A stretch of 64,000 nucleotides of DNA, taken from positions 558,001 through 622,000 of the forward strand of contig NZ_CP147919.1 of assembly GCF_039645985.1 (NCBI RefSeq), written 5' to 3'. The translations under genes and the position numbers were made by a program. The notes under the pieces were generated by a model. It did no database searches, was not told where the DNA came from, and saw only the letters and a program-made list of their open reading frames with translations. This document shows, piece by piece, positions 1-64,000 of the stretch; position 1 is the first letter of the stretch, and each line of letters opens with the position of its first letter. The stretch comes from Sulfurimonas sp. HSL3-7. Lineage in GTDB: Bacteria; Campylobacterota; Campylobacteria; Campylobacterales; Sulfurimonadaceae.

Positions 1-2
1 AG

Positions 3-842
3 ATCGAAGTGGCTTCCGACATTGCCCAGACCCATCTGATGCTCTTTAAAACACAGGTCATCAGTGCCTTTATGCAGGTGCAGCTCGATGCACTCAATCT
101 TGCCCAGGAGATGCAGCAGGGCGTGCGCGGTCAGGGCGCTGAAATAAAGAAGATGGCGTTTGACGAAGCGAAGATGATGAAGATCCATTATGCAGCGCTC
201 GCCGAGGATGAAAAACCGACGTCGACACAGCAGAGCGTTCCGTCATGGATCGTGTTCAGCCTCTTTTTTGTTATTATCCCGATGTCGACGATCTTCATCA
301 GCGAGCGTAAGCAGAACACGTTGATGCGTCTGAGTACGATGAATGTTTCTCTGCCCGTACTCTTCGGCGGAAAGATCATCCCCTATATGGTGATCAACCA
401 GCTGCAGGTCTGGGTGATGATCGCGGTGGGTATCTTCATCGTACCACTTTTCGGTGCGGCGCCGCTGAATATCGGTGGGTCGCTCAGCGGTCTGATAGCG
501 ATCTCGATGGCACTGAGCCTCTCGGCGATCGGCCTTTCGATCCTGATAGCCACCCTTGTGGACAGTGTGGAACAGGCGACGACGATAGGGGGTATTATCA
601 ATATTCTTTTAGGGGCGATAGGCGGGGTGATGGTGCCGAAATTCGTGATGCCGGAATTTATGCAGGAGTTCGCCAATGTCTCGCCCATGTCGTGGGGGCT
701 CGAAGGGTTTTTGGATATCTTTCTGCGTCGCGGCGGTATCAGCGACGTGCTGAGTGAGGTGCTTGCGCTAAGTCTGTTCGGCCTGGTTTCACTTCTGCTG
801 GCGGCACTGATATTTAATTATAAAATAAGGAGAGTGGCATGA
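3..842 (+). CDS. ABC-2 type transporter permease, C-terminal part (partial)
   Basis: The reading frame is open to the left edge, so the gene is cut by the window; the in-frame GTG at 9 is probably internal. About 275 residues are visible: a soluble, periplasm-like stretch, then about six hydrophobic segments starting near residue 78 (SWIVFSLFFVIIPMSTIF) with the 'ISERKQNTLMRL' loop typical of ABC-2 permeases of the YbhR/YhhJ type. It would be the membrane subunit of an ABC exporter; the ATPase should lie upstream. Its TGA overlaps the ATG of the first ACP (ATGA at 839), so it is translationally coupled to the aryl polyene-type operon and may help export the product or a precursor. The substrate is not known. 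Confidence 0.8.
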   Translation: MEVASDIAQTHLMLFKTQVISAFMQVQLDALNLAQEMQQGVRGQGAEIKKMAFDEAKMMKIHYAALAEDEKPTSTQQSVPSWIVFSLFFVIIPMSTIFISERKQNTLMRLSTMNVSLPVLFGGKIIPYMVINQLQVWVMIAVGIFIVPLFGAAPLNIGGSLSGLIAISMALSLSAIGLSILIATLVDSVEQATTIGGIINILLGAIGGVMVPKFVMPEFMQEFANVSPMSWGLEGFLDIFLRRGGISDVLSEVLALSLFGLVSLLLAALIFNYKIRRVA

Positions 843-1108
843 GAGGTTCAGAGGACGAGGCACTGAAACTGCGTCTTAAAAAGATGATCATCGAAGAGTG
901 TGAAAAAGAGGATATCGAACCCGAAGACGTGGCCGACGATGTCGAGCTTTTTTCGGAGGCGAGCGGACTTGAGCTGGACTCTCTGGATGCCCTCCAGATC
1001 TCGATGGGATTGCAAAATCAGTTCAATACGCGACTGGGCGATTCGAAAGAGTTCCGCCGTGTCGTGACGACCATCAACGATCTTGCCGACTATCTGCAGC
1101 CGGAGTAG
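839..1108 (+). CDS. Acyl carrier protein (ACP1 of aryl polyene-type cluster)
   Basis: An 89-residue acidic protein with the phosphopantetheine attachment motif LELDSLDAL; Ser48 is the predicted modified residue. It carries growing acyl chains as thioesters for the neighbouring ketosynthases. APE clusters usually encode two or more dedicated ACPs, and this window has three. The start ATG overlaps the permease stop, and the next ketosynthase follows within 6 bases. It is more divergent than a housekeeping AcpP, which supports a pathway-specific role. Confidence 0.85.
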   Translation: MRGSEDEALKLRLKKMIIEECEKEDIEPEDVADDVELFSEASGLELDSLDALQISMGLQNQFNTRLGDSKEFRRVVTTINDLADYLQPE

Positions 1109-1114
1109 GTGCCG

Positions 1115-2257
1115 ATGATCACAATACTCGGCGGCGAGATACTCAGCGCTTTGGGAGAGACGGGTGAACGTTTAAAGCACCTCGAACAAGGCACATATGC
1201 GAGCGTTGAAAAAAAGATGATGCTTAACGGCGAAGAGCTCTCCTTTGCCTATTACGCCATAGATGAGGGCGAACGCAACAGTGCGCTCTCTATTCCGCTG
1301 CGCTACCTTGAGGATGTCGTTCAGAAAGCGATAGACAAACTTGCCCTGACGCCGGATGATCTGCAGCGCTGCGGTCTCTTTTTAGGCAGCTCTTCGAATG
1401 ATCTTTCACTGAGCCTGCCTTTGGGTAGGAATTTTGACGGCTCGCAAGAGGAGACTATTGCATGTGCGCGTATCGGCAACGGCTATTATGCCGATCATCT
1501 CGTCAAACATTTCGGACTTAACGATTTTACTTTGACCTATAATACCGCCTGCACCTCAAGCGCCAATGCCGTTATCGATGCGGCCTCTATGCTTGAGGGG
1601 GGAATGATCGATTATGCCCTTGTGATCGGGTTGGAGATGTTTGCTCCGGTTACCTTTGAAGGGTTTGCCTCGATGCAGCTGCTGTCGCCGACCAAGATAG
1701 CACCGTTTGACCGGGATAGACAGGGTATCGTTCTGGGCGAAGCCGTCAGCGCACTCTTTCTCAGCCGAGACGATGTCGCCGCTTCGCCCTGGCATTTCCG
1801 CGGCGGTGTCAGCAACTGTGAAACCCACAGTGTGACCGGAGCCAACCCTAACGGTACGGGTATCAGTCAGGTGATAAAGGCGGCACTGAAAAGTACCGGA
1901 GTCCGAGACGATGAGATCGCAGCGGTAAAAGCACACGGGACGGCCAGTGCATTGAACGATGAGGCGGAGATGAACGGTATGAAACAGGCCTTTGCCAAAT
2001 CGCCTGCCTTTTTCTCGTTCAAACCCTATATCGGCCATACTTTAGGCAGCTGCGGCTCAAGTGAACTACTGCTGATGCTTGAGTGCGTGGATGCCGGTTT
2101 TGTGCCGAGTTCGCCCAATTTTAGGCATTGCGATGAAGCGTTGTCCTGGACGCCTTTACAGCAGAAAATGGCGTGCGATAGCGGGCTTTTTATGCTCAAC
2201 TACTTTGGGTTCGGCGGCAACAACACCTCCATCGTTGTCGAAAAGGTGGTTTCATGA
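1115..2257 (+). CDS. Beta-ketoacyl-ACP synthase (KS1)
   Basis: 380 residues with the full thiolase-fold condensing-enzyme triad: Cys in NTACTSSANA (about residue 146), His in KAHGTAS (about 274) and His in IGHTLGSCG (about 308). It should perform decarboxylative condensation of malonyl-ACP onto an ACP-bound chain. I chose ATG 1115 because GGAG at 1102-1105 sits 9 bases upstream; a GTG at 1109 directly after the ACP1 stop is the alternative. It overlaps the following degenerate KS by 4 bases, which fits a KS/chain-length-factor heterodimer as in type II polyketide and APE systems. Confidence 0.87.
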   Translation: MITILGGEILSALGETGERLKHLEQGTYASVEKKMMLNGEELSFAYYAIDEGERNSALSIPLRYLEDVVQKAIDKLALTPDDLQRCGLFLGSSSNDLSLSLPLGRNFDGSQEETIACARIGNGYYADHLVKHFGLNDFTLTYNTACTSSANAVIDAASMLEGGMIDYALVIGLEMFAPVTFEGFASMQLLSPTKIAPFDRDRQGIVLGEAVSALFLSRDDVAASPWHFRGGVSNCETHSVTGANPNGTGISQVIKAALKSTGVRDDEIAAVKAHGTASALNDEAEMNGMKQAFAKSPAFFSFKPYIGHTLGSCGSSELLLMLECVDAGFVPSSPNFRHCDEALSWTPLQQKMACDSGLFMLNYFGFGGNNTSIVVEKVVS

Positions 2258-3114
2258 TCTATATTCACCAATGGGGATCGCTGAATCGTAAAGAGGGTGA
2301 AGCACTTGATGTCAAAGCGGCATTAAAAGAGGTCGCACCTAAAATGGTAAGACGTACGGACCGCTTTATCCAATTGGCGCTTCTCGGGGCTTACCGTGCT
2401 GTTGACGGGAACCCGATCGACCCTCATACCGCGCTGTATATGGCTTCCGGTCAGGGCAACCTGGCGGTTTTCAACCGTCTTCGGGATCAACGCTACATCG
2501 ACCACCAGCCGCCGAAACCTATCGATTTCATCAATTCGCTAAGTAATACCGCCGGATTTTATGTGGCGCAGTTTCTGGGCCTTCATGGTAAAAATCTCAA
2601 CCTGGCACAGCATGGTTTTGTAGCCGAGATGGCGCTGCTGCTGGCGCAGAATGATCTGCGCTTAGGCAAAGAGGACCAGGTGCTTATCGGCGGGGTCGAT
2701 GAGCTGCTGCAGCCGGCTTCGTTTACCAGAAAGTTTTTGGGCATCTGCGATGGGCGCGAGTTGGGAGAAGGGAGCAACTGGATGCTGCTCAATACCCGAA
2801 AAGAAGGGGCCTTGGCTTCGCTTGAGGTCGTTAGCGGTGTTATGTCTCTGACGGAAGTCAAACAGCATCTTGAGGCAGTGACAAAAACAACAAAAGTCGC
2901 TTTCGGTCTCCGTTGTAACGAAGCAGCTGTCAATGCGTTGCTCGAGGGGAATGCTTTGGAGCGTTTTTGTTATGAAAGCGGCTGCGGCTTTTACGAAACA
3001 GCGGCGTTCTATGCGATGAATCGTTTTATTGAAGAAGGTGAGGGCAGGATGCTTTTTATCGAAAATTTTGAAGAAGATTTCCGACTGTTTGAAGTGGACG
3101 TTCTACAGAGCTGA
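2254..3114 (+). CDS. Degenerate ketosynthase / chain-length-factor-like protein (CLF1)
   Basis: 286 residues, shorter than an active KS (about 400). The segment where the nucleophilic Cys should lie reads NLAQHGFVAEMAL, with no Cys, and neither catalytic His motif (HGTGT, GHTLG) can be seen; a remnant of the second is GCGFYETAAFYA. This pattern matches non-catalytic KS partners (chain length factors, Ketoacyl-synt_2-like) that dimerise with an active KS and shape the product cavity. The 4-base ATGA overlap with KS1 suggests the two form a pair. Its influence on chain length is inferred from the family. Confidence 0.72.
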   Translation: MIYIHQWGSLNRKEGEALDVKAALKEVAPKMVRRTDRFIQLALLGAYRAVDGNPIDPHTALYMASGQGNLAVFNRLRDQRYIDHQPPKPIDFINSLSNTAGFYVAQFLGLHGKNLNLAQHGFVAEMALLLAQNDLRLGKEDQVLIGGVDELLQPASFTRKFLGICDGRELGEGSNWMLLNTRKEGALASLEVVSGVMSLTEVKQHLEAVTKTTKVAFGLRCNEAAVNALLEGNALERFCYESGCGFYETAAFYAMNRFIEEGEGRMLFIENFEEDFRLFEVDVLQS

Positions 3115-3173
3115 TTTTACCCCGGATTTAGCGGCTCTGTGCTACATTACGAAAAATTTAAAGAGGTCGTTTT

Positions 3174-4277
3174 ATGCTGAAAAACCGTGTCTTTGTCAAT
3201 GCCTACGAGTCACTCAGTTGTGCCGGTAATACGCAGGAACTGATGAATGCCATCTATGCAAAAGAGAGCGGCATTACGATCGATACGAGTTACATGCCCC
3301 ACAACCGGGCGGGCTTGGGAAGTTTTGCGCCGAATGCGTTTTTTAGCTCTCTTGTCACCGTGACGCAAGAGGTGCTCAACAAAAGCAACCTTGACGACTT
3401 CAGCACCACCCTTCTGATCGTCGGTTCTTCCGTCGGCGGCATCGGAAAAAGCGAACAGATCTTTTTTCGTGAACACAGCTACAAGAACATCAATCCGAAA
3501 GAGCATGCGATCTCCGTTATCTCGGATACCCTGAACAGGGCTTTCGGCTTTAAAGACAGCCGCTCCATCTCCACCGCCTGTACCTCCAGCGCCAATGCGA
3601 TAATGCTGGCACAGCGCCTGATCAATATCGGCGCGTATGAGAATGTACTGGTCGTCGGTGCCGATGCTCTCTGTTACACTACCGTCTGCGGTTTTTATGC
3701 TCTCGGTGTGCTTTCGGATGAACAGTGCACCCCCTTTCAGAAAGAACGTAAAGGGATGAACGTCGCCGAGGGGATTGCCGCTGTGTTGCTGCAGGGTACC
3801 CGGACGGATGAGAGCGTTGAACTGCTCGGAAGCGCGGGAAGCTCGGACGCCTTTCACATGACCAACCCGGATCCCGAAGCGGGCGGCGCGATCAGCTGCA
3901 TGCAAAAGGCGATCGAAGATGCGGGTATCATGCCGACAGACATTGACTATGTCAATGCCCACGGTACCGGTACCCAGGCCAATGATGCAGTCGAAGCACT
4001 GGCCGTGGAGACGCTCTTTGCGCACAGCCCCTATATGAGCTCGACCAAAGCGATCACCGGCCATACCCTGGGTGCGGCCGGTGCGCTTGAGGCGATCATC
4101 GCCTGCGAGGTGATCAAAGCGCAGCGTATCGCGCCTCAGACATCGCTTACCGAGGCAGAGAACACCAGGGTGAACCTCCCGATCGAAGCAGTCGAAAAAA
4201 AGGTCCGCTATGTGATCTCAAACTCGTTTGCCTTCGGCGGCAATAACACCGCCCTGGTTTTTGGAGCACTCAAATGA
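3174..4277 (+). CDS. Beta-ketoacyl-ACP synthase (KS2)
   Basis: 367 residues with Cys136 in STACTSSAN, His263 in NAHGTGTQAND and His297 in ITGHTLGAAGA, so the active site is complete. ATG 3174 is preceded by AAAGAGG about 7 bases upstream. It sits 59 bases after CLF1 in the same operon and overlaps the next gene by 4 bases. Together KS2 and the following short KS-like protein repeat the KS1/CLF1 arrangement, so the operon has two KS/partner pairs. One pair may start and the other extend the polyene, but which does which cannot be read from sequence. Confidence 0.87.
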   Translation: MLKNRVFVNAYESLSCAGNTQELMNAIYAKESGITIDTSYMPHNRAGLGSFAPNAFFSSLVTVTQEVLNKSNLDDFSTTLLIVGSSVGGIGKSEQIFFREHSYKNINPKEHAISVISDTLNRAFGFKDSRSISTACTSSANAIMLAQRLINIGAYENVLVVGADALCYTTVCGFYALGVLSDEQCTPFQKERKGMNVAEGIAAVLLQGTRTDESVELLGSAGSSDAFHMTNPDPEAGGAISCMQKAIEDAGIMPTDIDYVNAHGTGTQANDAVEALAVETLFAHSPYMSSTKAITGHTLGAAGALEAIIACEVIKAQRIAPQTSLTEAENTRVNLPIEAVEKKVRYVISNSFAFGGNNTALVFGALK

Positions 4278-4918
4278 AGATGAACTTTATGATCAGAGCT
4301 ATGGCGAAGGTCGCTGCCAATGAAAGTTGTGACAACCTGGATGAAAAACGGATCGTTCCCAAGATGATGCTGCGCCGCCGCCTGACCCGTTCGGCGCGTA
4401 TCATGGTTTACCTTGCCGATGCATGCGGTTTCAGCGAAGGTTCTGTTGTTTACGGTTCCGCCTACGGGGAGATGCAGGCGACGGCCGATATCGTCGGTGC
4501 CATCGATGCGAACGAGCCGATCAGCCCGACCGCGTTTCAAAACTCGGTCTACAACACGGCACCATCTTATTTTTCCCTGCTGCACGGCAATAAAGAGGAG
4601 ATCCTGACTGTTTCCAGCGGCGATGACACTTCTGCCAATGTCCTGCAGACGGGAGCACTGCAGGCAGTGATCAAAGGCAAAGAGGTTCTGCTGGTCTGCA
4701 GCGAAGCGATCAATATTCCGAATATCGATGAGGTCAATACCTGCACCGATTATCTTGAATCAGGCGTAGCGCTGACACTACTGCCGACCGAGCAAGAGGC
4801 CAATATCGAGGTGGTAAAAAAAGCGCATGCGGATTACGCACCTTCGCTTTGGGCGATGCTCGATGTTTTTGATGCATGTGATGGCAAAAACGGATGTATC
4901 GTAACGCTAGAGCTTTAG
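4274..4918 (+). CDS. Short beta-ketoacyl synthase-like protein (Ketoacyl-synt_2 type, CLF2)
   Basis: A 214-residue protein resembling the N-terminal half of a condensing enzyme. Recognisable pieces are the SVVYGSAYGEM strand, FQNSVYNTAPSYFSLLHG, and SSGDDTSANVLQTGAL, which aligns with the nucleophile elbow but has Gly/Asp in place of Cys. The C-terminal His motifs are absent. This is the Ketoacyl-synt_2 form found in APE clusters, where it partners an active KS. It overlaps KS2 by 4 bases and precedes ACP2 by 8 bases. Confidence 0.75.
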   Translation: MKMNFMIRAMAKVAANESCDNLDEKRIVPKMMLRRRLTRSARIMVYLADACGFSEGSVVYGSAYGEMQATADIVGAIDANEPISPTAFQNSVYNTAPSYFSLLHGNKEEILTVSSGDDTSANVLQTGALQAVIKGKEVLLVCSEAINIPNIDEVNTCTDYLESGVALTLLPTEQEANIEVVKKAHADYAPSLWAMLDVFDACDGKNGCIVTLEL

Positions 4919-4926
4919 GAGAAAAG

Positions 4927-5187
4927 TTGATAACGACTGAGCAATTAAAATCCGAACTGATAGAACTGTTCAATCTGGAGGGCGTAAATGCCCATGAGAT
5001 CGCTGATGATGATGCCCTGTTTCAAGATGGGCTTGGGCTGGACTCCGTCGATGCTATCGAGCTGACGATTTTCCTGGACAATGAGTACGGGATCGTCTTC
5101 TCCAACATCGCTGAATCTGAAAAGGTTTTCAGTTCGATCAAGACCCTTCAGGACTATATCAATGCGCACGGAAAAACTGATGCCTGA
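4927..5187 (+). CDS. Acyl carrier protein (ACP2 of aryl polyene-type cluster)
   Basis: An 86-residue ACP with the attachment motif GLGLDSVDAIEL (Ser40). I place the start at TTG 4927 because a strong AGGAG (4917-4921) lies 5 bases upstream; the longer reading from 4894 would run inside the preceding gene. It overlaps the downstream dehydratase gene by 8 bases. It is expected to carry polyene intermediates in the cytoplasm, like ApeE/ApeF of characterised APE systems. Confidence 0.85.
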   Translation: MITTEQLKSELIELFNLEGVNAHEIADDDALFQDGLGLDSVDAIELTIFLDNEYGIVFSNIAESEKVFSSIKTLQDYINAHGKTDA

Positions 5188-5587
5188 TCTAGACGAACTG
5201 ATGACGTATCTGCCGCACAAAGAGCCGGTTGCTTTTGTCAAAAAGGTGTTGGTAAGCGAAGAACACAATTGCCGTGTGTCTGTCTCTTTTGAGACTGCAC
5301 CGACACTTTCGATGCTCTCTGAAGCGGGCGCACAGGCCTCAATATTTTTGCTGCTCACTGAAGAAAAAGCTGCGGCCAATATCCCGCCCCGTGCAATGGG
5401 TATGCTTTTGAGCGTGAAGTCAAAATGGCATCAAAAAAGTGAGAAGACTGTTTTTGAGATCGAAAGCCGCTATATCAGTAATCTTGAGAATTTTTTCATG
5501 GTGAGCTTTCGTGTTTTTGACGGCGAAAGTCTGATTGCAGAGGGGCAGCTCTCTGTTGTGCTGCAAAAAGAGGGGGACACGCTATGA
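5180..5587 (+). CDS. Hotdog-fold 3-hydroxyacyl-ACP dehydratase, ApeP-like (DH1)
   Basis: 135 residues from ATG 5180 (ATG 5162 is an alternative 6 codons earlier). The opening LPHKEPVAFVKKV copies the LPHRxPxxLVDRV signature of FabZ and ApeP-type dehydratases, with His13 in the expected place. It should remove water from 3-hydroxyacyl-ACP to make each trans double bond. APE clusters carry a dissimilar pair of small dehydratases; the next gene, overlapping by 4 bases, is the probable partner subunit. I assign the role from the motif and the context. Confidence 0.72.
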   Translation: MPDLDELMTYLPHKEPVAFVKKVLVSEEHNCRVSVSFETAPTLSMLSEAGAQASIFLLLTEEKAAANIPPRAMGMLLSVKSKWHQKSEKTVFEIESRYISNLENFFMVSFRVFDGESLIAEGQLSVVLQKEGDTL

Positions 5588-5919
5588 GCCAAAGTTATCT
5601 TTCCACAGGGCTTTATCATATTATTGAAAAGCGTGACGAAGCTGTCGAGATCGAACTTAGTGATGCTTCTCACCCAGTCTTTAAAGCCCATTTTGAAGGG
5701 ATGCCGCTGCTCCCCGGTTTTTTGCAGATCGATATTATCGCCGAGATCCTGGAGAAAGAGATCGATGAGATCAGCAACGCGAAGTTTGTACACAAGGTTT
5801 TACCGAAAGAGCGACTTCTTTACGCGGTCACTCCAACGAAAAACGGTGTCCGCGTCAAATTGAAGAATGGGTCGAATGTACTCTGCGGGGATTTTAAATT
5901 GACGTGGCATCAGAAGTAG
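5584..5919 (+). CDS. Hotdog-fold 3-hydroxyacyl-ACP dehydratase, ApeI-like (DH2)
   Basis: 111 residues. The motif HPVFKAHFEGMPLLPGFLQ matches the FabA/FabZ/ApeI pattern HPxFxGHFPxxPxxPGVxQ, with His36 as the catalytic His. It overlaps DH1 by 4 bases and closes the first plus-strand operon. The acyltransferase on the opposite strand ends only 12 bases further on, so this is a convergent boundary. It is predicted to work with DH1 and the ketoreductase to keep the chain fully conjugated. Confidence 0.8.
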   Translation: MSQSYLSTGLYHIIEKRDEAVEIELSDASHPVFKAHFEGMPLLPGFLQIDIIAEILEKEIDEISNAKFVHKVLPKERLLYAVTPTKNGVRVKLKNGSNVLCGDFKLTWHQK

Positions 5920-5930
5920 ATAGGTTATCT

Positions 5931-6797
5931 TTAGGATTCCGGTCTCTTCCAAAAATCAAAAAAGTTAAACCACTGCCACGGATACTCTTGAACCACCTTT
6001 TCCAAAAAGCGGGCATACTTCTGGGCAAGATCTTGAATGATCTCTTCCTTCTTCTCTTTGTCGGAAGTGATGATCTCGGAAAAATAGATCTTGATCTTCT
6101 GATCGCCTGTGCGGACGATATCGCAGCCAAGCATGGGGGTATTGCGCATGTGGGCTATCTCAAAACCGCCGCTGTGAAAGAGTGTAGGACGGTTAAAAAA
6201 TTCGACTTCGATGGTCTTGTTCGCCTCTTTGACGCGATCTACCATGATAATAATGATCTCATTATTCTGTAAGGCTCTTGCGATGTCGAGCATCGCCTGT
6301 ATGCCGTTTTTAAGGCTGATGATATTGATCCGTCTGTTTTCATCGGAAGCGGTTTCAAGCTTATGCAGGTTCTGATCGATGGCCTCATCGGAAACGATGT
6401 TGAGAGTGATATCGTAAACATCAAACATCTTAAAACTCTGCGCCCAGTTACCGTGGTGCGAAAAGACCAGGATCCCTCCGGTCTCATGGAGTGTTTCAAA
6501 GGCTGACAAATTTTCTTTTTCCACTCTTACCGTGCTCTGTTCTGTTCCCTCTTTGGCGATAAAACGATCGAAGATGTTAAGCGAAAAGGCATAGATATGG
6601 CGAAAATAGGAGACGAGACTATCGGGCACACCGACGGCTGTGTAATAGCTTGAGAGCTCTTTGCGTTTCTTTTGCGAAACCATAGTGTAAAAAAGGGAAA
6701 TGACAAAGACGACGGGCTTTGCAGCTTTATAGCCGAAGAAATGGTAAAGGGCGGTGACAAATCTGATACCTAAAGGACTGCCGCGGTATTGAGACAT
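5931..6797 (-). CDS. LpxL/HtrB-like lysophospholipid acyltransferase
   Basis: A 288-residue inner-membrane-associated acyltransferase of the lipid A late acyltransferase (LpxL/M) superfamily. The catalytic region reads SHHGNWAQ (His114/115), followed by an 'IIMVDR' strand and a Trp-rich end (PWQWFNFFDFW) typical of the family. The usual HX4(D/E) acid is replaced by Ala/Gln here, so the catalytic dyad is not canonical. APE clusters nearly always contain such a protein, thought to attach the polyene to its glycolipid anchor. It is the second gene of a minus-strand pair, 65 bases behind the halogenase-like gene. Confidence 0.8.
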   Translation of the reverse strand: MSQYRGSPLGIRFVTALYHFFGYKAAKPVVFVISLFYTMVSQKKRKELSSYYTAVGVPDSLVSYFRHIYAFSLNIFDRFIAKEGTEQSTVRVEKENLSAFETLHETGGILVFSHHGNWAQSFKMFDVYDITLNIVSDEAIDQNLHKLETASDENRRINIISLKNGIQAMLDIARALQNNEIIIIMVDRVKEANKTIEVEFFNRPTLFHSGGFEIAHMRNTPMLGCDIVRTGDQKIKIYFSEIITSDKEKKEEIIQDLAQKYARFLEKVVQEYPWQWFNFFDFWKRPES

Positions 6798-6862
6798 AAA
6801 ATTCCTCTATTTGTAATAATGCGGCAAGAAGATCCTGCCTCTTTTTTGGTTGGAAAACACGG

Positions 6863-8095
6863 CTAGTAGGGGTCTACACCCGTCAGTGCTTTATAGGTCG
6901 CATTGACAGCTTCTGTCGGAGCGTTGACAAACATGTTCTTCTTGTCCCAGACATAGCCGCTCAGTACCGAGACAACCTTACGTTCGATCTTGTCTGCACC
7001 CGGAGTCTTTGAGAAGAGAATGCTTTGCAGCCGGCCGTCGTACCAGGCCTCGACATACTCTCTGAAGACATTCACGCCGATCATCATATAGTCCTCGTAG
7101 TCACGTTGCCAGTCAACTGCTTCACCCTTGAACTCTTTGATCGTCAGATCAGCCGCTTTTGCTCCCGACTCCAGCGCAAGAGTGACCCCTGATGAAAAGA
7201 CGGGGTCCAAAAACTCGGTAGCATTGCCCACCATGACAAAGTTGTCGCCGAACATCTTTTTTACGTTTGAAGAGTAGCCGCCGATAAAACCGACCTCGTT
7301 GATGCGTTTGGCCTTGGCATAGCGTTTTTTGGCGTGGGGATCGTTTGCAATGATATGTTCCCAGAATGCCTTCTGATCCATGTTGAACGAGCGGTAATAC
7401 GCATCGCTGCAGACAATGCCCACAGAGGTTACGGTGGGGCTTAATGGGATATTCCAGATCCAGGCGTCGTTGTCGCCGACGACATAGACATAGATATAGC
7501 CGTCGGTTCCGTCGGTCGGACGGATGTCACCTTCGACGCGGCAGAAGACCGCATCACGCAAAGCCAGGGCCGAACCGGCATCGAGGTCCAGCAAACGCGG
7601 AAGAACACGGCCGTAACCGGAAGCATCGATCACCTTTTTGGCATGGTATTTCTCTTCGCTGCCGTCTTTATGGACAACCGTAACGACATTGGCTGTTTCG
7701 TTATAAGCGGTGACTTCAGACTCCATTGTGACATGGGCTCCGAACTTTTCGGCTTCATCAAGCAGAAGTTTGTCGAAGGTCTCACGGCGTACCTGAAAAG
7801 AGCTGTTGTGTTTTTGGCCCATGTTCTGTTCAAAGTTGACGACCTTGATATCATCCTGCTCGTTTTGAAAAGCGACACCGCCCTTGAATTGAAAACCGGC
7901 ATTTTCAACTGCTTCGAGCATCCCTGCCTCTTCGAGCAGTTCATTACAGCGCGGCAGTAGAGATTCTCCGATAACAAAGCGTGGAAATTTTATCTTTTCA
8001 ACAAGTTCAACACTATACCCGGCCTGAACCAGTTTTGCTGCTGCGATAGAGCCGGCGGGACCGCCTCCGATAATAAATACGTCACACTCTGTCAT
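6863..8095 (-). CDS. Flavin-dependent halogenase-like FAD oxidoreductase
   Basis: 410 residues. The N-terminal FAD Rossmann motif is GGGPAGS (residues 10-16), followed by GESLLP (43-48). WIWNIP at 212-217 matches the WxWxIP signature of flavin-dependent halogenases, and Lys71 in FQFKGGVAF sits where phenol- and tryptophan-type halogenases keep the catalytic lysine. GNATEFLDPVFSSGV is the second FAD contact. A role in halogenating the aryl head or polyene is likely, since xanthomonadins are brominated aryl polyenes; an oxygenase role is possible. A GTTTCC-spaced AAAAAGG precedes the ATG. It is divergently transcribed from the glycosyltransferase gene. Confidence 0.78.
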   Translation of the reverse strand: MTECDVFIIGGGPAGSIAAAKLVQAGYSVELVEKIKFPRFVIGESLLPRCNELLEEAGMLEAVENAGFQFKGGVAFQNEQDDIKVVNFEQNMGQKHNSSFQVRRETFDKLLLDEAEKFGAHVTMESEVTAYNETANVVTVVHKDGSEEKYHAKKVIDASGYGRVLPRLLDLDAGSALALRDAVFCRVEGDIRPTDGTDGYIYVYVVGDNDAWIWNIPLSPTVTSVGIVCSDAYYRSFNMDQKAFWEHIIANDPHAKKRYAKAKRINEVGFIGGYSSNVKKMFGDNFVMVGNATEFLDPVFSSGVTLALESGAKAADLTIKEFKGEAVDWQRDYEDYMMIGVNVFREYVEAWYDGRLQSILFSKTPGADKIERKVVSVLSGYVWDKKNMFVNAPTEAVNATYKALTGVDPY

Positions 8096-8146
8096 TGGAA
8101 ACCTTTTTATAAAAATTATAAATTAATTATAACTAACTGAATATAT

Positions 8147-8152
8147 ATTATA
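8147..8152 (-). promoter_or_regulatory. Candidate -10 box for the halogenase/acyltransferase operon
   Basis: On the minus strand this reads TATAAT, about 50 bases before the halogenase ATG, in a very AT-rich stretch (8100-8157) that holds two more minus-strand TATAAT copies (8126-8131 and 8115-8120). Which one is used cannot be decided. The region also faces the divergent glycosyltransferase promoter, so both could share regulation. Confidence 0.35.
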
Positions 8153-8210
8153 ACTTGATTCCGATGGTGTAAAAACAGCGCATAAATACCTCTATAAAGC
8201 CCTTGTACGC

Positions 8211-8216
8211 TATAAT
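8211..8216 (+). promoter_or_regulatory. Candidate -10 box for the glycosyltransferase gene
   Basis: A perfect TATAAT lies 28 bases before the proposed TTG start at 8245. No clear -35 box is seen, as is common for sigma-70 promoters in Campylobacterota. This position argues against the earlier in-frame ATG at 8203, which would lie upstream of the transcription start. Confidence 0.45.
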
Positions 8217-8244
8217 CGGCCAATTTTTACAAAGGGCATTTATC

Positions 8245-8937
8245 TTGAATAGAACCTGCATTGTGATTCCTGTCTATAACAACCCGGCAACGATCGAAGG
8301 TGTCGTCTATGAAGCGCTTAAAACCAAAAGTACCGTCATCGTCGTTGATGATGGTTCAGACCCCTCTGTCTTGTTGAATATTGATGAAGATGAAGCGCTT
8401 ATCCTGATCCGCCACACCGGGAACAAAGGCAAGGGCGAAGCGATATTGACGGGCGGGAAAATGGCCAAAGAGCTCGGTTTCGGCTCTTTTTTTGTGGTGG
8501 ACGGCGACGGGCAGCACTACCCGCATGAGATCAGTAACTTTGTCGGTAAAGACCTGGAAAAATGTATTGTGGTCGGATGCCGCCGATTTTCAGAAAATGT
8601 ACCGGGTTCCTCAAAGTTCGGACGCCGTTTTAGCAACTTTTGGATCTGGACTGAAACCGGACTCAGTCTAGACGACACCCAGTCGGGGTTTCGCTCGTAC
8701 CCGGTATCCATTTTGGCACTGCCGATCGAGAAACGGCGTTATGATTTTGAGATAGAAGTGCTGGTAAGGCACGCGTGGAGCGGCGGCTGTATCGAAGAGG
8801 TGGAGATAGAGGTCCATTACCCTAAAGCAGAAGAGCGTGTCAGCCATTTTAATGTCCTTAAAGATAATGCCCGTCTAAGCATGCTGCATTCGAGACTCTT
8901 CTTCAAACATCTACTGCGATTAATAGGCATAAAATAG
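8245..8937 (+). CDS. Family 2 glycosyltransferase (dolichyl-phosphate mannosyltransferase-like)
   Basis: 230 residues from TTG 8245, chosen because AAAGGG (8231-8236) lies 8 bases upstream and a TATAAT sits between it and the alternative ATG 8203. The GT-A fold is shown by TCIVIPVYNN at the N-terminus, VVDDGSDP (nucleotide-binding Asp pair) and DGDGQH (the DXD-like metal site). There are no transmembrane helices. APE clusters carry a glycosyltransferase, often fused to the LpxL-like acyltransferase; here the two are separate genes on opposite strands. It probably adds a sugar during building of the lipid anchor. Confidence 0.82.
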   Translation: MNRTCIVIPVYNNPATIEGVVYEALKTKSTVIVVDDGSDPSVLLNIDEDEALILIRHTGNKGKGEAILTGGKMAKELGFGSFFVVDGDGQHYPHEISNFVGKDLEKCIVVGCRRFSENVPGSSKFGRRFSNFWIWTETGLSLDDTQSGFRSYPVSILALPIEKRRYDFEIEVLVRHAWSGGCIEEVEIEVHYPKAEERVSHFNVLKDNARLSMLHSRLFFKHLLRLIGIK

Positions 8938-9042
8938 AGCTCATTTAGAGCCCCTCTTCAGTCGATATATGAGGTTGAAGTGCTAAAATACAAAAAAATA
9001 TTTACGGCTGTTCCTTTCATAACAGTTCATTTGGGAAAATAG

Positions 9043-10563
9043 ATGTCAACTAAAATCAATGCGCAACATGTCAATTATGAAGACCTCTGTCATGCAGAAC
9101 GTGTGGAAGTCAGTAACGATGAGGCTTTTCGTAAGAAGATAGCTGATTCGCACCAGTTTTTGCTCGACGAGATCTCTACGGGTAAACCGATCTATGGTGT
9201 GACAACAGGCTATGGTGAGGCCGGGACCAACTATTCGGCGTTTGAGCAGGCGAAAGAGCTGCAGAAGAACCTCTTCCGTTTTCACGGATGCGGCGTCGGC
9301 GAGATGCTCTCGCATGATGAGTGCAAGCGTATTTTGTTGATCCGTCTGACCAGCCTTTCAAAAGGGTATTCCGGTATTACGGCAAATCTGCTTGAGCGTA
9401 TGGCCTATTTTTTCAACAATGATATCATCCCGGTCATCCCTGCACAGGGATCCGTCGGGGCGAGCGGCGACCTGACGCCTCTCTCTTACATCGCGGCGGC
9501 GATCGTCGGCGAGCGCGAGGTCTACTACAAGGGTGAGATCCGCAGCAGTGCCGATGTCTATAAAGAGCTTGACATCGAGCCGTATGAGCTGGAGCCGAAA
9601 GAGGCGCTGGCCATCATGAACGGTACGGCGGCAATGAGCGGTATCGCCATCATTGCGATGCAGAAGTTCGAGAACTGGATGCACGCATATGAGAGCTTTA
9701 TCGCCGGTCTGTTTGAAATGATGCATGCCGACGGGACACCGCTTCAGCCGCTTGTGCATGAAGTGAAACCGTTTGAGGGGCAGATCCGCTGTGCAGCACA
9801 ACTGGCGAAAAAACTTGAAGGCTCCGAGATCGTCCAGGCGCAGGATGAGCGTTATGAGAAGTTTTTTAAAGAGGATACCCTCTGTATCCAGGATAAGTAC
9901 TCTATCCGCTGTACACCGCAGGTCCTGGGTATTGTCTGGGACAACCTCGAGCTTTCTAAAAAATGGGTCGAGACGGAGTGCAACGCGGTCAACGACAACC
10001 CGATCATCGACGGTGAAGGTAAAAAGATCTACACCTCCGGTAACTTCTACGGCGGTTACGTTGCCCATGCGATGGACACGCTGAAGATCTGTTCCGCCAA
10101 TGCGGCCGATCTGCTTGACAAGCAGTTCTCGCTGCTTGTCGACCACAAATTCAACCGCGGTATCGGCGAGAATCTCAAGATCTCCGACAAACCGCACCAC
10201 CACGGTTTCAAAGCGATGCAGATCACGCTCAGCTCTCTCAGCGCCGATGTGATGATGAACATCATGCCGGCATCCGTCTTCTCCCGCCCGACGGAGTCGC
10301 TCAACCAGGATAAGGTGAGCATGGGGACCACTGCGGCGCTCAATTTCAAGCGCACGCTTCCAGATCTTGACAACATGCTTGCCATCGCCTTTATGGGGCT
10401 TGCTCAGGCGGTTGATATCCGCGGTCATGAAGGTATCTCGCCGCAACTGGAGAGTATCTATAAAAAGATCCGTTCGGTCATTCCGCCGTTGGTGGAAGAC
10501 CGCCGCATGGATATTGAGATCGAAAAAGTGGTTGAGATGATCACTAACGGAGAACTTTCGTAA
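9043..10563 (+). CDS. Aromatic amino acid ammonia-lyase (HAL/TAL/PAL family)
   Basis: 506 residues, the normal length for the MIO-containing lyase family. Ala140-Ser141-Gly142 in GSVGASGDLTPL would cyclise to the MIO cofactor, and Tyr51 in IYGVTTGYG is the catalytic Tyr. In flexirubin and related aryl polyene pathways a tyrosine ammonia-lyase supplies 4-coumaric acid as the starter. The substrate-selectivity pair appears to be Phe80-His81 (RFHGCGVG), which is neither Ser-His (histidine), His-Leu (tyrosine) nor Phe-Leu (phenylalanine). Histidine lyase is therefore not excluded, but no hut genes are nearby and the cluster supports an aromatic substrate. It overlaps the ketoreductase by one base. 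Confidence 0.85.
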   Translation: MSTKINAQHVNYEDLCHAERVEVSNDEAFRKKIADSHQFLLDEISTGKPIYGVTTGYGEAGTNYSAFEQAKELQKNLFRFHGCGVGEMLSHDECKRILLIRLTSLSKGYSGITANLLERMAYFFNNDIIPVIPAQGSVGASGDLTPLSYIAAAIVGEREVYYKGEIRSSADVYKELDIEPYELEPKEALAIMNGTAAMSGIAIIAMQKFENWMHAYESFIAGLFEMMHADGTPLQPLVHEVKPFEGQIRCAAQLAKKLEGSEIVQAQDERYEKFFKEDTLCIQDKYSIRCTPQVLGIVWDNLELSKKWVETECNAVNDNPIIDGEGKKIYTSGNFYGGYVAHAMDTLKICSANAADLLDKQFSLLVDHKFNRGIGENLKISDKPHHHGFKAMQITLSSLSADVMMNIMPASVFSRPTESLNQDKVSMGTTAALNFKRTLPDLDNMLAIAFMGLAQAVDIRGHEGISPQLESIYKKIRSVIPPLVEDRRMDIEIEKVVEMITNGELS

Positions 10564-11255
10564 TGCGCAAAGTCCTTGTAACGGGAGCAACCGGTGCTAT
10601 CGGCGAAGCGTGTGTCCGCGCCTTTGCGGATGCCGGCTACTTTGTCTATATACATTACCGTTCACAAGAGTCAAAAGCACAGGCTATTCTGGACGATATC
10701 AAAAACGGCGAGATCGTCTACTGTGACGTGCGTGACGGCGAGAGCGTCAAAAACGCTTTTGGCGGACTGGACCTTGATGTCCTGGTCAACAACTCCGGCA
10801 TTACCAAAGACAACCTCTTCTTCTGGATGAAAGATGAAGAGTGGGAAGATGTGATCGACACTAATCTTAACGGCATGTACCGTGTGACCAAAGCGGTGGT
10901 TGAGAAGATGATCGCCAAGAAAAACTGCGCGATCGTCAACGTCTCTTCTGTCTCGGGAATCGCCGGCAATCCGGGTCAGACCAACTACTCGGCGACGAAA
11001 GGGGGCATCATCGCTTTTACCAAGGCCTTAGCCCTGGAGCTTGGCCGCTACAAGATCCGCGTCAACTGCGTTGCACCGGGTCTGATAGAGTCGGAGATGA
11101 CCGAGGAGCTGCCGCTCAAAGAGCTCAAAAAAGGGATCCCTCTACGACGTATCGGAAAGCCTGAAGATGTTTCGGAAGTGGTACTTTTTCTGGCGGACAA
11201 GGCATCTTATATCACCGCTGAAACAATCAATATCAGCGGTGGAATGGTGAGATAG
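10563..11255 (+). CDS. fabG: 3-oxoacyl-ACP reductase (FabG-like ketoreductase)
   Basis: A 230-residue short-chain dehydrogenase with TGATGAIG (residues 7-14) for NADPH binding, NNSG at 76-79, a catalytic Ser near 129, and Tyr142/Lys146 in NYSATKGG. It reduces the 3-keto group after each condensation, ahead of DH1/DH2. It lies between the ammonia-lyase and KS3 with almost no spacing, which marks it as the dedicated APE ketoreductase (ApeQ-like) rather than the fatty acid enzyme. Confidence 0.88.
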   Translation: MRKVLVTGATGAIGEACVRAFADAGYFVYIHYRSQESKAQAILDDIKNGEIVYCDVRDGESVKNAFGGLDLDVLVNNSGITKDNLFFWMKDEEWEDVIDTNLNGMYRVTKAVVEKMIAKKNCAIVNVSSVSGIAGNPGQTNYSATKGGIIAFTKALALELGRYKIRVNCVAPGLIESEMTEELPLKELKKGIPLRRIGKPEDVSEVVLFLADKASYITAETINISGGMVR

Positions 11256-11258
11256 AAG

Positions 11259-12491
11259 ATGAAGATGCGTCGCGTAGTGATTACCGGTGTCGGAGTGCTT
11301 TCACCGCTGGGCAATGATATGGAGGCCCTCCAGGAAGGGCTGGAGTCGTCGAGAAGCGGTGTCGTGCACGTCGAATCGTGGTCGGAATATAGAGATTTCA
11401 AGACCCGCGTCTGCGGCCTTGTCGACTGGAACAACTACAAAGAGATCCCGCGTAAAAGCCGCCGTTCGATGGGACGCGTGGCGATCATGGCGGCCAAGAC
11501 GATGCTCGATGCCGTTGCCGATTCCGGTTTGAGCGAAGAGCAGATTTCCCATCCTCGAACCGGTATCTCTTTTGGTTCGACAATGGGTTCGGACGAGGCG
11601 CTTTTTGAGTCTATCGGTGAAATCAGCAAAAACATGACCTTTGTCGGCCAGAATTCGATGAGTTTTCTGCAGTTCATGAGCCATACGGTCGCAGCCAACA
11701 TCGCCGCGATGTTCAAGATACGCGGGCGTAACATTCCCGCCTGTTCGGCCTGTACCTCCTCGTCGATGGCGATCGGTATCGGGTACGAGAGCATCAAGTA
11801 CGGCATGAGCGACATCATGTTCGTCGGCGGTTCTGAGGAAGCCCACCCCTACAATGCGGGGATCTTTGAGATCATGGCGGCGACTTCGACAAAGTACAAC
11901 GACACCCCGGACCAGACCCCGCGCCCCTTCGACAGCGGCCGTGACGGTCTGGTAACAGCCGAGGGGGCCGGGACACTCGTCCTTGAGGAGTATGAGGCGG
12001 CCAAAGCCCGCGGTGCGAAGATCTACGGTGAGATCATCGGGTATGCGACTTCATGCGACGGCGAGCATATCACCACCCCGTCGAGCGCAGGTATGGAGCA
12101 GGTGATGCGGCTGGCGCTTGATGATGCGGGCATCACCCCGGACCAGGTGGGCTATATCAATGCCCATGCGACATCGACGCCGAAAGGCGACATTGCCGAG
12201 TCGCATGCGACCTATGCGGTCTTCGGCGACAAGACGCCGATCAGCAGCACCAAAGGGTACATGGGGCACATCCTCGGCGGCTGCGGGGTCGTCGAGTCGA
12301 TTATAGGGCTCATCAGCCTTAAAACAGGGCTGCTTCCGGCAAACAAGAATCTGGTGAAGGTGGACGAGACCTGTGCACCGCTGGATTACATTTTCGATCA
12401 CCGTTACGGTGATCATAATATCGTTATGAATAACAATTTTGCATTCGGTGGGATCAATACCTCACTAATCTTTAAAAAAATAGAGGAATAA
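11259..12491 (+). CDS. Beta-ketoacyl-ACP synthase, FabF-like (KS3)
   Basis: 410 residues, full FabF length. The catalytic Cys165 lies in ACSACTSSSMA, His303 in NAHATSTPKGD (Ala replaces the usual Gly after His) and His337 in KGYMGHILGG. It follows the ketoreductase by 3 bases and precedes ACP3 by 4. It corresponds to the elongating KS group (ApeO/ApeR-like) of APE clusters. ATG 11265, two codons in, is an alternative start; no strong ribosome-binding site separates them. Confidence 0.88.
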   Translation: MKMRRVVITGVGVLSPLGNDMEALQEGLESSRSGVVHVESWSEYRDFKTRVCGLVDWNNYKEIPRKSRRSMGRVAIMAAKTMLDAVADSGLSEEQISHPRTGISFGSTMGSDEALFESIGEISKNMTFVGQNSMSFLQFMSHTVAANIAAMFKIRGRNIPACSACTSSSMAIGIGYESIKYGMSDIMFVGGSEEAHPYNAGIFEIMAATSTKYNDTPDQTPRPFDSGRDGLVTAEGAGTLVLEEYEAAKARGAKIYGEIIGYATSCDGEHITTPSSAGMEQVMRLALDDAGITPDQVGYINAHATSTPKGDIAESHATYAVFGDKTPISSTKGYMGHILGGCGVVESIIGLISLKTGLLPANKNLVKVDETCAPLDYIFDHRYGDHNIVMNNNFAFGGINTSLIFKKIEE

Positions 12492-12495
12492 TTAG

Positions 12496-12735
12496 ATGAC
12501 AGAAGAGTTTGTTAGAGAGACGCTAAAGAAGGTTTTGATTGAAGAATTTGAGGTCGAAGAAGATGAGATCGTCGCAGGCGCAAACTTTTTTGAAGATCTG
12601 GATATGGACAGTCTCGATGCGATCGATCTCATCGTGATGATGGATAAAAAACTCAATATCGATCTTAAAGCGGAAGATGCGCAAAAGATCCGTACGATCG
12701 ACGAATTCGTCGCACTGATCATGACGCGGGGCTGA
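12496..12735 (+). CDS. Acyl carrier protein (ACP3)
   Basis: 79 residues, acidic, with DLDMDSLDAIDL; Ser39 is the predicted phosphopantetheine site. It resembles canonical AcpP more closely than ACP1 or ACP2 in length and motif. Its place between KS3 and the small membrane protein, with 4- and 7-base gaps, marks it as part of the pigment operon. Confidence 0.87.
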   Translation: MTEEFVRETLKKVLIEEFEVEEDEIVAGANFFEDLDMDSLDAIDLIVMMDKKLNIDLKAEDAQKIRTIDEFVALIMTRG

Positions 12736-12742
12736 TGCACCG

Positions 12743-13264
12743 ATGCTGCTGACGCTGCTCTATGTCCTTTTCATAGTAGTGGGTCTGCGTTTTTTCGAAC
12801 CCCATGTCGTGGGGATGGCACTCTTCGCTCTTGCCGCACCTTGGACGCTCTACGAGCTGATAAAAAACCGCTTTAAACATGTTCTGGTGCCCCTGGCGGC
12901 AACAGCCGCCGGTTTTCTGGTCTGGTTTCTGGACTCCGTACTTGTTTTCAAAATAGTGCCGGTTCTGATCACCTCGCTTTTCTTTGCCAAGTTCGCAGAG
13001 GCGGTGATCTTTAAAAGACCCTTTTTGGCTACAATGGTGCAGAAGACACCCAAAATGGTCTGGAGTGAAGAGAAACTGGCATTTATAGAGCGCTCGCACA
13101 GTTACTGGCTTGCGGTTACGGGGATCAACCTGCTGCTGCAGATCGCTGTCCTGTTTGCGTCGATGAAGATCTGGGCGCTCTACACAACGGTCGGCTGGTA
13201 TCTTCTTTTCGGCGGGGCTTTGGCTCTTCAGATACTTTACGGAAAGGTTCGCGGTGTCAAGTAA
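12743..13264 (+). CDS. COG4648-like integral membrane protein of APE cluster
   Basis: 173 residues with about five hydrophobic segments and a short polar loop (QKTPKMVWSEEKLAFIERSHSYW) in the middle. It matches the small membrane protein (COG4648 type, ApeG position) that recurs in aryl polyene loci next to the ACP and the PlsC-like acyltransferase. Its biochemical role is unknown. The 3' end overlaps the acyltransferase gene by 11 bases. Confidence 0.65.
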   Translation: MLLTLLYVLFIVVGLRFFEPHVVGMALFALAAPWTLYELIKNRFKHVLVPLAATAAGFLVWFLDSVLVFKIVPVLITSLFFAKFAEAVIFKRPFLATMVQKTPKMVWSEEKLAFIERSHSYWLAVTGINLLLQIAVLFASMKIWALYTTVGWYLLFGGALALQILYGKVRGVK

Positions 13265-13994
13265 ACTTCTGAGCGCCTATATCTACGGGCTTTTTATCTT
13301 CTGGATGCTTGTAGCGCTTCTCTTCGCCGTAAGCTTCACGCTGCCGGTCTGGCTTTTTGGCGGTGATCCGCGCTGGGCCTTTCAGGTCGTGGTCCGTTTT
13401 TTCTGGCGCCTCTTTCTGAAGACATCCCCGGTTATCGGGAAGGTTACGATCCACAACAGCCACAACCTCAATACCATCCAGCCGGCGGTCTATGTCGCTT
13501 CGCACCAATCCTCCATCGATTTTGTGCTTCTCGGCAGCATAATTGAGAACTTTGTGACCATCTCCAACCACCCCATCAGCGACCTGCCGATCTTTCTTAA
13601 GATACCGCGCCTAGTGGGCGTCTACTATATGGAGAAGCACAATCCGAACGCGGCGATCACGGTCTTTAACAAGCTCTCCAATGCTTTGCAACGCAATATC
13701 AATGTCTTTATTTTTCCCGAAGGGACACGCAACTACAGCGGCGAGCTGCTCCCTTTTCAAAAAGGGGCCTTTCGTCTCGCCGTGGACAATCAGCTTCCGC
13801 TCATTCCCGTTATCATCGACGGTACGGGAAAGATCGTCACGAAAGGCTCTAATGTGGCAAAGACATTGACACGGACCGATATAGATGTGACCTTTCTCGA
13901 TCCGCTCTATCCCGAAAAAGAGGAGAGCGTACGCTCTCTAATGCGCCGTGTCAAAGAGGCGATGCAGACCGAAGTAACAGAGAACTTTTCATGA
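13254..13994 (+). CDS. 1-acyl-glycerol-3-phosphate acyltransferase-like (PlsC family)
   Basis: 246 residues with an N-terminal membrane helix and both PlsC signatures: SHQSSIDFV (HX4D) and FPEGTRN. It transfers an acyl group to a lysophospholipid or similar lipid acceptor at the inner membrane. In APE clusters (ApeD position) it is thought to help build the lipid to which the polyene is joined. Start GTG 13254 lies inside the previous gene, and its TGA overlaps the LolA-like ATG (ATGA at 13991), showing tight translational coupling. Confidence 0.85.
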   Translation: MSSKLLSAYIYGLFIFWMLVALLFAVSFTLPVWLFGGDPRWAFQVVVRFFWRLFLKTSPVIGKVTIHNSHNLNTIQPAVYVASHQSSIDFVLLGSIIENFVTISNHPISDLPIFLKIPRLVGVYYMEKHNPNAAITVFNKLSNALQRNINVFIFPEGTRNYSGELLPFQKGAFRLAVDNQLPLIPVIIDGTGKIVTKGSNVAKTLTRTDIDVTFLDPLYPEKEESVRSLMRRVKEAMQTEVTENFS

Positions 13995-14479
13995 AGATAG
14001 CTGTTTTTCTTGTTTTATCAGCACTGATGCTTATCGCAGGGGGATACGACTTTGTAGAAGAGCGCTACGTTTACAGCATCGACAAGACCATGACGATGAA
14101 AGGCCATATTGATTTTGATGACAAGGGGATGCAGATCGACTACAGCGAGCCCGAAGTACGCCATATCGTCTATGACGGTCTCTATCTGGATGTGACGGAC
14201 AGCAAAGGTGTGCGTATTGAGCATCTCGACCTAAACGAACAGCCGATGATGAAGGTCTATATGGACTTTATCCATAAGCTCTACCGCAGCGATTACAAAG
14301 CCCTGCGCGAAAACTTCACGATCACGAGCAGTGCGACAGTGGTGAAGCTCGCACCGATTCCTCCGGTTGACAAGGTCGTCAAATCGGTCGAGGTGCACCG
14401 CGACAGAGCGATGCAACTGCAAAAAATCATGACCAAGATGAGTAACGGCGATGAGATTACGCTCCATATTGCCCAATAG
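13991..14479 (+). CDS. LolA-like periplasmic lipid carrier of APE cluster
   Basis: 162 residues with a signal peptide (MKIAVFLVLSALMLIAGG) and a beta-rich body consistent with the LolA/LolB open-barrel fold. LolA-like proteins are standard members of APE clusters (ApeL position) and probably ferry the hydrophobic polyene lipid across the periplasm. It overlaps PlsC by 4 bases and the MMPL exporter by 29, so extraction by the exporter and handover to this carrier are likely coupled. Sequence similarity to true LolA is weak, so the call rests partly on context. Confidence 0.68.
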   Translation: MKIAVFLVLSALMLIAGGYDFVEERYVYSIDKTMTMKGHIDFDDKGMQIDYSEPEVRHIVYDGLYLDVTDSKGVRIEHLDLNEQPMMKVYMDFIHKLYRSDYKALRENFTITSSATVVKLAPIPPVDKVVKSVEVHRDRAMQLQKIMTKMSNGDEITLHIAQ

Positions 14480-16589
14480 ACTCCATCTTTTCATCTACCT
14501 GGCGGTCATGCTGTCAGCCGGGCTGCTCTTTTCTCCGTCGCACTTCAGCACGGACATGCTCTCCATCTTTCCGCAAAACAGCTACACTGCGAAGCTTGAA
14601 GATGCCTCGAAACTCCAGTCGCTCAACCGGCTGATCATTATCTCAAAAGGAAGCGACGGGGCATCGAAAGAACGCATCGAAAAGATAGCGGACAAGTTGC
14701 AAAATCTGGATGCGGTTGATGAACTCTCTGTCAAAGTAGACAGCATCCATTCCCCTGCGGCAAAATATCTGCGTGAACATTACGCAGAACGTCTGGATAT
14801 AAACAGTTCAAGAGTCGATGCGCATTATATTCAAAAGAGACTCCTCTCCCTTTACGAAGAGATGCAGCGCTCTTTTCTTTTCAGCGGGCTCAACACGACC
14901 GATCCGCTGGCGCTCTTCAGCGACCCGATGCAGCGGGGAGGTATACAGACCAAAAACGGCATTGCGCTTTTCGAAGGTGAGAACTATATGCTCTCAGCGA
15001 TGTTGCGCATCAGCGTTGCCGACGTCGAGGGGGCGCAAAAGCTCTATGATGATGTGCATGCTGTTGTGGACAGTTACGGCAGTGACGTGACCGCCTTTGC
15101 ACCCCACTTCTTTACGGCGGAGAATTCGGCGAGGATCAAGAGCGAGGTCAACCTCATTATTACCGCGACGATGGTCCTTCTGCTGCTCTTCTACGCCTTT
15201 TCGCTGCGCGATTTCAAGGTCCTGCTGCTGACCTCGCTGGCACTGGGATCATCGCTGTTCGTCGGACTTGCCGCCGTCACCTTTTTCTTTAAGGAGGTCT
15301 CGATCTTCACCCTGGCTTTCGGCTCGGGGATCGCGATGATGGCGGTGGACTACTTTTTCCACTACTATTTTCACGGCTACTACACACGCAAAGAAAAGAG
15401 CCGAAAGAAGGTCTTTTACGCTTTTTTGACAACGGTGAGCGGTTTCGGGATTCTCTATTTTGCAGATTTTCCTCTGATCCGGCAGCTGGCGCTGTTCGGG
15501 ATGGCCTCCTTGGCATTTTCCTATTTTCAGTTCAGCTTTCTGTTTGCCTCGTGGCAGTTTGAACCCAAAGAGAAACGTATTCGGCTCCGGGCCCTCACGA
15601 AGGGATTTGTCAACGCTAAAATTGTGTTGGCTATCTCATTGGTTTTGCTTGGATTTTCCCTGGGGAACTTGCACTTCAGCGGTGACCTCCGTCAGCTGGA
15701 CTATCAAAATGACAAACTTCTGGCCCTGCAGGAAAAGATAAAGTCAGGAGCTTCTGAGGAACGTGCCGTTTTAGTCTACGCGAACTCTCTGGACGCACTG
15801 CTTTCCAAAATGGAAGCTGTTCAAAAAGAGGAGCCCTCTTTCCGCTCATTGGCGCAGGTAAACAGATCGCAAAAGGGGTTCACAGCATATCTGAAAAAAT
15901 TAGAAGAGATCGATTTTCAGGCCCTGCGAGATGAGATTGAACGTGCAGCAACAAAGATCGGTTTTCGCCCGGGAATATTTGGCCGTGCCTACTCTTTTGC
16001 AGAAGAGCTGCATTACGCCAAACCGGATCTGAACGTCGCGAAGGCTTTGGGATTTGAGACGCTGCATCTTGAAGACGGCAGATGGATGAGTCTGGCTTTC
16101 GTCAATGCATCGCAAAGTGGAAGACTCAGGTACGACAATGATCTCGTTCTATTGGAAGCTTCGACACTGCTGCAGAAAGGGGTGGAAGAGGTCCTGGAAC
16201 AGTTGCTCCTGATCGCTGTAATGACCTTTGGATTGATAACGCTTTTACTGGTGGTGCTGTTGAAAAAACGGGTTCTTGTCGCCATGAACTATGTTCTCTT
16301 CCCTCTGGGTATCATTGCTGCGGCGCTTGCCCTGATCGGTTCATTCTCCGTGATGCACCTCTTCGCCCTGATCATTGTGATGGTCGCCGCCATCGACTAC
16401 GGCATCTACATGAGCGATGTCCAGGATGAGACCGACGAGGCGATCTACTACGCCATGCTCACCACCTTCGCCGGGTTCGGCATCTTTGTCTTCAGCCATA
16501 TCGGTGCGTTGCACCATATCGGGCTGGTGATCGCGCTGGGGATCGCTTCGACTTTTATTTTGCAAACGCTGCAGAAACGTACGCTCTAG
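14451..16589 (+). CDS. MMPL/RND-family exporter
   Basis: 712 residues. An N-terminal helix is followed by a large periplasmic domain, then a bundle of five to six helices from about residue 235 (LIITATMVLLLLFYAF), a second periplasmic domain, and a second bundle from about 585. FGSGIAMMAVDYFFHYYF and VMVAAIDYGIYMSD are the paired TM4/TM10 regions with the proton-relay Asp residues of RND/MMPL proteins. This is the ApeM-type exporter that lifts the finished aryl polyene lipid from the inner membrane. It is the last gene of the operon. The 29-base overlap with the LolA-like gene is long, but no later start keeps the first helix. Confidence 0.85.
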   Translation: MRLRSILPNRLHLFIYLAVMLSAGLLFSPSHFSTDMLSIFPQNSYTAKLEDASKLQSLNRLIIISKGSDGASKERIEKIADKLQNLDAVDELSVKVDSIHSPAAKYLREHYAERLDINSSRVDAHYIQKRLLSLYEEMQRSFLFSGLNTTDPLALFSDPMQRGGIQTKNGIALFEGENYMLSAMLRISVADVEGAQKLYDDVHAVVDSYGSDVTAFAPHFFTAENSARIKSEVNLIITATMVLLLLFYAFSLRDFKVLLLTSLALGSSLFVGLAAVTFFFKEVSIFTLAFGSGIAMMAVDYFFHYYFHGYYTRKEKSRKKVFYAFLTTVSGFGILYFADFPLIRQLALFGMASLAFSYFQFSFLFASWQFEPKEKRIRLRALTKGFVNAKIVLAISLVLLGFSLGNLHFSGDLRQLDYQNDKLLALQEKIKSGASEERAVLVYANSLDALLSKMEAVQKEEPSFRSLAQVNRSQKGFTAYLKKLEEIDFQALRDEIERAATKIGFRPGIFGRAYSFAEELHYAKPDLNVAKALGFETLHLEDGRWMSLAFVNASQSGRLRYDNDLVLLEASTLLQKGVEEVLEQLLLIAVMTFGLITLLLVVLLKKRVLVAMNYVLFPLGIIAAALALIGSFSVMHLFALIIVMVAAIDYGIYMSDVQDETDEAIYYAMLTTFAGFGIFVFSHIGALHHIGLVIALGIASTFILQTLQKRTL

Positions 16590-16910
16590 CCTCTTTGGCA
16601 AAGATAACAAGTTCTTCAGTTAGGTACTACTAAACGCAAGATGCGACCAGAATGATGTTGTTAGATGCAGTGGGCCGGCTATGCAGTAGACAGTGGCCAG
16701 TAATCTCATATCGCAGACAGCGTAGATCAGGTTAAAAGTCTTGTTGAGGGTAACGATCTCTGTTGGGTTTTTGGGGTTGGTGTCTGTTGAGAGTTTGTCA
16801 AAAAACAGCCACACATAGAGAGGTATGCGTGACAGTAAGATATCCTTATGAACGTTACATTGGTCATTTCCAAGGCAGACTTGGTAATGACCATAATGGA
16901 TAGGTAACGA
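16590..16910. other. Intergenic region after the exporter
   Basis: A 321-base gap between convergent genes. No convincing terminator is seen. A 64-codon minus-strand frame (16620-16814) has no signal or family I recognise and looks fortuitous, although its composition is plausible for decayed coding DNA. Confidence 0.4.
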
Positions 16911-18614
16911 TTAACGACCTTGATTTCTCATGTATGCTTTTTTGCGGTTGATCGCTTGTTGAAGACTTGCTGCTTCAGCTGGATTTTCTTGTAGCGTTGC
17001 TGAAGTACGAGCCGGAGCCTGTGCACTGCTGGAAGCTGTGATCAATGTGTAAATATCTCTAGCTGCCACTTCATTATATTCTTGCTGTGTCCCGGTATTA
17101 TAAGCAGCAGAGGCGTATTGATACCCACCACTTCTGACTGCTCCGTCTTGTACCGAGTAGATGAGCTGCATGTTTTCTTCTACTTTCCATTCCTCTCGTA
17201 CAATCTCCGGAAGGTTGAGTACTAATATCTCCGTTCCGTCTACTGTTTTAAGCTCATAACTTCCTTCAACATCAAGTTTCGAGTAGTCTGGATAGGTGTT
17301 ATTATAGAGTACAATCGTGTTATTGCTGCTAAAGAAACCTAGATATGATGCATGCTCTGTCCAAAGCCAGATACCATTAATGCCATAACCTGAAGCAGGA
17401 CCATTTGTAGGAGACAAGGTCTTGTCATTGATAAATTTTGCTAATGATGTGTAAGGTACAGCAGGATCTACTGTCCAATCTTCTTCATAATTCCCATTAA
17501 CATTCGTCTCTTCCGTACAAACTCCGTTTGTATCACAAACCCAGTTTTCCCAATAATCAATACTGTAATTTGGTGTAAAGTCTGTTTCCGTAAAGCCTAG
17601 CTCATAAACTTTTGCATTTGAAGAAAAGACAGCATCAGAAGAGAGCCCTAAATCTGTCGAATATTCAAAAAGAGGTGCGATCGATAGGCCGGCTGCATTG
17701 TAGGCAGTCAATGTTACAGTACCCGGTTCAATGCCACCGGTAATTGCAAGCTCATTGTCTCCGCTGAAAGTATACGTCTGGTTCGCATTCCACTCGTCCC
17801 ATGTTTTTGAGACCCAAGCACCGTTGACAAGTCTGATCTCTTGGTATGAGTCGTACTCATCGACATAAATCTCAAACGAGTCGGTTGTGGCGTTGTATTC
17901 ATAATTTGTTTCAACACCATTCGCAAGCGTAAATTTTGACATATAGGTTTCCGAAAAAACAGTTCCTGTGCTATCGGTATAGCTATAGCCATCGACATAG
18001 TATAAACCACTCGCCAGTACTGACTGGAATGTAACAGTTGTGTCGATATGGTCTTGAAGCTCCTCCTGCACCTGAGCTTCTGCTTCTTCTGCCAACGACT
18101 CTTCAAAGTGTGCGGCTGCATCTTCTTCTGTTACAACAGCAGCGTCGACGTTATTCTCAGCAAGAAAGTTGTTGATCTCTGCGTCAAAATCAGCGCCCAA
18201 ATCGATCGTTCCTATAACGTCAGACGGTAAAGTAATACCATTGCTTGGGTCTTCGTCAGTGTCAAGTGTCTGTAACAGACGAAGTGTGTTGGTAACGACA
18301 AGAGGGTCTGAACTCAAGTCGCGTGGTGTGAAGATAGGACCGGTTGGTTCTGCACTTCCCAGCTCTACTGTACCGATTTTAAAGGTACAGATGTCACCGG
18401 CTACATAGTTGAAATAGCCGTCACTGTCTGTAACGCCAGACTTGCCTGATGCCTGGCATTCATAGTTTAGACCTTCAACTGCCGCATCGATGAACTGGGC
18501 AGATAATGTCGTTGGCGCGTCGTCTCCAGACGAATCACTGCTGCCTCCACACCCTGTCATTGTCAGCATACCGGCAGCCAACGCACTGATTAGTATCTCT
18601 TTTTTCATTTTCAC
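16911..18614 (-). CDS. Predicted lipoprotein of unknown function
   Basis: 567 residues with a lipoprotein signal peptide; the lipobox is MTGC with Cys22, followed by a Gly/Ser/Asp linker (GGSSDSSGDDAP). The rest is acidic, rich in Tyr, Thr and Asn and predicted to be beta-strand rich. A segment near residues 45-75 (YECQASGKSGVTDSDGYFNY) resembles the short carboxypeptidase-regulatory-like repeats of surface lipoproteins in marine Campylobacterota and gammaproteobacteria. AAGGAAG precedes the ATG. It is the only gene here on the minus strand between two APE operons and need not belong to the pathway. Confidence 0.7.
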   Translation of the reverse strand: MKMKKEILISALAAGMLTMTGCGGSSDSSGDDAPTTLSAQFIDAAVEGLNYECQASGKSGVTDSDGYFNYVAGDICTFKIGTVELGSAEPTGPIFTPRDLSSDPLVVTNTLRLLQTLDTDEDPSNGITLPSDVIGTIDLGADFDAEINNFLAENNVDAAVVTEEDAAAHFEESLAEEAEAQVQEELQDHIDTTVTFQSVLASGLYYVDGYSYTDSTGTVFSETYMSKFTLANGVETNYEYNATTDSFEIYVDEYDSYQEIRLVNGAWVSKTWDEWNANQTYTFSGDNELAITGGIEPGTVTLTAYNAAGLSIAPLFEYSTDLGLSSDAVFSSNAKVYELGFTETDFTPNYSIDYWENWVCDTNGVCTEETNVNGNYEEDWTVDPAVPYTSLAKFINDKTLSPTNGPASGYGINGIWLWTEHASYLGFFSSNNTIVLYNNTYPDYSKLDVEGSYELKTVDGTEILVLNLPEIVREEWKVEENMQLIYSVQDGAVRSGGYQYASAAYNTGTQQEYNEVAARDIYTLITASSSAQAPARTSATLQENPAEAASLQQAINRKKAYMRNQGR

Positions 18615-18938
18615 TTCCTTGATCTGTTTTTAACATCATTGCCAATCATCACGACAGCTTGTATATGATGATTATTTGTTGATATTTGCGAAATTATATC
18701 TATGGAATATGATATTAATATTAATATTTAACAAAATGGGTTATTTTAGATTGTTTATGTAAATTCAGGTGTTGTATTGATCACTATATTGGCCGACCGT
18801 GCATGGGGGACAGAAGGTCAATCGTGCCGGTTGGTGAGATAAATGGGTTTTTTATAAAAGGTTAGATCCCTTTCTATACTTTTCTGTAAGCAATCTTGTA
18901 ATATAAATGCTTACTTAACAAATTTAAAGCGAACTAGT
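18615..18938. other. Divergent intergenic region before the ligase operon
   Basis: A 324-base AT-rich spacer between divergent genes. It holds a 16-base perfect palindrome, ATATTAATATTAATAT, at 18712-18727, which could be a regulator site or simple AT-rich DNA. TAATAT (18899) overlapping TATAAA (18902) is a weak -10 candidate for the plus-strand operon. Confidence 0.35.
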
Positions 18939-20147
18939 ATGAATATCATCTATATCAATAACGACGGCGAACGAACGGATCGGGAATTGGAGCATATGCA
19001 AGTTGAACAGACCATCGCTGCGACCGGCGAAGCGACGTTTGACGCCCATACCAAACCGGAGCTTTTTGCACTGCTGCACAAGGCGATCGACCAGGGGGTG
19101 ACCCCGGTCCTTTTTGACAAGAAGATCGAAAGCATCACCGAGCGTGTCAGCGAGCTCGGTATCAAGCCCTACAGTGAGAAGAGCGATGAGTCGGTGCTTC
19201 CGCTAACGGCTTATGCGCTCTTTTTTACTTCGGGGACAACGGGCGTACCGACCGGGGCGATCAAGAACAGGGAGAACATCCAGGGCGAGCTTGACGCACT
19301 GCAGGCGATTTTTGAACCTGAGCACTTTGAACGCGTTATCGTTACGGTACCGTTCATCCATATCTACGGTTTCCTTTCGGGGCTTATGCTGCCTAAACGT
19401 CTCGGGTGCGAGGTGTTGCTCAAAGAGGAGTACTATCCGCAGGAGCTCATCAGTCTGCATGAAGGTAAAAAGACACTGGTCGTGACAAGCCCTGTTTACA
19501 TCAAGGCGATGCTGCGCCTGAAGCGTGAGCATGACCTGAACAATGTCACGTTCCTTTCGTCTACGGGGCTTCTGGTCGAAGATGAGGTTGCGCGTTTCGA
19601 GCAGCAGTACAACACGACGCTGCTGCAGATTTTCGGTTCGACAGAGACCGGGGGTGTGGCGATCAAGCGGGGGGTCGACACCTACTGGCAGCCGCTGCAG
19701 GGTGTCCTGATCAGTAAAAACTTCGAATCGCGCATGGTGGTGGACTCACCGTACCTCTCGACCCACCTTTTCGAAGAGACGATAACCCTGATGAAACGCC
19801 CCTACACGACAAGCGATATCATCGAACTCGAGGATAAGAGGTTCAGACTTCTGGGGCGCGCCAATGAGATCGTCAAGGTCTCGGGCAAACGCATCTCCAT
19901 CGTCGAGCTGGAAAACCTGATTGAGAACGGACTTGGTACAGGGGATGTTCTTATCGGCATCAAAAGCGACATTGAAAAACTTAAAGATGAAAGTCTCGAT
20001 ATTAAGATTTCCGGACGGAAAATGCCGACTGAAGCGGATGTCAGAGCGCTTTTCAAAGCCCATTATCCCGAGATCAACTTTAGTTTCGAACTCACCAATG
20101 TCAAGAACATAGAGAAGAACAGTATGGGTAAAAAGGTGCGCCGGTGA
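18939..20147 (+). CDS. AMP-forming acyl/aryl-ACP ligase (adenylation enzyme, ApeH-like)
   Basis: 402 residues. The adenylate-forming core is FFTSGTTGVPTG (residues 95-106), GSTETGG (A5), TTSDI (A7), and LLGRANEIVKVSGKRI (A8), ending with the catalytic-Lys A10 region NSMGKKVRR. It is shorter than a typical acyl-CoA synthetase because most of the N-terminal subdomain is missing, as in the compact ligases of APE clusters. It should activate the aryl acid made by the ammonia-lyase and load it onto an ACP. The downstream hydrolase gene overlaps it by 4 bases. Confidence 0.82.
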   Translation: MNIIYINNDGERTDRELEHMQVEQTIAATGEATFDAHTKPELFALLHKAIDQGVTPVLFDKKIESITERVSELGIKPYSEKSDESVLPLTAYALFFTSGTTGVPTGAIKNRENIQGELDALQAIFEPEHFERVIVTVPFIHIYGFLSGLMLPKRLGCEVLLKEEYYPQELISLHEGKKTLVVTSPVYIKAMLRLKREHDLNNVTFLSSTGLLVEDEVARFEQQYNTTLLQIFGSTETGGVAIKRGVDTYWQPLQGVLISKNFESRMVVDSPYLSTHLFEETITLMKRPYTTSDIIELEDKRFRLLGRANEIVKVSGKRISIVELENLIENGLGTGDVLIGIKSDIEKLKDESLDIKISGRKMPTEADVRALFKAHYPEINFSFELTNVKNIEKNSMGKKVRR

Positions 20148-21286
20148 AACGACTTCTTCTAATCCTTCTTCTCAGCCTCGATCTTTTTGGCGGCGTGGAG
20201 AGTTTTGAGAAGTTTGTCCGTGAAGAGGTCGAGGGCAATACGCCGCCCTCCGCCTCGTTTGCCGTTTTAAAAGGCGATACGATACTTTATGAGAGCAGTT
20301 TCGGCTTTAATGATGCCGAAAGAAGCCAGCCGACCTCGCTGGAAAGTACCTACCATGTCTTCTCTTTGACGAAGATCCTCGCCGCGACGCTTGTCATGCA
20401 GCTTGTTGATGAGGGCAGCCTCTCGTTTGACGATACGATCGATCGCTACTTTCCGCGTTTCAAGGCGAAGTATGACGGCAGAGAGGTCACGGTGACACTC
20501 TTGAACCTGCTGAACCACAGCTCGGGTATCGGCGACCGATCGGACGGCGTGCGCCCGATGACAGACGATGCTTATTACCACTATGCAAAGGCCAACGGCA
20601 TCGAAATGGACGAGTATGTCGAACTTCCCTACATGCCGGGTTCCGAGGCGAACTACTCCAGTACAGAGTATATCCTCCTCAGCCGTATCATCGAAAAAGC
20701 AACGGGCGAAAAGTTCGGAAAATTGGTCGAAGATCGCATTCTGAGACCCGCCCAGATGGAGCGGAGCGGTTTTACCTACACCGAAGAGATGGCGGAAGAT
20801 CAGGTCTACGGGACACTGAAATTATTCTCCGTTATCGGGACGGCGATGCGCATCTTCATGAATGAAAAGGACAAAGACCACTGGGACGGAACAACGCTTT
20901 GGCTTAAACAGTTTGACGTCGGCTGGCTGGCTGCAGGCGGGCTGGTCGCGCCGATCCATGATATGGCGCTTTTCCTCTCGGCCTATAATAACGGCAACCT
21001 TATGACGTCCGAGACAAAGAGGCTCTTTCTGGAGACCCCCGCCGTGCCGGTGAATTCATGGCTCTCATCACAGGAAAAGGTCGCCTTCGGGATAGGGTGG
21101 TACCATATAGAAGACAAAGGCGAGTTTTTCTATCAGCATCAGGGTCTTGGTCCGGGGTTCAGAACCATCATGCGGATCTACCCGAAATATGACATCTCTT
21201 TCGTGATCCTCACCTCGCAGACGGAGACCGATATCGACGGCTGGGCGGACCGGCTGATCAAGGATGTAAAAGAGGGGCTTTTATGA
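20144..21286 (+). CDS. Serine hydrolase of the beta-lactamase / penicillin-binding-protein fold
   Basis: 380 residues with a signal peptide (MKRLLLILLLSLDLFGG). The active-site triad motifs are SLTK (Ser74, Lys77), YSS (Tyr171) and HQG near residue 337, which fits the class C beta-lactamase/esterase superfamily. Substrates of this family range from beta-lactams and muropeptides to esters. The export signal places it in the periplasm. It sits between the ligase and KS4 with 4-base overlaps on both sides, so it is very likely part of the pigment pathway, perhaps as an esterase or transacylase acting on the finished lipid. A resistance role is not supported. Confidence 0.75.
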   Translation: MKRLLLILLLSLDLFGGVESFEKFVREEVEGNTPPSASFAVLKGDTILYESSFGFNDAERSQPTSLESTYHVFSLTKILAATLVMQLVDEGSLSFDDTIDRYFPRFKAKYDGREVTVTLLNLLNHSSGIGDRSDGVRPMTDDAYYHYAKANGIEMDEYVELPYMPGSEANYSSTEYILLSRIIEKATGEKFGKLVEDRILRPAQMERSGFTYTEEMAEDQVYGTLKLFSVIGTAMRIFMNEKDKDHWDGTTLWLKQFDVGWLAAGGLVAPIHDMALFLSAYNNGNLMTSETKRLFLETPAVPVNSWLSSQEKVAFGIGWYHIEDKGEFFYQHQGLGPGFRTIMRIYPKYDISFVILTSQTETDIDGWADRLIKDVKEGLL

Positions 21287-22512
21287 AACGTATTGTCGTG
21301 ACGGGCATCGGCATGATCAATGCTTTGGGACATGATAAAAGTTCGTTTAAAGCTATTGTTGACGGCGAATGCGGCATAGACAAGATCACACTTTGTCCGA
21401 CAGACGAACTCGAGTGCAAGATCGCGGCCGAGGTGAAGGCTTTTGACCCATCTACCGTGATGAAAAAACGCGAGCAGAAGAAGGCGGACCGTTTCATACA
21501 GCTGGGCTTGCATGCGGCACAGGAGGCTTTTGACGATGCCGCTTTGGAAGGTGTCGATACGACCGCTTTCGGCGTGGTCAGCGGCAACTGCCTTGTCGGC
21601 ATCGGTTCTATCGAAGAGGCGGCAGAGATCAAGAGCAGCTCCAAACTTTCGCATATTTCCCCTTTTCTGATCCCCTCGTACATGCCCAATATGCTGGCGG
21701 GTCAGGTCTCCATGCGGTTTGACCTGAGAGGGCCGAACCTCAGTGAAAATACTGCCTGCGCCGCGGGAACCCATGCGATCATCGAAGCCTGGAAGACGCT
21801 GCAGTTCTCCAAGGGCGAGGGGATGCTCGTTGTAGGGGCGGAGGCGGGGGTAACGTCGCTTGCCCTTGGCGGATTCAGCGCGATGAACGCCCTGTGCAAA
21901 GACCATAATGAGAGCCCTAAAGAGGCGGTGCGCCCCTTTGACAAAGAGCGCAGCGGCTTTGTGATGGGCGAGGGGGCGGGTGCGCTCGTGCTCGAGACGC
22001 TCGAACATGCGCAAAAACGCGGCGCACGGATCTATGCCGAGATCATCGGTTTCGGCGAGAGTGCCGATGCCTACCACATTTCGACGCCGCACCCGGAGTC
22101 CCGCGGGGCGATCAGTGCCATAGAAGACGCTTTCGAGATGGCGGGATCACCGAAGATCGACTATATCAATGCGCACGGTACAGGCACTTTTTACAATGAT
22201 ATCCGCGAGGCTAAGGCTATCGAGACCGTTTTCGGCGGGATGCGCCCCTATGTAAGTTCGATCAAGGGTCAGGTGGGGCATACCCTCGGTGCTGCCGGAA
22301 CGATCGAGGCGGTGGTCAGTCTTATGGCGATGCAGGAAAATATACTGCCGCCGCTCATCAACTACAAAGAGAGCGAAACGGAGATGCCGTCGATCAATCT
22401 TGTCAAAAACAGGGCCATTGAGACCGGGGTGGACCGTGTTCTCAGCTGTAATTTCGGTTTTGGCGGGACCAATGCCGCGATTGTCTTTGAAAAGTTCAAA
22501 GCGGCCCGGTGA
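21283..22512 (+). CDS. Beta-ketoacyl-ACP synthase, FabF-like (KS4)
   Basis: 409 residues with Cys159 in NTACAAGTHA, His298 in NAHGTGTFYND and His333 in GQVGHTLGAAGT. The active site is complete and the sequence resembles FabF most of all the KS proteins here. It overlaps the hydrolase gene by 4 bases and is the last gene of the ligase operon. It could be the main cellular FabF, but its place with the ligase and hydrolase points to the pigment pathway, perhaps as the starter-specific KS. Confidence 0.87.
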   Translation: MKRIVVTGIGMINALGHDKSSFKAIVDGECGIDKITLCPTDELECKIAAEVKAFDPSTVMKKREQKKADRFIQLGLHAAQEAFDDAALEGVDTTAFGVVSGNCLVGIGSIEEAAEIKSSSKLSHISPFLIPSYMPNMLAGQVSMRFDLRGPNLSENTACAAGTHAIIEAWKTLQFSKGEGMLVVGAEAGVTSLALGGFSAMNALCKDHNESPKEAVRPFDKERSGFVMGEGAGALVLETLEHAQKRGARIYAEIIGFGESADAYHISTPHPESRGAISAIEDAFEMAGSPKIDYINAHGTGTFYNDIREAKAIETVFGGMRPYVSSIKGQVGHTLGAAGTIEAVVSLMAMQENILPPLINYKESETEMPSINLVKNRAIETGVDRVLSCNFGFGGTNAAIVFEKFKAAR

Positions 22513-22574
22513 CACTTTTGACAATAGCCGGTAGATGGTGCGATCGATTAATCATTTCGCAACGACTTTAGAGT

Positions 22575-22580
22575 TATAAT
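22575..22580 (+). promoter_or_regulatory. Candidate -10 box for tal
   Basis: A perfect TATAAT lies 28 bases before the transaldolase ATG, with AGGGA as the ribosome-binding site closer in. It marks a new transcription unit after the pigment locus. Confidence 0.5.
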
Positions 22581-22608
22581 CATTCCAAATATTTTTTTAG
22601 GGACTTGA

Positions 22609-23589
22609 ATGTATATTCCAGAAGAGAAATTTTCCCTTTGGGCCGATTTTATTGAACGAGACTATTTGGATAACGGGTTTAGAACATTGATCGAAGAGGG
22701 GATTATTAACGGGGCGACCTCCAACCCTTCGATCTTTAAAAGTGCGATCCTGACATCACCGGCTTATAAACGCCAGATCGAGGAGCTTTCAGGCTTGGAT
22801 GCCAAAGCCAAATATGAGGCTTTGGCCATTTATGATATCCAGAAGGCAGCGGATATTTTGCGTCCTTTGTATGATAAGGGTGATGACGGTTACGTCAGTA
22901 TCGAGGTCGATCCGATGCTTTGCGACGATACCGAGGCTACGGTTGACGAGGGGCGCCGTCTCTATAAGCTGATCGATCGTCCGAACGTGATGATCAAAGT
23001 GCCGGCGACAGAAGCAGGTTACGGCGCGATGAGGACCCTGGTAAGCGACGGCATCGCTGTCAATGCAACCCTGGTCTTCTCCAAAGAGCAGGCCCTCGCA
23101 GCTGCTGACGCCTTTGCGGATGGGCAGCAAAAGGGTGCAAGTGTCGATACCGTGATCAGTGTCTTTGTCAGCCGTATCGACCGTGCTTTGGATGCCGTGC
23201 TGGTTGAAAAAGGGATAACACCGGCATTGGCCGGTATCTACAATGCGGCGGCGATCTACAGTGCTATTGAAGCGAAGGGTGTATCGCGTTGCCGTACACT
23301 CTTCGCATCGACGGGGGTAAAAGGCGGTGATCTGCGCCCATCGTACTATATCGACGAGCTTTTGGCAGCGAACACGGTCAATACGGCCCCTGTCGAGACG
23401 ATCGAGGCTTTTGTCAAAAAAGGCGACAGGACAATAAAGCTCCCCGTCGATGCTGAGACGATTGATGCGCATTTTGCAAAGATCGAAGCGGCGGGGATCG
23501 ATTTTGACGGCGTAGTCGCCAAGCAGATAAGTGACGGCCTCGACGCCTTTAAAGAGGCGTTCAGTGAAATATTGAGTGAATTGGAGTAG
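22609..23589 (+). CDS. tal: Transaldolase
   Basis: 326 residues. NGATSNPSIF at the N-terminus and NVMIKVPATEAG with the Schiff-base Lys are diagnostic of transaldolase, and STGVKG occurs later in the barrel. It interconverts sedoheptulose-7-phosphate plus glyceraldehyde-3-phosphate with erythrose-4-phosphate plus fructose-6-phosphate in the cytoplasmic pentose phosphate pathway. It precedes the PilT-like gene by two bases, an arrangement with no obvious functional link. Confidence 0.93.
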   Translation: MYIPEEKFSLWADFIERDYLDNGFRTLIEEGIINGATSNPSIFKSAILTSPAYKRQIEELSGLDAKAKYEALAIYDIQKAADILRPLYDKGDDGYVSIEVDPMLCDDTEATVDEGRRLYKLIDRPNVMIKVPATEAGYGAMRTLVSDGIAVNATLVFSKEQALAAADAFADGQQKGASVDTVISVFVSRIDRALDAVLVEKGITPALAGIYNAAAIYSAIEAKGVSRCRTLFASTGVKGGDLRPSYYIDELLAANTVNTAPVETIEAFVKKGDRTIKLPVDAETIDAHFAKIEAAGIDFDGVVAKQISDGLDAFKEAFSEILSELE

Positions 23590-23591
23590 AG

Positions 23592-24785
23592 ATGGCAAGC
23601 AATATAAATGAAATAGATATCAGTTCGTTAACCTTTGAGACCCTGGATAAGATACGCGGCTATATGAAGCGTATGATCGATGCAAAGGGGTCAGATCTTC
23701 ACATCAAGGCCAATGCGGTTGTCCGTGCGCGTGTCAACGGTGAGATTCTTCCTCTTTCAGGCGAGATCCTCTCCAAAGATGATGCGCTGACCTTTGCCAA
23801 GGAGCTGCTGCGTACGCGTTTTGCCGAATTCGCAGAGAAAAAAGAGCTTGACCTTGTCTATCCTTATGATGACAACACCCGTTTCCGTGTCAATATCTTT
23901 TTTCAGATGGAGGGAGTTTCTGCTGTCTTTCGTGTGATCCCGGTGAAGATACTTTCGCTTGAAGAGTTGGCTCTGCCTGAGATCGTGAAAAAGTTTACCC
24001 TGCTTGAGCGCGGCCTGCTTCTGGTCACCGGGGTGACGGGTTCAGGGAAATCGACAACCCTGGCCGCGATGATCAATGAGATCAACTGGAAAAAGCGCAA
24101 GCATATCGTAACGGTAGAAGACCCGATCGAGTTTGTGCATAGAGACAGAAAGTGTATTGTCAACCAGCGCAGTGTCGGCCAGGATACCTACAGCTTTGCG
24201 AATGCGCTGCGTGCAGCACTTCGTGAAGACCCTGATATTATCCTTGTGGGTGAGATGCGTGACCGGGAGACGATCGAGACGGCGCTGCATGCAGCCGACT
24301 CGGGGCACCTGGTCTTCTCGACACTGCACACACTGGATGCCAAAGAGACGATCAACCGTATCGTCTCGAGTTTTCCGACGGAAGAACAGCCGCGTATTCG
24401 TCTTTCTCTGGCTTCGGTGCTTCAAGGGGTCATCTCGCAACGTCTTGTTCCGACAATTGATGAGAAACGGGTCGCCGCGCTTGAGGTTATGGTAAAGACA
24501 CCGCGTATCGCACAGCTCATCCTGGAAAACCGTGATGTTGAGATCCGTGATGCTATTGAAGAGGGACGTGAGATATACGGCTCCCAAAGTTTTGATCAGC
24601 ATCTTTTAGATCTTTGGAAACGCAAGGTTATCTCGACAGAGCAGGCCTTTGATTATGCAACCTCGCCTTCAGACCTCAAGCTTAAAATGCAGGGTATGGA
24701 CGAAAAAGCGAAACCGGCGTCTGCAAACAGCGAAGCAGGTAAATCTGCTTTTGAAGAGGACGATATCTTTCAGATCAAACAGTAA
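23592..24785 (+). CDS. pilT: Type IV pilus retraction ATPase, PilT/PilU family
   Basis: 397 residues. Walker A is GVTGSGKST near residues 146-154, the Asp box is TVEDPIEFVH, Walker B is DPDIILVGEMRD, and the His box is STLHTLDA. It is a hexameric cytoplasmic ATPase that drives pilus retraction. The C-terminus (GSQSFDQHLLDLWKRKVIS...SDLKLKMQG) looks more like PilU than PilT, and the protein is longer than PilT (about 345). No other pilus genes are seen in the window. Confidence 0.88.
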   Translation: MASNINEIDISSLTFETLDKIRGYMKRMIDAKGSDLHIKANAVVRARVNGEILPLSGEILSKDDALTFAKELLRTRFAEFAEKKELDLVYPYDDNTRFRVNIFFQMEGVSAVFRVIPVKILSLEELALPEIVKKFTLLERGLLLVTGVTGSGKSTTLAAMINEINWKKRKHIVTVEDPIEFVHRDRKCIVNQRSVGQDTYSFANALRAALREDPDIILVGEMRDRETIETALHAADSGHLVFSTLHTLDAKETINRIVSSFPTEEQPRIRLSLASVLQGVISQRLVPTIDEKRVAALEVMVKTPRIAQLILENRDVEIRDAIEEGREIYGSQSFDQHLLDLWKRKVISTEQAFDYATSPSDLKLKMQGMDEKAKPASANSEAGKSAFEEDDIFQIKQ

Positions 24786-24835
24786 AATTGCAGCTTAGGC
24801 AGCAGCTGCGCCGGAGTCCGCCTCTCGACGAAAAA

Positions 24836-24888
24836 GAGAGCCTGACGACTTATATTGACTTTCCTTTACTCCCTAAAACCAGGCTCTC
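24836..24888. repeat. Inverted repeat (possible RNA hairpin)
   Basis: Nine-base perfect arms, GAGAGCCTG and CAGGCTCTC, separated by 35 bases. It lies about 50 bases after the PilT-like stop. There is no following T-run, so a classical terminator is unlikely; a structured leader or small RNA is possible. Confidence 0.35.
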
Positions 24889-25112
24889 CGCTTGGTGTAA
24901 ATATGGAGATGTCATTTAGGTTCACATCCGGCACATTCTGCACCAAAATAAGTGAAACGTTCAGTTTACTGACATTTTTGTGAAAACAAGGATACCGATC
25001 ACGAAGCGATGTTTCCTCGGAACAGGACACTTTTTGTGTTTAGGTTGGAACAAGATGAACCCCGTCATCACGCTTAACACCCATTTTAATCTATCTTTTA
25101 CATCTTTTTCAG

Positions 25113-25118
25113 TATAAT
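25113..25118 (+). promoter_or_regulatory. Candidate -10 box for rplY
   Basis: TATAAT after a T-rich run, 28 bases before the rplY ATG; AAAAGGA at 25134-25140 is the ribosome-binding site. Confidence 0.55.
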
Positions 25119-25146
25119 TCGGCCCAATTTATTAAAAGGACTAACT

Positions 25147-25683
25147 ATGTTAGAAGGTATTATTAGAGAGAGTATCGGTAAACGTGGTACAAAAGCACTA
25201 CGCCGTGATGGTTATCTAATTGCGAACATTTACGGAAAAGGGCTTGAGAATATCAATGCTGCATTCAAAGCGAATGACTTTATCCGTACGGTTCGTAATA
25301 AAGATACATTAGCATTCCCTATTAAAGTGGGTGGTAAAGAGATGAATGTTGTTGCACAGGCGTATGAGTCTCATGCAGTAACAGGAAACCTTCTTCATGT
25401 TGACCTTATGGTTGCACAACCGGGCGTTGTAACAAAATACTATGTACCAGTTGTACCAGTAGGTTCACCGGTAGGTCTTAAAAACAAGGGTATGCTATAC
25501 GTTGCAAAAAAACGTGTTCCTGTTAAAGCAGCGATCGAAAACGTACCAAACGCACTAGAGATCAATGTTGCACCACTTGACCTTGGCGACTCTGTACTGA
25601 TCCGTGACCTTGATGCTATCGAAAATGTTAAATTTACCGACAGCGATCGTGTTTCTGTACTAAGTATCATCAAAGCGAAATAA
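25147..25683 (+). CDS. rplY: 50S ribosomal protein L25/general stress protein Ctc
   Basis: 178 residues of the long (Ctc/TL5) form: an N-terminal 5S rRNA-binding domain (SIGKRGTKALRRDGYLIANIYGKG) and a C-terminal beta domain. Codon use differs from its neighbours, with many A/T-ending codons typical of highly expressed genes in this group. It is followed one base later by the TTG of pth, an order common in Campylobacterota. Confidence 0.93.
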   Translation: MLEGIIRESIGKRGTKALRRDGYLIANIYGKGLENINAAFKANDFIRTVRNKDTLAFPIKVGGKEMNVVAQAYESHAVTGNLLHVDLMVAQPGVVTKYYVPVVPVGSPVGLKNKGMLYVAKKRVPVKAAIENVPNALEINVAPLDLGDSVLIRDLDAIENVKFTDSDRVSVLSIIKAK

Positions 25684-25684
25684 T

Positions 25685-26263
25685 TTGCTTATCGTCGGAC
25701 TTGGTAATCCCGGTTCGGCCTATGCCCAGACCCGCCATAATGTCGGGTTCATGGTCATCGATGAACTCCTCTCCCGTCACTCCCATGACTCTATCAAAAA
25801 AGCCGCATTCGAAGGCGAACTTTTCAAGATCAAAGACCATTTTTTACTTAAGCCCACCACTTTTATGAACCTTTCGGGCCGTTCTGTCGCGAGCGTAAAG
25901 AAGTTTTATAAAATTGATGATGTTGTAGTGATCCATGATGATCTAGATCTTCCTTTCGGTGCACTTCGCTTTAAGGTCGGAGGCGGCCACGGCGGCCACA
26001 ACGGTCTGAAATCGACCGATGCTGCTATCGGCAAAGAGTACCTCCGCGTGCGTGTCGGAATAGGGCGGCCGGCGCATAAAGGCGAAGTGACCGGTTTTGT
26101 ACTCGGCAAATACGATGAGGCGCAGCAAGAGCTGCTCAAGGCGCAGATCGCACAGACTGCAGATGCGATCGAGGCACTCTGGCAGGGCGGTTCATGGGAA
26201 GATGTCGCTTCGAAGTACTCCGTTAAAAAGGTGCCGAACAAAGCGAATGCGCCTATCGCTTAA
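25685..26263 (+). CDS. pth: Peptidyl-tRNA hydrolase
   Basis: 192 residues from TTG 25685, one base after the rplY stop. VGLGNPGSAYAQTRHNVGF contains the conserved Asn and the catalytic His of the family, and DLDLPFGALRFKVGGGHGGHNGLKS is the substrate-binding region. It releases peptides from stalled peptidyl-tRNA in the cytoplasm. The TTG start is forced because no ATG or GTG precedes LIVGLGNPG. Confidence 0.94.
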   Translation: MLIVGLGNPGSAYAQTRHNVGFMVIDELLSRHSHDSIKKAAFEGELFKIKDHFLLKPTTFMNLSGRSVASVKKFYKIDDVVVIHDDLDLPFGALRFKVGGGHGGHNGLKSTDAAIGKEYLRVRVGIGRPAHKGEVTGFVLGKYDEAQQELLKAQIAQTADAIEALWQGGSWEDVASKYSVKKVPNKANAPIA

Positions 26264-26341
26264 GGTCACCACAGCGGTATGGCATCCTTTTTATCTAGAT
26301 AGGGTAAAATTTGATATCACTTTGGTAAAGGAAGCCTCCCT

Positions 26342-27430
26342 TTGTTAGCCTTTCGTTATATCGCTTTCCATTACATCAAATACGTTATTATTATTTTAGC
26401 GGCGCTGTGCGCTTTTATGGTCGGTTTCGACTATATGGAAAATATCTCCAAACTGCCTGACTCAGCCAACCTTGTGGTGATCTACCTTGTCTACAAGCTT
26501 TTTTACGCTATCGATATGCTGCTGCCGCTCTCGCTGGTATTCGGCATGATCGCGACAAAGGTGCTGCTGATACGCTCTAATGCATTGGTGGCATTTTTCT
26601 CCATAGGTTACTCTAAAAACGACGTCCTGAAACCTTTTGTCGTTGTCTCTGTTTTTTTCATCTCCATCTACATCGCCTTTCACTCTACATCGGCCTTTGC
26701 CAGGGCGAATGAGTATGCAAGCAATATTGAAAACAGTGCCGGGTACATCCAGCCCACATCCAACCTATTTTTTACTTTCGAAAACAAATATGTTTTTTTC
26801 GGAAAGCTCTACCCGCTTCAGCAGCGTGCAACAGATGTGCGTGTGTTTCAGATGGACGAAGGGAATCTCAAAGAGCTTGTCGTTGCCACAAGTGCCTATT
26901 ATAAAGATGAATATTGGCACGTGCCAAAAGGGCATTTGATGCGTAAACCGGATCATATCTCATTTGAGGGGGCCGGTATAACCATTGAAGAGAGAGAAGA
27001 ACTGGCCCTTTTGAAAGGGTTCAAACCAAAGATACTGGATCAGGTCTATGAAGGTAAGGTCAATTACACGATTATGGATGCGATTGATGCCCTCTTCCTG
27101 CTGACGGATCAAAATGTCAATGTCGACCGGATCAAGAGTGCGCTTTACAAGACCTTTCTGAACCCCTTTTTCGTACCCAGTCTGATCATTATCATCTTCT
27201 TTTTTGTACCGGTATCGCAACGTTTTCTGAATGTGACCCTTTTCAGTTTCGGTGCGATCCTTGCCTCTTTGATGACCTGGTCTCTGCTTTTTATTTTGAG
27301 CGAACTTGCGTTTAACAAGGCAATCTCGAGCGAAGTCGGGATCGTCATGCCTATTCTTCTTCTCTTCATCGGCGCGATTTGGCAGTGGCACCGTCACTCG
27401 ACGCCCGCAAAGAAAAAGAGAGTTTCTTAA
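26342..27430 (+). CDS. lptG: LptF/LptG family permease (lipopolysaccharide export)
   Basis: 362 residues with two N-terminal helices, a third and fourth near 95-115, a periplasmic beta-jellyroll-like domain (about 130-260), and two C-terminal helices. This is the YjgP/YjgQ topology. It forms the inner-membrane part of the Lpt bridge that extracts LPS. The TTG start at 26342 has AAAGGA about 9 bases upstream. LptF and LptG cannot be told apart by eye; the symbol is tentative. Confidence 0.82.
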   Translation: MLAFRYIAFHYIKYVIIILAALCAFMVGFDYMENISKLPDSANLVVIYLVYKLFYAIDMLLPLSLVFGMIATKVLLIRSNALVAFFSIGYSKNDVLKPFVVVSVFFISIYIAFHSTSAFARANEYASNIENSAGYIQPTSNLFFTFENKYVFFGKLYPLQQRATDVRVFQMDEGNLKELVVATSAYYKDEYWHVPKGHLMRKPDHISFEGAGITIEEREELALLKGFKPKILDQVYEGKVNYTIMDAIDALFLLTDQNVNVDRIKSALYKTFLNPFFVPSLIIIIFFFVPVSQRFLNVTLFSFGAILASLMTWSLLFILSELAFNKAISSEVGIVMPILLLFIGAIWQWHRHSTPAKKKRVS

Positions 27431-27456
27431 GGGGTGCCCTTAAACAGATTTGTTTA
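27427..27456 (+). terminator. Tandem hairpins after the permease gene
   Basis: TTAAGGG/CCCTTAA (27427-27433 with 27437-27443, 3-base loop) overlaps the stop codon, and TAAACA/TGTTTA (27441-27446 with 27451-27456) follows at once. There is no T-run, so termination is uncertain; they may instead affect translation or RNA stability before lysA. Confidence 0.3.
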
Positions 27457-27534
27457 GGAGGCAAAAGAGCTTTTCATAAGCACCGTTTCGCTAATATTTC
27501 ATCAATTAAATGCCGGGATCAAGGAAGATAAACG

Positions 27535-28737
27535 ATGAATTTTAAAGAGTTGGCAAACAAATATCAGACACCGCTGTATGTGTATGATCTTGATTATATG
27601 ACAAAGCAGTATGAAGCCTTGAAAGGTGCCTTCAGGGGACGTAAGGCTCTGCTGGCTTATGCAGTGAAAGCGAATTCCAATCTAAGCGTGGTCCGTCATT
27701 TCGCCAAGCTCGGTGCAGGGGCTGACTGTGTCTCTATCGGTGAAGTCCGACGCGCTTTTCTGGCAGGTATCCCAAAGTACAAGATCATCTTTTCGGGTGT
27801 GGGCAAGGGCGATGATGAGATCCGTGAAGCGATCGAGCGCGATATCCTCTACATCAACCTTGAGAGCGACGGTGAGCTAGAACGTGTAGAGATGATCGCA
27901 AAAGAGCTGGGAGCGCAAGCCCGCATCAGTATTCGTGTCAATCCGAACATCGATCCAAAAACACACCCCTATATCTCGACCGGGCTGCATGCCAATAAAT
28001 TCGGCGTCGACATCAACACGGCAAAGCGGATGTACATCCGTGCCAAGAACTCGCAGCACCTGGACCCGGTCGGTATCCACTCGCATATCGGCTCACAGCT
28101 GACCGAACTCGATCCTATCCGCGAAGCAAGCGAGATCGTCGCCGACCTGGTGCGTTCGCTGCAGGCTATCGATATAGATCTCAAGTTTTTTGATGTCGGC
28201 GGCGGTCTTGGTATCAAATACAAGGATGAGACGACGATCGATCCGTATGACTATGCCCAAGCCATTTTAGGCACCCTAACGGGCCTTGACATCACGGTCG
28301 TCGGCGAGCCGGGGCGCTATCTTACGGCCAATGCCGGTTACTTCCTGACCAAAGTGATGTATGAGAAGAAAAACGATGATAAACGTTTTGTGATCGTTGA
28401 CGGGGCGATGAACGATCTTATACGCCCGAGCCTCTACAATGCCTACCACTATGTCGAAGCCGTTGATAAAGAGGGCGAGACGAGCAGGGCGGACATCGTC
28501 GGCCCGGTCTGCGAAAGCGGGGATTTCCTGGCCAAGGATTACGAGCTGCCGGCGCTTGAGCACGATGACCTGCTCGTCATCCACAGTGCCGGTGCCTACG
28601 GTTTCGGCATGGGAAGCAACTACAACACCCGCGGCCGTTCGGCCGAGGTGGCCGTCGAAGAAGGGCAGGACCGTCTGATCCGCCGTAGAGAGACCTTTGA
28701 AGATCTGATCGCTCTGGAAAAAGAGTTTTTGGACTGA
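27535..28737 (+). CDS. lysA: Diaminopimelate decarboxylase
   Basis: 400 residues, fold type III PLP enzyme. Lys45 in AYAVKANSN binds PLP, HIGSQL and GGGLGIKY follow in the barrel, EPGRYL binds phosphate, and VGPVCESGDFLA holds the active-site Cys from the partner subunit. It makes L-lysine from meso-diaminopimelate. It is one base upstream of the HAD gene. Confidence 0.95.
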   Translation: MNFKELANKYQTPLYVYDLDYMTKQYEALKGAFRGRKALLAYAVKANSNLSVVRHFAKLGAGADCVSIGEVRRAFLAGIPKYKIIFSGVGKGDDEIREAIERDILYINLESDGELERVEMIAKELGAQARISIRVNPNIDPKTHPYISTGLHANKFGVDINTAKRMYIRAKNSQHLDPVGIHSHIGSQLTELDPIREASEIVADLVRSLQAIDIDLKFFDVGGGLGIKYKDETTIDPYDYAQAILGTLTGLDITVVGEPGRYLTANAGYFLTKVMYEKKNDDKRFVIVDGAMNDLIRPSLYNAYHYVEAVDKEGETSRADIVGPVCESGDFLAKDYELPALEHDDLLVIHSAGAYGFGMGSNYNTRGRSAEVAVEEGQDRLIRRRETFEDLIALEKEFLD

Positions 28738-28738
28738 G

Positions 28739-29518
28739 ATGTTTTTCATTGATGTTCAGGGGACATTGATCGACGACGAAAAGCGTCTCCCCATCAATGG
28801 GGCACTCGATTTTATCGCACGTCTCAACCGCGAAAAGATCCCCTATATGATCATCACAAACAACACGAAACAGGGCTCCGAGGCATTCAGAAGCTATCTC
28901 AATTCGCTCGGTTTTGCCATTGACGAAGCACACTACCTCGACCCGCTGATGCTGCTCTCTTCGAAGATCGCAGAAGGTTCGCGTGTCGCGGCCTACGGTT
29001 CGGAACCTTTTTTAAACGAGCTGGTCAAATTGGGCTATCGCCTTGATTACACCGCACCGGAGTCGGTCGTCATCGGCATCAAGCAGCACTTTGACAGTGA
29101 AGAGTATGCGCAGATCATAGGGTTTCTTTTAGAGGGTTCAAAACTTGTGGGGATGCACCAGTCGACGTTGTACGCCAAAGAGAACAAGCGCTATCCCGGC
29201 GTCGGGGCGATCCTGAAAATGCTCAGTTTTGCAACGTCGGCAGACTATGAGGTCGTGGGAAAGCCGAGTGAACTTTTTTATTTGCGGGCGTTAGAGAAGC
29301 TGCAGATGCAAGAAAAAGAGGCAAGTTTTGATAAAATCACGATTATAAGCGATGATGTCAAAGGCGATCTTGTCGGGGCCAAGGTTCTGGGGATGAGAAC
29401 GGTTTTTGTACTCAGCGGAAAGTACAAAAAGGCAGAAGAGATCATTCCGATGCTGGAGAGATCACAGCAGCCGGCGTTGATCTGCAGCGATATGATGGAA
29501 GTGGGAGAGAAAGTATGA
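28739..29518 (+). CDS. HAD-IIA family hydrolase (NagD-like) with altered motif I
   Basis: 259 residues. The N-terminus reads FIDVQGTLID; HAD phosphatases normally have DxDGT, so Asp5 (nucleophile) is kept while the general acid/base Asp is Gln7. TNNTKQG is motif II with the IIA cap following, and ISDDVKGDLVGAK is motif IV. It may be a phosphatase with altered chemistry or a different HAD activity; the substrate is unknown. It sits between lysA and pheA, overlapping pheA by 4 bases, which ties it to amino acid biosynthesis by position only. Confidence 0.78.
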   Translation: MFFIDVQGTLIDDEKRLPINGALDFIARLNREKIPYMIITNNTKQGSEAFRSYLNSLGFAIDEAHYLDPLMLLSSKIAEGSRVAAYGSEPFLNELVKLGYRLDYTAPESVVIGIKQHFDSEEYAQIIGFLLEGSKLVGMHQSTLYAKENKRYPGVGAILKMLSFATSADYEVVGKPSELFYLRALEKLQMQEKEASFDKITIISDDVKGDLVGAKVLGMRTVFVLSGKYKKAEEIIPMLERSQQPALICSDMMEVGEKV

Positions 29519-30597
29519 AAACATTGGATGATTGTCGAAAAGAGATCGACCGAATAGACGAAGCGCTGCTCGACCTTTTGAACGAACGAATGCGCGTGGT
29601 CGAGCGTGTCGGCGAGATCAAACACGAGACAGGCGGGGCGATCTACCGGCCGGAACGCGAGAAAGCGATCATCGAACGTCTCAGCAAGATCTCGAAAGAG
29701 AGAGGCGGTATTCTAAACCAGGCTGCCATCGAAGCGCTCTACCTTGAAATATTCGCCGTATCAAGAAACCTTGAACTGCCGGAGCGCATCGCCTATCTCG
29801 GGCCGGAAGGCAGTTTTACCCACCAGGCGGCAGAATCGCGTTTCGGTGCGATGAGCGAGTACCTCTCTCTGGGCTCCATCCATTCGGTCTTTAAGACGCT
29901 TGAAGCCGGGCGCGCAAAGTTCGGTGTCGTCCCTATCGAGAACTCGCGAGACGGTGTGGTCGGCGAAACACTTGACCTGCTGGCAAAAAGTTCCGTCAAG
30001 ATCGTTGCCGAGCTCTATATGCCGATCCATATGGCCTTTGCGACAAAGGCGGAGCACTTCAAGGATATAAAGCGCATCTACTCTAAAGACAAAGGGTTCG
30101 GTCAGTGCCGGGAGTTTTTACAGGAACATGAGCTGCTTCATATCGAACAGATCCCGGTCGAATCAACGGCAAAAGCGGCTATCCTTGCTTTTGAAGATCC
30201 GGAAGCTGCCGCGATCTGCAGCCATATCGCCGCCAAACTATACGGGGTGCCGACGATGTTCGAGAACATCGAGGATGTGCACGACAACACCACGCGCTTC
30301 TTTATTTTAAGCGATTTTAAAAATGCACCGAGCGGTGACGACAAGACTTCGCTCTTTGTACGCCTCAAGGATGCGGAGAAAGCGGGTGCTTTGGTCCACT
30401 TCCTGAGTGATTTCGATACGGCCAAGATCAATATGAGCAAGATCGAATCGCGTCCTGCCCACGATGAGAGCGGGTTCGCCTACTGGTTTTTTATGGATAT
30501 CTACGGCCATATCGATGATCCGGCGATCCAAGAAGTACTGCAAGAACACAATGAAGAGATCACATGGCTTGGAAGCTATGTTAAAGGGGAGTTATGA
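29515..30597 (+). CDS. pheA: Chorismate mutase/prephenate dehydratase (P-protein)
   Basis: 360 residues in three parts: an AroQ-type chorismate mutase (about 1-85, starting LDDCRKEIDRIDEALLDLL), prephenate dehydratase (about 92-270, with TTRFFIL holding the catalytic Thr), and a C-terminal ACT domain with the ESRP motif (KIESRPAHDE) for phenylalanine feedback. It makes phenylpyruvate. In this genome it also feeds the aromatic amino acid used by the ammonia-lyase. It overlaps hisC by 4 bases. Confidence 0.95.
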   Translation: MKTLDDCRKEIDRIDEALLDLLNERMRVVERVGEIKHETGGAIYRPEREKAIIERLSKISKERGGILNQAAIEALYLEIFAVSRNLELPERIAYLGPEGSFTHQAAESRFGAMSEYLSLGSIHSVFKTLEAGRAKFGVVPIENSRDGVVGETLDLLAKSSVKIVAELYMPIHMAFATKAEHFKDIKRIYSKDKGFGQCREFLQEHELLHIEQIPVESTAKAAILAFEDPEAAAICSHIAAKLYGVPTMFENIEDVHDNTTRFFILSDFKNAPSGDDKTSLFVRLKDAEKAGALVHFLSDFDTAKINMSKIESRPAHDESGFAYWFFMDIYGHIDDPAIQEVLQEHNEEITWLGSYVKGEL

Positions 30598-31691
30598 AAT
30601 TTAATCCGGTTTTAGACAATCTTGTAAGTTATGAGGCAGGCAAGCCGATCGAACTCGTTGTACGAGATTTCGGGATCGATCCTAAAGATGTCGTCAAATT
30701 GGCAAGCAATGAGAACCCGTACGGCTGCTCGCCGAAAGTACAGCAGGCCGTCGGTGATATCGTTTCCAAGATGGCCCTCTATCCGGACGATTCGATGTAC
30801 AAGCTCAAAGCAGGGCTTTCCAAGCGTTTTAATGTGGATGAGAAAGAGATCATTATCGGTGCGGGCAGTGACCAGGTGATCGAGTTCGCCATCCATGCAA
30901 AAGCGAATGCGCAGAGCAAGATCCTGATCAACAGTATCACGTTCGCGATGTATGAGATCTATGCCCACCATATCGGTGCGGAAGTGATCCGAACCAAGTC
31001 CCGCGAACACGATATGGATGAGTTCTATGAACTCTATCTCGAGCACAAACCGTCGATCATCTTTTTGTGTGTACCGAACAATCCGACAGGAGAGAGTGTG
31101 GACGCCAAGGCGGTGAAGGAGTTTATCGCCAAAATAGACAAAGAGACGCTGGTGATCGTGGATGGGGCATATATGGAGTATACGCACTATAAAGATCCGA
31201 GTAAGGCGCTGATGCCCGATGAACTGGTCGCGTCATTCGAGAACGTCCTTTATCTTGGTACATTTTCCAAAGCGTACGGATTGGGAGGTATGCGTGTCGG
31301 CTACGGCATCGCTTCGCGCGATATCATTATGGCCCTGTATAAACTCAGGCCGCCGTTTAACGTTACCACCCTCTCTTTGGAAGCAGCCAGTGTAGCACTT
31401 GAAGACGAGGCTTTCGTCGAATTTTCGATTGCCAAAAACTTTGAGGAGATGGGTCGTTATGATGCCTTTGCCAAAAAGATGGGCATACAGACAATCGACA
31501 GTTATACAAACTTTGTCACACTCTGCCTGAACGATGATCAAGATTCTACGGAGCTTGCTGATGTACTGCTGCGTCAGGGGATGATTGTCCGCAACCTGAA
31601 GGGGTACGGTCTGAATGCCATCCGTGTCACCATCGGTACCCCTGCCCAAAACGACCGTTTCTTCGAGCTGACGGAGCCCCTTCTCTCGTAA
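30594..31691 (+). CDS. hisC: Histidinol-phosphate aminotransferase
   Basis: 365 residues, fold type I PLP aminotransferase. KLASNENPYGCSP is the N-terminal signature, VPNNPTGE the Asn contact, and GTFSKAYGLGGMRVGY holds the PLP Lys. In organisms with pheA next door it may also transaminate phenylpyruvate. It overlaps pheA by 4 bases and ends the lysA-HAD-pheA-hisC unit. Confidence 0.94.
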   Translation: MKFNPVLDNLVSYEAGKPIELVVRDFGIDPKDVVKLASNENPYGCSPKVQQAVGDIVSKMALYPDDSMYKLKAGLSKRFNVDEKEIIIGAGSDQVIEFAIHAKANAQSKILINSITFAMYEIYAHHIGAEVIRTKSREHDMDEFYELYLEHKPSIIFLCVPNNPTGESVDAKAVKEFIAKIDKETLVIVDGAYMEYTHYKDPSKALMPDELVASFENVLYLGTFSKAYGLGGMRVGYGIASRDIIMALYKLRPPFNVTTLSLEAASVALEDEAFVEFSIAKNFEEMGRYDAFAKKMGIQTIDSYTNFVTLCLNDDQDSTELADVLLRQGMIVRNLKGYGLNAIRVTIGTPAQNDRFFELTEPLLS

Positions 31692-32013
31692 CACCCCCTA
31701 TCCCGGCCGCAAAAAATGCTTTGCGGCCAGCTCAGGTGGCGCTGACCCTTTCTGCTTGGTTCTTTTTCAGGCACAGAGATAAAAAAGAACTTATATTTGC
31801 TGAACAAGGGGCAGCGCAAGAGTTACAAGAGAAATTCTTTGATAGTATGTCGTCAAAAGCATACGGCGGGTTCAGAGAGAAAATGGCGTCAGCCCATTTC
31901 CCGAAACAGACAAAACGCAGAAATGCTATTAAAAAATATTATCTCTTAGCGGAACAACCAGGAGATGATGATAGAATTCACGTGATTAAAACGTGAGCAA
32001 AAATAGGATATAT
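31692..32013. other. Intergenic region between hisC and dxs
   Basis: A 322-base spacer. It begins with the hairpin at 31705-31728. A 91-codon plus-strand frame (31721-31996, TTG start) is AT-rich, and its second half (about 31840-31990, KAYGGFREKMASAHFPKQ) looks like decayed coding DNA, but it has no ribosome-binding site and starts inside the hairpin, so I do not call a gene. Confidence 0.4.
31705..31728 (+). terminator. GC-rich hairpin after hisC
   Basis: GGCCGCAAA and TTTGCGGCC form a perfect 9-base stem with a 6-base loop, 13 bases after the hisC stop. No T-run follows, so it is a possible but not a textbook intrinsic terminator. Confidence 0.45.
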
Positions 32014-33837
32014 ATGGATATTTCTTCATATTCACTCGATGAATTACAGAAACTTTGCGGTGATATTCGTGAACGTATCTTAGAGGTGGTAAGTGTCAAT
32101 GGCGGCCACCTGAGTTCGACGTTGGGCGCTACCGAACTTATTGTTGCGATGCACAAGGTCTTTGATTCCAAAAAAGACCCCTTTATCTTCGACGTCTCCC
32201 ATCAGGCATATGCGCATAAACTGATTACAGACCGCTGGGAAGCGTTCGCTACGCTGCGCCAGTTCGGCGGACTGAGCGGCTATACCAAACCCTCGGAATC
32301 CGAAGATGATTTTTTCGTTGCGGGCCACAGTTCAACCTCTATTTCACTCGGCGTCGGGGCCGCCAAGGCAATCACCCTCAAAGGCGAGCAGAAGAGCCGT
32401 ATTCCTGTCGCGATGATCGGTGACGGTTCGATCACGGCCGGGATGGCGTTTGAGGCGCTCAATGAGCTGGGCGACCGCAAATACCCGATGGTGATCATCC
32501 TCAACGACAACGAGATGAGTATCGCCAAGCCGATCGGGGCACTTTCACGTATGCTCACCTCGACGATGGCGAGCCCTTTCTACCAGAAGTTCAAAAAACG
32601 AACGGAATCTTTTGTCGACAATTTCGGCGACGGGGCGCACTATCTGGCCAAGCGGTTTGAAGAGTCCTTCAAGCTGATCACCCCGGGTATCCTGTTTGAA
32701 GAGCTGGGGATAGAATATATCGGTCCGGTGGACGGGCATGACCTTAAGACGCTGATCGATACTTTCGAGATGGCTAAAGCGATGGGCAAACCGGTTATCA
32801 TCCACGCGCAGACAGTCAAAGGCAAAGGGTACAAAATCGCCGAAGGGCAGCACGAGAAATGGCACGGTGTCGGCCCTTTCGACCGTGAGAGCGGTTCCAG
32901 CGCCCCAAAAAACGGTCCAAAGGCGGCAACGCAGATCTATACCGAAGCGATGCTCGCCCTCTGTGAAAAAAACCGGAAGGTGGTCGGTGTTACGGCGGCA
33001 ATGCCGGGGGGTACGGGTCTTACGGCCCTGATCGAGAAATACCCCGATCGTTTCTGGGACGCGGCGATCGCCGAACAGCATGCCGTCACGTCAATGGGTG
33101 CCCTGGCGCACGAAGGGTTCAAGCCCTTCTGCACCATCTACTCGACCTTTATGCAGCGCGGTTACGACCAGGTGATCCACGATGTCTGTCTGATGGACCT
33201 GCCGGTTGTCTTTGCAATGGACAGAGCCGGGACGGTCGGCGAAGACGGAGAGACCCATCAGGGCGCCTTCGATGTCAGCTTCATGCGGGCTATCCCGAAC
33301 ATGCGTCTCTGTGCCCCGAGGGATGAACTTTCATTCCATCACGCCATCGATTTCGCGAGCACGTACGCCCACCCGCTCTCTCTCCGTTATCCGAGAGGGG
33401 CGTTTTTAGAAGCCGATCTGCCGGAGTCGCTTCCGTTTGAAGAGGGCAAGTCGCAACTGCTGATTGAGAGTGAAGGCGATGTTCTTTTCATCGGCTACGG
33501 CAACGGGGTCGGCCGGGCCGCACAGACAAGGGCCTTGATGGGAAGCGATGCAGCACTGCTTGATCTCCGTTTTGTCAAACCGCTTGACGGAACGATGTTG
33601 AAAACTCTGGCGAAAAAACACAAAAAGTGGTTCGTCTTCAGCGACAGCGCCAAGATGGGCGGCGTCGGTTCCGCCATCCTGGAGTTTCTCTCTGAAGCGA
33701 AGATCGGCGGCATCGACATAACAAGTTTTGAATATGAGGATGCCTTCATCACCCACGGCAACACCAAGCTTGTGGAAGAGTCGCTTGGACTGAGCCCTCA
33801 AAAACTGGCAGAGAGAGTCAGGGCTGCTTTAGCATAA
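32014..33837 (+). CDS. dxs: 1-deoxy-D-xylulose-5-phosphate synthase
   Basis: 607 residues from ATG 32014, chosen because AGGA lies 6 bases upstream; GTG 31993 would add seven residues. HLSSTLGATEL and DVSHQAYAHK are the thiamine-site His region, GDGSITAGMAFEALN the Mg/TPP motif, and DRAGTVGEDGETHQGAFD the transketolase central domain. It condenses pyruvate with glyceraldehyde-3-phosphate in the MEP isoprenoid pathway. It overlaps the pgeF gene tail-to-tail by 20 bases. Confidence 0.94.
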   Translation: MDISSYSLDELQKLCGDIRERILEVVSVNGGHLSSTLGATELIVAMHKVFDSKKDPFIFDVSHQAYAHKLITDRWEAFATLRQFGGLSGYTKPSESEDDFFVAGHSSTSISLGVGAAKAITLKGEQKSRIPVAMIGDGSITAGMAFEALNELGDRKYPMVIILNDNEMSIAKPIGALSRMLTSTMASPFYQKFKKRTESFVDNFGDGAHYLAKRFEESFKLITPGILFEELGIEYIGPVDGHDLKTLIDTFEMAKAMGKPVIIHAQTVKGKGYKIAEGQHEKWHGVGPFDRESGSSAPKNGPKAATQIYTEAMLALCEKNRKVVGVTAAMPGGTGLTALIEKYPDRFWDAAIAEQHAVTSMGALAHEGFKPFCTIYSTFMQRGYDQVIHDVCLMDLPVVFAMDRAGTVGEDGETHQGAFDVSFMRAIPNMRLCAPRDELSFHHAIDFASTYAHPLSLRYPRGAFLEADLPESLPFEEGKSQLLIESEGDVLFIGYGNGVGRAAQTRALMGSDAALLDLRFVKPLDGTMLKTLAKKHKKWFVFSDSAKMGGVGSAILEFLSEAKIGGIDITSFEYEDAFITHGNTKLVEESLGLSPQKLAERVRAALA

Positions 33838-34582
33838 GCACGCCGGCAATACGCCCGGTCTTCTGATTGTCGGCCCTGTACGAGAAAAAAGTATCGTTTT
33901 CGCAGGCGTTGCATATACTCAGATCTTCGATGTTTTCATGCCTAATGCCGAGATCTTGCAGTTGTCTGTGGATAATGGCATTGACTTCGAGATAGTAGCG
34001 ACCTTGCCGCTCAACGACGGCAAAGCCGAATCCCTCTTCTGTCACCTCTTTGGCTATCTTTTCACCTACCTCATAACAGCAATTTTGAATGGATGGCCCA
34101 AGAACAACACGAATATCTTCGCGTTTACAACCGAAATGTTGCTGCATCTTTCTGATCGTTTTGGGCACGATGGCTTTGATTGCACCTGCCCGTCCGGCAT
34201 GGGCAACGGCGATGACGTTTTCTACAGGATCGAAAAGCAGCACCGGCGTGCAGTCGGCAGTCATCACCATAAGCGGGATATCGGGCTCATTGGTGATAAG
34301 CGCGTCACATTCTGGCGGATGTTCAAACCCGTGCAGCGTGGTGTCGACAATAAGGACCTTGTCGGAGTGGATCTGGCGCATATGGACCAGCTTTTTTAGT
34401 TCGTAGCCCAGTGATCGGGCCAGGCTCCGCTGGTTGTTGATGACATCTTCTGGCTTGTCGCCCACATGGAAAGCGAGGTTGTTGCTGCTGTAGGGAGGCT
34501 TTGAGACGCCGCCATGACGGGTGGTAAAGGTGTGGATGATCTGCGGGAAGTGTTGTAAAAGTCGGCTGCTTGGTTTTTGCAT
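33818..34582 (-). CDS. pgeF: PgeF-type purine nucleoside phosphorylase / peptidoglycan editing factor (YfiH, laccase-domain)
   Basis: 254 residues from the ATG at 34582 (an in-frame start at 34642 adds 20 weakly supported residues). FTTRHGGVSKPPYSSNNLA, MRQIHSDKV, MTADCTPVLLFDP and AVAHAGRAG hold the zinc-binding His/Cys set of the DUF152 family. Members act as purine nucleoside phosphorylases/adenosine deaminases and in peptidoglycan editing. It is convergent with and overlaps dxs. Confidence 0.88.
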   Translation of the reverse strand: MQKPSSRLLQHFPQIIHTFTTRHGGVSKPPYSSNNLAFHVGDKPEDVINNQRSLARSLGYELKKLVHMRQIHSDKVLIVDTTLHGFEHPPECDALITNEPDIPLMVMTADCTPVLLFDPVENVIAVAHAGRAGAIKAIVPKTIRKMQQHFGCKREDIRVVLGPSIQNCCYEVGEKIAKEVTEEGFGFAVVERQGRYYLEVNAIIHRQLQDLGIRHENIEDLSICNACENDTFFSYRADNQKTGRIAGVLMLKQP

Positions 34583-34708
34583 GCTTTGATTATACAGCAG
34601 GCTGTGTTTAATTACTCTCATTGCTTTGACAGTGAACCGCAACGTTTTATAAATTTGAGCGTTATATCATAGTAGAATATTTAAAAGGGATGGATGTCCC
34701 ACTAAAGG

Positions 34709-35122
34709 ATGGTCATGAGATTTGCAATAGTATCGGTCGTGTTTATGACATATTTGAGCGTTTACGCCAATGCTATCGATTTTAAAGAGGGGAATTGGCG
34801 CATCGAGATGAAGACAGAGATCGTCGGAATGCCGATGCAGATGCCGGTCATGACCTTTGAGCAGTGCCTTAAGAAAGAGGCGATGGTCCCTGCGCAGAAG
34901 AGTCAGGACGGTTCAGAGTGCAAGATCGTTGAACAGCATGTCAAGGGTAATACGGTCACGTGGGCAGTAGAGTGCCCCGAGTCGAAAGGCAGCGGAACCA
35001 TAACCTATAAAAATACAAGTTTTAACGGCAGAGTAGATCTGGAGATGCGGGGTCAAAACGGAGGGATGAAAATGACGAATATTATGAAAGGCAGCTATAT
35101 AGGACCTTGCGACAAACAGTAG
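34709..35122 (+). CDS. DUF3617-family secreted protein
   Basis: 137 residues with a signal peptide (MRFAIVSVVFMTYLSVYANA). FKEGNWRIEMKTEIVGMP and four Cys residues (QCLKK, SECKI, VECPE, GPCDK), which would form two disulphides, are the DUF3617 pattern. It should be a small periplasmic protein of unknown function. GTG 34709 or ATG 34715 may start it, with AAAGGATG close upstream. Confidence 0.78.
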   Translation: MVMRFAIVSVVFMTYLSVYANAIDFKEGNWRIEMKTEIVGMPMQMPVMTFEQCLKKEAMVPAQKSQDGSECKIVEQHVKGNTVTWAVECPESKGSGTITYKNTSFNGRVDLEMRGQNGGMKMTNIMKGSYIGPCDKQ

Positions 35123-35364
35123 CAACGTAAAGGACGGTTCTAAAGAAGCTTTTTGTGTAGGGACAGGATAGATGCGCTTGTCTAAATGCCCGTTGTACGT
35201 TAAAAACAGAGACGCGACTGCGGGGTATACTGATCTCATCTCTTTTGAGGCGGGACACGCGACAAATGTAACGTTTAACCTAACTTTTTAAACTAGAGTT
35301 TACATACTAAGTCCCCTCCCAAGAAACTCTGCTAAAATATGGCACTATCACGATTCAAGGAGCG

Positions 35365-37473
35365 ATGTTGCACCCACTTCACACGATGCCGGTGACCTTG
35401 ACAGGCAGTGATCCCGAAGTAAAACGCGAAAAGATCAGAGAGTATTTTCACAAGACCTGTGACCTATTTGAGGATCTGTTCAGTGTCTTCAAAGATGAGG
35501 GCGTCTTTTACGAACAGCCTGAGCCGACACGCCACCCGCTGATCTTCTATTTCGGCCATACCGCCGTCTTTTTTGTCAACAAATTCATGGTCGCCAAGAT
35601 AATCGATAAGCGCATCAATCCGGAGTTCGAGTCGATGTTCGCCATCGGTGTGGACGAGATGGTCTGGGACGACATGGAACGCGCGCACTATCGCTGGCCC
35701 GATGTCTCCGATGCCAGAACCTACCGAAATGAGGTACGCCATCTCGTCGACAGCCTGATCACGACCCTTCCTCTGCAGCTTCCTATTACACAGGAGAGCC
35801 CGTGGTGGATCATACTGATGGGGATTGAACATGAACGTATCCATATTGAGACCTCAAGTGTTTTGCACCGCCAGCTACCGATCGAGAAGGTCAAATCCGT
35901 AGTCAACTTCCCGATCTGTCCCGAGAGCGGTCCGGCACCGAAGAACGAGATGATCGCGATCGAAGGGGCCACGCTGCGCCTGGGCAAAGAGAAAGAGCAC
36001 CCGCTTTACGGCTGGGATAACGAGTACGGGGTGAAAGAAGAGCATGTCAAACCTTTCAAAGCGGCAAAATACCTCTGTTCAAACGGGGAGTACATGGCCT
36101 TCGTTGAGGAGGGGGGTTATCGTGATGAAACGTACTGGGATGAAGAGGGGCAAATGTTTTTAGCGACCACATCCGCCGAACATCCGCCGTTCTGGGTGAA
36201 AAGAGAGGACGGCAGTTTCGGTTACAGAGCGATGACAGAGATCATCGATATGCCGCTCAACTGGCCGGTCGATGTCAACGCCCTGGAGGCAAAAGCCTAC
36301 TGCCGGTGGAAGAGTGAAAAAGAGAAGAGGAACTATCGTCTTTTGAGCGAAGCGGAGTGGTACCTTCTGCATGAGAGGGCCGGTATCTCTGACGTGCCGG
36401 ACTTCGATGATGCCGGGGCCAATATAAACCTGGCCCACTACGCCTCTTCCTGCCCGGTCGACCGTTTCGCATTCGGTGATATGTACGATCTTGTGGGCAA
36501 TGTCTGGCAGTGGACGGCGAGCCCGATCTATGGTTTCAAAGGCTTTGAACCGCATTACGCCTATGACGACTTTTCAATGCCGACTTTTGACGGCAAACAC
36601 AACCTCATAAAGGGCGGCTCCTGGATCAGCAGCGGCAACGAGATGATGAAACACTCGCGGTATGCGTTCAGGCGCCATTTCTACCAGCACGCCGGATTCA
36701 GAGTGATAGAAGGAGAAGAGATGAGTATAGAAGAGAATATCTACGAGAGTGATGCTCTGGTGTCACAGTACTGCAATTTTCAGTACGGCGACGAACATTT
36801 CGGTGTGCCGAATTTCGCCGTCAAGTGCGCCGAGTTTGCCTTGGAATATGCCAAGGAGACGCCGATGAAAAATGCGCTCGACCTCGGCTGTGCGACGGGA
36901 CGTGCCAGTTTTGAGCTGGCGCGCGGTTTCGACAGCGTGACGGGGATCGACTTCTCGGCCCGTTTCGTGCAGGTGGGGCTTGACCTCAAAAACAACGGCG
37001 AGATCCACTACCAAAGGGTGGTCGAAGGCGATGTCATCACGCAGGAGAGCCGTACGATCGATGAACTTGGCTACCGTGAGATCGCCGAGAACGTCGAGTT
37101 CTGGCAGGGTGATGCCTGTAACCTAAGAGCCCATTTCAGCGGATATGACCTGATCATGGCAACGAATCTTATCGACCGCCTTTACGAGCCGCTGCTCTTT
37201 TTGGAGGAGGTTCATAAGCGTCTCGATGACGGGGGCTATCTTATTTTGACCTCACCGTATACCTGGCTGGAAGAGTACACCAAAAAAGAGTACTGGCTGG
37301 GCGGATACTATGACGATGAGGGCAAGATCGTGACCACTCTCGATGGTCTGAAAAAGGTCCTGTTGCCGAATTTCGAACTGGTCGCAACACACGATGTTCC
37401 TTTTGTGATCCCGGAGACAGCTCGCAAGTTTCAGCATACCATTTCGCAGATGAGTGTGTGGAAAAAACGATGA
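35365..37473 (+). CDS. ovoA: 5-histidylcysteine sulfoxide synthase with methyltransferase domain (OvoA)
   Basis: 702 residues in the OvoA order: a DinB-like iron site (HERIHIE, His156/His160/Glu162, plus His65), a FGE/SUMF-type sulfatase-modifying domain (about 185-455, GGSWISSGNEMMKHSRYAFRR), and a SAM methyltransferase (LDLGCATGRASFELA near residue 503). It joins histidine and cysteine oxidatively and later N-methylates the mercaptohistidine, giving ovothiol A. AAGGAG at 35357 is only 2 bases from ATG 35365, so TTG 35368 or ATG 35386 could be the true start. A TAAAAT -10 lies at 35333. Confidence 0.93.
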   Translation: MLHPLHTMPVTLTGSDPEVKREKIREYFHKTCDLFEDLFSVFKDEGVFYEQPEPTRHPLIFYFGHTAVFFVNKFMVAKIIDKRINPEFESMFAIGVDEMVWDDMERAHYRWPDVSDARTYRNEVRHLVDSLITTLPLQLPITQESPWWIILMGIEHERIHIETSSVLHRQLPIEKVKSVVNFPICPESGPAPKNEMIAIEGATLRLGKEKEHPLYGWDNEYGVKEEHVKPFKAAKYLCSNGEYMAFVEEGGYRDETYWDEEGQMFLATTSAEHPPFWVKREDGSFGYRAMTEIIDMPLNWPVDVNALEAKAYCRWKSEKEKRNYRLLSEAEWYLLHERAGISDVPDFDDAGANINLAHYASSCPVDRFAFGDMYDLVGNVWQWTASPIYGFKGFEPHYAYDDFSMPTFDGKHNLIKGGSWISSGNEMMKHSRYAFRRHFYQHAGFRVIEGEEMSIEENIYESDALVSQYCNFQYGDEHFGVPNFAVKCAEFALEYAKETPMKNALDLGCATGRASFELARGFDSVTGIDFSARFVQVGLDLKNNGEIHYQRVVEGDVITQESRTIDELGYREIAENVEFWQGDACNLRAHFSGYDLIMATNLIDRLYEPLLFLEEVHKRLDDGGYLILTSPYTWLEEYTKKEYWLGGYYDDEGKIVTTLDGLKKVLLPNFELVATHDVPFVIPETARKFQHTISQMSVWKKR

Positions 37474-38660
37474 GCTTTGACTTTGACCGGGTCGTCGACA
37501 GAACCGTAGGCAATGCGGAAAAATACGCGTTGCGGCAAAAACTTTTCGGCACGGAAGATCTTCTTCCGATGTGGGTAGCCGATATGGACATCGAAACACC
37601 GCCCTGCATCGTCGAGGCGGTCCAGAAACGTGCGGCCCACCCGATCTACGGTTATGAGGAGGTGCCGCAAAGCGCCTTTGATGCGCAAATAGCCTGGATG
37701 AAAAAACGTCACGGCCTCTCGATTCAACGCGAATGGATGTTCTATTCGCACTCCGTCGTCACGACGATCAATACCGCGATCCATGCCTTTACGAAACCGG
37801 GTGAGAAGGTGGTTGTTCAGACGCCGATCTACCCGCCGTTTATGCATACGGTCACGCAAAACGGGCGTCATATTTTGCGCAACCCCTTGAAACGCAGTGA
37901 GAAGGGCGACTATACTTTTGACTTTGACGACCTGCGTTCAAAGATCGATGCCGACACCAAACTCCTGCTCTTGTGCTCACCGCATAATCCGGTAGGACGG
38001 GTCTGGTCGCGCGAAGAGCTGCAGGCGTTGGCGGATATCTGCCTTGAGCATGATATCAAGGTTGTGGCCGACGAGATCCATTCCGATCTGGTCTATGCAC
38101 CGCATCGACATACCCCTTTTTCATCGTTAAGCGAGGCGGCCGCCAATATCACGGTGACGGCGATCGGTCCGGGCAAGACCTTTAATGTGGCGGGTCTTGC
38201 CATCTCGACAGTCGTGGTGCAAAACGAAGCGATGCGCGAACGCTTTTCCACTGCGTACGAGCGTATCCATTTTGCACAGGGCAATGTTTTTGCCCATGCG
38301 GGATTCGAGGCGGCCTACAGCCAGGGCGAGGCCTGGTTGGAAGCGCTGCTGGTCCATCTGCAAAAAAACAGTGCCAAACTCGAGGCGCTGTGCCGTCGAC
38401 ACAGTGAAAAGATCCGTTTTGTTCCGCCGCAAGGGACCTATCTGGCGTGGCTGGACTGTTCGGGTATGGATCTCGGCAACAGGGAACTTCGGCGCTTTTT
38501 TATTGAAGAGGCGGCGTTGGGACTGAGTCCCGGAACCTCATTCGGCAAAGAGGGGAGCGGTTATATGCGGCTGAACTTTGCTGTGCCGTCTTCTGTGATG
38601 GATGATGCCATCGCGCAACTGGATCTGGCATTGAGCAATTTCGGTGAGTACGGGTTGTAA
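37470..38660 (+). CDS. ovoB: PLP-dependent C-S lyase, OvoB-like (MalY/PatB family)
   Basis: 396 residues from ATG 37470, which overlaps the ovoA TGA (an in-frame start 12 bases earlier is possible). PMWVADMDI at the N-terminus, CSPHNPVGRVW, ADEIHSDLV and GKTFNVAG (PLP Lys, about residue 236) are the MalY/PatB signatures. By family alone it would be a cystathionine-type beta-lyase, but its coupling to ovoA identifies it as OvoB, which cleaves 5-histidylcysteine sulfoxide to 4-mercaptohistidine. The sirtuin gene follows after 4 bases. Confidence 0.85.
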   Translation: MSFDFDRVVDRTVGNAEKYALRQKLFGTEDLLPMWVADMDIETPPCIVEAVQKRAAHPIYGYEEVPQSAFDAQIAWMKKRHGLSIQREWMFYSHSVVTTINTAIHAFTKPGEKVVVQTPIYPPFMHTVTQNGRHILRNPLKRSEKGDYTFDFDDLRSKIDADTKLLLLCSPHNPVGRVWSREELQALADICLEHDIKVVADEIHSDLVYAPHRHTPFSSLSEAAANITVTAIGPGKTFNVAGLAISTVVVQNEAMRERFSTAYERIHFAQGNVFAHAGFEAAYSQGEAWLEALLVHLQKNSAKLEALCRRHSEKIRFVPPQGTYLAWLDCSGMDLGNRELRRFFIEEAALGLSPGTSFGKEGSGYMRLNFAVPSSVMDDAIAQLDLALSNFGEYGL

Positions 38661-38664
38661 GGCT

Positions 38665-39393
38665 ATGCGGAAAGTGATGATCCTCAGTGGGGCGGGTCTG
38701 AGCGCAGAGAGCGACATCAGCACCTTTCGCGACAGTGACGGGCTGTGGGAGAGGTATGACGTGATGGAGGTCTGCTCTACGCAGGGGTGGCAGCAAAACA
38801 GAAAACTGGTGACCGACTTCTACAACGCCCGCCGCAGGGAGCTTGCGAAGAAAGAGCCCAACGCTGCCCACTTCGCCCTGGCGGAGCTGGAGAGAAAATA
38901 TCCGGGCCGGGTCTGGAACCTGACGCAGAACGTCGATGACATGCTGGAGAGGGCGGGATGCAAAGAGGTGATCCATCTGCACGGCACCCTGCGCGACCTT
39001 CGCTGCGAGTCGTGCCACCGGCTCTTCGATATCGGCTACCGTGCCCAGAAAGAGGAGGAACGCTGTCCCTACTGCGGTTCTGCGGATGTGCGCCACAACG
39101 TCGTGATGTTTGGCGAGAGTGCTCCGGAGTACCGTCACATCTATGAAGCGGTGGACGATTGCGGTCTTTTTGTTGCCATCGGGACCAGCGGGCGGGTGAT
39201 CGACATTGCCTCCTTGGCCGGGGAATTTTACCACTCCATTCTGGTCAATCCAAAACGCGAAGAACACATCACGGCTTATGGAAATTTTGATAAGATGATA
39301 GATGCGTATTTCGAGCACTTTCTCCAGGAGAGGGCGACGGCAGCGGCGGCGGAAATGACCGCGATGATTGAGGAGTATTTAGATGAAGAATAG
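38665..39393 (+). CDS. cobB: NAD-dependent sirtuin deacylase, CobB-like
   Basis: 242 residues from ATG 38665. GAGLSAESDISTFRD (9-23), TQNVD (87-91) and HLHG (His106) form the NAD and catalytic site, and Cys114/117/134/137 bind zinc. FYNARRREL holds the YxxR motif (Tyr53, Arg56) that marks class III sirtuins with desuccinylase activity, as in E. coli CobB. The usual SGIP is SDIS here, an unusual change. It follows ovoB by 4 bases and overlaps the ADP-ribosylglycohydrolase-like gene by 11, so NAD-linked functions are co-transcribed. Confidence 0.88.
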   Translation: MRKVMILSGAGLSAESDISTFRDSDGLWERYDVMEVCSTQGWQQNRKLVTDFYNARRRELAKKEPNAAHFALAELERKYPGRVWNLTQNVDDMLERAGCKEVIHLHGTLRDLRCESCHRLFDIGYRAQKEEERCPYCGSADVRHNVVMFGESAPEYRHIYEAVDDCGLFVAIGTSGRVIDIASLAGEFYHSILVNPKREEHITAYGNFDKMIDAYFEHFLQERATAAAAEMTAMIEEYLDEE

Positions 39394-40285
39394 ACTTCGG
39401 GCGGCACTCTGGGGTGCCTTTTACGGTGATGCCTACGCTCTGGGGGGGCACTGGCTCTACGACACCCACCAGATCAGTCAATCGGAGTTTGACACCAAGC
39501 AGTTCAACGACCCGCTGACGGATTACCATGTCGGCAAGGCGGCCGGCGATTTCACCCATTACGGCGATCAGATGTTTTGGCTGCTTGAGGCCCTGGCGAC
39601 GGACGAAACGTTTAACATGCACGACTTTGCCAGCACATGGAAGGCGAAGATGAAAGTGTACGGAGGCTATGTCGACAAAGCCTCAAAAGAGACGATGGCA
39701 GCGCTTGAGACCGGGAAAAGTTCGCTTGCCTGCGGTTCCAACTCGCGTGATCTGAGCGTGGTCGGACGGATGATGCCGCTGATCTATGCCTATCATAACG
39801 ATATGGAAAAGATGATGGAGTGTGTCAAGCTGCACACCATTTTCACGCATATGACAAGGGAAGTCGTGGAGAGTGCCGCGTATTTCAACGAACTCATCAT
39901 GGCGGTCAGCCTGGGTGCCGAGATCGGCCGTGCGATCGAAGAGATCGCACTGGCCTACTCCGATCAGGTGCAGCACTGGGTCGATCTGGGGGTCGAAATG
40001 GCGGAGAAGGAGAGTACCGAAGCCATCAAAACACTCGGACAGTCGTGCAGTGTCGAGGGCGGTTTTGCGGCCGTCATCTACCTGCTGATGCGTTTCAGCG
40101 ATTTTCAGGAGGCGATGGAGGCCAATGTCCTCGCCGGCGGCGATTCGGCGGCCCGCGGTATGATCGTCGGCGCGGTGCTTGGCGCTTACGGCGGCATGGA
40201 GGTGATTCCCTTCAACTACAATGCGATGAGCGAGGCCGATACGATTGCCAAATATATAGAGATGATTGATGCCAAAGACGCTTGA
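39383..40285 (+). CDS. ADP-ribosylglycohydrolase-family protein
   Basis: 300 residues, all-helical. GAFYGDAYALGGHW at the N-terminus and AGGDSAARGMIVGAVLGA near residues 251-268 match the two metal-site regions of the DraG/ARH family. The second is normally GGDTDT; here the second Asp is Ala, so one Mg ligand is missing and activity is uncertain. The family removes ADP-ribose from proteins or ADP-ribosylated small molecules. It overlaps the sirtuin gene by 11 bases and the next gene by 17, and the pairing with a sirtuin suggests an NAD/ADP-ribose function. Confidence 0.78.
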   Translation: MKNRLRAALWGAFYGDAYALGGHWLYDTHQISQSEFDTKQFNDPLTDYHVGKAAGDFTHYGDQMFWLLEALATDETFNMHDFASTWKAKMKVYGGYVDKASKETMAALETGKSSLACGSNSRDLSVVGRMMPLIYAYHNDMEKMMECVKLHTIFTHMTREVVESAAYFNELIMAVSLGAEIGRAIEEIALAYSDQVQHWVDLGVEMAEKESTEAIKTLGQSCSVEGGFAAVIYLLMRFSDFQEAMEANVLAGGDSAARGMIVGAVLGAYGGMEVIPFNYNAMSEADTIAKYIEMIDAKDA

Positions 40286-40703
40286 GAAGATTGAAGCCTT
40301 TCTTGCCAAACATCATCTTCTCTCCCTTGCTACTGTTGCAGGAAACTGTCCGCAGTCAGCGAGTCTTTTTTATGCGTACGACGTTGAAAATGTAGGGTTT
40401 GTTGTTGCATCCGACAGGAAAACGGAGCATATCCGAAATGTTCTGGTCAATGATAAGGTTTCCGGTACGGTGGCCTTGGAAACGGATATTGTAGGTAAAA
40501 TAGAGGGGATCCAGTTCAAGGGTATCATGCGTGCCATCAGCCAGGAAGAGGGGAGCCTCTATTTTAAAAAGTTCCCTTATGCCCGGGTGATGAAGCCGCA
40601 GTTATGGCAGATTGAACTGGCGGAGATAAAATTGACGGACAACCGCCTGGGTTTTGGTAAAAAGCTCTATTGGCAAAGGGCCGATTCTAGAGAGTTAGAG
40701 TAA
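40269..40703 (+). CDS. Pyridoxamine 5'-phosphate oxidase-like split-barrel protein (YhbP type)
   Basis: 144 residues with the FMN-binding split-barrel pattern: HLLSLATVAGNCPQSASLFYA, then GFVVASDRKTEHIRN, then VSGTVALETD. It is closest to the YhbP/UPF0306 group, which lacks a settled role. ATG 40269 lies inside the preceding gene (17-base overlap), so it is the last member of the ovoAB-sirtuin-ARH unit. Confidence 0.75.
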   Translation: MPKTLEKIEAFLAKHHLLSLATVAGNCPQSASLFYAYDVENVGFVVASDRKTEHIRNVLVNDKVSGTVALETDIVGKIEGIQFKGIMRAISQEEGSLYFKKFPYARVMKPQLWQIELAEIKLTDNRLGFGKKLYWQRADSRELE

Positions 40704-40778
40704 AATATGGGCCGCTTTTTTTACAGATTTGACCAGCTGTCAGATGTGTAGAAAGAGACAAATTATGAAGGAAGTAAT

Positions 40779-41468
40779 GTGGAAAAAGTCTTAGAGATGT
40801 TGCTGTTGCAACAAGAGCTGAATGATGCGACCAACGGCGAAGGATGGGAGGCTGGCAAGACAAAGAACGGCAAGATCATCAATTGGAAACGCTGTATCTA
40901 TATGGAGTGTTGCGAGATAGTGGACTCTTTTGCCTGGAAACACTGGAAAGCGATCAACCAGGAGCCGGACTGGGCAAACCTGCAGATAGAAGTGGTTGAT
41001 GTATGGCACTTCATCATGAGCCTGGGACTCGAAGACTATTCACAGAACTTCCGCGGGACCATCGAGGACCTGGCAATGACTGTATCCCAGATGCCGGGTT
41101 ATAAAGCTTTGGAAGAAAACGGCGAACTGCTGTTTGCCGAACCGCATGTCATTATGGAAAAAGTCGAAGATATCATCTGCAATGCGGTTGACCGCAAAGG
41201 TTTTGACAGTGCCAAGCTCTTCGAAGACTTTTTCGAGCTCACTTTGATGTGCAAACTCAACCTTCAAGACCTTTACCGCCTCTATGTCGGCAAGAACGTC
41301 CTCAACCAGTTCCGTCAGGATCACGGCTATAAAGAGGGGACCTACATCAAGGTCTGGAACGGCAAAGAGGACAATGTTGTTATGCAGGAACTCTGGGAAG
41401 AGAATGACGCCTTGACGCCAAAAGTACTCTACGGTACCCTGCAAAAGGCGTATGCTACGGTTGCATAG
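40779..41468 (+). CDS. dut: Dimeric dUTP diphosphatase
   Basis: 229 residues, GTG start at 40779. YMECCEIVDSFAWKHWK, NLQIEVVDVWHFIMS and DRKGFDSAKLFEDFF form the helical, Glu/Asp-rich Mg site of the dimeric dUTPase_2 (MazG-like) family typical of Campylobacterota. It hydrolyses dUTP (and dUDP) to dUMP. No partner gene is evident. Confidence 0.9.
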   Translation: MEKVLEMLLLQQELNDATNGEGWEAGKTKNGKIINWKRCIYMECCEIVDSFAWKHWKAINQEPDWANLQIEVVDVWHFIMSLGLEDYSQNFRGTIEDLAMTVSQMPGYKALEENGELLFAEPHVIMEKVEDIICNAVDRKGFDSAKLFEDFFELTLMCKLNLQDLYRLYVGKNVLNQFRQDHGYKEGTYIKVWNGKEDNVVMQELWEENDALTPKVLYGTLQKAYATVA

Positions 41469-41891
41469 CTGCTTCTTTACAACTGACGAGTTGGGAAAGT
41501 GCCAAGCGCTAAAAGAGTGATTGAGATGTAAAGCTTAGGCTTTTTGCAATTCGGAAAGATTTTCTTCATTGATATTTTGGAAAAAGAATCAGATTTACTC
41601 GATGAAGGCCAAAAATGAACAGAGCAAAAAAAAATAAAAGTCCAGGCAGTTTCACTTTGACCTTTCTTTTTTCCGTCAGTTTTTTCTTTGTGGAAGCAAA
41701 AGAATAAAGCACTAAAGTGCAATGCAGGGTGACACAAAACAAGGGTACCGTTGCAGAAGGGATGCTTCTCTGAAAATGTCACATCGTAAAAAGTGACAGG
41801 TTCGCTATCAAAAGATATGCAAAAAAAGTATAAAAAAATTGATTGTTTAAAGGGGAGTGAGAGAGTTGCCTCTCTCCAGAGGGATTGAGAC
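41469..41891. other. Intergenic region between dut and the DEAD-box helicase gene
   Basis: A 423-base AT-rich gap between convergent genes with no supported ORF. It holds TGTCAC/GTGACA arms (41777-41782 and 41793-41798) and the hairpin at 41859-41876. A minus-strand frame across 41477-42067 is only the shadow of the helicase RGG tail. Confidence 0.45.
41859..41876 (-). terminator. Possible terminator of the helicase gene
   Basis: A 7-base stem (GAGAGAG/CTCTCTC) with a 4-base loop, 16 bases after the helicase stop on the minus strand. A T7 run follows about 20 bases further, too far for a textbook terminator, so confidence is modest. Confidence 0.4.
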
Positions 41892-43415
41892 TTAGTCTCT
41901 GTTTCTGTCGCGGTTACCACGGTAGCCGCCGCCACCGCTGTTGCGATCACGGTTACCGCGGTAGCCGCCGCCGCTGCGGCCGCGATTTCCACGGTAGCCA
42001 CCGCTACCGCCACGGTTACTGCCGTGACTGCGCTCAAGGTTGGCCAGGATCTTCTCAAGACGTTCACGGTTGATACCGATCTCGTTCGGCCCTTTGACTT
42101 CCTGACGGTCCATGATCATAGAGATAAGCTTGTAGATGATCTGCTCATCATCGATGTCCTCGCGAAGTGCATCAAGGATCTGGTGCGCTTCGTCAAAGAC
42201 TTTATGTTTCTCGATCGACTCGACGATAGAAGAGAAGTTGGCTTTTTTGATCGATGATTTTGATGGGACATACGCGTGTTCCATTGTCGTACCGACTTTT
42301 GTTTTGATGCGCTGAAGCTCTTTGAACTCACGCGGGGTAAGCAGTGTGATTGCCATACCTTTCTGACCGGCACGGCCTGTACGGCCGATACGGTGGACAT
42401 AAGACTCGGAGTCAAACGGGATATGGTAGTTGAAAACGTGGCTGACATCATCAATATGGATACCGCGGGCAGCAACATCGGTTGCTACAAGGATGTCATA
42501 TTGACCTGTTTTCAGACCTTTGATGACAGCCTCACGCTGACGCTGTTCCATGTCGCCGTGAAGACCTTTGGCACTGTACCCGACACCCATAAGGACTTCA
42601 GCAACACGATCGACCTCTTTTTTGGTACGACAGAAGACAACACATTTGGTTGTCTCTTCCGCATCAAGAAGACGGATAATGGCATCATCACGCTCATTTT
42701 CGTCAATAACATAGTACTTCTGCTCAATATCAACGTTTGTTGTCTCAGAACGCGTGATCGTGATGAACTCAGGGTTGACCAGAATACGCTCTGCAAGTTT
42801 CTTGATCGGAGGCGGCATAGTCGCCGAGAAAAGAAGTGTCTGACGGTCACTTGGAAGGTATGAGAAGATCTCATTGATGTCGTCAAGGAAGCCCATGTCA
42901 AGCATCTCGTCCGCTTCGTCCAGAATAACAGTCGATGGGGCGAAGTCTTTCAACATGTCACGGGCGAGGATATCTTTAAGACGGCCCGGTGTCGCGATGA
43001 CGACCTGTGCGCCGCGCTCGATCAGACCGATCTGACGGCCGTAAGAGCTGCCGCCGTAGACGGTTACGGTACGAATACCCAGCTGCTTGCCGTATTTGAA
43101 AAGCTCGTCACTTACCTGGTTGGCAAGTTCGCGTGTCGGTGTGATGATCAGTGCTTCGACACCGTTGTTACCGTTCATGTTGTTAAGGACCGGAAGACCA
43201 AAGGCAGCTGTTTTACCTGTACCTGTCTGTGCCTGTGCTACAACATCACGGCCACTCAAAACAATTGGGATCGCCATTTTTTGGATAGGACTCGGTGTTT
43301 TGAAACCGGCATAACCGATCGCACGCAGAATCTCTTTTTTAAGGCCGAACTGCTCGAACGTCTCGTCTACGGGCAGGGTCTCTGCGATTGTTTTTTCTGT
43401 TGTTTCGTTACTCAT
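41892..43415 (-). CDS. deaD: DEAD-box ATP-dependent RNA helicase with RGG-rich tail
   Basis: 507 residues. Motifs in order are the Q motif (FGLKKEILRAIGYAGFKTPSPIQ), AQTGTGKT, PTREL, DEAD in LDEADEMLDMG, SAT, and HRIGRTGR. The last 45 residues repeat GGYRGNRxRxxGG, an RNA-binding RGG tail. It unwinds structured RNA and is likely involved in ribosome assembly, mRNA decay or cold growth (DeaD/CsdA or RhlE type). It is divergent from rmuC. Confidence 0.92.
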   Translation of the reverse strand: MSNETTEKTIAETLPVDETFEQFGLKKEILRAIGYAGFKTPSPIQKMAIPIVLSGRDVVAQAQTGTGKTAAFGLPVLNNMNGNNGVEALIITPTRELANQVSDELFKYGKQLGIRTVTVYGGSSYGRQIGLIERGAQVVIATPGRLKDILARDMLKDFAPSTVILDEADEMLDMGFLDDINEIFSYLPSDRQTLLFSATMPPPIKKLAERILVNPEFITITRSETTNVDIEQKYYVIDENERDDAIIRLLDAEETTKCVVFCRTKKEVDRVAEVLMGVGYSAKGLHGDMEQRQREAVIKGLKTGQYDILVATDVAARGIHIDDVSHVFNYHIPFDSESYVHRIGRTGRAGQKGMAITLLTPREFKELQRIKTKVGTTMEHAYVPSKSSIKKANFSSIVESIEKHKVFDEAHQILDALREDIDDEQIIYKLISMIMDRQEVKGPNEIGINRERLEKILANLERSHGSNRGGSGGYRGNRGRSGGGYRGNRDRNSGGGGYRGNRDRNRD

Positions 43416-43651
43416 TGTATCTCTTTGTATAGGACACCTTTACAAACTATTTTTTACCAAATATGATAAATTAAATCGTCGGGGAAAATAGCTTGAAGAG
43501 GCGTCCAATTGATTTTTAAACTCTGACCATATGGATAGCTCTAAATTCTTGTCGAAAAGAAGATTAAAAGTTTAAGTTGCGGAATTATAGCGAAATTATT
43601 GTTATTATAAGAGGATTTGCTATATTTAATGACAATCTTCTGTGTGATTGC

Positions 43652-43657
43652 TATAAT
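43652..43657 (+). promoter_or_regulatory. Candidate -10 box for rmuC
   Basis: TATAAT 23 bases before the rmuC ATG, with AAGGA at 43671-43675 as the ribosome-binding site. Confidence 0.5.
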
Positions 43658-43680
43658 ATAGGACATACTTAAGGACTTTT

Positions 43681-45006
43681 ATGCCAGCTCTGTTTTTATA
43701 TGTATCACTCACAATTCTTACTGTTTCCGTCGCTGTTTTTCTGACTCTTTATCTCCGAAGCTATCTTAGAACCAAGGCGCTGGAACTTCTTTTACAAGAG
43801 AGAGATGAGCGTGTATCGGCTCTGGAAAACGACCTCAATGGACGAACGGCAGAACAAAAAGCACTGCAGGTCCAGCTGCAGGCGCTTGCCGATGAGAAAA
43901 ACACGCTTGAACGCGACTATGCGATCCTGCATACCCGCTTTGATGATGCAACGTCAGCCCACAATGAGAAGATCAAGCTTTTGGATGAGGCCAAGGAGAC
44001 GCTCAAGCAGCAGTTCAACCACTTGGCGAACGAGATCTTTGAGAACAAGACAAAACGCTTTGAAGAGAGTTCGCAGGAGCGGCTGCAACTGCTTTTGAAA
44101 CCTTTCAGAGAGCAGATCAGCCATTTCTCCAAACAGACAGAGGAACGTTTTGTCAAAGAGAACTCCGAACGCGCCGTTTTGCACAAAGAGCTTTCGCGTC
44201 TGCGCGAGCTGAATGAACAGATCACCCAGGATGCGCAGAACCTCACCAGTGCGCTCAAGGGGGAGAACAAGACCCAGGGCAACTGGGGCGAGATCGTTCT
44301 GGAACGTATCCTCGAAGAGTCCGGTCTTCGCAAAGGTTTCGAGTATGTGACGCAGGGGAGTTTCAAAGATGGCGGCGGCAAAACGATGCGTCCCGATGTC
44401 ATCGTGCACCTGCCGCAAAATAAAGATATTGTCATCGATTCGAAGGTGTCTCTGGTGGCCTATGAGCGGTTTATGAGTGCCGAAACGCCTCAAGAGAGGG
44501 AACATGCACTCAAACAGCACCTGAACTCCATCAATGCGCATATCAAAGGGCTGAGCGAAAAGCGGTATGAAAAGCTCGACGGGGTCAGGACACTGGACTT
44601 CATACTGCTTTTTATGCCCATCGAGGGGGCCTTTCTTTTAGCCCTTGAACAGGACAGTACGTTTTTCAGCCGTGCCTATGAGGCGAACATTATGATTGTC
44701 AGCCCTTCGACCCTGCTGGTGACGCTCAGGACGATAGAACATATATGGCGTACGGAGCGTCAGGAGCAGAACGCCCAGGAGATCGCAAGACAGGCCGAAG
44801 CGCTTTACGACAAGTTTGCCGCCTTTGTTGAAGATCTGACCAAAATAGGCGATCAGATCGCCAAGACAAATGAGAGCTACGAGAAAGCGCTCAACAAGCT
44901 CAGTACCGGCAAAGGCAATCTTCTTCGCCGTGTGGAGTCGATAAAACAGCTTGGCCTCAAACCGAAGAAGAAGCTGCAGCTGGTAGGAGACGGGGATGAA
45001 TCTTAA
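43681..45006 (+). CDS. rmuC: DNA recombination protein RmuC
   Basis: 441 residues. An N-terminal membrane helix (FLYVSLTILTVSVAVFLTLYL) is followed by a long coiled coil (about 35-180) and the RmuC nuclease-like core (GNWGEIVLERILEESGL, VIDSKVSLVAYERF, DFILLFMPIEGAFLLAL). RmuC limits inversions at short repeats. Its 3' end overlaps the histidine kinase gene by 11 bases. Confidence 0.92.
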   Translation: MPALFLYVSLTILTVSVAVFLTLYLRSYLRTKALELLLQERDERVSALENDLNGRTAEQKALQVQLQALADEKNTLERDYAILHTRFDDATSAHNEKIKLLDEAKETLKQQFNHLANEIFENKTKRFEESSQERLQLLLKPFREQISHFSKQTEERFVKENSERAVLHKELSRLRELNEQITQDAQNLTSALKGENKTQGNWGEIVLERILEESGLRKGFEYVTQGSFKDGGGKTMRPDVIVHLPQNKDIVIDSKVSLVAYERFMSAETPQEREHALKQHLNSINAHIKGLSEKRYEKLDGVRTLDFILLFMPIEGAFLLALEQDSTFFSRAYEANIMIVSPSTLLVTLRTIEHIWRTERQEQNAQEIARQAEALYDKFAAFVEDLTKIGDQIAKTNESYEKALNKLSTGKGNLLRRVESIKQLGLKPKKKLQLVGDGDES

Positions 45007-46879
45007 GGCTTTTCGCGAGCGGTGGACGCTGCGTCTGATTATTATTACCCCGCTGGCCTCTTTGGCCATCTTGACGGTGGTCATCACCTCGTTTTACATC
45101 GAAAAACTCAGTTACTATTTTAAAGAGAACGCCGAGCGCTATCTGAACGAGTATGTCGCCGGCGAACAGCGTCAGGGTGAAGCCCTGGTCAAAGATATCA
45201 GCATCCTTGCAAACGACAATTTCGAGCATTTGGAAGAGAGCGTCAAAAAAGAGCTGGACGACCGATTGGCACTGGCGCATAAGACGGCACTCTTTATCTA
45301 TAACAAATATCAGGGCAGACTCTCCGACGAAGCGATCAAAGAGCGTATAATCGATGCTTTGAGCAGTATGCAGTGGTACGGTAAGAAAAACTATGTCTGG
45401 ATCACCGACTATGAAGGCAACAATATCCTCTCCGGCAGCCAAGAGTTGAAGATGCAAAACCTGCTGGCCCATACCGATGCCGACGGCAGGGCGATTATCC
45501 TTGAAGAGATACAGATCGCACGGAAGTACGGGGAGGGGTACCTCAAAACCCGTTTCACCGAAGGTTCGTCGCTGCAGATGATCAAAGTGATTGATTTTAA
45601 ACATTTTAACTGGTTCTTCGGCAGCGGCATCCATCTTGATCATGCGATGGAAGAGAAAAAAACGGAACTTCTCCACCTGCTCCAAACGGCACCGAAGGGG
45701 AGAGCGGGTTATATCGCACTTTTTGAGGATAAACAGCCGGTCTACATCTCAGAAAAAGATGAAAAAGAGCTCTCTTCAGCCCTTCTGGTGAAGATGCAGC
45801 AGCGTCTGAAAGAGGAGAACGGCTGGGTTGAACTGCCGCAGGAGAATGCCCTTATCTATGTCCACTATTTCAAACCGTTTGACTGGCATATTGTCTATGG
45901 GTTCAGAAAGGCTTTTTTCAACGCTGTTCTACAAGATCAGCAGGTCAAAATGAATAAAGAGGTCGAGGAGGAGATCCGGTTTATTACCTATGCTTCGGTC
46001 TTTATTGCGCTGCTGGTCGGGATCTTGACTTTTATCGTTTCACGGCACATTATCGCGATCATCCGCAACTATAAGACGGAACTCGAAAGCCGTGAACTGC
46101 AGCTGCGTGAACTTAATGCCTCATTGCAGGAACGGGTCAGAGAGGAGGTCCATGCCCACAGGGAAAAAGAGAAGATGTTGATCCAGCAGTCGAAGATGGC
46201 GGCAATGGGCGATATGATCTCGATGATCGCCCATCAGTGGCGCCAGCCGCTCAACCAGATCTCCTATGTTCTGATGAATATCGAAGCGGCCTACGAATAC
46301 AAAGAGCTGACACCGCAGTATATGGATGATAAGGTCAAAGAGGGGACAAAAATCCTCGAGTACATGTCGCATACGATCGATGATTTTAAAAACTTTTTCA
46401 AACCCGACAAAGAGCGCACCGAAGAGCAGATCAGCGAAATAGTGGACCATACCATCGGATTGATCAAAAAAAGTCTTGAATCGCAGAAGATCGCGTTGGA
46501 GATTAAGGTGAGAAAGGATACCTCTTTACTGGTTTACCGCAATGAACTGATGCAGGTACTGCTGAATATACTGACCAATGCGAAAGATGCTCTTTCCGAG
46601 AGCTGTCCGAGCGAACCGAAGATAGAGATATTGGTCGATGCAGATGAACGAGCGGTCTGCATCGAGATATGTGATAACGGCGGCGGCATCGATCAAACCG
46701 TAATGGATAAGATATTTGAGCCCTATTTCTCGACGAAAGGGGCAAAAAGCGGAACAGGTCTGGGACTCTATATGTCAAAGACGATTGTTGAGGAACATCT
46801 TAACGGAAAGATCAGGGTCTATAATACTGATATAGGGGTCTGTTTTGAACTTAGACTCAACAAGCCGACAAATGTTTAG
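44996..46879 (+). CDS. Cache-domain sensor histidine kinase
   Basis: 627 residues. One N-terminal helix, a periplasmic region (about 40-325) with the Cache signature (WYGKKNYVWITDYEGNNI; FGSGIHLD) that binds small ligands, and a second helix near 330-350 are followed by a coiled coil. HisKA has His413 in MIAHQWRQPLN, and HATPase_c shows NILTNAKDAL, DNGGGI and GTGLGLYMSK. The HQWRQPLN form is typical of Campylobacterota kinases. No adjacent regulator: the OmpR-type gene at 49247 lies about 2.4 kb downstream on the other strand. The ligand is unknown. Confidence 0.9.
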   Translation: MNLKAFRERWTLRLIIITPLASLAILTVVITSFYIEKLSYYFKENAERYLNEYVAGEQRQGEALVKDISILANDNFEHLEESVKKELDDRLALAHKTALFIYNKYQGRLSDEAIKERIIDALSSMQWYGKKNYVWITDYEGNNILSGSQELKMQNLLAHTDADGRAIILEEIQIARKYGEGYLKTRFTEGSSLQMIKVIDFKHFNWFFGSGIHLDHAMEEKKTELLHLLQTAPKGRAGYIALFEDKQPVYISEKDEKELSSALLVKMQQRLKEENGWVELPQENALIYVHYFKPFDWHIVYGFRKAFFNAVLQDQQVKMNKEVEEEIRFITYASVFIALLVGILTFIVSRHIIAIIRNYKTELESRELQLRELNASLQERVREEVHAHREKEKMLIQQSKMAAMGDMISMIAHQWRQPLNQISYVLMNIEAAYEYKELTPQYMDDKVKEGTKILEYMSHTIDDFKNFFKPDKERTEEQISEIVDHTIGLIKKSLESQKIALEIKVRKDTSLLVYRNELMQVLLNILTNAKDALSESCPSEPKIEILVDADERAVCIEICDNGGGIDQTVMDKIFEPYFSTKGAKSGTGLGLYMSKTIVEEHLNGKIRVYNTDIGVCFELRLNKPTNV

Positions 46880-47007
46880 CGATGTACTATGCTGTATGAG
46901 GGATCTGACACTCTAGTCATGTTGTCAGCGGATTCCGGATAAATCCGGGCTGGGGAAGCTATTTACATTGTGTGCATTTTCCGGTTAAAAGGTGTGGTCA
47001 ATACTCT

Positions 47008-47742
47008 TTACAGGCTGTCGTCGATCACAGAGCGGTCTGAAAATTCCTCTTCGTTCTGTTCGTAGCGTTCGCCGAACCGAAAAAGCAGGTAAAACCGCGC
47101 CGTAAGACCTTTGTTCGTCCCGCCGTAGACACTGTAATGCGTCTCCTCTTCTATCGTAGTGCCGTCATAGTCGCGGTATCTCTCTCCTCCGAAAAGAAGG
47201 GAGCCGTGGTAACCAAGATCGGCCGCCAACGCGACGGTGCGTCCAAGCATGACATTGACGCCCGTCGCTGCGGCAAGACCGATGCCGTAGCTGTTCTGTC
47301 TTCTGATGTTTGAGGAGCTTGACATATGTTCGAACTGGACATTGATGCGGGGCCCGACCCAGAATCGGACATATCTCGCATGGTAGACGCTGAAGGCGAA
47401 GGTGTTGACAATGTTGTATTTATGTTTGGAAAAACGCTCCGAATAGAGTCGGTTGCTCGATTCAAGTTTGCTCAGGGTGTACTCGAAGTTCAAACGGTAG
47501 CTGAAATCTCTGTTTTGGCCGATGTTGGAGTCGAAGACGAACCCAAGCCCCGCACTCGGTTCATAATGATAGGTGGCATCGCTGAGGTTGACATTGCTGT
47601 AGTTGAGGCGTTCGGTCTCTGTAATGGTGACGGGTACGCTGACACCCATTCCCGCCGCTTTTAGAAGTATCGGAGTGAACAGCAAAAATGAGAACAGCAC
47701 TCTATTGAACGGTTCTATTGCAGATGCCCTGGAGAGATTCAT
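47008..47742 (-). CDS. Outer-membrane beta-barrel-like protein, paralog A
   Basis: 244 residues with a signal peptide (VLFSFLLFTPILLKAAG). The mature part shows alternating aromatic and polar residues, with FRYRLNFEYTL-like strands and GLTARFYLLFRFGE near the C-terminus. It shares this ending, the AGMGVxVPxxI start and DSNIG with paralog B 147 bases upstream on the same strand, showing tandem duplication. The final Phe normally seen in OmpA-type barrels is absent; the protein ends in an acidic tail (SVIDDSL), so it could be periplasmic or a small barrel with a tail. Function unknown. Confidence 0.7.
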   Translation of the reverse strand: MNLSRASAIEPFNRVLFSFLLFTPILLKAAGMGVSVPVTITETERLNYSNVNLSDATYHYEPSAGLGFVFDSNIGQNRDFSYRLNFEYTLSKLESSNRLYSERFSKHKYNIVNTFAFSVYHARYVRFWVGPRINVQFEHMSSSSNIRRQNSYGIGLAAATGVNVMLGRTVALAADLGYHGSLLFGGERYRDYDGTTIEEETHYSVYGGTNKGLTARFYLLFRFGERYEQNEEEFSDRSVIDDSL

Positions 47743-47889
47743 ATGGAAGTTCCTGTTATATTTGTAGGCGTATTATAGCTGTTTTCAGCATACTTGTATT
47801 GCAGTCAAATCACCATAGAAGAGTTAGACGACGTTTTAAGGAGAAGTGCCGGTGAGAACCGGAAAGCGGCCTGAGAGCCACTCTTTTTG

Positions 47890-48546
47890 TCAAAGGCTGC
47901 TGTCGACAGCGGATTGAGGTGCAGGTCGATCGAAGGTCTCGCCGAAACGGAAGAGGACGTAGAAACGGGCAGTCAAACCGTTCACGCTACCGTCGTAAGT
48001 GTCGTCATCTAGGTCATTTTCCCAAGCCCCCGCGACATAGGCGAAACGGTAGTCAAGATCGGCGCCGAGCGATACGACAGGGCCGAGGTTGACATTGACA
48101 CCGACCGCCGGCGCGATACCCAGTTCAAAAGCCGCTTCGGTATAATCATAAGGATCATCGGTACGCCAGTTCCATGCGATGTTGACTCTCGGACCTACCC
48201 AGAGTCTGACTACTTTGGTGCGCAGCACACCGAATCCAAAGGTATTAACGATGTTAAATCGGGCAAAATCTTCTTCATAGCGGCTGTCGGTCGTATCTAT
48301 CTTCGCATTCATATATTCCAGACCCAGGCGGTAGTTGAAGAGCCTGTCCTTGCCTATATTGCTGTCAAAAGCGACACCAAAACCTGCAGATGGGCTATAG
48401 TCTGTATCGACATCACCGTTAGAGTCGTTGGTTACAGAAGAGCTGTTGGCGACACTGATCGGAACATAGACACCCATGCCTGCCGCACTTGCAACCATCG
48501 GTGCTGCCAGTAAAAACGACAGTGCCAGTTTTTTACATATATTCAT
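47890..48546 (-). CDS. Outer-membrane beta-barrel-like protein, paralog B
   Basis: 218 residues with a clean signal peptide cut after MVASAAG. Features shared with paralog A include DSNIGKDRxFNYRL, FxIVNTFxFxV, RxWVGPRVNI, GLTARFYVLFRFGE and a final SAVDSSL. It is the better preserved copy. The pair lies beside a SHOCT protein and an OmpR-type regulator, which hints at envelope-stress regulation. Substrate and role are unknown. Confidence 0.72.
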   Translation of the reverse strand: MNICKKLALSFLLAAPMVASAAGMGVYVPISVANSSSVTNDSNGDVDTDYSPSAGFGVAFDSNIGKDRLFNYRLGLEYMNAKIDTTDSRYEEDFARFNIVNTFGFGVLRTKVVRLWVGPRVNIAWNWRTDDPYDYTEAAFELGIAPAVGVNVNLGPVVSLGADLDYRFAYVAGAWENDLDDDTYDGSVNGLTARFYVLFRFGETFDRPAPQSAVDSSL

Positions 48547-48590
48547 TTTTAATTCCTTTAGTTGAAATTAATTATATTTTACTCTTTTTA

Positions 48591-49139
48591 TTAATAGGAC
48601 ATAATTAAAGATTTTCGCTTTGCATCATACTCTTCTGTGGTGATCAGCCCCTCTTCGTGGAGTCTCTTGATCTTGAGGAGTTTGGTGCGGAGCTCCTCTT
48701 CCTCTCCGGCCGGTTTACTTTCAGCTTTTTGCTCTGCGGCAGGGTGTGTCTGTGTGGCAAAGTTACCTGATTTAAGATTGCGGACAATGTTCGTCTGCAG
48801 CGCTTTGATCAGTCTGTTGTAGGTCGGGTGGATGGTTTTGCCGTCGTAACGCATTCGTTTTGAGTCGGCGTAGTTGATCGTATAAAAGGTCGGGGCATAG
48901 TTGATCGTGATCTTGGCCATATAGTCGGACTTTTCATAACGAGCCGTCAACCGTCCCTCGCCCTCGGGCGTGACTTGCCACTGCAGTTCCCGTGCAGCGT
49001 TGATAATGGCGGACTTCATCTGCTCGCTGTTTACCTTCAGTGTTCTGACAGGCTGATTGATGTTCAAAATGGCATCGGCATGAAGTCCGACGGTGAAGAG
49101 GGTGAGCAGCAGTAACGACACAAGAAAGATTCGTTTCAT
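48591..49139 (-). CDS. Secreted SHOCT-domain protein
   Basis: 182 residues from the ATG at 49139, with AAGGA 7 bases upstream; a longer frame (start 49235) has no such site. A signal peptide (MKRIFLVSLLLLTLFTVGLHA) leads into a beta-rich domain (about 25-120) and a C-terminal SHOCT helix pair (KLLKIKRLHEEGLITTEEYD). SHOCT segments often mediate oligomerisation. Function unknown; it is between the OM-protein pair and the regulator, on the same strand. Confidence 0.72.
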   Translation of the reverse strand: MKRIFLVSLLLLTLFTVGLHADAILNINQPVRTLKVNSEQMKSAIINAARELQWQVTPEGEGRLTARYEKSDYMAKITINYAPTFYTINYADSKRMRYDGKTIHPTYNRLIKALQTNIVRNLKSGNFATQTHPAAEQKAESKPAGEEEELRTKLLKIKRLHEEGLITTEEYDAKRKSLIMSY

Positions 49140-49246
49140 TTCCAGTTCCTTCCGGTTTTTGTATGGGAGTGTATTGAATTTACACTTATGGATCGGGTAT
49201 AACGCAGTAGCCAGTTTAAATGGGCAAGCATACATGAAAAAGGTTG

Positions 49247-49936
49247 TTAGGCCTCATGGATATTGAGTTTGTACCCTACGCCGGAAATGTTTTTAATGGT
49301 CCCTTCCGGGACTTTTTTGCGCAAACCTCTTACAAGTGAACGGATGGCGTCCTGACTCATCCCTTCATAGGGCCAGATGGCATCTTCGATCTCCTGGTAG
49401 GTGAGCGTACGGTTATGGTGGTGGGCAAGCAGGTCCATAAAGAGGATCTCGTTTTTGGTCAGCTTGATCTGTTCATCATCGCACTCTATAAACTGAGAGT
49501 AGGCGTTATAGCTGCAGGATTCCGAGAGTGCAAGGGAGAACTTGCTTATATCCCGGATCTTCTCTACTGATTGGCTCAGTGCATCCAGCAGCTTCTCTTT
49601 GGTAATCGGCTTGACCAGGTATTTGACAAGATTAAGCTCGACCGCATTCATCAGATAGTCTGTATCGGTGTAGGCCGTTGCGATGATGATCTGGACATCC
49701 TGATCTTTTGAGCGTATATACCGTGTCATATCAAGACCGTTTAGCTTCGGCATGTTGATATCGGTGATGATGATGTCGGGCTTTTTGTCACGCCAGATGG
49801 CAATGGCCTCTTTGCCGTCTTTGGCCTCCAGTACCTCTTTTGCGATGCGATTGAGATATTCGACTGCATTCCGTCGGACATCTTCTTCGTCTTCGACATA
49901 GAGAATCCTGAGGTCCTTGAGCAACTTCTTTTGCAT
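49247..49936 (-). CDS. OmpR-family response regulator
   Basis: 229 residues from the ATG at 49936. The receiver domain has VEDEEDV and TDINMP, with Asp59 the predicted phosphorylation site, and a conserved Lys in LVKPI. A winged-helix Trans_reg_C domain (LTKNEILFMDLLAHHHNRTLTYQEIEDAIW) binds DNA. It precedes the SHOCT gene on the same strand. No kinase is adjacent; the Cache kinase at 44996 is the nearest candidate partner. Confidence 0.88.
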   Translation of the reverse strand: MQKKLLKDLRILYVEDEEDVRRNAVEYLNRIAKEVLEAKDGKEAIAIWRDKKPDIIITDINMPKLNGLDMTRYIRSKDQDVQIIIATAYTDTDYLMNAVELNLVKYLVKPITKEKLLDALSQSVEKIRDISKFSLALSESCSYNAYSQFIECDDEQIKLTKNEILFMDLLAHHHNRTLTYQEIEDAIWPYEGMSQDAIRSLVRGLRKKVPEGTIKNISGVGYKLNIHEA

Positions 49937-49980
49937 GATTGACCTAGTAATATTGATTGAAATTATTATATCATTCATCT

Positions 49981-50193
49981 ATGAAAAAAAATAACCAAAA
50001 ACAGCTGATGACACAATTCATCTATGAAAAGTCCTGGACAAAGATCTCGGATGAAGAGGCGATCCGTCTTATCGACGATGAAATGGAGATGGGTGATGCC
50101 AAAGGCACGCTCGCCTATATCAAAGAGGCGGGGGCAAACGGCAAGGTCATCACGGTCGGTGAATGCCGCTTTAAAATGGAGAGTGCGTCATAA
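49981..50193 (+). CDS. Small conserved-looking hypothetical protein
   Basis: 70 residues from ATG 49981 (ATG 50008 is a possible later start). The sequence is charged and has no signal peptide or helix; FIYEKSWTKISDEEAIRLIDDEMEMGD could form helices. It is divergent from the response regulator and is followed, with overlapping codons, by the DUF1294 gene. No family is recognised. The start is uncertain because no good ribosome-binding site is seen. Confidence 0.5.
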   Translation: MKKNNQKQLMTQFIYEKSWTKISDEEAIRLIDDEMEMGDAKGTLAYIKEAGANGKVITVGECRFKMESAS

Positions 50194-50216
50194 ACAGAGC
50201 TTTTATCCGATATGCC

Positions 50217-50558
50217 TTGATCGGCATTGTGACGTTCGGCCTTCTTTTTTTCCTCTTTCGTTACCGTCTGCACTTTGTCGTACTGTGGGCGTACCTTTTC
50301 AGTGTCAACATCGTGGGCTTCAGTATGTATGCCCTCGATAAACTGGCAGCAAAGGGATCATGGCTGCGGGTGCCCGAAAGCCTGCTTCAGCTTTTGGCAC
50401 TTTTGGGTGCGACACCCGCGGCTGTTGCTGCGCAGCAGCTTTTTTGGCACAAGACGACAAAACGCAGTTTTCAGGTGCTGTTCTGGCTGATTGTTTTGCT
50501 TCAGATAATTGTGATCTATTTGGCGATTTTTACGGACCTTTTGCAAAGTATCTTTTAG
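50217..50558 (+). CDS. DUF1294 family membrane protein
   Basis: 113 residues from TTG 50217; ATA 50190, 9 codons earlier, has GGAGAG 6 bases upstream and gives MNRAFIRYALIGI, so a rare ATA start is possible. Four hydrophobic segments and the family motif YALDKLAAKGSWLRVPESLLQLLALLGA with WHKTTK identify DUF1294. It is an inner-membrane protein of unknown role. Confidence 0.72.
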   Translation: MIGIVTFGLLFFLFRYRLHFVVLWAYLFSVNIVGFSMYALDKLAAKGSWLRVPESLLQLLALLGATPAAVAAQQLFWHKTTKRSFQVLFWLIVLLQIIVIYLAIFTDLLQSIF

Positions 50559-50591
50559 ATCTGCCCCTACAAAAATATGACCCAAACAGGT

Positions 50592-50597
50592 TATAAT
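50592..50597 (+). promoter_or_regulatory. Candidate -10 box for the transglutaminase/ATP-grasp locus
   Basis: TATAAT 31 bases before ATG 50629, with AAGGTT at 50616 as a weak ribosome-binding site. It suggests that the locus has its own promoter. Confidence 0.45.
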
Positions 50598-50628
50598 TGC
50601 TGTTTTACAAAACATAAGGTTGTTTTAG

Positions 50629-52233
50629 ATGCGTTCAGGCGTGAAAACCCCAAGTTATATCTACCGATTTACACTCTTTATACTCCTTTTTGCGACCTTT
50701 TCTTTGATGGGGTACAAACTCTTCGTGCTTGAGTATGAGCTTGCCGATCTGATACCGACGGTGGGTTACGATGTGGAGGTGAACATGCAGGTCAGCGGTC
50801 ACGGCGATAAAATGTCCATCTCGACCTATCTGCCAATCGGTACTGCGCATCAGAATATTTCCGATGAGAGAAGTGCGCCGGATATCTTCACGACGCAGAT
50901 CACTGTTGATGGACTCAACCGCATCGCTTCCTGGCAGGCACCTGCCGTTTCGGGTACGCATATCATCCGTTACAACTACTTTGTAGAGGCAGAACATGTC
51001 ATCTACGACATTGATAGAGATGTCCCTATTTCGGAGAAACTGCCCGATTATCTTCAGCCTTATCTCGCACCGCAAGAGGGCATCCAGGTGAATGATCCTC
51101 TGATCGAGCAGACGCTTCATGAACTTTTCGGCGAGCAGAAGCCTGACACCTATGAAGCACTGCGGACTATTCACCACTATCTTCAAAACGAGTTTCAGAC
51201 CCGAAACTTTTCGGGTTTTACCGATGCTTTGACCGCCCTGAAACTTAAAGAGGCCAGCTGTAACGGCAAAAGCCGGCTCTTTGTCGCATTGACGCGCAAG
51301 TTGGGGCTGCCCTCTCGTCTTGTCGGGGGGCTGATTCTGAATCAGGGGAGTAAAAAGACCTCGCACCAGTGGGTTGAGGTCTATGTCCGCGGCCACTGGA
51401 TACCGTTCGATACGATCAACAACTATTTTGCGGAGATCCCCAAGAACTACCTCAGACTTTACTACGGCGATAAGGTGCTTTTTAAGCATACGACCAATAT
51501 CAACTTTCAGTACATGTTCCACATCACCAAAAAACTGGTGCCGAGAAAAGAGATGAAAGAGGCGATGTACGCTTCACCGCTCAATGCCTACAATATGTAC
51601 AAGATCTTTGAAAGCATCGGTATCTCGCAAAACCTGCTCAAGATCATTTTGATGATTCCGCTCGGTGCTCTGGTCATTGTCATTTTCAGAAACGTCATCG
51701 GCATTGAGACCTTTGGTACTTTCCTGCCGGCGTTGATTGCGACAGCAGCGCGAGAAACCGGTCTGATGTGGGGTCTAATCGCATTTTTGGCGATCATTAT
51801 GGTCTCAGCCATGATTCGAAGATTTCTCGATTACCTGCAGCTGCTTCACTCGCCGAAGATGGCGATCATGCTCACCGTCGTCGTCATCTCGATGCTGCTG
51901 ACGACGATGGTAGCCGTCCAAACCTCTTACCTGGATCTGGCCCACGTCTCGTTATTTCCGATCGCCATTCTGGCAATCACGGCGGAACGTTTTGCGATCA
52001 TTCAGGAGGAGCAAGGGTTTCTGAAAGCCCTGCGTATCTCATTTTTTACGGCTGTTGTGATCACGGCTGCCTATGCGGTAATGAGTTCGCTTTTCATGCA
52101 GAGTCTCTTTATCGCTTTTCCGGAACTGCTCTTCTTTCTGATCGTGCTGAATCTCTGGCTGGGTAAATGGGTCGGGATGCGCCTTTCGGAGTTTATCCGT
52201 TTCCGTAAACTAATCTTCAAGGCAAAATCATGA
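50629..52233 (+). CDS. Transglutaminase-like protein fused to 7 transmembrane helices (copy 1)
   Basis: 534 residues. A signal-anchor helix (12-33) is followed by an extracytoplasmic domain and a transglutaminase-like core, then seven helices from about residue 340. Although the family is named 'inactive transglutaminase fused to 7TM', Cys211 (EASCNGKSRLF), His246 (KKTSHQWVEVYV) and Asp261 (HWIPFDTIN) form an intact triad here. The core should face the periplasm and could cut or crosslink peptide or amide bonds. It overlaps the ATP-grasp gene by 4 bases. A closely related second copy starts at 55189. Confidence 0.82.
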   Translation: MRSGVKTPSYIYRFTLFILLFATFSLMGYKLFVLEYELADLIPTVGYDVEVNMQVSGHGDKMSISTYLPIGTAHQNISDERSAPDIFTTQITVDGLNRIASWQAPAVSGTHIIRYNYFVEAEHVIYDIDRDVPISEKLPDYLQPYLAPQEGIQVNDPLIEQTLHELFGEQKPDTYEALRTIHHYLQNEFQTRNFSGFTDALTALKLKEASCNGKSRLFVALTRKLGLPSRLVGGLILNQGSKKTSHQWVEVYVRGHWIPFDTINNYFAEIPKNYLRLYYGDKVLFKHTTNINFQYMFHITKKLVPRKEMKEAMYASPLNAYNMYKIFESIGISQNLLKIILMIPLGALVIVIFRNVIGIETFGTFLPALIATAARETGLMWGLIAFLAIIMVSAMIRRFLDYLQLLHSPKMAIMLTVVVISMLLTTMVAVQTSYLDLAHVSLFPIAILAITAERFAIIQEEQGFLKALRISFFTAVVITAAYAVMSSLFMQSLFIAFPELLFFLIVLNLWLGKWVGMRLSEFIRFRKLIFKAKS

Positions 52234-53138
52234 TGAACCTAAAACGATTGTACACTGCCCTTAAAACGGACATAAAAAAAGCAGACAGTGTATTGGGGAT
52301 GAACAGGCGCAATCTGGGGTATGTCTATCCCAGCAATCCGCGAAAATATTTTGAATTCGCAAATAACAAGCTGCTGACGAAAAAGACCCTGGAGGCTGCT
52401 GAACTGAGTGTTCCTGAGACATTTCTTTCCGTCAGCTATTTTTATGAGCTGACAGAGATGGAAGAGAAGTTGCGCCGGCTGAAGAGTTTTGTCATCAAAC
52501 CCTCTTCGGGCAGCGGGGGCAGCGGTATCGTCGTGATCAGCGACTATCAGGAGGGTGACTGGCTCTCAGTCAGCGGCAAGACCTATACCTTTGCCGATCT
52601 AAAAAAACATATTGCCGATATCATCTTCGGCGTCTACTCTTTCGGGCTTAACGACACCGCGATCATTGAAGAACGGGTCGTTCAGAACAGCCTGATCTCC
52701 GAATTGAGTCCGCAGGGCCTGGCGGACATCAGGGTGATCAACTACAAAGGGAGCAATATCAAAGCGATGCTCCGCATTGCGACGATTGCCTCTGATGGAC
52801 GGGCCAATCTGCACCAGGGGGGCGTCGGCGTCGCGATTGACCTTGAGAGCGGCAAGACATTTTCTGCCCAGGTGCATGGCGAAAATATTACACACCATCC
52901 TGACACCGGTATTGCGCTCTTGGGTGTGACAATCCCCTCCTGGGATGCGCTTCTGCGATTGAGTGAAGCGGCTGCCAAGGCCATTCCGCTTGGTTACCTG
53001 GGTATAGACATCGCACTCAGCGAGAGCGGCCCGGTTATTTTGGAAGTGAATGCACGGCCGGGGATAGAGATCCAGAATATCTGCGGGGAAGGGATGCGCG
53101 AGCTTCTCTGTACAATCGATGCCGGGAAAAGTATATGA
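52230..53138 (+). CDS. ATP-grasp ligase (alpha-L-glutamate ligase-like)
   Basis: 302 residues (start at either of two adjacent ATGs). The ATP-grasp fold shows VIKPSSGSGGSGIVVI (nucleotide loop with Lys), EERVVQ (adenine contact), and EVNARPGIEIQN (Mg ligands). It belongs to the group called alpha-L-glutamate ligase-like or sugar-transfer-associated ATP-grasp. Such enzymes form amide or peptide bonds using ATP in the cytoplasm. It is flanked by 4-base overlaps with the transglutaminase-7TM and TPR genes, which ties all three to one pathway. The substrate is unknown. Confidence 0.82.
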   Translation: MMNLKRLYTALKTDIKKADSVLGMNRRNLGYVYPSNPRKYFEFANNKLLTKKTLEAAELSVPETFLSVSYFYELTEMEEKLRRLKSFVIKPSSGSGGSGIVVISDYQEGDWLSVSGKTYTFADLKKHIADIIFGVYSFGLNDTAIIEERVVQNSLISELSPQGLADIRVINYKGSNIKAMLRIATIASDGRANLHQGGVGVAIDLESGKTFSAQVHGENITHHPDTGIALLGVTIPSWDALLRLSEAAAKAIPLGYLGIDIALSESGPVILEVNARPGIEIQNICGEGMRELLCTIDAGKSI

Positions 53139-55045
53139 GAAACAGGACTGTTCAGAAGATTACTGAAAGTGTCATTCCCGTCATTCTGCTCTTAAGTGGG
53201 ATATTCTTTATACTGCTCTTTGTCCAGTACCGTGCAGGGCAGGACGCCGAGCAGGCGCACCATATCCATATCACGGCGGAGACCTCTACGGAGGAGGCTT
53301 CGAGAAACGGGATGAACAACGTCATGGAAGTGGACTTCAGTGACGACGCTCGTATCCTGAAAGCCGAAGCATTGATAAAGAAGGGAATGCTGGCAGAAGC
53401 GGAAAGTATCTATTTCCGTATTTTGGCGAAAGAGCCTTCTGCACAGATCCACAACTGGCTGGGCATGCTCTACCTGAAAGAGGAGAAATACAACAAGGCA
53501 GTCGTCTCGTTTACCAATGCCCTCAAGTTTAACAGACGCTATTACCGTGCCCGTTACAACAGGGCCATCGCATACAGTGCGCTGGAAGAGTTCGACAAGG
53601 CCGCTTCGGATTACAAAGAGGTGATCCGCACCGTAGATGCCCATGCAAAGAGTCATTTCAACCTGGGCCTTCTTTACTATAAACAGAACGATTACATGTC
53701 TGCTATAGATGAGTTTGAGAGAACAGTCGAATTGAGCAGCGGTGATATAAAGGTCAAAGCGCTTTACATGCTCGGTAAAAGCTATACCAAACTCTCTGAG
53801 CCGAAAAGAGAGGAGGCGGAAGCCGCTTTTACAGCGGCGATCCGGCTGAAACCTAATCATGTTGCTTCGCGTCTGGCCCTGATCGATCTGCAGTATCCGG
53901 AAGATGAAGAGGGGTACAAGAGCCGGCTGGAACAGCTGGAGCGGCTGGCCGCTCTCGAAGCTGACAATATTGACGTCTATCGTGCCATGGCCAATGTCTA
54001 TCTGGCACAAAATAAAGAATCACGGGCTTTAAGAAGCCTGCAGGAAGGGCTGCTGCACGAGCCGGATAATGTAGCACTTCAATTTGAGGTGATAGAACTT
54101 CTGATGGCATTGAAAAAAGAGAGCGAAGCAATCGCAAGCCTGGAGAAGATACTGACGGTTGACCCCTCCAATACAAGAGCCTACTTTTTACTGGGTCAAC
54201 TCTACTATCTTCAGGGCAGCTACGATGCTTCGCTGGAGGCGTACAACAAGATGCTGGCGATAAAAAAAGAGGGCTCGGTCGAACTCTGGAACAACCTGGG
54301 GCTGCTCTATGCAAAGATGGAACGTTTTGAAGAGGCTAAAAAGGCCTATATGCGAGCTCTGAAACTCAGTAGCAGCGATCCGCAGGCCTATTACAATCTC
54401 GGTCTTTTGGCGTTAGGACAAGGAGACCGTAATAAGGCACAACACTATTTTGAAGAGACGATCCGTCTGCGCCCCGACTATCCTGAGGCATATCGCAACC
54501 TTGCACAGCTCTTTACCGAGCAGAAGCAGTATGCCAAAGCGGTCGATACCTATTTGAAAGTGCTTGAATATATTCCTGATTCGTCTCAGGTCAAGCTTGA
54601 TCTTGCGGTCTGCTATACAAAATTAAAGGCGTACGACAAGGCACAGGCGATCTATGAAGAGATCATAGAGAAAGACAGCAGCTATTTTACGGCGTGGTTC
54701 AATGTCGGTTTAGTCTACTACCGCCAAAAAGAGTATGAGCGTTCGAGAGAAGCGCTTGAGAAGGCCGTGGCTTTGGAACCGGAAGATGCAAATGCATTCC
54801 GTGCTTTGGCAAAAACCTACAGGGCATTGTCTCAGCACGGTAAAGCGATTGAAATTTTAAAGAAGCTGCTCGAGCAGAATCCTTCCGACATTGAAATACG
54901 TCTGGATTACGCGAGGTCATATTACAGGGCAAAGATGAGGGACATAGCCTTGAGCGAATACAAAAAAGTGTTGAGCCTGGACCCTGAAAACAGTACCGCA
55001 AAAAGGATGATAGAAAAGATTGAGGGGAAAAATGGGGCAAATTAG
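53135..55045 (+). CDS. Membrane-anchored TPR protein (copy 1)
   Basis: 636 residues. An N-terminal signal-anchor (VIPVILLLSGIFFILLFVQY) is followed by a tail, and from about residue 70 by at least fourteen TPR-type repeats of 34 residues, with the usual small residues at positions 8 and 20 (for example FNLGLLYYKQNDYMSAIDEF). It should sit in the periplasm as a scaffold anchored to the inner membrane. It overlaps the ATP-grasp gene by 4 bases and has a paralog at 56787. Confidence 0.83.
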   Translation: MRNRTVQKITESVIPVILLLSGIFFILLFVQYRAGQDAEQAHHIHITAETSTEEASRNGMNNVMEVDFSDDARILKAEALIKKGMLAEAESIYFRILAKEPSAQIHNWLGMLYLKEEKYNKAVVSFTNALKFNRRYYRARYNRAIAYSALEEFDKAASDYKEVIRTVDAHAKSHFNLGLLYYKQNDYMSAIDEFERTVELSSGDIKVKALYMLGKSYTKLSEPKREEAEAAFTAAIRLKPNHVASRLALIDLQYPEDEEGYKSRLEQLERLAALEADNIDVYRAMANVYLAQNKESRALRSLQEGLLHEPDNVALQFEVIELLMALKKESEAIASLEKILTVDPSNTRAYFLLGQLYYLQGSYDASLEAYNKMLAIKKEGSVELWNNLGLLYAKMERFEEAKKAYMRALKLSSSDPQAYYNLGLLALGQGDRNKAQHYFEETIRLRPDYPEAYRNLAQLFTEQKQYAKAVDTYLKVLEYIPDSSQVKLDLAVCYTKLKAYDKAQAIYEEIIEKDSSYFTAWFNVGLVYYRQKEYERSREALEKAVALEPEDANAFRALAKTYRALSQHGKAIEILKKLLEQNPSDIEIRLDYARSYYRAKMRDIALSEYKKVLSLDPENSTAKRMIEKIEGKNGAN

Positions 55046-55188
55046 AGATGAAACGGATTTCTAGGCCTCCGTATTGACTCTCTCACCCTGATGTTCCGGC
55101 CCCTTTCTTGGCTGACAGCGCTCTTTCTGTAATCCTTCTGTAATAAAATAAAAGTATTATCAGCGCATGGAAAACAATAAAGCACACC

Positions 55189-56790
55189 ATGCGTAAAGGT
55201 GTAAGGTCATCTAGCTATCTTTATACGTCAGCCCTACTGCTGCTCGTAGCTACCACTTTTTTTGTAATGAGCTACAAGCTCTTTTTTCTCGACTATAGAT
55301 TTGCTGACCTGATACCGACGGTTGGTTACGATGTCGAGGTCAATCTGCAGGTCAGCGGTCATGGTGATGCGATCTCACTCTCTACCTATCTGCCCGTCAG
55401 CTCAACGCATCAAAGCATTTCCGATGAGAGAAGTGCCCCGGACCTCTTTACGACAGAGATCGCTGTGGAGGGGCTTAATCGAATTGTCTCGTGGAAGGCG
55501 CCTTCTGTATCAGGGACGCATATCATCCGTTACAGCTACTTTGTGGAACCAGAGCATTCCATATATCTGCTTGAGAAGGGGATGCCGATACAGAAGGTTC
55601 CTGCCTATCTGCAGAGGTATCTGGAACCAGAAGAGGGTATTCAAGTCAACGACCCTTTGATTGAAGAGACTATTCATCGACTTTTCGGCGATAAGAAGCC
55701 CAAAACCTATGAAGCACTGCGCACCATACATGACTATCTCCAAAACGAGTTTGAGAACCGCAACTTTTCAGGTTATACCGATGCGCTGACTGCCTTGAAA
55801 CTGCAGGAAGCAAGCTGTAACGGCAAGAGCCGTCTCTTTGTCGCACTGACGCGCAGGCTTGGTCTCCCTTCGCGTCTGGTCGGGGGTCTGATCCTGCATC
55901 AGGGGAGTAAAAAGACCTCTCACCAGTGGGTCGAGGTCTATGTGCTCGGCCATTGGATCCCTTTCGATACTGTCAACAACAACTTTGCGGAGATTCCCAA
56001 AAACTACCTTCGTCTCTATTACGGCGACAAGGTACTTTTTAAACACAGCCCCAATGTCAATTTTCAATACATGTTTCATGTCACTAAAAAACTGGTGCCC
56101 CGAAAAGAGCTTAAAGCAGCGATGTACGCTTCACCGCTGAATGCCTTTAATTTGTACAAGATCTTTGAGAGCATCGGTATCTCGCAAAACCTTCTTAAGA
56201 TCATCCTGATGATCCCGCTCGGCGCACTGGTCGTTGTTATCTTCAGAAATGTCATCGGGCTGGAGACCTTCGGGACCTTTCTGCCGGCACTGATTGCCAC
56301 GGCGGCACGTGAAACAGGGCTGTGGTGGGGTCTTCTCGGCTTTATGTTCATTATTTTACTCGCGGCAGGGGTACGGAAGGTGCTCGACCATATGCAGCTG
56401 CTGCATTCGCCAAAAATGGCGATCATGCTGACGATCGTCGTCATTGCGATGTTGCTTATGACCATTTTCGCGGTGCAGTCATCGCTTTTTGACCTGGCAC
56501 ACATCTCTCTCTTCCCGATCGCGATCCTGGCGATCACGGCGGAACGTTTTGCTATCGTACACGAGGAGCAGGGGCTCGTCAAAGCCCTCCGCATCTCTTT
56601 TTTCACGCTGATCGTGATTATCGCCGCCTATGTTGTGATGAGTTCGCTCTTTATGCAAAGCCTGATCATCGCCTTCCCGGAACTGCTGCTCTTTTTGATC
56701 GTACTGAACCTCTGGCTGGGTAAGTGGGTCGGTATGCGTCTTTCGGAATTTATCCGGTTTCGGAAGTTGCTCTTCAAGGAACGGTTGTGA
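55189..56790 (+). CDS. Transglutaminase-like protein fused to 7 transmembrane helices (copy 2)
   Basis: 533 residues, colinear with copy 1 and nearly identical around the active site: Cys210, His245 and Asp260 are kept. Differences cluster in the first 45 residues and the periplasmic loop at 125-170. A 9-codon reading frame (55167-55196) runs into its start codon and could affect translation, though this may be chance. No second ATP-grasp gene follows; the TPR gene starts in the GTGA overlap. The two copies may process related products or act together. Confidence 0.82.
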   Translation: MRKGVRSSSYLYTSALLLLVATTFFVMSYKLFFLDYRFADLIPTVGYDVEVNLQVSGHGDAISLSTYLPVSSTHQSISDERSAPDLFTTEIAVEGLNRIVSWKAPSVSGTHIIRYSYFVEPEHSIYLLEKGMPIQKVPAYLQRYLEPEEGIQVNDPLIEETIHRLFGDKKPKTYEALRTIHDYLQNEFENRNFSGYTDALTALKLQEASCNGKSRLFVALTRRLGLPSRLVGGLILHQGSKKTSHQWVEVYVLGHWIPFDTVNNNFAEIPKNYLRLYYGDKVLFKHSPNVNFQYMFHVTKKLVPRKELKAAMYASPLNAFNLYKIFESIGISQNLLKIILMIPLGALVVVIFRNVIGLETFGTFLPALIATAARETGLWWGLLGFMFIILLAAGVRKVLDHMQLLHSPKMAIMLTIVVIAMLLMTIFAVQSSLFDLAHISLFPIAILAITAERFAIVHEEQGLVKALRISFFTLIVIIAAYVVMSSLFMQSLIIAFPELLLFLIVLNLWLGKWVGMRLSEFIRFRKLLFKERL

Positions 56791-58715
56791 AGACGAGTAT
56801 ACAGAAGTTTACCGAAAGTATTATCCCCGTCATACTTCTGCTTTGCGGTATTTTTTTTCTCCTGGTTTTTGTTGAATACCGGGCAAGTCAGGAGGCTGAA
56901 CACACCACGATGATCTATGTCTCGCTGCAGAACCCGGCGGAAGCGGTGCCGGAGAACGAGAGCAGCACCCTCTACGAAGATGATTACAGTGAAGACCCCC
57001 GTATCTTACAGGCACAGGAGCTGATCGCAGACGGTCAGTTTGAAAAAGCGGAGGCCGTCTACTTCAGTGTTCTGGCAAAAGAGCCCTCCCCGCAGATCCA
57101 CAACTGGCTGGGAACGCTCTACATGAAACAGGAGCTCTACGACAAGGCGGTGGTCTCGTTCTCCAATGCTTTGCATCTTAATAGCCGCTACTACAAGGCC
57201 CGCTACAACCGGGCTTTGGCCTATAGCGCCCTGGACGAAGAACAACAGGCGATCAGCGACTACCAGGCGGTTATCCAGGATTTCGACGAGCACGTCAAAA
57301 GCCATTTCAACCTGGGACTGCTCTACTACAGGCAAAAAGAGTACCGTAACGCCATTGATGAATTTAAGCGGACGATAGCACTCGGCAGCGGCGATACAAA
57401 AGTAAAAGCGCAATATCTTTTGGGCCGATCGTATACCCGGCTCCTCCCCTTACAGACGGAACTGGCAGTAAAAGCATTCAACGAAGCGATCCGTCTCAAG
57501 CCCGACCATATCGCCTCGCGTCTGGCACTGGTGGAGTTGGCCTACCCGAAAAATGAAGAGGGGCACAATAAGAGACTCGAAGCGCTTGAGGTGATGCTGA
57601 AGCTTGAACCGGACAACGTTGCGATCTATCGGGATGTCTCCGAGGTCTACCTTGCACTCGGCAAACCTGCTCTCGCGCTTAAAACGCTGCAAAAAGCGCT
57701 GCTGCATGAGCCCAGCAATATGGATCTGCAGTTTGAGGTGGCCGAAGGGCTGATGCGCCTGTCGCAAGTGCAGGCGGCTATTGCACAGGTCCAGGAGATC
57801 TTGACCATAGAGCCGGAAAGTACAAAAGCCTACTTTTTACTGGGGCGTCTTCATTACGTGCATGGTGATTTTGAGGCATCCCGCCTTGCGTATAACAAGC
57901 TTCAGACACTGAAACCGGAGGGCTCGCCTGAGCTTTGGTATAACCTCGGCCTGCTTTATACGAAGATGCAGCGTTACGACGAGGCGGAAGTATCGTATCG
58001 AAACGCACTGCGCATGCGCAACAATTACCCTGAGAGCCATTACAACCTGGGTCTTATTGCGCTGAAACAGAAAAAATATACGGAGGCGATCGGCTATTTT
58101 GATCAGGCCGTCAAACTGCGTCCGGCGTACTACCAGGCCTATTACAACCTTGGGATCGTCTACGCCAGGCTAGGCCGGGAGCAAAAGACGATCGATGCCT
58201 ATAAAAAAGTACTGCAGATCAAACCGGATTATGTGACGGCCAGGCTGAACCTCGCTGTCCGTTACGCAAAAATAAAAGCTTATGCCAAAGCGCAGCAGAT
58301 CTATGAAGAGGTACTGGCAAAGGACGACAGCTATTTCACTGCCTGGCTGAACCTCGGTCTGGTCCACTATCAACAGAAGCAGTACAGGCAGTCACTCGAA
58401 GCATTGGAAAAGGCAGTAGCGCTTGACCCCGAAAATGCGAAAGCGTACCGGGCCCTGGCAAAGAGCTACAGTGCATCGAGGATGCATAATAAAGCGAATA
58501 CCATCTTGCGCGAGCTGCTAGACAAGAACCCTTCCGATGTTAAGACACGGTTGGCGTATGCCCGTTCGTACTACCGCGCCAGAAAGCGCAATACCGCTTT
58601 GCGGGAGTACAACAAGGTTTTGAAACTGGACCCGGACAATACAGTCGCGAAGAAGATGATCAAAAAAATTAAAATCAAAAAAAGGAAAACAAGTGTATCG
58701 AAACAGAGTATTTAA
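56787..58715 (+). CDS. Membrane-anchored TPR protein (copy 2)
   Basis: 642 residues from GTG 56787, overlapping the previous stop as GTGA; a longer reading from 56724 would run 21 codons into that gene and lacks the anchor at its start. The N-terminal anchor (IIPVILLLCGIFFLLVFVEY) and TPR array follow the copy 1 layout and share many repeats (KSHFNLGLLYY, YFTAWLNLGLVHY). It ends in a Lys-rich tail (IKKIKIKKRKTSVSKQSI) that overlaps the barrel gene by 23 bases. Confidence 0.83.
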   Translation: MKTSIQKFTESIIPVILLLCGIFFLLVFVEYRASQEAEHTTMIYVSLQNPAEAVPENESSTLYEDDYSEDPRILQAQELIADGQFEKAEAVYFSVLAKEPSPQIHNWLGTLYMKQELYDKAVVSFSNALHLNSRYYKARYNRALAYSALDEEQQAISDYQAVIQDFDEHVKSHFNLGLLYYRQKEYRNAIDEFKRTIALGSGDTKVKAQYLLGRSYTRLLPLQTELAVKAFNEAIRLKPDHIASRLALVELAYPKNEEGHNKRLEALEVMLKLEPDNVAIYRDVSEVYLALGKPALALKTLQKALLHEPSNMDLQFEVAEGLMRLSQVQAAIAQVQEILTIEPESTKAYFLLGRLHYVHGDFEASRLAYNKLQTLKPEGSPELWYNLGLLYTKMQRYDEAEVSYRNALRMRNNYPESHYNLGLIALKQKKYTEAIGYFDQAVKLRPAYYQAYYNLGIVYARLGREQKTIDAYKKVLQIKPDYVTARLNLAVRYAKIKAYAKAQQIYEEVLAKDDSYFTAWLNLGLVHYQQKQYRQSLEALEKAVALDPENAKAYRALAKSYSASRMHNKANTILRELLDKNPSDVKTRLAYARSYYRARKRNTALREYNKVLKLDPDNTVAKKMIKKIKIKKRKTSVSKQSI

Positions 58716-59976
58716 AGGATTGACGGGACCGTTGATGGTCGCCGTTCTGGCGCAGACGGCTGCCGCGCAAAGTGAGGATGAAGGCTTTTCAGCATTCCAG
58801 GAGAAGGTGACGGTCAAGAAGAAAAAGAAGAAGAAAAAGCTAGAAAAACATCTTTTTGACGGTTATGCAGCAACCGGGCTCGGTTATGACAGTAACCCTT
58901 ACCTGACACCATCGAGCTCCTATCTTGATTATAGTGCCGACCCGATTACCCCACCGACGATCAACCCGGATGTGAAGTCGGGGATGTTCGTTCCCCTCTT
59001 TTTACGAGGCGATTACGAATACCGTTATTCACAGGATGTACGGTTGCTTTCGGAGGTCAAGTTCAGCGGTAAATATTTTATTGACAGCACGTTAAATAAT
59101 GCGAACCAGTACAAGTCGGAGCTCTCGGGAGGGGTCCGTTTCAGATTCAACAAATACAAGCGCGAGGTTAACCGCCTTGATCTGAAGGCTTTTGTGGGCA
59201 ATGTCTACGAGATCTATGTCGATCATGACGACGGCGAACTCAAAGTGACCGCAAGCGGGGACCAGTCCAACCGTTACCAGTATAAAAAAGCGGGCGCCGA
59301 AGCCGTTTACAAATACGATTTCAAAAAGGTCGATTTTAAGGTACGCGGACGGTACGAATACCGTGATTATGAGGACCCTGATACCTGGGCACCCCTTGAC
59401 CACACCTATACGCGTCTGAAACTTCAGGGAGGATACCAGTTGACGAAAGCGCTGCATCTGGGTGCTTACTACGAGTTCAGGATGCGCGATTACACCGACC
59501 GAAAATCTTACCAGATCGAGCAGGACGGGCTTAATATCAACCTTTCGGGACCGGCGGGGGTGGTTTACACCTATAATGACCTTAAACTCTTCGGTAACTA
59601 CCGTTTGACCAAAAACTATCGAATGAAGTTGGATTATCTTGCTTCTTTACGACAGGATGACAATCAGGGCTACAGCGACTATCTCTACCAGCGTGTCACC
59701 TGGGTCAACAAATATCGCTTCAGCAAGCAGCTACGTGCCGCATTGAAGTTGAGTTATCATCTTTATGATTATAAAAATACATATGCCTATAACCAGTTGA
59801 CGACGTTGGATAAATTGGAGGCTTCCGGGTACAAGGCCTACCTCAATACCAAATACAGTTTTTCAGAGAGTTGGGTCGCCGACCTGGACCTGATGTACCG
59901 TCAGGAAGATTCGACGGATGAGCGTTATGCGTATGAAGAGACGGTCGCAATGGCGATGTTGAAGTACCGTTTTTAA
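58693..59976 (+). CDS. Outer-membrane beta-barrel protein of the transglutaminase/ATP-grasp locus
   Basis: 427 residues, GTG start at 58693. A signal peptide (LTGPLMVAVLAQTAAAQ) is followed by an acidic patch and an unbroken run of eight lysines (about residues 42-49), then GYAATGLGYDSNPYLTP and many amphipathic beta strands with Tyr/Arg alternation, ending in LKYRF with the C-terminal Phe recognised by the Bam machinery. About 14 to 18 strands fit the length. With the TPR proteins it resembles export channels of polysaccharide systems that pair a TPR scaffold with a barrel. The cargo is unknown. Confidence 0.78.
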   Translation: MYRNRVFKGLTGPLMVAVLAQTAAAQSEDEGFSAFQEKVTVKKKKKKKKLEKHLFDGYAATGLGYDSNPYLTPSSSYLDYSADPITPPTINPDVKSGMFVPLFLRGDYEYRYSQDVRLLSEVKFSGKYFIDSTLNNANQYKSELSGGVRFRFNKYKREVNRLDLKAFVGNVYEIYVDHDDGELKVTASGDQSNRYQYKKAGAEAVYKYDFKKVDFKVRGRYEYRDYEDPDTWAPLDHTYTRLKLQGGYQLTKALHLGAYYEFRMRDYTDRKSYQIEQDGLNINLSGPAGVVYTYNDLKLFGNYRLTKNYRMKLDYLASLRQDDNQGYSDYLYQRVTWVNKYRFSKQLRAALKLSYHLYDYKNTYAYNQLTTLDKLEASGYKAYLNTKYSFSESWVADLDLMYRQEDSTDERYAYEETVAMAMLKYRF

Positions 59977-60587
59977 AAGGTGCTCAAGTGCGCTTTTAAG
60001 GCACTTTCCCACAAACTGTAGGCTTCCGGCGTCAGGTGTACGCCGTCGCTGGTCAGCGCATTTTTCAGACCGCCGTCACTATCGATCATCGTCTTGTAGA
60101 GGTCGAGATAGACAAAACCTCTTTTGTTGCTCTCGCGTTTGAGAAAATGGTTCAGCAGGATCACCTTTTCATTGATTTCGAAAGTCTGCGGCCCCATCTG
60201 CACGGGTAAAAGAGAGAGGACAAGAACCGTGTCGAGAGGCTCTAGCTGTTCAAAAATTTTCAGATAATTCTCTTTTATCGTCTCCACTGTCTGACCTTGC
60301 AGGAGGTCGTTGATCCCTATCATCAACACGAGACATTCGGGGCTCTTTTCCAAAGTATAGTGCAAACGCTGCAGCAGGCCGTCAGTCGTATCGCCGGCGA
60401 TTCCGGCATTATGGTGTTCTCCGAAAACCGACCAGTCGTGAAAATCGGTAAGGCTGTCACCGAGAAAGATGAGGTTACTCTGTTTTGCCATGGCAATTTC
60501 TTTTAATTTTGTTTGATAATAGGGATGTTCAAGAGGCGCGTCCGCCCATAGAAAAAGGGCGGCAAATAGAGAAGAGAGAAACTTCAA
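59973..60587 (-). CDS. SGNH/GDSL-family hydrolase
   Basis: 204 residues with an N-terminal signal-like stretch (MKFLSSLFAALFLWADA). Block I is FLGDSLTD (nucleophile Ser45), block III MIGINDLLQG, and block V DGVHLT, the SGNH layout of lysophospholipase L1-like esterases. It is convergent with the barrel gene, overlapping by 4 bases, and overlaps pssA by 4 bases on the same strand. The substrate could be a lipid, an acetylated sugar or peptidoglycan. Confidence 0.83.
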   Translation of the reverse strand: MKFLSSLFAALFLWADAPLEHPYYQTKLKEIAMAKQSNLIFLGDSLTDFHDWSVFGEHHNAGIAGDTTDGLLQRLHYTLEKSPECLVLMIGINDLLQGQTVETIKENYLKIFEQLEPLDTVLVLSLLPVQMGPQTFEINEKVILLNHFLKRESNKRGFVYLDLYKTMIDSDGGLKNALTSDGVHLTPEAYSLWESALKAHLSTF

Positions 60588-61141
60588 AGATGGCGGATCT
60601 TGACCTGTGAGTTAAGCAGCCATCCTGTGACCGCCATCAGGATTACGGTGATGAAGACCGGATAGATATAAAGTCCGCCCAAAAAGATAAGCCATAACAC
60701 GATGGCACCCATCGGTGTCGGAAGACCGGTAAAATACTTTTCGACCTGACCCTCTTCGGCATTAATATTGAACTGGATCAGGCGGCGCAGCCCGCTGATG
60801 ATGTAATAGAGTGAAATACCTGCTCCCAACAGAAAGTTAAAGTCTGAGGTCTCGGGCTGGTTGATAATAGAGATGAAGATGATGAAGACCGGGGTCAGTA
60901 CGAACGATAAAAAGTCGGCGTATGAGTCGAGCTGAATACCGAACTCATTGGACAGACCGTATTTGCGTGCCATCTTTCCATCAAAGATGTCAAAACCGCC
61001 GCCGATCCACAATAAGACAACGGCCCAGACATAATTGCCCTGGGTTGCAAGATACATGGCGATAAGACCGCTGCTAAGGTTGCCAAAGGTGAACATATTG
61101 GCAAGATTGAAATGGCTGTCGGCACGATAGAGAAAGTTCAT
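60584..61141 (-). CDS. pssA: CDP-diacylglycerol-serine O-phosphatidyltransferase
   Basis: 185 residues, all membrane helices. The CDP-alcohol phosphotransferase motif is complete: Asp51, Asp54-Gly55, Ala58-Arg59, Gly68, Asp72 and Asp76 fit D-x2-DG-x2-AR-x8-G-x3-D-x3-D. The short type II (Bacillus-like) form makes phosphatidylserine. PgsA is the main alternative, but the sequence around the motif fits PssA better. It overlaps the hydrolase by 4 bases. Confidence 0.83.
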   Translation of the reverse strand: MNFLYRADSHFNLANMFTFGNLSSGLIAMYLATQGNYVWAVVLLWIGGGFDIFDGKMARKYGLSNEFGIQLDSYADFLSFVLTPVFIIFISIINQPETSDFNFLLGAGISLYYIISGLRRLIQFNINAEEGQVEKYFTGLPTPMGAIVLWLIFLGGLYIYPVFITVILMAVTGWLLNSQVKIRHL

Positions 61142-61293
61142 TAAGATCCTTGGTTGATTAGGGCGATATTATAGCAAAAAGCAGATGAAGCCAAAAGAGA
61201 TTTATCCGTAGAAAGAACTTGATAATTGACAGGACTGTTTTATATAAGTGTGGGAAAAAATATATATAATCTGTAGTAAAGAGAGATAGTGCC

Positions 61294-61404
61294 ATGAAAC
61301 GCTTTATCGCTATGTTCCGTATGTGTACTTCAATACGGGCAAAAAGTAAAGGAAGGGGGGGGCGGTTCGATAGAAAATATGAGGGCGTTGTAAAACGGTT
61401 CTGA
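61294..61404 (+). CDS. Possible small basic ORF
   Basis: 36 codons starting MKRFIAMFRMC and rich in Lys/Arg, with TATAAT 24 bases upstream and AGAGAG about 8 bases before the ATG. It contains a G8 tract. Shifting the frame at the tract leads to early stops in both other frames, so phase variation of a longer gene is not supported. It may be a real small gene, a gene remnant or chance. Confidence 0.2.
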   Translation: MKRFIAMFRMCTSIRAKSKGRGGRFDRKYEGVVKRF

Positions 61405-61556
61405 CCTTTACTGTCGCGATAGAGGCTCTTTTACGCATATCTACATCAATGTCAGCATGATGAACACTGACCAAACCATATCAGGGTAGAGGGAATTTCG
61501 TGATTCTCAGCGCTTGGATACACGATTAGATGATACTTTTTAAGCCGTATTAACTT

Positions 61557-61575
61557 GATTTCTATTATCATTACG
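61557..61575 (+). promoter_or_regulatory. Possible Fur box upstream of feoA
   Basis: GATTTCTATTATCATTACG matches the Fur consensus GATAATGATAATCATTATC at 12 of 19 positions, with the right half (ATCATTA) best kept. It lies 14 bases before the feoA start, where Fur binding would block transcription or translation under iron-replete conditions. Confidence 0.35.
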
Positions 61576-61588
61576 GATACTTAAAGAA

Positions 61589-61831
61589 ATGATGAGAATG
61601 AATACATTGACAAATTGCCCGAGAGGGTGTGAGACGACGATAATAAAGATTCATGCAAGCGGTTCGTTGAAACAGCGGCTGGTCTCTTTTGGTCTTATGA
61701 AAGGGGCAAGGGTTACGCTGCTGGAATATGCTCCGCGCAAAAGTACCGTAGAGGTAAAGGTCGGTAAAATGCGTTTGGCCCTGCGAAAAGAAGAGTCTGA
61801 TATGATCGAGGTCGAATATGAAGCAAAATAG
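61589..61831 (+). CDS. feoA: Ferrous iron transport protein A
   Basis: 80 residues with the SH3-like FeoA fold: SGSLKQRLVSFGLMKGARVTLLE and KVGKMRLALRKEESDMIEV. It is a small cytoplasmic regulator of FeoB. Three nearby ATGs (61589, 61592, 61598) are possible starts. It overlaps feoB by 14 bases. Confidence 0.88.
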   Translation: MMRMNTLTNCPRGCETTIIKIHASGSLKQRLVSFGLMKGARVTLLEYAPRKSTVEVKVGKMRLALRKEESDMIEVEYEAK

Positions 61832-63959
61832 TGCCGTTTCCTGCCCTGTCATCGCCAAACACATCAAGATAGCGCTTGTCGGCCAGCCGAATGTGGGCAA
61901 GAGTATGCTTATCAATTCCATCTCCAATGCCCACCTGCATGTCGGAAACTTTACCGGCGTGACAGTCGAGAAGACCGAGGTGCTGTTTGATTACAGGGAT
62001 TACCATTTTACGGTGGTCGATCTTCCGGGAACGTATGCTTTCACAAACTATACGATCGAAGAGCGTGTCACCCATGACTTCTTGTGTAATGAAGAGTATG
62101 ACCTGATCATCAATGTCGTTGATTCGACCAACCTTGAAAAGAACCTTCAGCTGACAGCCGAGCTGATGACGATGAGCAAAAAGATGGTCCTGGCGCTCAA
62201 CATGAGCGATGAAGCGAAAAAAGAGGGGATAGAGATCGATGCCCCGTACCTCTCCCAGCTGCTAGACCTGCCGGCTGTCTCTGTCTCCGCTGTTTCCAAA
62301 CAGGGGATCGGTGAGCTGATCGATGCGGTGATTCAGGTCTACGAGGCCCCTTTCTGTGAACCTAAGCTGATCTTTTCCGAAGCGGTCGAAGAGGAGATAG
62401 GCCATATCCAGAGCTATCTGGACCGTCACGGTTTTCAGGCGACCATCTCCAACCGCAACATTGCGATCAACCTGCTGCAAAAAGAGAAAAAGACCTACCG
62501 GGTCCTGCATGACAACCCGCTCTGGACAGAGCTTCAGCCGATGCTTATCGAAGCCGATAAGCATATCGAGCTTCACCACGACAGCGAGGATATCAAAGAG
62601 GTCTTTGCCGAGGAGTATGCCGCCTTTAACCGCGGGATCATTGCCGAAGTGGTTAAAGAGAAAAACCTGAGTGTTAAACAGCTGACGATGACAGAACGCA
62701 TCGATAACTTTCTGATCCACCCGATGCTGGGGATCCCGATCTTCCTCTTTTTTATGTGGGGCCTTTTTCAGCTCACCTTTGAGATCGGCTCCATCCCGAT
62801 GGAGTGGATCGATGCGCTCTTTGGCTGGTTCGGAAACGTAGTCGGCAATACCATCGCCAATGATGCCGTGCGTTCGCTTATCGTAGACGGTCTGATCGCC
62901 GGGGTCGGTGCCGTGGTGATGTTCGTACCCAATATTATGATCCTCTTTATCGGCATTGCACTGCTGGAATCGACGGGGTATATGTCGCGAGTCGCATTTC
63001 TGCTTGATGGGTTCTTTCACAAATTCGGGCTGCACGGACAGTCGTTCATTCCTCTCGTTACGGGTTTCGGCTGTTCTATTCCGGCCTATATGTCGGCACG
63101 TATTCTGAAAAATGACCGTGACCGTCTGCTGACGCTCTTTATTATCGGTTTTATGAGCTGCGGTGCGAGACTGCCGGTCTATGTCCTTTTTACCGGTGCT
63201 TTTTTCTCCGAGAGCGTTGCCGGAAATGTACTTTTTGCGATCTATATCACGGGTGCCATCATCGGGTTGATCGCGGCAAAGATACTGAAACTGACCGCTT
63301 TTAAAGGCGCAGATGAACCTTTCGTCATGGAGATGCCGAAATATCGTCTCCCCTCGTTCAAACTGATCTGGCACACCGTGATGACAAAGACCTGGATGTA
63401 CCTGAAGAAGGCGGGTACCTTTATCGCCGCCGCGACGATGCTGGTCTGGTTCTTGAGCACCTACCCGCACCATAACGAGGTGATCGCCTCGTATGAGACG
63501 AAGATCGAGTCTGCGCAGGACGAGCATGTTAAACGTGCGCTCTCGAACGAAATGATGGTGTATGAGCTCGAACACAGCTATCTCGGCAGCATCGGCAAGT
63601 TTATGGAACCGGCGTTCGCGCCGCTGGGGTTTGACTGGAAGATGACCGTGGCGCTTCAGACCGGTCTCGCGGCCAAGGAGGTCGTGGTCTCCACGCTGGG
63701 TGTGCTCTATGCGATGGGTGACGAGGTGGATCAGGAGAGCATTTCGTTGGGCACAGCCATCAGCAAGAACATCCCCTTTGCCTCCGCCATTGCCTTCATT
63801 GTCTTTGTAATGATTTATCTGCCTTGTCTGGCTGCTTCGGTCGTCTTTACCCGTGAAGCCGGCGGGATCAAGTATTTTTTCTATCTCTTCCTCTTTACGA
63901 CTGCAACGGCGTATGTTCTCTCCTTTATCGCGTACCGCGTTACGCTGCTGCTTGCATAG
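61818..63959 (+). CDS. feoB: Ferrous iron transport protein B
   Basis: 713 residues. The G domain has VGQPNVGKS (G1), VGNFTGVTVEK (G2), and DLPGTYAF (G3); after a helical spacer come two gate regions with the paired Cys motifs FGCSIPAYMSARI and SCGARLPVYVLF. It imports Fe2+ across the inner membrane. The first codon lies inside feoA. The gene is complete, ending 41 bases before the window edge. Confidence 0.94.
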   Translation: MKQNSAVSCPVIAKHIKIALVGQPNVGKSMLINSISNAHLHVGNFTGVTVEKTEVLFDYRDYHFTVVDLPGTYAFTNYTIEERVTHDFLCNEEYDLIINVVDSTNLEKNLQLTAELMTMSKKMVLALNMSDEAKKEGIEIDAPYLSQLLDLPAVSVSAVSKQGIGELIDAVIQVYEAPFCEPKLIFSEAVEEEIGHIQSYLDRHGFQATISNRNIAINLLQKEKKTYRVLHDNPLWTELQPMLIEADKHIELHHDSEDIKEVFAEEYAAFNRGIIAEVVKEKNLSVKQLTMTERIDNFLIHPMLGIPIFLFFMWGLFQLTFEIGSIPMEWIDALFGWFGNVVGNTIANDAVRSLIVDGLIAGVGAVVMFVPNIMILFIGIALLESTGYMSRVAFLLDGFFHKFGLHGQSFIPLVTGFGCSIPAYMSARILKNDRDRLLTLFIIGFMSCGARLPVYVLFTGAFFSESVAGNVLFAIYITGAIIGLIAAKILKLTAFKGADEPFVMEMPKYRLPSFKLIWHTVMTKTWMYLKKAGTFIAAATMLVWFLSTYPHHNEVIASYETKIESAQDEHVKRALSNEMMVYELEHSYLGSIGKFMEPAFAPLGFDWKMTVALQTGLAAKEVVVSTLGVLYAMGDEVDQESISLGTAISKNIPFASAIAFIVFVMIYLPCLAASVVFTREAGGIKYFFYLFLFTTATAYVLSFIAYRVTLLLA

Positions 63960-64000
63960 AGGCCGGTTCTATTTTGACCGTCAAGTCGACTGCTGAAAAT

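Follow-up and report, generated by a model that had tools for sequence, protein, structure and literature searches.

A conserved operon of transglutaminase-7TM, ATP-grasp, TPR and outer-membrane barrel genes related to rloABC, partly duplicated in Sulfurimonas sp. HSL3-7

The rloABC operon of Pseudomonas aeruginosa, described in mBio in 2025, encodes a retropepsin (RloA), an inactive transglutaminase-7TM (TG-7TM) protein (RloB) and an ATP-grasp protein (RloC) (PMC12239564). RloA has a positively charged channel and cuts polyglutamate in vitro. The effect of losing RloA is suppressed when rloB or rloC is deleted as well (PMC12239564), which most simply places RloB and RloC upstream of the processing step. 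Mutants in rlo genes show cell-shape, cell-wall-antibiotic and osmotic phenotypes, RloB and RloC influence antibiotic tolerance and biofilm, and peptidoglycan homeostasis is discussed by the authors (PMC12239564). In Shewanella, vesicle release rises when a gene for an inactive TG-7TM protein is disrupted (PMC12096838). This operon is the closest characterised relative of the genes described here, in which TPR proteins and an outer-membrane barrel join the TG-7TM and ATP-grasp pair; a literature search found nothing on such a TPR/barrel variant.

The locus lies in a window of 64,000 nucleotides from Sulfurimonas sp. HSL3-7, where six genes, all on the plus strand, span positions 50629-59976. 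The first half consists of TG-7TM-1 (50629-52233, 534 aa; PF01841 7e-19, PF14402 4e-49), an ATP-grasp gene (52230-53138, 302 aa; PF14397 3e-69) and TPR-1 (53135-55045, 636 aa; TPR families in Pfam), with the ligase gene overlapping both of its neighbours by ATGA. A non-coding gap of 143 bases (55046-55188) separates it from the second half. There TG-7TM-2 (55189-56790, 533 aa; PF01841 9e-20, PF14402 5e-51) is followed directly, without a second ATP-grasp gene between, by TPR-2 (56787-58715, again matching TPR families), which starts with GTG in a GTGA overlap, and then by the barrel gene (58693-59976, 427 aa, GTG start). The overlaps measure 4, 4, 4 and 23 bases and the gap is the only one, as a preliminary description of this DNA had it; the domain order that it gave is borne out by Pfam matches and an AlphaFold model of the barrel. 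The start of TPR-2 was set at 56787 because this position aligns with TPR-1; the list of open reading frames also holds an alternative upstream GTG at 56724. Downstream, a GDSL hydrolase gene converges on the barrel gene and overlaps its end by 4 bases, so the operon ends there. No match to the sigma-70 consensus was found in the gap, a promoter scan gave fewer sigma-70 matches than shuffled sequences did, and an Rfam scan of 20 kb of the window gave no match. The genome holds two PF14402 genes in total, both at this locus, and one strong PF14397 ligase.

The preliminary description had staked its proposal on the association being found elsewhere, and the set of TG-7TM, ATP-grasp, TPR and barrel genes recurs in 19 other genomes, belonging to Campylobacterota, Gammaproteobacteria, Nitrosomonadales and one "Deltaproteobacteria" MAG. 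This recurrence means that the six genes are not a chance arrangement. What they represent is a conserved operon of four genes, in the order TG-7TM, ATP-grasp, TPR, barrel, part of which has been duplicated. The 20 genomes come from a scan of genome contigs, neighbourhood analysis and 369 genomes drawn from the class to which one gammaproteobacterial relative belongs. The operon is rare, since these 369 genomes yielded a tight relative in eight (four of them known from the first scan) and a more distant one in a ninth (G431). An ATP-grasp domain follows TG-7TM at every one of the 20 loci, fused to it in G431; TPR is present at 19/19 testable loci and the barrel at 16/18, the untestable loci (L021 and L032) being cut by contig ends. 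The G431 locus has TG, ATP-grasp and TPR, and no barrel was found there. Apparent frameshifts in draft contigs break the ATP-grasp frame of L022 and the TG frame of L100.

Genes flanking the operon differ between lineages. Recurring neighbours are limited to response regulators and GGDEF proteins, together with a family of TPR_6-type (lipo)proteins that lies near the operon in five genomes, immediately upstream of TG in L022, L024, L098 and L100. A protoglobin-GGDEF gene stands divergent next to the operon in two related genomes. No polysaccharide gene family recurs among the flanks compared, which are partly annotated, and membership in an unrelated polysaccharide operon, the outcome against which the preliminary description had set its reading, is not what the flanks indicate. 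A related possibility is that the ATP-grasp enzyme adds amino acids to sugars, with TPR protein and barrel serving as the exporter for an exopolysaccharide pathway whose genes lie elsewhere. The name Pfam gives to PF14397 ("sugar-transfer associated"), the protoglobin-GGDEF neighbour and the likeness of some barrels to the polysaccharide/PEP-CTERM barrels EpsL and TIGR03016 all point that way, but the recurring flanking families are none of them polysaccharide-like, and we consider such a role quite improbable.

How does this operon compare with rloABC? The two share a full-length homologous TG-7TM protein followed by a homologous ATP-grasp protein, in identical order. The new-type TG-7TM aligns with canonical RloB of the window's own family over 490 columns (hhalign, 100%, E 3e-47), and the ATP-grasp protein is 38-39% identical to canonical ATP-grasp proteins, whereas the NCBIfam RloB model NF052267 gives the window TG-7TM proteins 141-156 bits, its cut-off being 900. 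The differences are several. Retropepsin RloA adjoins RloB at 14/14 canonical loci and at 0/20 new-type loci, TPR and barrel accompany the new type only (0/14 canonical loci), TG and TPR are duplicated in the window, and the transglutaminase triad is intact in the new type, whereas sampled canonical RloB proteins are without Cys-His-Asp. The canonical RloB proteins of the window's family have an absent or weak PF01841 score. A further group of divergent RloB-like genes (L102-L107 and L116) is found close to RloA genes and has neither TPR nor barrel beside it.

Both TG-7TM proteins of the window match Transglut_core (PF01841) and 7TM_transglut (PF14402). TG-7TM-1 is laid out as an N-terminal transmembrane segment, a periplasmic beta-domain, the transglutaminase core and then the 7TM_transglut domain. 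Its triad is Cys211-His246-Asp261 (codons 51259-51261, 51364-51366 and 51409-51411), and that of TG-7TM-2 is Cys210-His245-Asp260 (55816-55818, 55921-55923 and 55966-55968). All 14 new-type proteins that were aligned have Cys-His-Asp without variation, with PF14402 strong and PF14400 weak, and the Cys and His motifs are present in every remaining one. A transglutaminase fold is indicated by PF01841 at E about 1e-19, by the triad and by a Foldseek match (E 6e-14) of the TG-7TM model to the transglutaminase-like structure 3ISR; confidence in this model is medium at best (mean pLDDT 63), the membrane part being lowest (low to medium). From sequence, the transglutaminase domain of the new type keeps a complete triad and is predicted to be active.

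The 20 stretches around new-type loci (3.8 to 21.6 kb, several ended by contig ends) yielded no RloA, and no secreted RloA was found genome-wide in the three genomes checked, those of the window, its relative G003 and G004. The only retropepsin of the window genome is RimB, which is cytosolic, has no signal peptide and lies beside RimK at a separate locus (L041); the sole match in G003 is a RimB-like frame of 154 residues adjoining RimK. One genome (G061) carries both the canonical and the new type, which argues that the two are not simply interchangeable. Among the loci compared, the triad is present exactly where RloA is missing. All of the new type falls into a single clade, so this perfect association counts as one evolutionary event, not many. 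Since RloA is missing and the triad intact, we infer that the transglutaminase domain does the processing.

The ATP-grasp protein is predicted to be cytoplasmic, matches ATPgrasp_ST (PF14397) and is RloC/RimK-like. Its score against TIGR02291 (alpha-L-glutamate ligase-like) is 259 bits, under the cut-off of 314, and its nearest solved structures are RimK-type L-glutamate ligases and cyanophycin synthase. This resemblance makes an amino-acid substrate likely, probably glutamate. RimK/RimB, an alpha-L-glutamate ligase with a cytosolic retropepsin, offers a ligase of the same superfamily, but has no membrane, periplasmic or outer-membrane partner. The distant relative G431 provides a natural fusion (L101, 838 aa) that carries Transglut_core (170-263), 7TM (338-528) and ATPgrasp_ST (556-823) in one frame. 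It ties the ligase to the membrane protein and places the C-terminus of the 7TM domain in the cytoplasm, and is thus a pointer to both the partnership and the orientation of the two core proteins.

A ligase paired with a polytopic membrane protein and a secreted polyamide also characterises the poly-gamma-glutamate synthase PgsBCA/CapBCA. This likeness is one of analogy only, as the ligase is Mur-ligase-like there and ATP-grasp here. A GxxxxGxxxP(A/G)LIA stretch alike in the 7TM domain and PgsC prompted a test of homology to PgsC/CapC (PF14102). The 7TM domain against a single PgsC gave hhalign E values of 0.06-0.11, this PgsC being a B. subtilis sequence confirmed as PF14102. A CapC HMM run against 1658 open reading frames placed RloB-family frames among its top matches at E about 0.5-1, which is not evidence of homology. 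With a five-sequence CapC profile the hhalign score was 14.9, against 14.1 for shuffles (sd 2.5, max 20.2), and homology was rejected.

TPR-1 and TPR-2 have one N-terminal transmembrane anchor each (residues 8-35 in TPR-1). The anchor is conserved in the TPR alignment, and the TPR array of TPR-1 is predicted to be periplasmic. The window barrel has a signal-peptide-like N-terminus, a Lys-rich linker and a terminal Phe, and its AlphaFold model shows 16 strands (pLDDT 77, pTM 0.76). Its Foldseek matches include porins, MOMP and AlgE and are generically porin-type overall, and a search of PDB sequences with the barrel profile gave no match, solved exporters included. EpsL is matched by 3/12 family barrels (best 3.6e-9), part of a weak similarity of some of them, and of the window barrel, to the exopolymer-associated barrels TIGR03016/EpsL. 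Strand alternation was used to estimate which residues of the window barrel face inward, and these include 36 K/R against 20 D/E, as expected for anionic cargo. About half of the barrel family is near neutral inside, so a positive interior is not universal, and a uniformly positive lumen was rejected as a sign of a polyanionic substrate. A periplasmic TPR protein with an outer-membrane barrel is also the arrangement of the exopolymer exporters AlgK/AlgE, PgaA and BcsC. In contrast to these, the window operon has no glycosyltransferase-type synthase, its TPR proteins are anchored in the inner membrane and its barrel has no sequence match to the solved exporters. The weak EpsL/TIGR03016 likeness of some barrels, together with the anchored TPR protein, suggests export or surface anchoring. 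Predicted topology thus distributes the system over cytoplasm, inner membrane, periplasm and outer membrane, in agreement with the preliminary description.

The TPR and barrel genes could instead be an unrelated, Slam-like device for protein secretion or surface assembly that merely travels with the TG/ATP-grasp pair. Both TPR proteins do match TPR_Slam, though generic TPR models score higher, and G003 and G431 retain TG, ATP-grasp and TPR with no barrel detected. A mere fellow traveller sits poorly, however, with the tight gene overlaps, the order kept in distant genomes and the joint duplication of TG and TPR in the window, and we regard it as very improbable.

This duplication has left a recognisable history. 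TG-7TM-1 and TG-7TM-2 share 78% identity at the DNA level over 1.5 kb and 79% at the protein level, TPR-1 and TPR-2 are 55% identical, and the ATP-grasp gene is single-copy although the adjoining TG and TPR genes are duplicated. G003, a genome of the same genus that is 99% complete, keeps TG, ATP-grasp and TPR between the same flanking genes as the window, and no barrel was detected at this locus or elsewhere in it. In phylogenetic trees TG-7TM-1 of the window groups with the TG-7TM of G003 (97/98) and TPR-1 with its TPR (100/100), TPR-2 falling outside that pair (95/88). These groupings indicate that the duplication probably predates the split of the window lineage from G003. G003 has probably lost TG-2, TPR-2 and the barrel, because the first half stands alone between the same flanks and no barrel was detected elsewhere. 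Proteins from Campylobacterota are nested within proteobacterial diversity with modest support (81-83), and lateral transfer is plausible.

Together, these results are best explained by a trans-envelope variant of Rlo, a reading to which we give a probability of about 0.4. The cytoplasmic ATP-grasp enzyme would add amino acids, with glutamate the probable one, to an acceptor or to a peptide being extended, acting at the cytoplasmic face of TG-7TM; the latter may hand the product to the periplasm or couple passage to synthesis. On the periplasmic side, the transglutaminase domain would then cut, transfer or cross-link the product, assuming the processing role of RloA. The TPR protein, anchored in the inner membrane, would span the periplasm, and the 16-stranded barrel would export or anchor the product; in the window, the duplicated TG and TPR genes would use one ligase and one barrel in common. 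The preliminary description had proposed a peptide product exported or fixed at the surface, and this may be so. Its association of genes and its compartments stand, and what it missed is the relation to rloABC, the intact triad, the absence of the retropepsin and the fact that the window is a duplicated four-gene form. A more specific version, which we think unlikely, has the ligase build a polyamino acid such as poly-alpha-glutamate that is processed or cross-linked by the transglutaminase and secreted through TPR and barrel as a surface polymer, canonical Rlo being the version in which this chemistry stays within the periplasm.

Could the complex maintain the envelope without exporting anything? 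In that case the target modified by the ligase would be an envelope protein or a precursor of the cell wall, the transglutaminase would have peptidoglycan stem peptides or proteins of the periplasm as substrates, and TPR protein and barrel would link the two membranes with the wall between them, aiding osmotic tolerance as in P. aeruginosa. The phenotypes of rlo mutants and the vesicle release in Shewanella both favour this, and peptide-cutting proteins of the transglutaminase fold are common, 3ISR itself being named a putative cysteine protease. G003 lends further weight: no barrel was detected in it, so the system does not depend strictly on one, which tells against export as an absolute requirement. 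However, a dedicated 16-stranded barrel at 16/18 loci, with a weak likeness to exopolymer barrels in some cases, exceeds the needs of a tether, and the RimK/RloC-like ligase belongs to a glutamate-adding family. Envelope maintenance without export is possible but, on balance, somewhat unlikely.

Under the trans-envelope reading, the new-type operon implies that RloBC-type proteins yield an amino-acid product that needs periplasmic processing and that, here, would be able to reach the surface. It suggests that what this enzyme pair makes is open to processing and to transport as far as the cell surface, and it offers a system in which that product may be collected outside the cell.

In a more distant relative of the operon (genome G431, contig C24), the transglutaminase-7TM and ATP-grasp parts are fused in one open frame of 838 aa (locus L101:6475-8991); an 809-aa TPR protein is encoded next, and no recognisable barrel follows these two genes. 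One or two genes for TPR_6/YfiO-like TPR (lipo)proteins lie immediately 5' of the transglutaminase-7TM gene in several Gammaproteobacteria (loci L022:222-2057, L024:2459-4279, L098:1673-4641 and L100:11740-15124).

The window also holds, at 47008-48546 (-), a tandem pair of related small outer-membrane-barrel-like genes (244 and 218 aa), both with a DSL terminus and one without a Pfam match. Elsewhere in this genome, a succinylglutamate-desuccinylase-like gene adjoins the RimB-RimK pair (L041, G000:C1:2421010-2422251), an arrangement conserved in the congeneric G003 (L040). Two CapC (PF14102) domains occur in a campylobacterotal 1085-aa open frame (L063, G041:C35:21276-22187).

A protoglobin-GGDEF diguanylate cyclase gene adjoins the four-gene operon divergently in two closely related genomes (L026:8407-9534, L025:1-828), and GGDEF-related proteins are likewise encoded close to it in L101 and L099. 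These nearby GGDEF genes suggest a possible link between the operon and c-di-GMP.
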